Translations under genes and position numbers: made by a program
From: Dehalococcoidia bacterium
GTDB lineage: Bacteria; Chloroflexota; Dehalococcoidia; UBA2979
Length of the DNA: 32,754 nucleotides
Assembly: GCA_004296805.1 (NCBI GenBank)
Contig: SCVR01000202.1
Coordinates: forward strand, 1 to 32,754
Direction: 5' to 3'
Notes under the pieces: generated by a model
Told to the model about the DNA's origin: nothing
Databases searched by the model: none
The model's input: the letters and a program-made list of their open reading frames with translations, nothing else
In this document: positions 1 to 32,754 of the stretch, piece by piece
Layout of the letters: each line of letters starts with the position of its first letter
How positions within the stretch are numbered: position 1 is the stretch's first letter

Positions 1-339
1 CCCGCGGACGATCTCCTCCGAGCCGGAGACGCCGGCGCGTGACATCTCGTCCCACATCTTCGTCATGGTCTCGCGGGAGACGTTCAGGCAGAGGTACTGC
101 ATGGAGCCGACGCCCGGCTGAGCTTCCGCAATGGAGACCCGTGCGCCCTCGGCCGGGCCGACCAGCATGATGAAGGAGTCATTCCCACCGCCGTACATCA
201 GGGCACAGAAGGACTCTGGGTCGTCTCGGTTGGGCTCGACGTAGATCGTCGTCAGGCCGAGGCGCTGGTAGAAGTCGATGGAGTCACGCAGGCTGCGGAC
301 GATGATCGCTGTGTAGCCAACTCCGTGCGCCTGCAGCAT
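1..339 (-). CDS. VOC (glyoxalase/bleomycin-resistance-like) family protein, 3' end truncated by the window edge
   Basis: Manual reverse translation from ATG at 339 gives an open 113-codon frame: MLQAHGVGYTAIIVRSLRDSIDFYQRLGLTTIYVEPNRDDPESFCALMYGGGNDSFIMLVGP..., a typical VOC N-terminal half. Absent from the ORF track because it has no stop in the window. Confidence 0.8.
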   Translation of the reverse strand, partial: MLQAHGVGYTAIIVRSLRDSIDFYQRLGLTTIYVEPNRDDPESFCALMYGGGNDSFIMLVGPAEGARVSIAEAQPGVGSMQYLCLNVSRETMTKMWDEMSRAGVSGSEEIVRG

Positions 340-440
340 CCGAGCCTCCCCGCCTGTCGCGCCCTCGTCCCATCAGAAGTACGCGCCGCCGCAGGGTATC
401 TGCCTGACGTGAGACACGCGATGTCGGCGCCGATGCGTCG

Positions 441-446
441 TATCAT
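441..446 (+). promoter_or_regulatory. Putative -10 element (TATCAT) 6 nt before the ATG of the DinB-family gene
   Basis: TATCAT-CACGCC-ATG; spacing is compatible with a leaderless transcript. Confidence 0.4.
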
Positions 447-452
447 CACGCC

Positions 453-896
453 ATGCCTGACCTTGCCACCGCCATCGCCGAAAACGACGCCAGTCTGAGT
501 GAACTGAGGGCCCTCGTCGGCCGCCTGAGCGACGCCGACCTGACGCATACGCTGGGTGGCGGGTGGACCGTCGCGAGCGCGCTCGGCCACGTCGCATTCT
601 GGGACATGCGCGCCGCGGTGATGGCCGACCGGTGGAAACTTGCCGGTGCACCCTCCGGACTCAACATCGATGACGAGGGCGTCAACGAGGCGCTCGACCC
701 GCTGCTCCTGACCGCATCGGGCCGCGGGCTCGCCACCATGGCGCTCGCCGCCGCGCTGGCCGCCAACACGGCCATCGCCCGGCTGCAGCCGGAGTTGGCG
801 GCGCTCGGGTTCAGCGAGGGCAGTGTCTTCAACACCGGACGCCACGCGCACCGCCGTGAACACATCGAGCAGATCGAACAAGCGCTGAGGGGCTAG
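453..896 (+). CDS. DinB-superfamily / maleylpyruvate isomerase-like protein
   Basis: 147-aa ORF with N-terminal helical pattern '...LSDADLTHTLGGGWTVASALGHVAFWDMRAAV' and 'HRREHIEQIEQAL', typical of DinB-like four-helix proteins. Confidence 0.7.
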   Translation: MPDLATAIAENDASLSELRALVGRLSDADLTHTLGGGWTVASALGHVAFWDMRAAVMADRWKLAGAPSGLNIDDEGVNEALDPLLLTASGRGLATMALAAALAANTAIARLQPELAALGFSEGSVFNTGRHAHRREHIEQIEQALRG

Positions 897-1306
897 GCTC
901 GCTCGCCATCGGGTGGTGCGAGCGTCGCCGCGAGGCGCTTCGGCGCCATCATCATCCAGGCATCTCGGATCAGCAGGTCAATGTCCTCCCACGGCGTGCC
1001 CGCCCGGTTGAGGCGGGCCGCGACGGTGCCCTGATGGCCCACGTACGGCGGGCGGTAGAAGTGTTCCGGGGCCTCGGCGATTAGCATCTCCTGCACCCCG
1101 GGCGCGGCCTTAATCCAGATCGCCTCCTCGCCGTCACCGTGCAGGTTCACGGAGAAGGTCACGAACATCTTGCCCGCGACGAAGAAGGCGGGCTGGCTGT
1201 GGCTCGGGCGCTCCGTGACCTCCGGCAGCGCGAGGCAGAGCGCGCGGACCCGTTCGAACGGGTCGGCCGGCGGCTTCGGCGTGGGGCGATTGCGCGCTGC
1301 CGGCAT
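893..1306 (-). CDS. MmcQ/YjbR family DNA-binding-like protein
   Basis: From ATG at 1306: MPAARNRPTPKPPADPFERVRALCLALPEVTERPSHSQPAFFVAGKMFVTF...; ends with WMMMAPKRLAA. Typical MmcQ/YjbR pattern. Convergent with the DinB gene; the two stop codons overlap in a CTAG. Confidence 0.75.
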   Translation of the reverse strand: MPAARNRPTPKPPADPFERVRALCLALPEVTERPSHSQPAFFVAGKMFVTFSVNLHGDGEEAIWIKAAPGVQEMLIAEAPEHFYRPPYVGHQGTVAARLNRAGTPWEDIDLLIRDAWMMMAPKRLAATLAPPDGERA

Positions 1307-1343
1307 CGGGGTCGCTCCTCTCGCACGGCGTGCGGCGAGCCTG

Positions 1344-1349
1344 TACGAT
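1344..1349 (+). promoter_or_regulatory. Putative -10 element (TACGAT) for the valS leader
   Basis: TACGAT-CCAAAG-GTG; 6-nt spacing to the leader peptide start codon. Confidence 0.4.
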
Positions 1350-1355
1350 CCAAAG

Positions 1356-1421
1356 GTGAACACGAAGCACGAGCCCGCCCTCGTACCGTCCGTAGCCCTC
1401 GTACTCGTAGTAGTACGGTAG
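1356..1421 (+). CDS. Valine-rich leader peptide MNTKHEPALVPSVALVLVVVR (valS attenuator leader)
   Basis: GTG start, 21 codons plus TAG. Six Val residues, all GTA, ending GTA-GTA-GTA-CGG-TAG, in a high-GC genome. Followed directly by hairpins and valS. Confidence 0.75.
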   Translation: MNTKHEPALVPSVALVLVVVR

Positions 1422-1458
1422 CGGCAGCGCGGCCCGGATCGGGCCCGTCCGCTGCCGC
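1421..1458 (+). promoter_or_regulatory. Leader RNA hairpin between leader peptide and terminator
   Basis: GCGGCAGC (1421-1428) pairs with GCTGCCGC (1451-1458); inner GGCCCG-GAT-CGGGCC (1431-1445). The 5' arm begins inside the leader stop codon. Confidence 0.6.
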
Positions 1459-1460
1459 TC

Positions 1461-1490
1461 AGCCCCGCCGGTGCGGGGCTTCTTGTTTCT
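1461..1490 (+). terminator. Intrinsic terminator / attenuator upstream of valS
   Basis: AGCCCCGC-CGGT-GCGGGGCT perfect 8-bp stem (1461-1480) followed by TCTTGTTTCT, 28 nt before the valS ATG. Confidence 0.75.
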
Positions 1491-1517
1491 CAGCCGCCTG
1501 AACCCTGTGAGGCCTCG

Positions 1518-4208
<2,691 letters not shown>

Positions 4209-4211
4209 GGG

Positions 4212-4766
4212 CTAGCGCGCACGCGATGCCGTCGCCAGCAACTCCCGCGCCTCGCGCGGCGTCCGGAGCACGATCACGTTGGCGTGATGCGGGATCGAGG
4301 CGAGCGCCTGGGCGGTGCGGCGCCGGGTGCGACGCCACGCGGTGATGCCCCAGAGCAGCATCGAGTCCTTCGAGAAGAACGTCTGGCGCAGCGACTCGTG
4401 GTTGCCGTTCCAGAGCGGGGCGCCTAGGAGCGACCGCCAGATGGTGCGTGAGGCGAGCCGCCAGTACACGACGTGGAACGGCAGCCGCAGCCAGATCGCC
4501 GTGTCCGCCTGCGGCAGGATGAGGTCACGTACCGCTCCATAGTTGCCGTCGCAGATCCAGCCCTCCGGCGAGGCGTCGAGCGCGGCCTGGACCTGGACGC
4601 GGAAGTCCTCGTCCGTGCGGTCCTCCCAGTTCGGGCGGTAGTGGACGATCGCATCGAGCTCGATGAACGGGATACCGAGGCGCTCGCCCAGCGCGCGGCC
4701 GAGCGTCGTCTTACCGGAGCCGGAGTTGCCGTAGATCGCGATGCGCCGTCCGATGTCGTACGGCAT
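4212..4766 (-). CDS. P-loop nucleotide kinase (adenylate kinase / topology-modulation FlaR-like)
   Basis: Walker A 'IAIYGNSGSGKTTLGRALGERLGIPFIELDAIVH'. Confidence 0.75.
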   Translation of the reverse strand: MPYDIGRRIAIYGNSGSGKTTLGRALGERLGIPFIELDAIVHYRPNWEDRTDEDFRVQVQAALDASPEGWICDGNYGAVRDLILPQADTAIWLRLPFHVVYWRLASRTIWRSLLGAPLWNGNHESLRQTFFSKDSMLLWGITAWRRTRRRTAQALASIPHHANVIVLRTPREARELLATASRAR

Positions 4767-4768
4767 GG

Positions 4769-5602
4769 TTAGTCCTCAGCGGCGCGTGCGGCTTCGACGA
4801 TGAGCGACCGGAACGCGTCTGCGACGCCGGGCGCCGCGGCGATCCACGTGTCGATGGCCCATGCGCCCTCGGGCAGTACGGGTGGGTGCAGCGCCTCCGC
4901 CATGCCACCCGCCTCGCGCACGATCAGCGAGCCAGCCGCGGCGTCCCACCAGTGCGGGCCGCGTTCGTAGTACGCCTCCAGCCGTCCGCAGGCGACGGAG
5001 CAGAGTTCGAGGGCAGCCGAGCCCTCGCGCCGGATGTCGCGCACGACATCGATGATCCGCCCCAGCATCCGGCCCTGCCGCCGGCGATGTTCCGGCATGT
5101 AGTCGAACCCCGTGCCCACGAGCGCGCGGTCGAGGCTCGCGACGTCTGAGGTGTGGATGCGCGTGTCATTCAGCCACGCCCCACCACCAAGCCACGCGTG
5201 GAACGTCTCGCCTCGTTGCGGGTCGACGACGGCACCCGCGACCGGCTGGCCATTGATCTCCGCAGCGATCGAGACGGCGAAGTCGCCGCGCCGGTAGAGG
5301 TAGTTCACGGTGCCATCGAGCGGGTCGATCACCCAGCGGACGCCCGAGGTGCCGTCGCGACTCGCGCCCTCCTCGCCCATCAGCCCGTCGTCCGGCCGCG
5401 CCACCAATAGACGCCCAACGATCAGCGTCTCCGAGGCGCGGTCCATCTCCGTGACCGCGTCGGTCGGCGAGGTCTTCGAATCGATGGACCGGACGCCATG
5501 CAGGTTCGTGAGCAGCAGCGCCGCGGCCTCCTCGGCGACGGACACGGCGAGATCGTGGAGCGCCCGGTATTCGGCGGGGGTGGCGGGTGTTGGGGTCGAC
5601 AT
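4769..5602 (-). CDS. Inositol monophosphatase family protein
   Basis: Motifs 'GEEGASRDGTSGVRWVIDPLDGTVNYLYRRGDFAVSIA' and 'HWWDAAAGSLIVREAGG'. Start taken as MSTPTPATPAEY (ATG 5602). Confidence 0.9.
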   Translation of the reverse strand: MSTPTPATPAEYRALHDLAVSVAEEAAALLLTNLHGVRSIDSKTSPTDAVTEMDRASETLIVGRLLVARPDDGLMGEEGASRDGTSGVRWVIDPLDGTVNYLYRRGDFAVSIAAEINGQPVAGAVVDPQRGETFHAWLGGGAWLNDTRIHTSDVASLDRALVGTGFDYMPEHRRRQGRMLGRIIDVVRDIRREGSAALELCSVACGRLEAYYERGPHWWDAAAGSLIVREAGGMAEALHPPVLPEGAWAIDTWIAAAPGVADAFRSLIVEAARAAED

Positions 5603-5706
5603 GATCGGACAGTATGCGCCGCGCCTCGCCTCGTACACACGCGACTCGCAGCACCGCTACTCTCCACCGGCGACACACAGGATCGCTTGCACCCGAGGAG
5701 TCCCCC

Positions 5707-6474
5707 ATGCCAGCAGCAGCACCCAACCTCAGCGGCCGGAACGCTTTCGTCACCGGTGGCAGCCGAGGCATCGGCCGCGCAATCGCTCTCGCGCTCGCGG
5801 CAGCCGGCGCCAACGTCGCGGTGAACTACACCCGCCACCCGGACGAGGCGAATGCAGTCGTCGCCGAGGTGCAGAAGCTGGGCCGTAAGGCCGCCGCCTA
5901 CCAGGGTGACGTTTCCGACTACGCCTCCTGCGAGGCGATGGTCGCGAAGGCGCTCGGCGAGTTCGGCAATTTCTCGATCCTGGTGAACAACGCCGGGATC
6001 GCCTCCCGCGGCAACTCCGTTGTGGACACGGACCCGGAGGAGATGCGACGCGTCGTCTCCACGCACGCCTTTGGCTCCTTCTACATGAGCCAGCTGCTGG
6101 TGCCGCAGATGCGTCAGCAGCCACGCGGCGACATCGTGATGATCTCGTCCGGCGCGGCGACCGGCCTCGCCGCCCGCGGCGGCCCGTACAACATGGCCAA
6201 GACGGCGATGGAAGCCGTGGCGTTCACGCTGGCGAAGGAAGAGCGCGCGAACGGCATCCACGTCAACGTCGTCGCCCCCGGCCTCGTGGAGACGGACATG
6301 GGCGAACGGCTGATGAAAGCGCGCGGGGCGGACATCAAGGCGATGGCGGCAAACTCGCCGTTCGGGCGGGTGTGCCAGCCGGAGGACATCGCGGACGCCG
6401 TGCTGTTCCTCTGCTCCGACGCCGCCGGGTACATCACGAACCAGCGCATCCCCGTGAACGGCGGCGGCTTCTAG
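5707..6474 (+). CDS. SDR family NAD(P)-dependent oxidoreductase (FabG-like)
   Basis: 'GRNAFVTGGSRGIGRAIALALAAAGANVAVNY', 'NNAGIAS', 'YNMAKTAMEA'; ATG 5707 preceded by a GAGGAG Shine-Dalgarno. Confidence 0.9.
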   Translation: MPAAAPNLSGRNAFVTGGSRGIGRAIALALAAAGANVAVNYTRHPDEANAVVAEVQKLGRKAAAYQGDVSDYASCEAMVAKALGEFGNFSILVNNAGIASRGNSVVDTDPEEMRRVVSTHAFGSFYMSQLLVPQMRQQPRGDIVMISSGAATGLAARGGPYNMAKTAMEAVAFTLAKEERANGIHVNVVAPGLVETDMGERLMKARGADIKAMAANSPFGRVCQPEDIADAVLFLCSDAAGYITNQRIPVNGGGF

Positions 6475-7229
6475 CCGTCCACGTCCTCGCCCCATTTGCG
6501 GTCCAGGGGACGCCAGAGACGCCGGTCATCGGGTGACTGCGAGCAACGGACGACGGACTTGCCGCCCTCCAGTCGAGGGCGGATCCAGCCGAACGTGTCG
6601 ATGCGGTCGTCGCGGTCGATCGGCTCACCCGCCTCGCTGATGATGAGGTCGATGTCGGTGCGCTCACGCATCTGGCCGGCAGTGACGACGCCCTCGAGTT
6701 CGCGGATGCCGCGCAGGTCGATGAACCGGCCGTCCGCCCCGCCTGCGCGGAGCCCGGCCGCCGCCAACGCGCCGACGGCGCCGCGACGGTCGCGGCCGAG
6801 GGCGCGGAGCGAGACGTTCGCCTCGTTGGAGAACGTCATCGCCCACTCGAGACGCATGATTTCGGTCTGGCAGCGGCGCCCGAACGCAAGCACGTGCGGC
6901 AGGTCCGCGTGCCGCCCCATGATCGAGAGGCCGGGGTCGCTCCCCTTCGCGGCCGCCTTCCGCAGGTAGGCGACGAGGTCGTCCTCCAGGTCGAGGACGG
7001 AGCGGTCCGTCTCGATGCCGAGGGCATAGCAATAGTTGTGGCCCGTGTCCTTGATCTTGTCGGTGCGCATCAACTCATGGCGGGTGACCCCGAGCGAGGA
7101 TCCCCAACCCTCGTGGGCCACGTAGACGGCGAGGGCGCGCGCGAGGTCACCGGTGCCGGGCGACCCCTCAATGTCGGTGTCGTCCAGTCCGATGATGAAC
7201 TGCTCGCGGATGGATCCGTCCTGGGTCAC
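6471..7229 (-). CDS. GxDDTD-motif protein (TiaS N-terminal-like, bacterial)
   Basis: 'FIIGLDDTDIEGSPGTGDLARALAVYVAHEG' resembles the DDTD motif of TiaS-type proteins. Overall assignment uncertain. Confidence 0.5.
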   Translation of the reverse strand: MTQDGSIREQFIIGLDDTDIEGSPGTGDLARALAVYVAHEGWGSSLGVTRHELMRTDKIKDTGHNYCYALGIETDRSVLDLEDDLVAYLRKAAAKGSDPGLSIMGRHADLPHVLAFGRRCQTEIMRLEWAMTFSNEANVSLRALGRDRRGAVGALAAAGLRAGGADGRFIDLRGIRELEGVVTAGQMRERTDIDLIISEAGEPIDRDDRIDTFGWIRPRLEGGKSVVRCSQSPDDRRLWRPLDRKWGEDVDG

Positions 7230-7295
7230 AGCGCGCCCTCCCTCACCTCGGCTGCCCGAGTCTAACGAGGCTGCCCGGCTGGCTCACCCTCAGGG

Positions 7296-7655
7296 CTATC
7301 GCCCCAGGGCATCCAACCGCTCGTCGGACATCCCGAAGTGATGGGCGACCTCGTGATGGACGGTCCGCCGAACCTCGGCCGCCATCTGGGACGGGGCAAA
7401 CGCCCGTTCGTGCGGCCCCTGGAAGATGACGATGCGATCCGGGAGCATCATCCCGTAGTCGCCACGCTCCGTGAGCGGTGTGCCGGTGTACAGGCCGAAC
7501 AGGTCGTCCTCCAGCCCCACGTCACCCGCGAGGCGGTCGGCGTCGGTCGGCTCCCGCCGCACCATGACCTCGACGTTGTCCATCTGGGCGGTGAACTCGG
7601 GCGGGAGCGCCAGCATGGCGCGCCGGACGAGGCGTCGGAAGCGATCACGGTCCAT
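7296..7655 (-). CDS. Metallopeptidase family protein (zincin-like, DUF1025/PF06262 type)
   Basis: 'VRRTVHHEVAHHFGMSDERLDALGR' HExxHxxG zinc motif; 119 aa. Confidence 0.85.
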   Translation of the reverse strand: MDRDRFRRLVRRAMLALPPEFTAQMDNVEVMVRREPTDADRLAGDVGLEDDLFGLYTGTPLTERGDYGMMLPDRIVIFQGPHERAFAPSQMAAEVRRTVHHEVAHHFGMSDERLDALGR

Positions 7656-7830
7656 CCGGCGAGTCTACCGGCGGCTCCCTCAGGCGTCCCTGCACCCGTC
7701 CAATGAGGCGCGATCGGTAATGCATCGGTAAACGGGGTGGGCCGGGGGTAAGGAGGCCGTCAGACCCGCCGATAGTGGGCATGAGGGTTTCTCCGTAAGG
7801 ACGACCCCGATGCGGGAGAGGAGGCGGAGC

Positions 7831-8274
7831 ATGCTCGGATCGCGACGACGTCCCACCACCCCGCTCCGAGACCGCATTGAGGCATCGATCCGCGAAGGCG
7901 TCGGCCTCAGCAAGCAGGAATGGCTCCTCGCGGCCCCGCTCCGGCCCGGTGACATGGACACACTTGCCGACGCCGTCATCGAGTGGAGCCGTGTCCGCGC
8001 GGGGGAGATGCGGCGTCCGCACGGCATTGACCAGTGCGCGCTGGCCCTCGCCTGTGCACACCCGGGCGGCGCCCCGCTGGCCTCGACCACCTTTGGCGTG
8101 TTCCGCCCGATCGACCTGTACGCGGACGGCGGCATCCCTGAGCGGGTGACTGCGTTCCTTGAGGGACTGTCGCTCCCGGCCCTCAACGAGCCCGGGGAAC
8201 CGATCCGCTTCGCGGCGGCGCTGTTCTCCTGGGGCGATGTCGCCCGAGCGACCCTCTACGCCGACGACGAGTAG
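7831..8274 (+). CDS. Hypothetical protein
   Basis: ORF 7810..8274; ATG at 7831 (MLGSRRRPTTPL...) preceded by GGAGAGGAGGCGGAGC Shine-Dalgarno. Confidence 0.55.
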   Translation: MLGSRRRPTTPLRDRIEASIREGVGLSKQEWLLAAPLRPGDMDTLADAVIEWSRVRAGEMRRPHGIDQCALALACAHPGGAPLASTTFGVFRPIDLYADGGIPERVTAFLEGLSLPALNEPGEPIRFAAALFSWGDVARATLYADDE

Positions 8275-8352
8275 TCGCGACGAGACAGTCGCGACGAGGC
8301 TGCGGAGTCCGTGGGTGTCGGGTCTGGCAGAGCCGCCTGTTGTGAAGTCGGC

Positions 8353-8568
8353 CTAGTCGCGCAGTGCGGCCATTGCGATGGTCTCGGCCAGGCGCTGGAT
8401 GGGGCCACCCTCCACACCGAGGGCTTCGCACATCTGCACGAGTTCTGTCAGTTGCAGGGGACGGTGGTTCGGCGCGCCGGTGATGCGCATCGCCCGAGAC
8501 ACCAGCGCACGCGCGTCCGAGGTCGAGGTGACCTGGGTCAGCGCCTGGAGCAGATCGTCGGTCGTCAT
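8353..8568 (-). CDS. Small hypothetical protein (71 aa)
   Basis: MTTDDLLQALTQVTSTSDARALVSRAMRITGAPNHRPLQLTELVQMCEALGVEG...; GAGGGAA upstream of ATG. Plausible helical composition, unlike the arginine-rich frame artefacts. Confidence 0.55.
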   Translation of the reverse strand: MTTDDLLQALTQVTSTSDARALVSRAMRITGAPNHRPLQLTELVQMCEALGVEGGPIQRLAETIAMAALRD

Positions 8569-8722
8569 CGTGAGGTTCCCTCGGAGGACGCTGGGTGAAC
8601 TCCGCCTAGGGCCATCCTCGGCAGGTTCGCAGGCCGTGCTTCTCCGGAAAACCCCTCGATCGGCCGTCCTGCTCGCGTCCGCCGAGCGTGAGGTTGGGAG
8701 GCTGCCCGTCTACGATGGGTAG

Positions 8723-9862
8723 ATGCACCGTGCCTCGCGTCTGATTCTCATCGTCGGCTGCCTGGCGACGCTCCTCATCGGGTGCCGCACGGAACGCGAC
8801 ACCGCCACGGTGCCTCGGCGCGACCGCCCCACGGCCGGGGCGCCCCGTGCCTTCCTGATGGGGTTCACGGACACCCCGGCTGCGCTCACGCCGGATGCCT
8901 ACACCGCCACCTTCGACCTCGCCTCCAACTACGGCGAGATCATCCTCGTCCAGCGCGCCGTGGCGTGGAGCGACTTCGTGCCCGGCTCGAAGCCCTCGGA
9001 CGCGCTGCGTGAGCAAACGCTGCGCGCACGCGGGGCTGCGAGCGAACGCGGCCTCACCCTGGCGATGGCGATCGACCCGTTCGACCCCGCCGCCCGAGGT
9101 CGCCTGCAGGGCCTGCCGCAGAAGTACGCGGGCAAGACCCTTGCCGACGCCGACCTGCGGAAAGCGTTCGTGGCCGACGCGGCGTTCGTCGCACGCACGG
9201 CGAAACCCGCGTACCTCGCGCTCGGCCTTGAGGTGAACACGACCTTCGAGCGGAACCCGGACGGTTATCGCGCATTCATCGAGGCGTACAAAGAGGCATA
9301 TGACGCGGTGAAGGCTGCCTCCCCGGAGACGAAGGTGTTCCCGGGCTTCCAGTACGAGGAACTGCTCGGCATCCTCCCGGACCTGCCGCCACACCCGCCT
9401 CGCTGGCAGTTGCTCGAGGCGTATGGCGCGAAGATGGACCTCCTCGCGATCACCACATACCCCTCGTTCGTTTACGAGGTCGCGCGCAAGATCCCGCCGG
9501 GCTACTACCTCGACATCACGAAGCAGACGAAGTTGCCGGTGGCGTTCCTCTCCGCGGGCTTCTCTGCTGCGCCCGGCCGCGACAACCTCAACTCCTCGAC
9601 GCCGCCCGAGCAACGGCGCTACCTCCAGCGGCTGATCGAAGATGCCGACGCGCTCGCCTCGCCGTTCCTGATCTGGTACGCGGGCCGTGACCCCGGCTTC
9701 GCGCAGTCGCCGCCGTTCGACCTGCTCGGCAGCCTCGGCCTGCGCGATTCGCACGACCAGGCGAAGGAGGCATGGGGCGTGTGGGAGGCAGCCACCAACC
9801 GACCGTATGACCCGCAGACGCCCCCGCGCACGCCGACCCCAGCCGCGACCGTCGCCCCGTGA
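8723..9862 (+). CDS. Lipoprotein with a glycoside-hydrolase-like (TIM barrel) domain
   Basis: N-terminus MHRASRLILIVGCLATLLIGCRTERD has a lipobox (LLIGC); later 'YLALGLEVNTTFERNPDGYRAFIEAYKEAYDAVKAASPETKVFPGFQYE' resembles GH-A-type barrels. Confidence 0.7.
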   Translation: MHRASRLILIVGCLATLLIGCRTERDTATVPRRDRPTAGAPRAFLMGFTDTPAALTPDAYTATFDLASNYGEIILVQRAVAWSDFVPGSKPSDALREQTLRARGAASERGLTLAMAIDPFDPAARGRLQGLPQKYAGKTLADADLRKAFVADAAFVARTAKPAYLALGLEVNTTFERNPDGYRAFIEAYKEAYDAVKAASPETKVFPGFQYEELLGILPDLPPHPPRWQLLEAYGAKMDLLAITTYPSFVYEVARKIPPGYYLDITKQTKLPVAFLSAGFSAAPGRDNLNSSTPPEQRRYLQRLIEDADALASPFLIWYAGRDPGFAQSPPFDLLGSLGLRDSHDQAKEAWGVWEAATNRPYDPQTPPRTPTPAATVAP

Positions 9863-9999
9863 GGCGCCAGGACCGCAAGTACCTGATCCTCGGCGCGTTC
9901 GTCGTGCTCGCGCTCGCCTTCTACTGCGTCGCGGGCACGCCGCCCGCCGTGCCGGACGCGGCCACCGCGACTGCGACACCGACCCGCGCGATCCCGTAG
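9859..9999 (+). CDS. Small single-TM protein (46 aa), translationally coupled to the upstream lipoprotein
   Basis: GTGA overlap (GTG 9859 / TGA 9860-9862): MRRQDRKYLILGAFVVLALAFYCVAGTPPAVPDAATATATPTRAIP*. Confidence 0.45.
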   Translation: MRRQDRKYLILGAFVVLALAFYCVAGTPPAVPDAATATATPTRAIP

Positions 10000-10035
10000 G
10001 TTGTCCGGGCAAACGACACCCAGTGGGAGACACCC

Positions 10036-11199
10036 GTGAACTTTGACCTGACCGAGGAGCACCGGCTCATCCAACAGTCCGCACGGCGGATCGCACAGGA
10101 GGTCGTGGCGCCTCGTGCGGCGGAGGTGGACGAGACGGGCGTCTATCCGGAGGACTACTTCCAGGCGTTCAAGCGCGCTGACCTCCTGGGCATCACGCTG
10201 CCGAAGGCCGTTGGCGGCGCAGAGGCAGGCACGCTCGCGCTCACCCTCGCCGTGGAGGAGATGTCGAAGTACGACTGCTCCGCCGGGCTCATGCTGCTGC
10301 TCTCCTCGCTCTCCACCCACACGGTGAAGTTCTTCGGGACGCCGGAACAGCAGGCGTCCTACATCGGCCCCGTGGCGCGCGGCGAGAAGAAGGCGGCGTT
10401 CTGCCTCACCGAACCGGACGCCGGCTCCGATGTCGCGAACCTGCAGACGCGCGCGGTGCGGGACGGTGACGACTACGTGATCACCGGACAGAAGTGCTTC
10501 ATCTCCGGTGGCCCGATCGCGGACCAGGTCGTCGTGTTCGCCAAGACGAACTACCCCGACCCGCGCTCGCTCAACGCCTTCCTCGTCGACACCTCGATGC
10601 CGGGCTTCGAGGTCACTTCGGTCGACCGCAAGATGGGCGTGCGCGGCGTGCCCACGGGTGTGCTGACGTTCGACCACGTCCGCGTGTCCAAGGACCGCTT
10701 GGTGGGCGGCACCGAAGGCCTGGGGATGAAGGGCCCGCTGACGACGCTGATGTCGCTGCGGCCCGTCGTCGGCGCCCGGGGCCTCGGCCTCGCCGAGGGC
10801 TGCCTCACCTACGCCCTCAACTTCGCCCGCGAGCGGCGCGCCTTCGGGGGACCGCTGACGGACCTGCAGGCGATCCAGATGAAGTTCGCGGACATGGCGA
10901 TCGAGATCGAGGCGGCGCGCCTGCTCGTCTACCAGGGCTCGTGGATGATCGACCATGGCCGCTACGGCCCGGAGCACGGGCACATGCTGGCAATCGCCAA
11001 GGCCTTCGCCACCGAGACCAGCAACCGCGTGGCGTCGAGCGCGCTGCAGGTGCTCGGCGGACAGGGCTACATGATGGACCACCCGTTGGAGCGTCACTAC
11101 CGCGACGCCCGCCAGTTGATGATCGTGGAGGGGACGTCCGAGGTGCAGCGTGTCGTCGTCGCGCGCGCGCTGCTCGACCGGAACCTCGTCTACCCATAG
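10036..11199 (+). CDS. Acyl-CoA dehydrogenase
   Basis: 387 aa; 'AFCLTEPDAGSDVANLQTRAVRDGDDYVITGQKCFIS', 'RRAFGGPLTDLQAIQMKFADM', 'QVLGGQGYMMDHPLERHYRDARQLMIVEGTSEVQR'. Confidence 0.95.
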   Translation: MNFDLTEEHRLIQQSARRIAQEVVAPRAAEVDETGVYPEDYFQAFKRADLLGITLPKAVGGAEAGTLALTLAVEEMSKYDCSAGLMLLLSSLSTHTVKFFGTPEQQASYIGPVARGEKKAAFCLTEPDAGSDVANLQTRAVRDGDDYVITGQKCFISGGPIADQVVVFAKTNYPDPRSLNAFLVDTSMPGFEVTSVDRKMGVRGVPTGVLTFDHVRVSKDRLVGGTEGLGMKGPLTTLMSLRPVVGARGLGLAEGCLTYALNFARERRAFGGPLTDLQAIQMKFADMAIEIEAARLLVYQGSWMIDHGRYGPEHGHMLAIAKAFATETSNRVASSALQVLGGQGYMMDHPLERHYRDARQLMIVEGTSEVQRVVVARALLDRNLVYP

Positions 11200-11209
11200 C
11201 CGGGCCGGA

Positions 11210-11506
11210 TCAGCGCAGCACGGTCTCCTCGATCGCAGCGTCGATGATCTCGCCACGCCCGATCAGGTAGTCCTCCGCGAAGCGGTGCGCTTCCTCCGCT
11301 ACGGCACGCGCCGTCGCGGCGTCGCGCGAGACGACCGCGTAGCCCACCTGCGCCGCATCGACACGCTCCTGCAGTCCCGTCTCCGCCGCGGTGACGTGCA
11401 GGCGCGTCCGCAGCCGTTCGACGAGCGGACGGATGACGCCGCGCTTCTCCTTGAGCGAGTGTGACTGCGGGATGTCGATGGTGAGCAGTACGGAGACGGT
11501 CACCAT
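11210..11506 (-). CDS. DUF503 (YlxP-like) family protein
   Basis: 'MVTVSVLLTIDIPQSHSLKEKRGVIRPLVERLRTRLHVTAAE', the characteristic SLKEKR motif. Confidence 0.85.
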   Translation of the reverse strand: MVTVSVLLTIDIPQSHSLKEKRGVIRPLVERLRTRLHVTAAETGLQERVDAAQVGYAVVSRDAATARAVAEEAHRFAEDYLIGRGEIIDAAIEETVLR

Positions 11507-11539
11507 CGGTGGCCTCCGGCCGGCGTCGGCCCGCGCGTG

Positions 11540-12466
11540 CTACGCCTCGTCGCTGTCGGGACGCTGCGCGCTCGCAAACGCCTGCTCTGCCGCACTCGCG
11601 AGGGCACTCGCGTCCGCGGACAGTTCGAGCGCTGCGGCAGCCGCCTGCTCCTCGGCCGTCGGTTCGGCGTCAGCTGCGGCTTCGACCTCGGCCAGCGCGT
11701 TGGCGATCGCCTGTTCATCCAGGCCGAGTTGCGCGCCGATCTCGGAGAGCGGGATGTCCACTTCTTCAGGGAGCGGCGGCAGCTGGCCGGTGCGCTCCAG
11801 GCCGAAGTGCTGGAGGAAGCGCTGCGTCGTGCGGAACAGCGTCGGCCGGCCCGGGCCGTTCGCGTAACCCGCGGGCTCGATCAGGCCGCGTGCGCGCAGC
11901 GTCTGCAACGCACCGTCGCTGCTCACGCCGCGCACGGCATCGATCTGCCCACGCGTGACGGGCTGCTTGTACGCGATGATCGCGAGCGTCTCCAGCGCGG
12001 CTGTCGAAAGCCGCCGGTTCAGTTCGAGGCCGAGGAAGCGTTCGACCTGCGTGGCGGCTTCCGGCGCGGAGACGAGGACCACGCCATCCGGGCCGCGTTG
12101 CACGCGGATGCCGCGCCCGGCCTCACGGAGCGTGTCCGCGAGGTCGTCCAGCGCACGCATCACGCGCTGCGGGGACACCTCGAGGGCGCGCGCGAGGTAC
12201 GCCTCCTCCACCGGGTGGTCGGCCACGAAGAGCAGCGCTTCGAGCAGTAGCGGCAGCTGGGTGAGGTCTTCGAAGGCCTCGGGCGCGTCGGGAGGTGCGA
12301 CCGCGATGACTTCTGCCGCAGGAGTCGCGTCCACCGGCTCGGCGTCCCCGCCGGACACATCAATGGCGACCGGCTCAGGTGCCGGGTCGGCGTCGAAAGG
12401 ACGCGGAGGGGTCATCGCGCGCGGCTTGCTGCCGTCTGATGCTGCGGGCCCCGTCGCGTCCGTCAT
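11540..12466 (-). CDS. scpB: Segregation and condensation protein B
   Basis: 'LLLEALLFVADHPVEEAYLARAL...', 'LSTAALETLAIIAYKQPVTRGQIDAVRGVSSDGALQTLRARGLIEPAGYANGPGRPTLFRTTQRFLQHFGL'. Start at MTDATGP (12466). Confidence 0.9.
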   Translation of the reverse strand: MTDATGPAASDGSKPRAMTPPRPFDADPAPEPVAIDVSGGDAEPVDATPAAEVIAVAPPDAPEAFEDLTQLPLLLEALLFVADHPVEEAYLARALEVSPQRVMRALDDLADTLREAGRGIRVQRGPDGVVLVSAPEAATQVERFLGLELNRRLSTAALETLAIIAYKQPVTRGQIDAVRGVSSDGALQTLRARGLIEPAGYANGPGRPTLFRTTQRFLQHFGLERTGQLPPLPEEVDIPLSEIGAQLGLDEQAIANALAEVEAAADAEPTAEEQAAAAALELSADASALASAAEQAFASAQRPDSDEA

Positions 12467-13131
12467 GTGCCTCGTCCCAACCGCAAGTCGAGTTCCTGAT
12501 ACCGCACGTCCACCGTTGGCCGCGCCGCGAGGCGCACGCCCAGCCGTCCCTGCACGACCGTCGCCACCACCTCGTCCACGGCTTCGACGGTCTCGTCGAC
12601 GCGCGCCCGCGGCTGGAGGTCGGCCCGCACCGTGACCCGCAGGCCGCGCCAGTGCAGGTTCTGCACCCGGACGGCGGCACCGGCGAGCGACGTGTCGTCG
12701 AGGAGGGCATCCCGCACGGCGGCCGCCACCTCGTCGACCGCCATCCTCGCACGCCCGCCCGCGAGCCGCACCGGGCGACGTTCCGCGGTCTCGCGGCCCC
12801 ACGCGCCGATGATCAGGAGCAGGCCGGCGGCCACACACAGGACGGTGACCAGCGCGCGTCCGCGCGCGGTGTTGTGCTCCTCTAGCCAGCCCAGGCCGTC
12901 CGCGGCTGCGTTGAGCGCCCCGGCCGATCCGACCCAGACCAGCGCCGCAAGACCGGCCGTGAGGGCAGCCCCAACGAACGCCAGACGGTACGGATGACGG
13001 CGGAGTGTGGCCGGCGGATTCGGGGTCACACGGGGGACAACGAGCAATGAGGGCTCGTCGCTCGGTGGCCGCGTGGTGCGCCGGGCGAAGTGGAGGCGGC
13101 TGGGGCGCTCTGAGTGTGGTCGGGCGGCCAT
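12463..13131 (-). CDS. AmaP / Asp23-like membrane protein
   Basis: Two hydrophobic segments followed by an Asp23-like module 'RMAVDEVAAAVRDALLDDTSLAGAAVRVQNLHWRGLRVTVRADLQPRARVDETVEAVDEVVATVVQGRLGVRLAARPTVDVRYQEL'; ATGA overlap with scpB. Start uncertain. Confidence 0.55.
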   Translation of the reverse strand: MAARPHSERPSRLHFARRTTRPPSDEPSLLVVPRVTPNPPATLRRHPYRLAFVGAALTAGLAALVWVGSAGALNAAADGLGWLEEHNTARGRALVTVLCVAAGLLLIIGAWGRETAERRPVRLAGGRARMAVDEVAAAVRDALLDDTSLAGAAVRVQNLHWRGLRVTVRADLQPRARVDETVEAVDEVVATVVQGRLGVRLAARPTVDVRYQELDLRLGRGT

Positions 13132-13265
13132 GGGAGTCCTCACAGGCAACCCACAGCCACCAGAGGTGGCCGAAGATGGCCGGACGCCCGCCCGATGCCT
13201 CAAACGTGCCCCCGCGGTGGTGTGCGTGCGGGTGCGCGCCTGCTGCACATCGTACGATCCCGCGC

Positions 13266-14039
13266 GTGATCGTGGACATCCATACCCACCTGTTCCCGCC
13301 CCGCTTCATCGCAGAGCGCGCGCGCCTCGCCGTGTCCGAGCCCGCCTTCGCGGAGATGTACGGCGACCCAAAGGCGAAGATGGCGACCGCCCATGACCTG
13401 CTCGCCTCGATGGAGCGTGCCGGTGTGGACGTCTCCGTGGCGTGTGGATTCTGGTGGCGCGACCCGGCGCTGGCCGCGGAACACGCCGCCTACCTCGTCG
13501 AGGCGGCCCGCGCCGCGGGGGGCCGCCTGCTGGCCTTCGTCCCAACCCGCGAAGCCATCGACGGGGCGGCCGGCATCGGCGAGGTGCGCGAGCCGACGCC
13601 CGAGGGCGTTCCGGCCTCGACGCTTCCCGTGCTCACCCACTGCTCGGAGGAAGTCGGACACGCGTACGCCGGCAAGGTCGGCGGCCTGACGCCGGGTGCG
13701 CTGGGCAGGCTGCTGGAGGCGCGCCCTCAGGCGCGTGTGATCGCGGCGCACTGGGGTGGCGGGTTCCCGTTTGCGGCGCTCATGCCAGAGGTGCGCGCAC
13801 GGTTCGATCGCCGCGTGCTCTTCGACAGCGCCGCTTCGGTGTACCTCTACGGGCCGGAGGTGTTCCGCCGTGTGATCGATCTCGCAGGCCTCGACACCGT
13901 CGCCTGGGGATCAGACTTCCCGCTGCGCCCGCAGGACGTCGACCGCGCGTCCGTGGACGCGGCGCTGCCTGACGAGCAGGAACGGGCGGCGATCCTGGGC
14001 GGGAACGCGGCGCGCTTCCTCGGACTGGCGTCCGAGTAG
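13266..14039 (+). CDS. Amidohydrolase family protein (amidohydrolase_2-like)
   Basis: GTG 13266: 'MIVDIHTHLFPPRFIAERARL', 'VLTHCSEEVGHAYAGKVGG', 'VIAAHWGGGFPF', 'DTVAWGSDFPLRP'. TACGAT lies 7 nt upstream of the GTG. Confidence 0.85.
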   Translation: MIVDIHTHLFPPRFIAERARLAVSEPAFAEMYGDPKAKMATAHDLLASMERAGVDVSVACGFWWRDPALAAEHAAYLVEAARAAGGRLLAFVPTREAIDGAAGIGEVREPTPEGVPASTLPVLTHCSEEVGHAYAGKVGGLTPGALGRLLEARPQARVIAAHWGGGFPFAALMPEVRARFDRRVLFDSAASVYLYGPEVFRRVIDLAGLDTVAWGSDFPLRPQDVDRASVDAALPDEQERAAILGGNAARFLGLASE

Positions 14040-14051
14040 TCCGCAGACACC

Positions 14052-14085
14052 GAGACGGGCCACCGGGGAAGCGGCGGCCCGTCTC
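14052..14085. terminator. Bidirectional terminator hairpin between the convergent amidohydrolase gene and groEL
   Basis: GAGACGGGCC (14052-14061) / GGCCCGTCTC (14076-14085), perfect 10-bp stem with a 14-nt loop. Confidence 0.65.
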
Positions 14086-14119
14086 AAGGAGGGCGTTCCG
14101 AGGACGCTGGCCGGCAGGA

Positions 14120-15778
<1,659 letters not shown>

Positions 15779-15849
15779 TCACCGCCCTCGCAGGCGTGGG
15801 GCCGCAGACGCGCAAGGCACGTCCCGGCCGCCAGGTGTGTCCGCGGTGC

Positions 15850-16176
15850 TTACTTCTTCTTGGCGGCCGGCTTGGCGGCGCCTTCGTCCAGCTTGGCAAG
15901 GACGTCCTGGAAGCGGATGACGATGTAGTCCTCCGAGTCCACGGTGACTTCCTGGCCGGTGTACTTCTGGTACAGGATGCGGTCACCCTCGGCGAGGTCC
16001 ATGGTCTCCATGACCCCCGCCTCGTTGACCTTGCCGGGGCCAGTGGCGACCACGACGCCGTGCTGCGGGGTCTCCTTCGCGGAGTCCGGGATCACGAGTC
16101 CGGAAGCCGTCACTTCCTCCGACTTCACAGCCTTGAGCACAATGTGGTCCGTCACGGGGACAACCTTCGTCGCCAA
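15850..16176 (-). CDS. groS: Co-chaperonin GroES (Hsp10)
   Basis: '[47 protein letters not shown]'. A TTG start at 16176 is preceded by AAGGAG, so the track ORF start at 16269 is too far upstream. Confidence 0.93.
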
Positions 16177-16320
16177 CGTACCAACTCCTTCACCACCCGG
16201 CCCCCGGCTCGCGCTACCGCGAGCCGATGCCGGCCCCACCGTTACTTCGGGTGTTCCGGGGGTGCACATCGAGGGCTACCGCAGCCCGCCGAACGCGCAC
16301 ACCAGCCGATGCGCCGGATG

Positions 16321-16347
16321 TTAGCACTCACCCCGGAGGAGTGCTAG
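16321..16347. promoter_or_regulatory. CIRCE element (HrcA operator) upstream of groES-groEL
   Basis: TTAGCACTC-ACCCCGGAG-GAGTGCTAG; matches TTAGCACTC-N9-GAGTGCTAA at 17/18 arm positions, ~145 bp upstream of the groES start. Confidence 0.95.
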
Positions 16348-16522
16348 TTCCTCGGAGCGAGAATCCGTGGCCCTCCCGCGACCCACCCGAGCGGGATCCC
16401 CTCAGCCGAGGTCCCCTGGTTGGTCGCCTCACCGGATCCACACAATTGCCTGATGCGACGCTCCGCCAAGGGGTGAGCCAGGCGGCTAGCCTGCAGCTCC
16501 CTGTCCGGCGGAGGAGACGTCC

Positions 16523-17650
16523 ATGCTGGCCACCGCCCTCGCCGAGGCACCGGCACGGTATCAATCTGCCCGCGGGCCGTCGGCGGAGCCGCCGGATCCA
16601 GCGGACACGGGCACGCTGCCCGGAGAGCCATTGATCACGGCGGCCTGGCTCCTCGGACGGGTACCCGCGACATTGCTGCCATGGCCGCTGCTCCGGGCGG
16701 GGCGGGCCGGGCGGGGTCCGGGCCCGGACGTCCGTGAGGCCGTGGCGCTGCTGCCCTCCGGGGTCCCGGCGGCCGGCGACGTGGAGGTGCACCGGACCGC
16801 TACGGACTTCGCGCAGCACGGGCACGCCGGAGACCCTCGCTATGCCTCGCTGCTCCTACACCTCGTCTGGCGCGACGACCGGGGGGCAGCCGAGCGAGGC
16901 GGGCCGGTGCGGCTCGCGGGTGGCGGACTCGCACCGACCATCGCCCTCGAACCGGCACTGGGGAGTAGGGCGCGGCTGGAGGCGGCCGTGGCGCTCGGCC
17001 CGGCGGGGCTGGGGGAGCCGTGCGCAGCCAGTCGCCTCGGCCGTGCGCCGGCCGAGACTGAGGCACTCCTGCGCCTGGAGGGGCGGCGGCGGCTCGGCGA
17101 GCGCGTCTGGCGCGCGCAGCACCTGGCTGCCGAGGTCGGCTGGGAGGCCGCCTGGCGGACGCTGCTGGACCGCGCGCTCGCGGCCTCGGCGGGGCGAAGG
17201 GCGGAGAGCGCGGCAGCGCGCGTCGCCCTTGCAGACGCGGTTGGGGCGGCGTTCGCTGGAGACCGCATTGATCTGCTGCGCGGGGTCACCGAGGTTGTGC
17301 GCTCTGCGGAAGGGAGCGGGCCGGCGGCGATCATCGTGCCGCTGCGGACGGCGGGGCTGGGCGTAGTGCGGGCGCGGGAGGTGGGCTGGAACGTGGTGCT
17401 GCCCGTCGCCGTGGCGCTGGCGGCGGCGTACGGCGACCTCGGACTGGCGCACGCGGCACACGCCGCGATCGAACGGTGGCCCGCGCCGCCTCCCTACGGG
17501 AAGACGAGGGCGCTCGCAGCGCTGGCGGAGGTCACGCCGCATGACGCGCTGACGGCGCAGGGGTTGCTGCGGATGCAGGACCTCTGGTGCACGCGCGGCG
17601 GCTGCGGGCACTGCCCGCTCTCGCCCGTGGACGGTCGCGCGCACTCGTGA
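16523..17650 (+). CDS. DUF2851-like protein
   Basis: 'GDVEVHRTATDFAQHGHAGDPRYASLLLHLVWRDD' and C-terminal 'AQGLLRMQDLWCTRGGCGHCPL' cysteine cluster resemble DUF2851 proteins. Confidence 0.65.
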   Translation: MLATALAEAPARYQSARGPSAEPPDPADTGTLPGEPLITAAWLLGRVPATLLPWPLLRAGRAGRGPGPDVREAVALLPSGVPAAGDVEVHRTATDFAQHGHAGDPRYASLLLHLVWRDDRGAAERGGPVRLAGGGLAPTIALEPALGSRARLEAAVALGPAGLGEPCAASRLGRAPAETEALLRLEGRRRLGERVWRAQHLAAEVGWEAAWRTLLDRALAASAGRRAESAAARVALADAVGAAFAGDRIDLLRGVTEVVRSAEGSGPAAIIVPLRTAGLGVVRAREVGWNVVLPVAVALAAAYGDLGLAHAAHAAIERWPAPPPYGKTRALAALAEVTPHDALTAQGLLRMQDLWCTRGGCGHCPLSPVDGRAHS

Positions 17651-17714
17651 CCAGCCGCACGGCATCGGACGGCGCGTGGCCCGCACCGCCCTCTCGCCAG
17701 ATGCCCCGGTAACA

Positions 17715-17740
17715 GGAAGGCCACCCGAGGGTGGCCTTCC
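17715..17740. terminator. Bidirectional terminator hairpin
   Basis: GGAAGGCCACC-CGAG-GGTGGCCTTCC perfect 11-bp stem between convergent genes. Confidence 0.75.
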
Positions 17741-17777
17741 GTCTGTCGATGGGCCCTCGAGGTGAGGGCGGCGGAGG

Positions 17778-18995
17778 CTAGCCGCGCGGGAGGCCGAGGC
17801 CGCGCGTGGCGATGATGTTGCGCTGGATCTCGGACGTGCCGGCGGCGATGGTCGCCGAGACGGACGAGACGTAGGAGTGGGTGAACGTGCCGCGGAAGGC
17901 CGCGTGCGGGCTCGCCCCGTCCCAGATGTTCGAGTGCAGGCCGAAGGCCTTGACGCCCGTGTTCGCGAGACGCTGCACCAGCTCGGAGTTGTAGAGCTTG
18001 GAGGTGGAGGCCTCGTAGTTCGGGATCAGGCCACGGTGCTGCATCGAGATGATGCGGAACGAGAAGTTGAAGAGCACTTCGCTCTCGATGTAGCGGTCAG
18101 CGATGTCCAGCCGGATGTTCGGCTGCGTGGACAGGCGGGACTGCGACTTCCCCTCGCCCTTGGCGTAGGAAATCATCCGGTCGATCGTCTTCCGCGCAGA
18201 CACGGCGCCCGTGATGTTGGAGCGCTCGTAGTCCAACAGGGTCATGCCGACGTACCAGCCGCGGTTCTCTTCGCCGACACGGCTGGAGACCGGGATGCGC
18301 ACGTCCTCGAAGAACGTCTCGTTGAAGTGGTGCTCCCAGGCCATGTTGACCAGCGGACGGATGGAGATGCCCGGGGCCGACTTCGGCGTGAGGACGAAGG
18401 AGATGCCGCGGTGCTTCGGCGCGTCCGGGTCCGTGCGGACGAGGACGAAGAGCCAGTCCGCGTTGTGGGCGCCGGAGGTCCAGATCTTCTGGCCGTTCAC
18501 CACGTACTCGTCACCGTCGCGGACGGCACGGGTCTGCAGGGAGGCGAGGTCCGAGCCGGAGCCCGGCTCCGAGTAGCCCTGCGCCCAGACGACCTCGCCC
18601 GAAAGGATCTTCGGGATGTGCGTCTTCTTCTGCTCCTCGGTGCCGTGCACCATGAGCATGGGCCCGAGCATGCCAACGCCCGAGCCGCCGACGCCCACGG
18701 CGCCCGCCTTCGTCATCTCCATGTTGTAGATGAACTGCTCGAACGGGGAGAGGCTGGCCCCACCGTATTCCTTCGGCCACTGCGGCGCGATCCAGCCCTT
18801 GTTGCCGAGGGCGGTCGCCCACTCGCGGGCGGCCTCCTGCGCACCGGCCTCCGGGCTCTTGCGGTCTTCGAAGTAGTCGTGTCCGGACGGGAACCCGTCC
18901 TTGTCCATCTGATACCGCGCGGGCATCGAGGTCTTGATGAAGTCGGCGACTTCCTTACGGAAGGCCGCCTGCTCCGGCGTGTCGTTCCAATCCAT
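17778..18995 (-). CDS. Acyl-CoA dehydrogenase
   Basis: 405 aa; 'GYSEPGSGSDLASLQTRAVRDGDEYVVNGQKIWTSGAHNADWLFVLVRTD', 'AAGTSEIQRNIIATRGLGLPRG'. Confidence 0.95.
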   Translation of the reverse strand: MDWNDTPEQAAFRKEVADFIKTSMPARYQMDKDGFPSGHDYFEDRKSPEAGAQEAAREWATALGNKGWIAPQWPKEYGGASLSPFEQFIYNMEMTKAGAVGVGGSGVGMLGPMLMVHGTEEQKKTHIPKILSGEVVWAQGYSEPGSGSDLASLQTRAVRDGDEYVVNGQKIWTSGAHNADWLFVLVRTDPDAPKHRGISFVLTPKSAPGISIRPLVNMAWEHHFNETFFEDVRIPVSSRVGEENRGWYVGMTLLDYERSNITGAVSARKTIDRMISYAKGEGKSQSRLSTQPNIRLDIADRYIESEVLFNFSFRIISMQHRGLIPNYEASTSKLYNSELVQRLANTGVKAFGLHSNIWDGASPHAAFRGTFTHSYVSSVSATIAAGTSEIQRNIIATRGLGLPRG

Positions 18996-19154
18996 GTCTG
19001 TCCCTCTCTGTGCGGCCTCGGCTCTCGGCCGCAGTCAAACCCCGGTCACTTACGCCGGGGATCATAACGGTTTGAATCGTTGATGTACCGATCGCCGAGG
19101 CCGAACCCCGCCCGCATACAGCGGGTATCTATCCGCATCCTCGGGGAGAGCTTC

Positions 19155-20402
19155 TTACCGGACGGGCACGCCGGGCGCCGGGAAGCGGGCGGTCAGTTCG
19201 CGCACGGTCTTCGCCACCTGGTCGCGGACGCCCTCGTCCGCGGGAGCCTGGAGGATGCGCGCCATCCCCTGCCCGATCACCTTCATCTCCGCCTCGCCCA
19301 TGCCGCGCGACGTGATCGCGGGGGTGCCGAAGCGGATGCCACCGCCCTCGCGGGGGGGCAAGGTATCGAACGGGATCGGGTTCGAGTTCACGACGATGCC
19401 TGCCGCTTCGAGGGCGTCTGCGGCCTGCACGCCGTTGAGGCCGAGCGGGCGCACGTCCACGAGTACCAGGTGGTTGTCCGTGCCACCTGAGATCAGCACG
19501 ATGCCGGCATCGATGAGCGCGGCGGCGAGGGCTTTCGCGTTGGCGACGATCTGGACCGCGTGCGCGCGGAACTCCGGCGTGGCGGCTTCCTTCAGCATGA
19601 CCGCTTTGCCCGCGATCACGTGCATCATCGGGCCGCCCTGCGAGCCAGGGAACACGCCGCGGTCGATGCGCAGGCGGTAGCGACGGTCGGAGAGGACCAT
19701 CCCGCCACGCGGGCCGCGCAACGTCTTGTGCGTGGACGTCGTCATGACCGGTGCGAAGCCGAGCGGGCTCGGGTGCGCGCCACCGACGATTAGCCCGGCG
19801 AGGTGCGCCATGTCCGCCATGAGCACCGCGTCCACCTCGTCCGCGATCGCGCGCGCACGCTGGAAGTCCCACACGCGCGGGTACGCCGTCGCACCGACGA
19901 CGATGATCTTCGGACGGTGCTCCTTGGCAAGCGCGAGCATCTCGTCGTAGTCGACGAGGTGGGACTCGCGGTCCACGCCGTAGGAGACGAAGTGGTAGAG
20001 CAAGCCGCTCGCGTTGACCGGCGAGCCGTGCGTGAGGTGACCGCCGGCATCGAGCTTGAGGCCCATGACGGTGTCGCCCGGGTTGAGCAGGCCGAGGTAG
20101 ACGGCCATGTTCGCCTGCGTGCCGGAGTGCGGCTGGACGTTCGCGTGCTCGTAGCCGAAGAGTGCCTTCGCGCGGTCGCGCGCGAGGTTCTCGACGTCGT
20201 CGACGAAGCGGTTGCCGTGGTAGTAGCGCGCGCCGGGGTAGCCCTCGGCGTACTTGTTGGTGAGGACGGAGCCGACGGCTTCGATGACCGCGGCGCTCGC
20301 GTAGTTCTCCGAGGGGATCATCTCCAGCACGGCCTGCTGGCGACCCTCCTCATGGCGGATGACGGCGGCAACTTCCGGATCGACCTGCTCCAGTGCGCCC
20401 AT
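19155..20402 (-). CDS. glyA: Serine hydroxymethyltransferase
   Basis: 'MIPSENYASAAVIEAVGSVLTNKYAEGYPGARYYHGN', 'VMTTSTHKTLRGPRGGMVL'. Start MGALEQVDPEV at 20402 preceded by AGGAGG. Confidence 0.98.
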   Translation of the reverse strand: MGALEQVDPEVAAVIRHEEGRQQAVLEMIPSENYASAAVIEAVGSVLTNKYAEGYPGARYYHGNRFVDDVENLARDRAKALFGYEHANVQPHSGTQANMAVYLGLLNPGDTVMGLKLDAGGHLTHGSPVNASGLLYHFVSYGVDRESHLVDYDEMLALAKEHRPKIIVVGATAYPRVWDFQRARAIADEVDAVLMADMAHLAGLIVGGAHPSPLGFAPVMTTSTHKTLRGPRGGMVLSDRRYRLRIDRGVFPGSQGGPMMHVIAGKAVMLKEAATPEFRAHAVQIVANAKALAAALIDAGIVLISGGTDNHLVLVDVRPLGLNGVQAADALEAAGIVVNSNPIPFDTLPPREGGGIRFGTPAITSRGMGEAEMKVIGQGMARILQAPADEGVRDQVAKTVRELTARFPAPGVPVR

Positions 20403-20486
20403 CACGTCCTCCTCGAAGCCCGAACTGCGGAACGGCATCTGCGGAACGGCGAGGGTAACGCGCGGCGTCCGCACGGGCATCCGGCG

Positions 20487-21653
20487 TCACGGCCCGACCC
20501 GTCCCTCCCGTGCGTCCTTCTCGTCCCACGCCCACTGGTTCACCAGGTTCAGCACGCCACCCACGAGGGAGTGGCCACCGAGGACCACCGGGACGGGCGC
20601 GGCGAGCGCCGCCCGCACGATCGCGGCCAGCCGAGGATCCTCGATGGCGTCCGGCAGGCCGGCGTCGGCAGCGAAGCGGTCGGCGCGGCCGGGGCGGATA
20701 CCGAGGTGAACGAGGGCGGGGCGGATGTCGATGAACGCGGCGTCGCACCACTCGGGGAGGAGGGTACCGAAGACGCGCTCGGGGCCGGACTCCTCGATCA
20801 GCGCGCCGAGGATCGAGCGTGCCGTGCCATCTGTGTCGGTGCCGGCGGACTGCATCCCCCGCTCCTCCGCAAGGATGCGAATGCGGCAGGCGGACTCGCG
20901 TTCGAGGTACGCCCACGTCCCCGAGGAGATCCGTCCCGCCACCAGCACCTCGGCGGCGCGCTCGGCGAGGCAGGCGGCGGCGCGTTCCAACCTCGACGTG
21001 TCGAGGTGCATGGCGCCCGCACCGCGATCACGCAGCAGGGCGAGCAGGCGCGGGCCGCTGTGACCGACCAGCGCGAGTGCGGCGAGGTCGCTCGGCGTGT
21101 CGAGGTTGAATTGGGTCTGGACGGTGCGCGGGAGCTCGATCAGTTCGACGCCGTGCTGATCCCACAGCCGTCGCGGCACCGCGTTGTCGGTCGCGGGCGC
21201 GGGGTCGAGCAGGGCGAGCGTCGAGGCCGGCGCGACGGCATAGATGTCAGCAGAGAAGCGGTTGTTGGCGACGCAGCGCGGGAGCGCCGGACTGCCCAGC
21301 GCGCCGACCAGCGCGCGCCACTCATTGCCAACCAGCAGCGGTGCGCTCCCCGCGCCGCACGTTGCCATGGCAGTCACACCGTGACGGTGTACCCAATCGA
21401 GGAGCCGCCTGCCGTAGTGGAACGGCAGTGCGCCGGCCTCGGCGTCGGTCTCGACGATGACGCCCGCGGGGACGGGCAGCGAGGGTAGGCGGTCCGCGAG
21501 CAGGAAGACCCGCGCAAACGCGCCACTGTCGCGTGCGACCTCAGCCGTGTCGAGGGCGCAGGCCTCGAGGGCCGCGCGCATCCAGCGTTCGAGCGGGCCG
21601 CCATCCACACCGCCGAGCAGGATGGCCAGGTCGACTGGCGTCTCGCCCGGCAT
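20487..21653 (-). CDS. Nucleotidyltransferase-like (MobA/CofC-like NTP transferase) protein
   Basis: 388 aa; 'DLAILLGGVDGGPLERWMRAALEAC' N-terminus and 'TQFNLDTPSDLAAL', typical of MobA/CofC-like transferases. The canonical GTP-binding motif is not clear. Confidence 0.5.
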   Translation of the reverse strand: MPGETPVDLAILLGGVDGGPLERWMRAALEACALDTAEVARDSGAFARVFLLADRLPSLPVPAGVIVETDAEAGALPFHYGRRLLDWVHRHGVTAMATCGAGSAPLLVGNEWRALVGALGSPALPRCVANNRFSADIYAVAPASTLALLDPAPATDNAVPRRLWDQHGVELIELPRTVQTQFNLDTPSDLAALALVGHSGPRLLALLRDRGAGAMHLDTSRLERAAACLAERAAEVLVAGRISSGTWAYLERESACRIRILAEERGMQSAGTDTDGTARSILGALIEESGPERVFGTLLPEWCDAAFIDIRPALVHLGIRPGRADRFAADAGLPDAIEDPRLAAIVRAALAAPVPVVLGGHSLVGGVLNLVNQWAWDEKDAREGRVGP

Positions 21654-21662
21654 GGACCAGGA

Positions 21663-22619
21663 CTAACCGACGGGGGCGTGACGGGCGATGAGCTTGACGA
21701 CGACCTCGTCCGACAGGCGCTTCACGTCATGGACGCGGCATTCCGCGCTGCCGGGCATCAGGCAGCAGGCGACGCTGGCCGCGGCGCCGTGGCGCAGCGA
21801 CTGCTCCCAGCCCTCCGCGCGGCGCAGCCCGAGCAGCATGGCGGCGAGGAATGCGTCGCCCGCACCGACGGCGGAGACGACCTCGACGTCCGGTGCGCTG
21901 ATCCGGTAGTCCGCGTCCGGCGTCAGGGCGACAGAGCCCAGGATGCCGCGCGTGACGACGACGGCAGCCACGCCGAGGTGGCGCATCGCCTCGGCAGCCT
22001 CGAACACCTCGTCCTCAGTGCTCACGGGGTCACCATGGACGCGGCCGAGTTCGTGCTGGTTCACCTTGATCACGGTGGGCCGCGCGCCGGTGTCGAGGAC
22101 CTGACGTACCACCACGCCGTCCGCATCGAGTGCGGTCAGCGCCCCGGCACGCTCAGCCTCGAGGACGAGGCGGCCATACACCTCACCAGTGCACGGTGGC
22201 GGGAGCGAGCCGGCGAGGACGAGCCATGTGTCCGGGCGCAGCCGGCGGCGGATGTTCCCGATCATCTCCTCGATGTCGTCCGGGCTCGCGAACGGCCCGG
22301 CCGCAGAGAGCACCGTGTGGCGGTGCTTCGAGCGGTCGAGGATGGTGATGTTGGTGCGGGTGACACCATCGAGGAACGTGAAGTCGACGCCGATATTCTC
22401 GTCGCGCAGGGTGTCTTCGATCATGCGTCCGAGGTCGCCGGGGGCGAAGCCCATCGCCAACGGCTCGTAACCGAGTTCCTTGAGGACGCGCGCGACGTTG
22501 ATCCCCTTGCCGCCGATGTCACGACGGATCGAGGCGACACGGTTCGTGTCGCCTTCGACGAAGTGATCCAGCTCGACGGTTTCGTCGATGGCCGGGTTCA
22601 GGGTGACAGTGATGATCAC
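21663..22619 (-). CDS. PfkB-family sugar kinase (1-phosphofructokinase-like)
   Basis: GTG 22619: 'MIITVTLNPAIDETVELDHFVEGDTNRVASIRRDIGGKGINVARVLKELGYEPLAMGF', 'VSAVGAGDAFLAAMLLGL'. Confidence 0.92.
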   Translation of the reverse strand: MIITVTLNPAIDETVELDHFVEGDTNRVASIRRDIGGKGINVARVLKELGYEPLAMGFAPGDLGRMIEDTLRDENIGVDFTFLDGVTRTNITILDRSKHRHTVLSAAGPFASPDDIEEMIGNIRRRLRPDTWLVLAGSLPPPCTGEVYGRLVLEAERAGALTALDADGVVVRQVLDTGARPTVIKVNQHELGRVHGDPVSTEDEVFEAAEAMRHLGVAAVVVTRGILGSVALTPDADYRISAPDVEVVSAVGAGDAFLAAMLLGLRRAEGWEQSLRHGAAASVACCLMPGSAECRVHDVKRLSDEVVVKLIARHAPVG

Positions 22620-22683
22620 GCTAAGAGTGCCTCGCCCGTCCCTCACGGGTGACCTCAGTGTATCCGGGCGGCTCTCGCGGCGG

Positions 22684-23397
22684 CTAATCCTCCCGAGCGA
22701 TTGCCAGCGCATAGACCTGCCGGGCGCCCGCGGCCCGGAATGCACGAGCCGCCTCCTCGAGCGTCGCGCCGGTCGTAGTGACATCGTCGACCACCAGGAC
22801 GCGTCGGGGCGCCGAATCTGGGAGGCGTACCTCGAAGGCTCCCCGCAGATTGCGGGAGCGCGCGTCCGCCGTCAGCGAGGCCTGCGGCGGTGTCTCACGC
22901 GTGCGTCGCAACCATCTCTTCTGGACCGGGACACCGAGGCATCCCGCGACCTCCGCGGCCGCCACCTCCGCCTGGTTGTAGCCCCGCGACCGACGCCGCC
23001 CGCGCGCGAGCGGTACCGGCACCACCGCCTCGATCGCCCACTCCCCGGGCACGACATCGGCGGCTGCGCGGGCCAGCGGCACGAGGAGTGCGGTCACGCC
23101 GCGGAACTTGGCTTCAAGGATGGCGCGGCGGGCGTCGCCGGTGAACGTGAACGGGGTGCGCAGGCCGTCGAAGGCGGGTACGGCCGGGCCACCGGAGGCG
23201 CAGCGCTCGCACCAGGTGCCGGCCCCCGGCCGCCAGCAGCGGTGGCAGCGAGGCCCGTCCGCCGCGGGCAGGCTGGCCGCGCACTCGGGATGCAGCGCTG
23301 CGCCGAACCGCCCGCAGACGAGGCAGCGCTGCGGCAGCACGAACTCGGCGGCCTCCACCCGGAGACGGCCGAGCAGTCCCGTGAATTCGTCAGACAT
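22684..23397 (-). CDS. comF: ComF family phosphoribosyltransferase-like protein
   Basis: MSDEFTGLLGRLRVEAAEFVLPQRCLVCGRFGAALHPECAASLPAADGPRCHRCWRPG...; 'RSRGYNQAEVAAAEVAGCLGVP', PRT motif 'VLVVDDVTTTGATLEEAARAFRAAGA'. Confidence 0.92.
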   Translation of the reverse strand: MSDEFTGLLGRLRVEAAEFVLPQRCLVCGRFGAALHPECAASLPAADGPRCHRCWRPGAGTWCERCASGGPAVPAFDGLRTPFTFTGDARRAILEAKFRGVTALLVPLARAAADVVPGEWAIEAVVPVPLARGRRRSRGYNQAEVAAAEVAGCLGVPVQKRWLRRTRETPPQASLTADARSRNLRGAFEVRLPDSAPRRVLVVDDVTTTGATLEEAARAFRAAGARQVYALAIARED

Positions 23398-23500
23398 TGC
23401 ACGGTGACGCGCGGGCAACATTCGTAGCCTCCGAGGCGTTAGCCTCGACACCTCTCGACACATCCTGACCCCCGCAGCATGCCAGAAGGACGAGGGCGCC

Positions 23501-24763
23501 GTGGCCGCCATCGCGACAGCCGGTTCACCCTTGCGACAGGCGCTGCGCCTGCGCGAGTTCCGGCTGCTGCTGGGGACACAGCTGGCCGTGGGACTCACCC
23601 AGCCGCTGCTCTTCTTCACGCAGGGCTGGTACGTCACGACGGCCGCACCCGAGGGTAAGGCGGTGCTGTACCTCGGCGCGCTGGGGGCGAGCCGCGGCCT
23701 CGCCTTCCTGGCGTACGTCCTGTTCGGCGGCGCGTTCGCGGACCGCTTCCCACGGCGGCAGGTACTGATCGTCAGCCAGTTCGTCTCGCTCGTGATGACG
23801 GTGGGGATCGGCGCTTTGCTACTGGTGCCCGCGGTCAACGACGGCGAGGGCTGGCTGCTCCCGCTGATGATCGCGCTCTTCGCGACGTTCGGCCTGGTGC
23901 AGGGGCAGGACGGGCCGACGCGCACCTCGATGCTGCGCGACGTGGTGCCGGAGGCCGCGTTGTCGAGCGCGCTCTCGTTCTTCTTCATGCTCGTGTCGGC
24001 CGCGCTGCTTGTCGCGGCGCCGTTCTCCGGCTGGTCGCTCGAACACCTCGGCATCGGCGCCACGTACCTGATCTCGGCCACCGGCCCGGCAGCGATCCTC
24101 GCGTGCGCGCTGCCGATGAAGAGCGCGGGGATGGCCGCCGACCCGGACGCCCGCCGCGAGTCGGTGTGGGAGAACCTGCGTGGCGGCCTGCGCGTGCTGG
24201 CCGAGGAACCAGCGGTGCGCTGGACCGTCCTGCTCACGTGGATCTCGACGGCGGCCGGGCTGTCCGTGATGGGCGTGCTGATCGGCGCGTGGGTGAAGGA
24301 TGTCCTGCTACTCGGTGCGAGCGGTTGGGGCTACCTCGCGGTGTTCTGGGGGCTCGGCTCTGTCCTGTCGACGACCTACCTGATGACCCGGTCCAGCCTC
24401 CAGCATCGGGGCTGGCTGTTCCTCGGCGCGTGCGGTGGGCTCGGCGCGGCCGTCCTCGGGTTCTCCTTCTCGCGGTCGATCCCGATCGCCTTCGCCTTCA
24501 ACGGGATGGCGGGGGTGACGTTCATGGTGATGAACACGGTGAGCCTCGCGATCGTGCAGGCGATGGTCCCGAACCGCGTCCTGGGGCGCGTGACGGGGCT
24601 GCTGCTGCTCGGCGGCGGGCTGATGCAGGTGACCGGTCTGCTCGTCGGCCTCCTCGCGGCCGCGATCGGCATCGAACACACATACACGGCGGCCGCCTGC
24701 GTGATCATGGCGACGACGGCCCTCGTCGCGCTCCGACAGCGGCCGCTGCGCGTGCTCGACTAG
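23501..24763 (+). CDS. MFS transporter (MFS_3 / EntS-like)
   Basis: 420 aa, ~12 hydrophobic segments; 'FGGAFADRFPRRQVLIVSQF'. GTG start with AAGGACGAGG upstream. Confidence 0.88.
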   Translation: MAAIATAGSPLRQALRLREFRLLLGTQLAVGLTQPLLFFTQGWYVTTAAPEGKAVLYLGALGASRGLAFLAYVLFGGAFADRFPRRQVLIVSQFVSLVMTVGIGALLLVPAVNDGEGWLLPLMIALFATFGLVQGQDGPTRTSMLRDVVPEAALSSALSFFFMLVSAALLVAAPFSGWSLEHLGIGATYLISATGPAAILACALPMKSAGMAADPDARRESVWENLRGGLRVLAEEPAVRWTVLLTWISTAAGLSVMGVLIGAWVKDVLLLGASGWGYLAVFWGLGSVLSTTYLMTRSSLQHRGWLFLGACGGLGAAVLGFSFSRSIPIAFAFNGMAGVTFMVMNTVSLAIVQAMVPNRVLGRVTGLLLLGGGLMQVTGLLVGLLAAAIGIEHTYTAAACVIMATTALVALRQRPLRVLD

Positions 24764-24823
24764 CCGAGGGCATACCCGGGCCGCGATACTGATCAGGCGC
24801 CATTGCGCGAGACGAGGTCCCCC

Positions 24824-25534
24824 GTGCGCGTCACCGTCCGACTCTTCGCTGGCCTGCGCGAGGTTGCCGGCAGCGACGCCCTCGTCGAGGAGTTCGCCTC
24901 GTCCGACGTGACGGTGGAGACCCTGCGCGCACGACTCGGCGAGGCGCACCCGAAGCTCGGGCCGTACCTCAGCGGCGTCGCGATCGCGGTGAACGAGGAG
25001 TACATCCTCGAACCCGGCACGCGGTTGCACGACGGCGACACGGTGGCGCTGATCCCCCCGATCTCCGGAGGCGCGGACACGGCGAACGAGACACCGAAGT
25101 TCCTCGTGACCCACGCCGTCCTCGACCCCCGGCCGCTGCGCGACGCCGTGATGAGACCGGCCTCGGGCGCGTGCGTGGTCTTCGAGGGCGTCGTGCGCGA
25201 CCACCACGAGGGCCACGCGGTCGTCCGCCTGCAGTACGAGGCATACGAGGAGATGGCGGTACGCCAGCTCGAGGCGGTCGCACGCGAGACGCTCGCAGCC
25301 TTCGCTGCCCGCGAGGTGCATGACGTCGGCATCCACCACCGCGTGGGCATGCTGGAGGTGGGAGAGACCTCGCTGCTCGTGGTGGTGTCAGCCGCACACA
25401 GGCAGGACGCCTTCGAGGCGGCGCTCCGCGCGGTCGACCGCGTGAAGGAGACCGTGCCGGTCTGGAAGAAGGAGTGGGGGCCAGACGGCGCCCAGTGGCA
25501 GGAAGGGGTGCAGCCGAAGCCGGCTGCGTCCTAG
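24824..25534 (+). CDS. MoaD-MoaE fusion, molybdopterin synthase
   Basis: MoaD module 'MRVTVRLFAGLREVAGSD...DGDTVALIPPISGG' followed by MoaE module 'GACVVFEGVVRDHHEGHAVVRLQYEAYEEMAVRQL...VGETSLLVVVSAAHRQDAFEAALRAVDRVKETVPVWKKE'. Confidence 0.93.
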   Translation: MRVTVRLFAGLREVAGSDALVEEFASSDVTVETLRARLGEAHPKLGPYLSGVAIAVNEEYILEPGTRLHDGDTVALIPPISGGADTANETPKFLVTHAVLDPRPLRDAVMRPASGACVVFEGVVRDHHEGHAVVRLQYEAYEEMAVRQLEAVARETLAAFAAREVHDVGIHHRVGMLEVGETSLLVVVSAAHRQDAFEAALRAVDRVKETVPVWKKEWGPDGAQWQEGVQPKPAAS

Positions 25535-25546
25535 CGAGTCACCACC

Positions 25547-26623
25547 GTGGGCACTCCCGACCCTTCGACCCTCCCGTACTGCACGGTCTGCGGCTCTCCG
25601 CGCCTGGTGGAGCGCTACCTCGGACACCGGCGGTGCGAGGCGTGCGGCAGCACCCGTTGGCGTAACCCGCTGCCCGTCGCGGAGGCCGTCCTCGTCCGCG
25701 ACGGGCGCGTGCTGCTGGTACAGCGCGGCGCCGTGGAGCATGGCGCGGGGAAGTGGGTAGTGCCGGGCGGCTTCATCGGCCTCGGCGAGACGCCGCCCGA
25801 GGCAGCGATGCGCGAGGCGGGGGAGGAAGCGCAGGTCGCAGTCCGGGTGGGCGGGCTCGCCGCCGCACCTCGATGGCTCGCGACGAAGGACGGGCGCGGC
25901 CATGTGCTGTTGTCGTTCGTCGCGACGACCGATGACGAGCCGGCGCCCGGCGAGGACACGATGGACATCCGCTGGTGCGCGCCTGACGAGGTGCCCTGGG
26001 ACGCGCTGGCGTTCCCGACGACCGAGGCGTTGCTGCGCGGGCTCGTCGCACGATCACCCGATGCGCGACGGTTCCCCGACGACGCGCTGGATATCGCGAC
26101 CGCCGAGGTGGTGAGCGGACGTGCGCGACGGCCGCGACCGCGCTTCTGCGCGCGCTGCTCGGGCATCCTCGCGCTGCTGTCGGTGGGCGGCTGGCGCTGC
26201 ACACGCTGTGACACATGGCACTACGAAAACCCCCGACCGACCGCCGGGGTGCTCGCGTTGCGGGACGGGCACGTACTCCTCGGAAAGCGCCGGCCGGGCA
26301 CCGCGGGCGGCGGGCTGTGGGCAGTCCCCTCGGGCCACGCCGAACCAGGCGAGACCCTCGAAGAGACGGGGACGCGCGAACTGTTTGAGGAGACGGGCGT
26401 CCGCGCCGCCGCGGAACGCCTCGCGGGCCTGTTCTGGGACAGCGAGCACTTCGAGGCCGTGTACACCGGGCCCGCGCTCGACACGGAACCCGCAGCAGAC
26501 CACCGGCCGGAGTTCACCGACCTCAAGTGGTTCGACCGCGCCTCGATGCCGCCCGCCGAGTTGATGCACCACAGCGCGCCGCACGTCACGGCGTGGCTTG
26601 TTCGGCAGGGGCTCGTCCGCTAA
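25547..26623 (+). CDS. Tandem zinc-ribbon/Nudix hydrolase (two ribbon+Nudix modules)
   Basis: Module 1: CTVCGSPRL...CEACGS + GGFIGLGETPPEAAMREAGEEAQV. Module 2: CARCSGI...CTRCDTWHYENPRPTAGVL + SGHAEPGETLEETGTRELFEETGV. Confidence 0.9.
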   Translation: MGTPDPSTLPYCTVCGSPRLVERYLGHRRCEACGSTRWRNPLPVAEAVLVRDGRVLLVQRGAVEHGAGKWVVPGGFIGLGETPPEAAMREAGEEAQVAVRVGGLAAAPRWLATKDGRGHVLLSFVATTDDEPAPGEDTMDIRWCAPDEVPWDALAFPTTEALLRGLVARSPDARRFPDDALDIATAEVVSGRARRPRPRFCARCSGILALLSVGGWRCTRCDTWHYENPRPTAGVLALRDGHVLLGKRRPGTAGGGLWAVPSGHAEPGETLEETGTRELFEETGVRAAAERLAGLFWDSEHFEAVYTGPALDTEPAADHRPEFTDLKWFDRASMPPAELMHHSAPHVTAWLVRQGLVR

Positions 26624-26644
26624 CGCGAGGCGCCGCCTCGGTTG

Positions 26645-28009
26645 CTACTTCTTCGCGCCGTGGTTCATCAGCCGGAAGTCTGGCGCCGTGATCTCGGACA
26701 TCTCCGACACGTCGCGGTCACCGATGCGTGAGGCGATGCGCGGCTCCATGTCCTTCGGGTGGACGTTCGAGGTGATGACTGTGAGTGCGCGCGCCAGGTG
26801 CCTGTGGTTCAGCAACTGGTACAGCTTCTCCTCTGCCCACGGGCTCGACTTCTGCGCGCCGAGGTCATCGAGGATCAGCACGGGCATCTCTGCGAGCGTG
26901 CGGAAGATGTCGTCGTAGCGGCGGCGTGCGTCCGGCGCGTAGGCCGCTCGCAATTCGTCCAGCAGGTCCGGCACGTTCGCGAACGCTACGCGGTCACCCT
27001 TCGCGAGCCGCTCGTTCGCGATCGCCGCTGCCAGATGGGTCTTGCCGCTGCCGTTCTTGCCGAGGAGGACGAACCAGCCCTTCGGGTCACGCGCCCACGT
27101 CACCGCGCGGCGGTAGGCACCCTCGAGGCTCTTGCGGTCGTTGCCGGTGAGGCCGACGCCGTCCGGGATAAACGTGTCGAAGGTGAATGTCGCCAGGCGC
27201 TCGCGGGTCATCGCGCCGACCTGGACGTACGCAGGCTGCGCCTCGCCGCCGAGTTCGACGACCTGCGTCAGCGCCGGGTCGGTCAGCCGCACCGCGAGGC
27301 GCGCATCGAGGTCGGCGGGCTGGCGCACGGCAGTGAACACCGTGGGCAGCGCCGCGTTGAAGCGATGCGACACCAACTGGAAGAACTTCTCACGCGCCCA
27401 AGCCGTCTCGGCGTACGCGTCAAGGTCGTCCAGGACGAGCAGCGGCGCGTTGCGCACCTGCTCGAACAGCGTATCGTACTCAACCTCGGCATCGTCGGCG
27501 TAGGCCGACCGGAGATGGTCGAGAAGGTCCGCGACCGTGACGAAGAGGGCGGGGTCGCCGCGCTCGATGACGGCGTTCGCGATCGCGGCAGCGATGTGCG
27601 TCTTCCCGCTGCCGTGCGCACCCGTGAGTACCAGCCAGCCCTCGGGGCGCTCGGCATAGCGCTCGGCGATCGCGACGGCCTCGGCGTAGGCACGCTGGGC
27701 ACGGGGGTCGCTCGCGCGGCCGGAGCGGAGCAGTGTGGCGAATGTCAGACGCCGGAGCGCGCCGAGGCGTGAATAGCGGGTGAGGCGGTCGCGGCGCTCC
27801 TGCGAATCCTCCTGCCGCACGCAGCGGCAGGGGACCGCCTGGCCGAAGCGGGGGTCCTCCGGGTCGGCGGTGACGCGCACAAAGCGTGCCCCGCCGCAGT
27901 GCATGCAGACGGGTTCGGACTCGACGGGCCGTGCGGGCGCGTCAGTCTCGATGGATGAGCGCGTCGAACGGGTTGGCCGGTCGCCCAGCAGATCCCCCAG
28001 CGCTTTCAT
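26645..28009 (-). CDS. Double AAA+ DnaC/DnaI-type helicase-loader-like protein
   Basis: Two Walker A (GAHGSGKTH; GKNGSGKTH), two Walker B (LLVLDDLD; VLILDDLG), N-terminal zinc-ribbon CMHCGG...CRC. Start MKALGDLLGDRP at 28009. Confidence 0.9.
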   Translation of the reverse strand: MKALGDLLGDRPTRSTRSSIETDAPARPVESEPVCMHCGGARFVRVTADPEDPRFGQAVPCRCVRQEDSQERRDRLTRYSRLGALRRLTFATLLRSGRASDPRAQRAYAEAVAIAERYAERPEGWLVLTGAHGSGKTHIAAAIANAVIERGDPALFVTVADLLDHLRSAYADDAEVEYDTLFEQVRNAPLLVLDDLDAYAETAWAREKFFQLVSHRFNAALPTVFTAVRQPADLDARLAVRLTDPALTQVVELGGEAQPAYVQVGAMTRERLATFTFDTFIPDGVGLTGNDRKSLEGAYRRAVTWARDPKGWFVLLGKNGSGKTHLAAAIANERLAKGDRVAFANVPDLLDELRAAYAPDARRRYDDIFRTLAEMPVLILDDLGAQKSSPWAEEKLYQLLNHRHLARALTVITSNVHPKDMEPRIASRIGDRDVSEMSEITAPDFRLMNHGAKK

Positions 28010-28649
28010 CGTCACGTCCCTCCGTCTCCCAGCGGCGGAGGATGGCCTCCGCATACCGCCAGGAGCGCGCGTTGTTCAGCACCGCCAGCCGGATCGCCTC
28101 GACGATCCACGCGGCGGGGTACTTCGCCTCGGCCTCTGCCAGCGCCGCGGTCACTGCCGGCGTGAGCAGCCCGATCTCCTGCTCGTACACCTGCGCCGGC
28201 CGCGAGGGCAGCGCAGCCGGTTCCACTGTCGCCACCACACCACCACCCGGCGTGGCTTCGGCACCGCTCGCGATGCGCGCGAGCAGCCGTCGCCCGGCCT
28301 CCGTGTTCACCACCAAGAGCAGGTCGCCGTCCTCCAGGGCCAGCGAGCGCAGCACGCCGCGTGCCACCGCGGCTTCGAGGCCAGCACGCACCGCTGCGGC
28401 ACCGCCGTGGTGCGCGAACGCACGCGCCATCGGCTCCTCCGCGGCGATCGCGCTCGCGCGCATCACCGGCATCGCGCCCCCGCGGGTGATCGCGTAGAGC
28501 GCGTACAACGTTACGCGCAGTTCACCCGCGTCCTCGATGCCCGGCAGCACCTCGGTGAAGAACTGCGACGGGATCGCGGTCGCGCGCGCGCCCGTGCGGA
28601 AGCCCTCGAACGTGCCATCGGGCACCACGTCACGCGGGACGGCGGTCAT
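27942..28649 (-). CDS. DnaD-domain (DnaB_2) replication protein
   Basis: C-terminal 'EAKYPAAWIVEAIRLAVLNNARSWRYAEAILRRWETEG', the canonical DnaD-domain motif. Confidence 0.85.
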   Translation of the reverse strand: MTAVPRDVVPDGTFEGFRTGARATAIPSQFFTEVLPGIEDAGELRVTLYALYAITRGGAMPVMRASAIAAEEPMARAFAHHGGAAAVRAGLEAAVARGVLRSLALEDGDLLLVVNTEAGRRLLARIASGAEATPGGGVVATVEPAALPSRPAQVYEQEIGLLTPAVTAALAEAEAKYPAAWIVEAIRLAVLNNARSWRYAEAILRRWETEGRDDESAGGSAGRPANPFDALIHRD

Positions 28650-28658
28650 CGATGCCGC

Positions 28659-30143
28659 CTAGAAGCCGTCGAAGCCGCCACGGCCGCGCCCACTACCACC
28701 GCCACCGCCGCCGCCGCCGAAGCCACCGGGCTCGGGGCGCAGCAGGAGGTCCTCGAACTTCGCGGTGCGGGCGACCCAGCGCGTGGTGATGGTGCCGGTG
28801 GGGCCGTTGCGGTGCTTGGCAACGATGATCTGTGCGAGGCCGGTGGGGTGCGCGCCGCCGGGCTCGCCGGGGTGCTGCGCCTGCCAATCTTCGGGCTTCA
28901 CGTACTGGTCCTCGCGGTAGATGAACATCACCACGTCGGCGTCCTGCTCGATCGAGCCGGACTCACGGAGGTCGGAGAGCATCGGGATGTGCGGGGTACG
29001 GGTTTCGACGGCACGCGACAGCTGCGCGGCGGCGACCACGGGCACGTTCAGTTCGCGTGCCATCTCCTTCAGCGCCCGCGTGATCTGGGAGACCTCGTTG
29101 GCACGCGTGTCGGCGCGGCCGCCGTGGAGCAACTGCAGGTAGTCGATCAGTACGAGGTCGAGCCCGTGCTCTGCCTGCAGCCGACGCGCCTTCGCGCGGA
29201 TCTCAGGCACTGTGAGCACCGCCGAGTCATCGATGTAGATCCCCGCCGTCGCGAGGCGGCCGTGGGCGCGCATCACCTGCTGCTCTTCCGCCTCGGTGTG
29301 GCGGCCGAGGCGCAGGCGCGCCATTTCCACATCGGACTCCGAGGAGAGCAGGCGCATCGCGAGTTGCTCGCCGCTCATCTCGAGCGAGTAGACGGCGACG
29401 GTGCCGTGCTGGCCGATCGCGCAGTTCCGCCCGAAGTTCATCAGCAGCGACGACTTCCCGATGCCGGGGCGCGCCGCGAGGATCACGAGGTCGCCGCGCT
29501 TGTAGCCGCCGGACAATTGCTCGTCCAGGTCCATGAACCCGGTACGGATCGCACCCGAGAGTTCGCCGTCCTCTTCCTCGCTGGGCGACTCGAGGAATTC
29601 GTCGAGGAGGTCACGGAGGCGCTTGAAGTCGCCAGCGGCCTCGGCGGTGCGGAGGTTGAGCAGCGTGGTCTCGGCGTGGCTGAGTACGCGCTGCACATCC
29701 GGCCCGCCCTCGTAGGCCATCTGGGCGATCTGGCCGGCCGCCTGGATGAGGCGGCGGTACAGCGCGTCCCGCGCCACGATCCGCGCGTGGGCCTCGACAC
29801 CGACGGCGGTGAAGTACTTCCCCGCGATCTCCGCGAGGTACTGCTCGCCGCCCGACGCATCGAGGCGGCCGTTGCGGTCGAGTTCGTGCGCGACCGTGGG
29901 GAGGGTGATCGGCTCGTTGCGTTCGGCGAGCGCCAGGCAGGCCTCGTAGACCCAGCCGTTCTGCTCGCGGAAGAAGTCTTCGGGTTGGACGATCGGGAGG
30001 ACGCGCGGGTAGGAGTCGTCGTCCAGGAGCAGCGCGGCGATCACGGCCTCTTCGGCGGCGATGTCATGCGGGGGCAGGCCCGTAGGGGCTGGCCGCGGAC
30101 GTTGATCCGGGCGGAGTGAGGCGGGGCGTCCATCGAGTACCAC
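28659..30143 (-). CDS. dnaB: Replicative DNA helicase DnaB
   Basis: 'LPPHDIAAEEAVIAALLLDDDSYPRVLPIVQPEDFF', Walker A 'LAARPGIGKSSLLMNFGRN', 'LVLIDYLQLLHG', 'LSDLRESGSIEQDADVVMFIYRED'. Confidence 0.98.
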   Translation of the reverse strand: MVLDGRPASLRPDQRPRPAPTGLPPHDIAAEEAVIAALLLDDDSYPRVLPIVQPEDFFREQNGWVYEACLALAERNEPITLPTVAHELDRNGRLDASGGEQYLAEIAGKYFTAVGVEAHARIVARDALYRRLIQAAGQIAQMAYEGGPDVQRVLSHAETTLLNLRTAEAAGDFKRLRDLLDEFLESPSEEEDGELSGAIRTGFMDLDEQLSGGYKRGDLVILAARPGIGKSSLLMNFGRNCAIGQHGTVAVYSLEMSGEQLAMRLLSSESDVEMARLRLGRHTEAEEQQVMRAHGRLATAGIYIDDSAVLTVPEIRAKARRLQAEHGLDLVLIDYLQLLHGGRADTRANEVSQITRALKEMARELNVPVVAAAQLSRAVETRTPHIPMLSDLRESGSIEQDADVVMFIYREDQYVKPEDWQAQHPGEPGGAHPTGLAQIIVAKHRNGPTGTITTRWVARTAKFEDLLLRPEPGGFGGGGGGGGSGRGRGGFDGF

Positions 30144-30184
30144 GCCAGGCCTCGGCTCAGTGGGGGAGTGCGGGTGAGACGGCG

Positions 30185-30205
30185 AGGGCCCGACGAGCGG
30201 GCCCT
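30185..30205. repeat. Intercistronic hairpin between rplI and dnaB
   Basis: AGGGCCCG-ACGAG-CGGGCCCT, perfect 8-bp stem; no T-tract on the minus strand. Confidence 0.5.
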
Positions 30206-30233
30206 ATCCAGTCTTCCGCGGCGCGTAGGCGCG

Positions 30234-30836
30234 CTAAGCGGAAGGAGTGCCCGGCTCCGACTCGTCATCGGTGGCTTCGTCCTCGGTGGCTTGCGCCATC
30301 GAGACGGCAAAGGCCTGCGTCGGGACGGGTGCTTCTTCCATTGCTGGCTTCAGCATCTCCGCAACGGCCGCGTCCACGCCTTCCGGCGCGTCCACGTCCA
30401 CCACGACCACCTGCACATCCGGCACGACGCTACGCGACAGCCGGACGGGCACGGTGTAGACCCCCACCTTCCGAATCACCTCAGGCAGCAGGATGCGACG
30501 CCTGTCCAGTTCTTCGCCCAGAATCTCCCCAGCCTTCTGGGCGATGTCAACGTTTGTGACAGAACCGTACAGACGTCCCTGCTCACCGACGCGTACAGCC
30601 ATGACGAGCGGTTTGCCCTCGAGCTTGCCGACAAGCTCGCGAGCCCGCTCATCCTGGGACCGCTGCCGACTCTCCTCGATCTCCCGCAGCCTTTCGGCAC
30701 GGGCGAGGACAGTCGGCGTTGCCGGTGCGGCAAGGCCGCGCGGCAAGAGGAAGTTTCGAGCGTATCCAGGGGCTACGGTTCGCACCTCGCCCATAGAACC
30801 CGAACCCTCAACAGTCTCCAGGAACACAACCTTCAC
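30234..30836 (-). CDS. rplI: 50S ribosomal protein L9
   Basis: 'MKVVFLETVEGSGSMGEVRTVAPGYARNFLLPRGLAAPAT', the canonical L9 N-terminal signature. Confidence 0.97.
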   Translation of the reverse strand: MKVVFLETVEGSGSMGEVRTVAPGYARNFLLPRGLAAPATPTVLARAERLREIEESRQRSQDERARELVGKLEGKPLVMAVRVGEQGRLYGSVTNVDIAQKAGEILGEELDRRRILLPEVIRKVGVYTVPVRLSRSVVPDVQVVVVDVDAPEGVDAAVAEMLKPAMEEAPVPTQAFAVSMAQATEDEATDDESEPGTPSA

Positions 30837-30925
30837 GTCGGATGACCCTCTCGGCGTGTCGGAGCCGGGACTGCCGTCATCATGGGGCAGCGCGACGGAC
30901 CCAACGGGTTACTTGTCAAAGCGGT

Positions 30926-30944
30926 ATCGAACAGCCTGTTCGAT
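30926..30944. promoter_or_regulatory. 19-bp perfect palindrome, putative operator
   Basis: ATCGAACAG-C-CTGTTCGAT in the divergent intergenic region, flanked by direct repeats ACGGGTTAC (30904-30912, 30950-30958). Confidence 0.45.
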
Positions 30945-31347
30945 GGGTGACGGGTTACAGGTGGATGTTTCCGCTTGCGCGTGGACAGCCGCTCATAACC
31001 CAGCCGCAGACTAATCAGACTATCCGACCCGACCCAGCAAGTGCCACCGGATCCGGCTCGCCGCCCTGCCGAGGACGGCAACTCCCGGCCAGACTAGAAC
31101 ATGCGTCCGCATCATGTCAAACGGATGTTCTGTCTGACTAACTGGGGTGTGTGCCTCGCGCTCTCACTCCCGGGGCTCAACCAGCACGCTTCGGGGCCGC
31201 AACGGAACCGCGAGATCGGGCGGAGGCATGTTGCAAGTCCTCAAGCGCTCCAACCGTAGTGTCACTGCCACAAACCAGAACGAAGTGAACAGGCGTGTCC
31301 GCACGTCGAGAGGATTGTGGCGTGAATACGACACTCCGAGGGACGCG

Positions 31348-32754
31348 ATGAAACGTCCTCTAGCATTGGTAATGGGCGCCCTGTGCGCGGCGATCATGAT
31401 GGGCACGGCTTCCGCCCAGACCGCGGGGGTAACCATCACCGTCCCGGCCGGGCCTGCCGGCACCATTCAGGCATTGGTGTTGCAGGCTCCGTGCGGCGCG
31501 GCTGGCACCGTCTCCCCGACGGCCACTACCACCCTGACGCTGCCTTCAACATGTGCGACGCCCGGTGCGGTCGTCACGTTTGCGAGTACCGGAGTGGCGC
31601 TGGCCTCGACGGTGATCGTCCCGCTGAGCGGCACGGGCACGCTCGTCATCGGTAGCCTCGAACCCGCGAACCCCGTCTCGATCGTGATCCCTGCGGTGCC
31701 GAGCGGCGCTGGCACGGTCAGCGCGATCGTCGGCGGCCGCACCTGTGCGACGGCGACGGTCTCGTCGACCGCCACCACCTCGATGTCACTCCCGGCGACG
31801 TGTGTGACTGCAGGCGCAACGATCTCATTCACGACTCCGGGCGGCGCCCTGGTCTCCACCTTGACGGTCCCCCTGACCGGTGGCGCCACGCTGACCTTGC
31901 CGTCGCTCGCGGCGGTGACCCCGGTCACCATCACCCTGCCCACGGGTAACGGCATACTGGCCGCGAACGTAAACGGGCAGGCCTGTGGCGCGACCACGCT
32001 TGGCGCGGCCGTCACGACCCTGACCTTACCCTCAACCTGCGCGACGGCGAACGGCTCGCTGACGTTCATCAACGCCGCCGGCCAGCAACTGGCCACGGTC
32101 CTTGCGATCCCGGCCAGCGGTGGCGCTGCGCTGAGCATCGCCAACCTCGATGTCGCGGTCGTCCGGGTGGTGCTGCCGAGTGCCCCCGCCGGTTCGATCT
32201 CGATCATGAGCGGCAACACGGTGTGTGGCACCGGGACGGTTTCGACCGCCACCACCACGACCGTGACGCTGTCATCATCCTGCAGCGTGCCAGGCCTCCC
32301 GCTCACATTCGTCGGCGGTAGCAACGTGTTGATCGCCTCGACCCTCACGGTACCGGGCACGATCACCACATCAAACGGCACCCTCGCCCTCGCGAGTCTG
32401 GCCGCCCTGAACCCGCTGAACGTGCAGGTGCCCGCGGGCACAGGCACGCTCAACATCTTCGTCGGTGGGAAGCAGTGCATGACCTCGGCTCTGGTCTCCA
32501 CGGGCACCACAGTCGTGACCCTGCCGGTGACCTGCGCCCTGGCGGGCCAGCTCATCACCTTCACCATCAACGGCACGCCTGTCGTGCCGACGCTGACGGT
32601 TCCGGCTTCGGGCACGGGCACGCTGGTGCTTGCCAGCCTGCAGTTGGTCGCCCCGACTCCCGCCAAGACGGGTAACGCCGGGATCGAGGGCAACGGCAGT
32701 GCCTCGGGCCTCATGCTCGCTGGCCTGCTGGCCGTCGCGCTGGGAGATCGGAAG
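31348..32754 (+). CDS. Secreted repetitive surface protein, five ~80-aa two-cysteine repeats plus C-terminal TG-type anchor; truncated at the window edge
   Basis: Manual translation stays open for 469 codons: signal peptide MKRPLALVMGALCAAIMMGTASA|QTAG, repeats with 'LPSTC'/'LPATC'-type motifs, then VAPTPAKTGNAGIEGNGSASGLMLAGLLAVALG. Missing from the ORF track because there is no stop in the window. Confidence 0.85.
   Translation, partial: MKRPLALVMGALCAAIMMGTASAQTAGVTITVPAGPAGTIQALVLQAPCGAAGTVSPTATTTLTLPSTCATPGAVVTFASTGVALASTVIVPLSGTGTLVIGSLEPANPVSIVIPAVPSGAGTVSAIVGGRTCATATVSSTATTSMSLPATCVTAGATISFTTPGGALVSTLTVPLTGGATLTLPSLAAVTPVTITLPTGNGILAANVNGQACGATTLGAAVTTLTLPSTCATANGSLTFINAAGQQLATVLAIPASGGAALSIANLDVAVVRVVLPSAPAGSISIMSGNTVCGTGTVSTATTTTVTLSSSCSVPGLPLTFVGGSNVLIASTLTVPGTITTSNGTLALASLAALNPLNVQVPAGTGTLNIFVGGKQCMTSALVSTGTTVVTLPVTCALAGQLITFTINGTPVVPTLTVPASGTGTLVLASLQLVAPTPAKTGNAGIEGNGSASGLMLAGLLAVALGDRK
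32745..32754 (+). other. Probable residual Illumina adapter at the contig end
   Basis: The terminal 10 nt AGATCGGAAG equal the first 10 nt of the TruSeq adapter AGATCGGAAGAGC. Confidence 0.8.

Follow-up and report, generated by a model that had tools for sequence, protein, structure and literature searches.

The gene for valyl-tRNA synthetase (ValRS) in the Dehalococcoidia bacterium of assembly GCA_004296805.1 is preceded by a very short reading frame rich in valine codons and by two hairpins, which raises the question of whether, and by what route, the supply of charged Val-tRNA sets the expression of this enzyme. T-box leaders are the usual regulators of valS in Firmicutes, and the leaders of amino acid operons (trp, his, ilv) and of Escherichia coli pheST comprise an ORF with cognate codons, hairpins and an intrinsic terminator. 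An earlier reading of the window, i.e., the complete stretch of 32,754 nucleotides analyzed here (contig SCVR01000202.1), recognized upstream of valS the layout of ribosome-mediated attenuation; this original prediction is supported by the conservation of the element across 12 genera and by the presence of sister modules with the expected codons upstream of leuS and ilvB. The valS element is interpreted as a cis-acting, translation-dependent attenuator of valS (probability about 0.82), and ribosome-mediated, Val-tRNA-sensing control of this gene is well supported by sequence comparison.

The features of the locus are listed in Table 1. Direct reading bears out the predicted GTG-started ORF of 21 codons with six Val codons, all GTA, and both the 8-bp hairpin with its T-rich tail and the start of valS were also placed correctly. 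The encoded protein scores 1101 bits against NF004349 (valine--tRNA ligase, cut-off 704) and 1015 bits against TIGR00422 (cut-off 612). The long hairpin predicted after the ORF (hairpin 1, hp1) is present, and its limits, formerly given as 1421–1458, are revised to 1420–1459. A single terminator-like site occurs in the interval 1200–1600, that of Table 1, compared with a mean of 0.0 in shuffled sequences. No Rfam family matched the window. At its far end (31147–32754) lies a long ORF with repeated Ala/Thr/Val-rich segments that runs off the window and looks like a secreted repeat protein.

Table 1. Features of the valS leader region in the window (nucleotide positions) and the ilvB leader found elsewhere in the same genome.
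Feature	Position	Strand	Description and basis
-10 box TACGAT	1344..1349	+	Leader start codon 6 nt downstream
valS leader ORF	1356..1421	+	GTG start, 21 codons, MNTKHEPALVPSVALVLVVVR*, TAG at 1419-1421; direct reading
Regulatory codons, six GTA	1383, 1392, 1401, 1407, 1410, 1413 (span 1383..1415)	+	Triple run 1407-1415
Hairpin 1 (hp1)	1420..1459	+	Outer stem AGCGGCAGCG/CGCTGCCGCT, inner stem GGCCCG/CGGGCC
Intrinsic terminator	1461..1490	+	8-bp stem 1461-1480 (AGCCCCGC-CGGT-GCGGGGCT), T-rich tail TCTTGTTTCT 1481-1490
Shine-Dalgarno-like GAGG of valS	1509..1512	+	Direct reading
valS, valyl-tRNA synthetase, 896 aa	1518..4208	+	NCBIfam NF004349 and TIGR00422
ilvB leader	G000:C237:2334-2403 (L330)		Hairpin module and second hairpin; 19 other loci L331-L349

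The choice of valine codon in the leader is far from that of ordinary genes. GTA fills leader codons 10, 13, 16, 18, 19, and 20, that is, every internal Val codon of the peptide, and accounts for 20 of the 584 Val codons (3.4%) in the genes of the window, a usage under which six GTA in six would arise with p ~1.6e-9. The 28 leaders that could be read in the family contain 111 Val codons (102 GTA, 6 GTC, 2 GTG, and 1 GTT); under the codon usage of the window this gives p ~1e-137, a value that overstates independence since the leaders are related. GTAGTAGTA has six matches in the 2.6-Mb genome, including the valS leader; on inspection none of the other five resembles a valine leader, and most are antisense to Tyr runs.

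According to the wobble rules GTA is readable by the UAC isoacceptor only, hence the leader probably senses Val-tRNA(UAC). The sensing of one specific isoacceptor, as originally proposed, fits the rarity of GTA and the tRNA genes recovered: tRNA-Val(GAC) is present in the MAG of the window, and tRNA-Val(UAC) in nine relatives (G003, G004, G009, G023, G024, G026, G027, G032, and G040), two of which belong to the same genus. The UAC gene was not found among the 29 tRNAs recovered from the MAG itself, which is 89% complete, and tRNA-Val(CAC) was found in one relative (G041). In these searches for tRNA-Val(UAC), DNA searching was the more effective method, as pattern searching missed most genes.

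The element is conserved throughout much of the family to which the organism belongs, a Dehalococcoidia-related group of Chloroflexota represented by 44 genomes of 17 genera, in 43 of which ValRS was located (among named genomes, a Dehalococcoidia MAG has the closest ValRS, at 69% identity). Counterparts of the leader in frame were read in 28 genomes, including that of the window, and a 29th (G009) is split between contigs; the order leader, hairpin, terminator and valS thus occurs in 29 genomes. This conservation and the rare-codon bias rule out chance or artefact as the origin of the leader. The peptides of the relatives (e.g., MHTPVVVVPGGG, VSDCDVVVTSGG, MRQHATVVVVVT, and VNLEVVR) have the Val run as their only common part, and that of G038 is degenerate, with a single Val codon. 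A covariance model of the valS leader matched 28 genomes of 12 genera, all within the family, and none outside it in a class sample of 393 genomes; in a phylum sample of 400 genomes, which overlaps the former and was searched with stricter filters that may have lost weak matches, only the genome of the window matched. The model is specific to the valS locus except for one weak match in G021, regarded as spurious, that falls on a coding/terminator site. The conservation of the ORF and hairpins in related genomes, proposed earlier as a check, therefore extends to the ORF, the GTA bias, hp1, and the terminator in 12 genera.

No Val-run leader is found upstream of valS in three AT-rich genera (g2, g10, and g12; nine genomes, G005, G006, G024-G027, and G029-G031, loci L164-L170, L173, and L174), which suggests that it was lost there through genome reduction or AT drift. 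G028 is ambiguous, and in a few genomes valS lies at a contig end. No Val-run leader was seen by eye at the valS genes inspected from more distant Dehalococcoidia and Chloroflexi; one of these, in a more distant member of the Chloroflexota (L017), is preceded by a T-box. In a more distant Dehalococcoidia genome (L014), a small ORF of the HicB-like antitoxin type (MIREYTAVIEKHGGWFAAYVEELPGVNTQG...) lies upstream of valS.

Folded one sequence at a time, all 28 leaders form hp1 (32–52 nt, 13–21 bp, -23 to -37 kcal/mol), which starts 0–7 nt downstream of the last GTA and ends 0–5 nt upstream of the intrinsic terminator present between ORF and valS in each of them. The end of the stop codon varies among leaders, lying 6, 15, 21, or 27 nt downstream of the last GTA, so that the position of hp1 is tied to the regulatory codons rather than to the stop codon. 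Genera differ in the inner helix (GGCCCG/CGGGCC, AGCGC/GCGCT, CCCCTC/GAGGGG, GCCTCGA/TCGAGGC) and pairing is kept throughout, which points to selection for structure. hp1 is therefore a conserved RNA structure with an inner stem that covaries between genera, positioned where the location of a ribosome can affect folding. RNAalifold on a MAFFT alignment of the leaders returned only 7 pairs and zero double changes because the registers differ between genera, and the pairs were read instead from individual folds. Exchanging the halves of hp1 between genera is mildly informative only (-32.0 kcal/mol for cognate versus -26.0 for swapped halves), since GC-rich arms pair with anything. Folded over its full length, the leader of the window pairs the ORF with the terminator; this fold was judged specific to the window, as leaders elsewhere can have as few as 7 codons and the ORF is variable in its 5' part.

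The leader is probably translated from a leaderless mRNA. In 25 of 28 genomes, a TAnnAT box stands 6–7 nt ahead of the leader start codon; RNA synthesis initiated at a typical distance from this box would start on that codon or very close to it. A -35 element resembling TTGACC (at least 5 of 6 matches) at a spacing of 17–18 nt accompanies the box in 14 of the 28 genomes and is weak in the genus of the window.

The same arrangement, with other codons, is found upstream of two more branched-chain genes, leuS and ilvB, where regulatory codons are followed by ACC-TAG and a GGCGGC hairpin (peptides ending ...L[VAL]LT* and ...LVLVLT*, respectively). In the family of the window, the leuS leader ORF ends CTC-NNN-CTT-ACC-TAG and the hairpin (GGCGGC...GTCGCC) begins 5 nt past CTT, a codon that represents 2.8% of Leu codons in the genes of the window. 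This leader was read in 20 of 23 genomes examined (upstream regions L280-L299 and L243-L245), with a start codon assigned in 19 of the 20, and its stem shows 5 pairs with double changes as against 1.8 in shuffles; no U-tract terminator was seen in the leuS leaders. In most members of the family a model of the leuS element also matches at another locus, and all 20 such loci retrieved precede a gene that starts like acetolactate synthase (ilvB), one of which was identified by profile (NF005860, TIGR00118) from a partial protein scoring under the whole-length cut-off. The ilvB leader (19 read) typically ends GTA-CTC-GTA-CTT-ACC-TAG; a T-rich tail follows the second hairpin in 9 of the 19, terminators being less uniform there. 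It is retained in an AT-rich genus devoid of the valS leader (L345). Codon identity thus follows the gene: a GTA run at valS, CTC-N-CTT at leuS, and GTA-CTC-GTA-CTT at ilvB. This match of codons to genes (Val, Leu, and both) is regarded as the strongest evidence for function, and the valS leader is real and conserved and very probably functions as a valine-sensing attenuator, one of a branched-chain set in this family. In the genus of the window, ileS has a T-box-like leader with a terminator (GGGTGGTACCGCGGG; L239-L242; Rfam E-values of 3e-4 to 0.015, under the gathering score); T-boxes have been reported for ileS and trp genes in Dehalococcoides (PMC2494555).

In the attenuator proposed here, the leader ORF would be translated from a leaderless message. 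With Val-tRNA(UAC) charged, the ribosome would finish and leave, hp1 and the terminator would fold, and transcription would halt before valS; with charged Val-tRNA(UAC) scarce, the ribosome would stall on the GTA run beside hp1, RNA polymerase would pass the terminator, and more ValRS would be produced. The stalled ribosome might defeat the terminator by masking the 5' arm of hp1, or its position might act in a different way. Equilibrium folding was performed at several ribosome edges, with mononucleotide shuffling of the part upstream of the terminator as a control. When hp1 is free, the terminator is favored by ~13 kcal/mol. Covering the first 12–15 nt downstream of the last GTA reduces this advantage to about 4–5 kcal/mol, since the 3' arms of hp1 and of the terminator can then pair with each other. 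Shuffled upstream sequence gives an equal loss (mean z 0.05; 11 of 28 leaders below the shuffled median), so that selection for an antiterminator pairing is not visible. Folding for mutually exclusive terminator and antiterminator structures, a check suggested with the original prediction, thus gives a competing pairing that is not stronger than in shuffles, and a base-paired antiterminator under selection is unsupported by either approach. Either a weak classical switch acts kinetically, or a ribosome beside hp1 acts on the polymerase in some other manner; these are two narrower versions of the attenuator explanation.

The second of these, in which ribosome position works without a dedicated antiterminator, by way of RNA polymerase pausing, coupling, or Rho access, and hp1 is the effector shared by valS, leuS, and ilvB, is a tentative proposal that falls short of even odds. 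It agrees with the nearly fixed spacing between codons and hp1 as the stop codon shifts, and with a codon-to-hairpin geometry common to all three genes; the leuS leader, having this geometry and no U-tract, weakly favors it. Retention of the valS terminator in every readable leader speaks against it, as it suggests that the terminator is used. A classical switch of the trp type, in which stalling would hide the 5' arm of hp1 under the ribosome and leave its 3' arm free to form an antiterminator with the 3' arm of the terminator, is possible and somewhat doubtful: the C-rich 3' arm of hp1 can indeed pair with the G-rich 3' arm of the terminator, and covering the 5' arm cuts the terminator advantage from ~13 to ~4 kcal/mol (below 2 in 5 of 28 genomes), but the shuffles lose as much, the terminator remains the favored fold in most genomes, and the 5' arm would equally be covered by a ribosome that has reached the stop codon. 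A bolder proposal, considered unlikely, takes the three elements as lineage-specific ribosome-position sensors (leaderless ORF, rare codon, and GGCGGC hairpin) that unite valS, leuS, and ilvB in one branched-chain regulon lacking a base-paired antiterminator, the hairpin and the abutting stalled ribosome acting on RNA polymerase or Rho.

That the ORF is a separate small-peptide gene, leaderless, equipped with a promoter-like box and a terminator of its own and without a role in valS regulation, is very improbable: wherever readable the leader lies directly upstream of valS, the peptide is unconserved outside the Val run, and the codons match the downstream gene at three loci. Least credible of all is T-box-like control, in which uncharged tRNA-Val would bind the RNA at GUA without translation, for although T-boxes are usual at valS in Firmicutes, one precedes the distant valS of L017, and the ileS leader in the genus is T-box-like, neither an Rfam match in the window nor a T-box in the sampled valS leaders was found, and the GTA codons belong to the reading frame of an ORF whose start codon and distance from the promoter are conserved. 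The Firmicutes T-boxes likewise sense Val-tRNA charging and control valS, but do so by direct tRNA binding.

The attenuator favored here shares with the pheST, trp, his, and ilv leaders an ORF with cognate codons followed by hairpins and an intrinsic terminator, ahead of cognate synthetase or biosynthetic genes; it differs in gene and phylum, in being probably leaderless, in the absence of an identifiable antiterminator, and in that the regulatory codons are located just before the first stem, not inside it. Several leader-peptide systems have been described for synthetase genes. Streptomyces leuS and trpS, similar as synthetase leader peptides in high-GC bacteria and different in codons and sequence, were reported as attenuators with an antiterminator hairpin drawn, in a paper that cites E. 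coli pheST as a leader attenuator and leaves valS unmentioned (PMC1262725). The uORFC-8-2 element before cysS in Rhodobacterales combines a uORF carrying cognate codons in tandem with two stems and a terminator, and resembles the valS leader in that no antiterminator is described (PMC8632094); unlike the valS leader, it occurs in alphaproteobacteria and carries its Cys codons inside the first stem. Attenuators with leader peptides are known or predicted for hisS/hisZ of bacilli; according to a 2010 survey, such systems had been known only from Proteobacteria and Actinobacteria until a Firmicutes case was added there (PMC2965389). Closest in idea to the ilvB module are the ilvB-II, ilvB-OMG, and Leptospira ilvB motifs, in which uORFs with many branched-chain codons (plus Thr in ilvB-OMG, and with Val runs in Leptospira) precede ilvB and not valS (PMC10272879). 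The sampled valS, leuS, and ilvB leaders gave no Rfam match at E <= 1 other than one chance CRISPR hit, in a database that may not include ilvB-OMG or ilvB-II. The original prediction knew of no earlier account of leader-peptide control of valS, and none was found in the literature searched, in which subscription journals are thinly covered, so novelty is not proven.

One module with swapped codons thus appears before valS, leuS, and ilvB in a single uncultured family of Chloroflexota in which ileS has a T-box-like leader. These loci constitute a natural codon-swap series that may help to understand transcriptional control by a ribosome stalled on a message that is probably leaderless and has no evident antiterminator.
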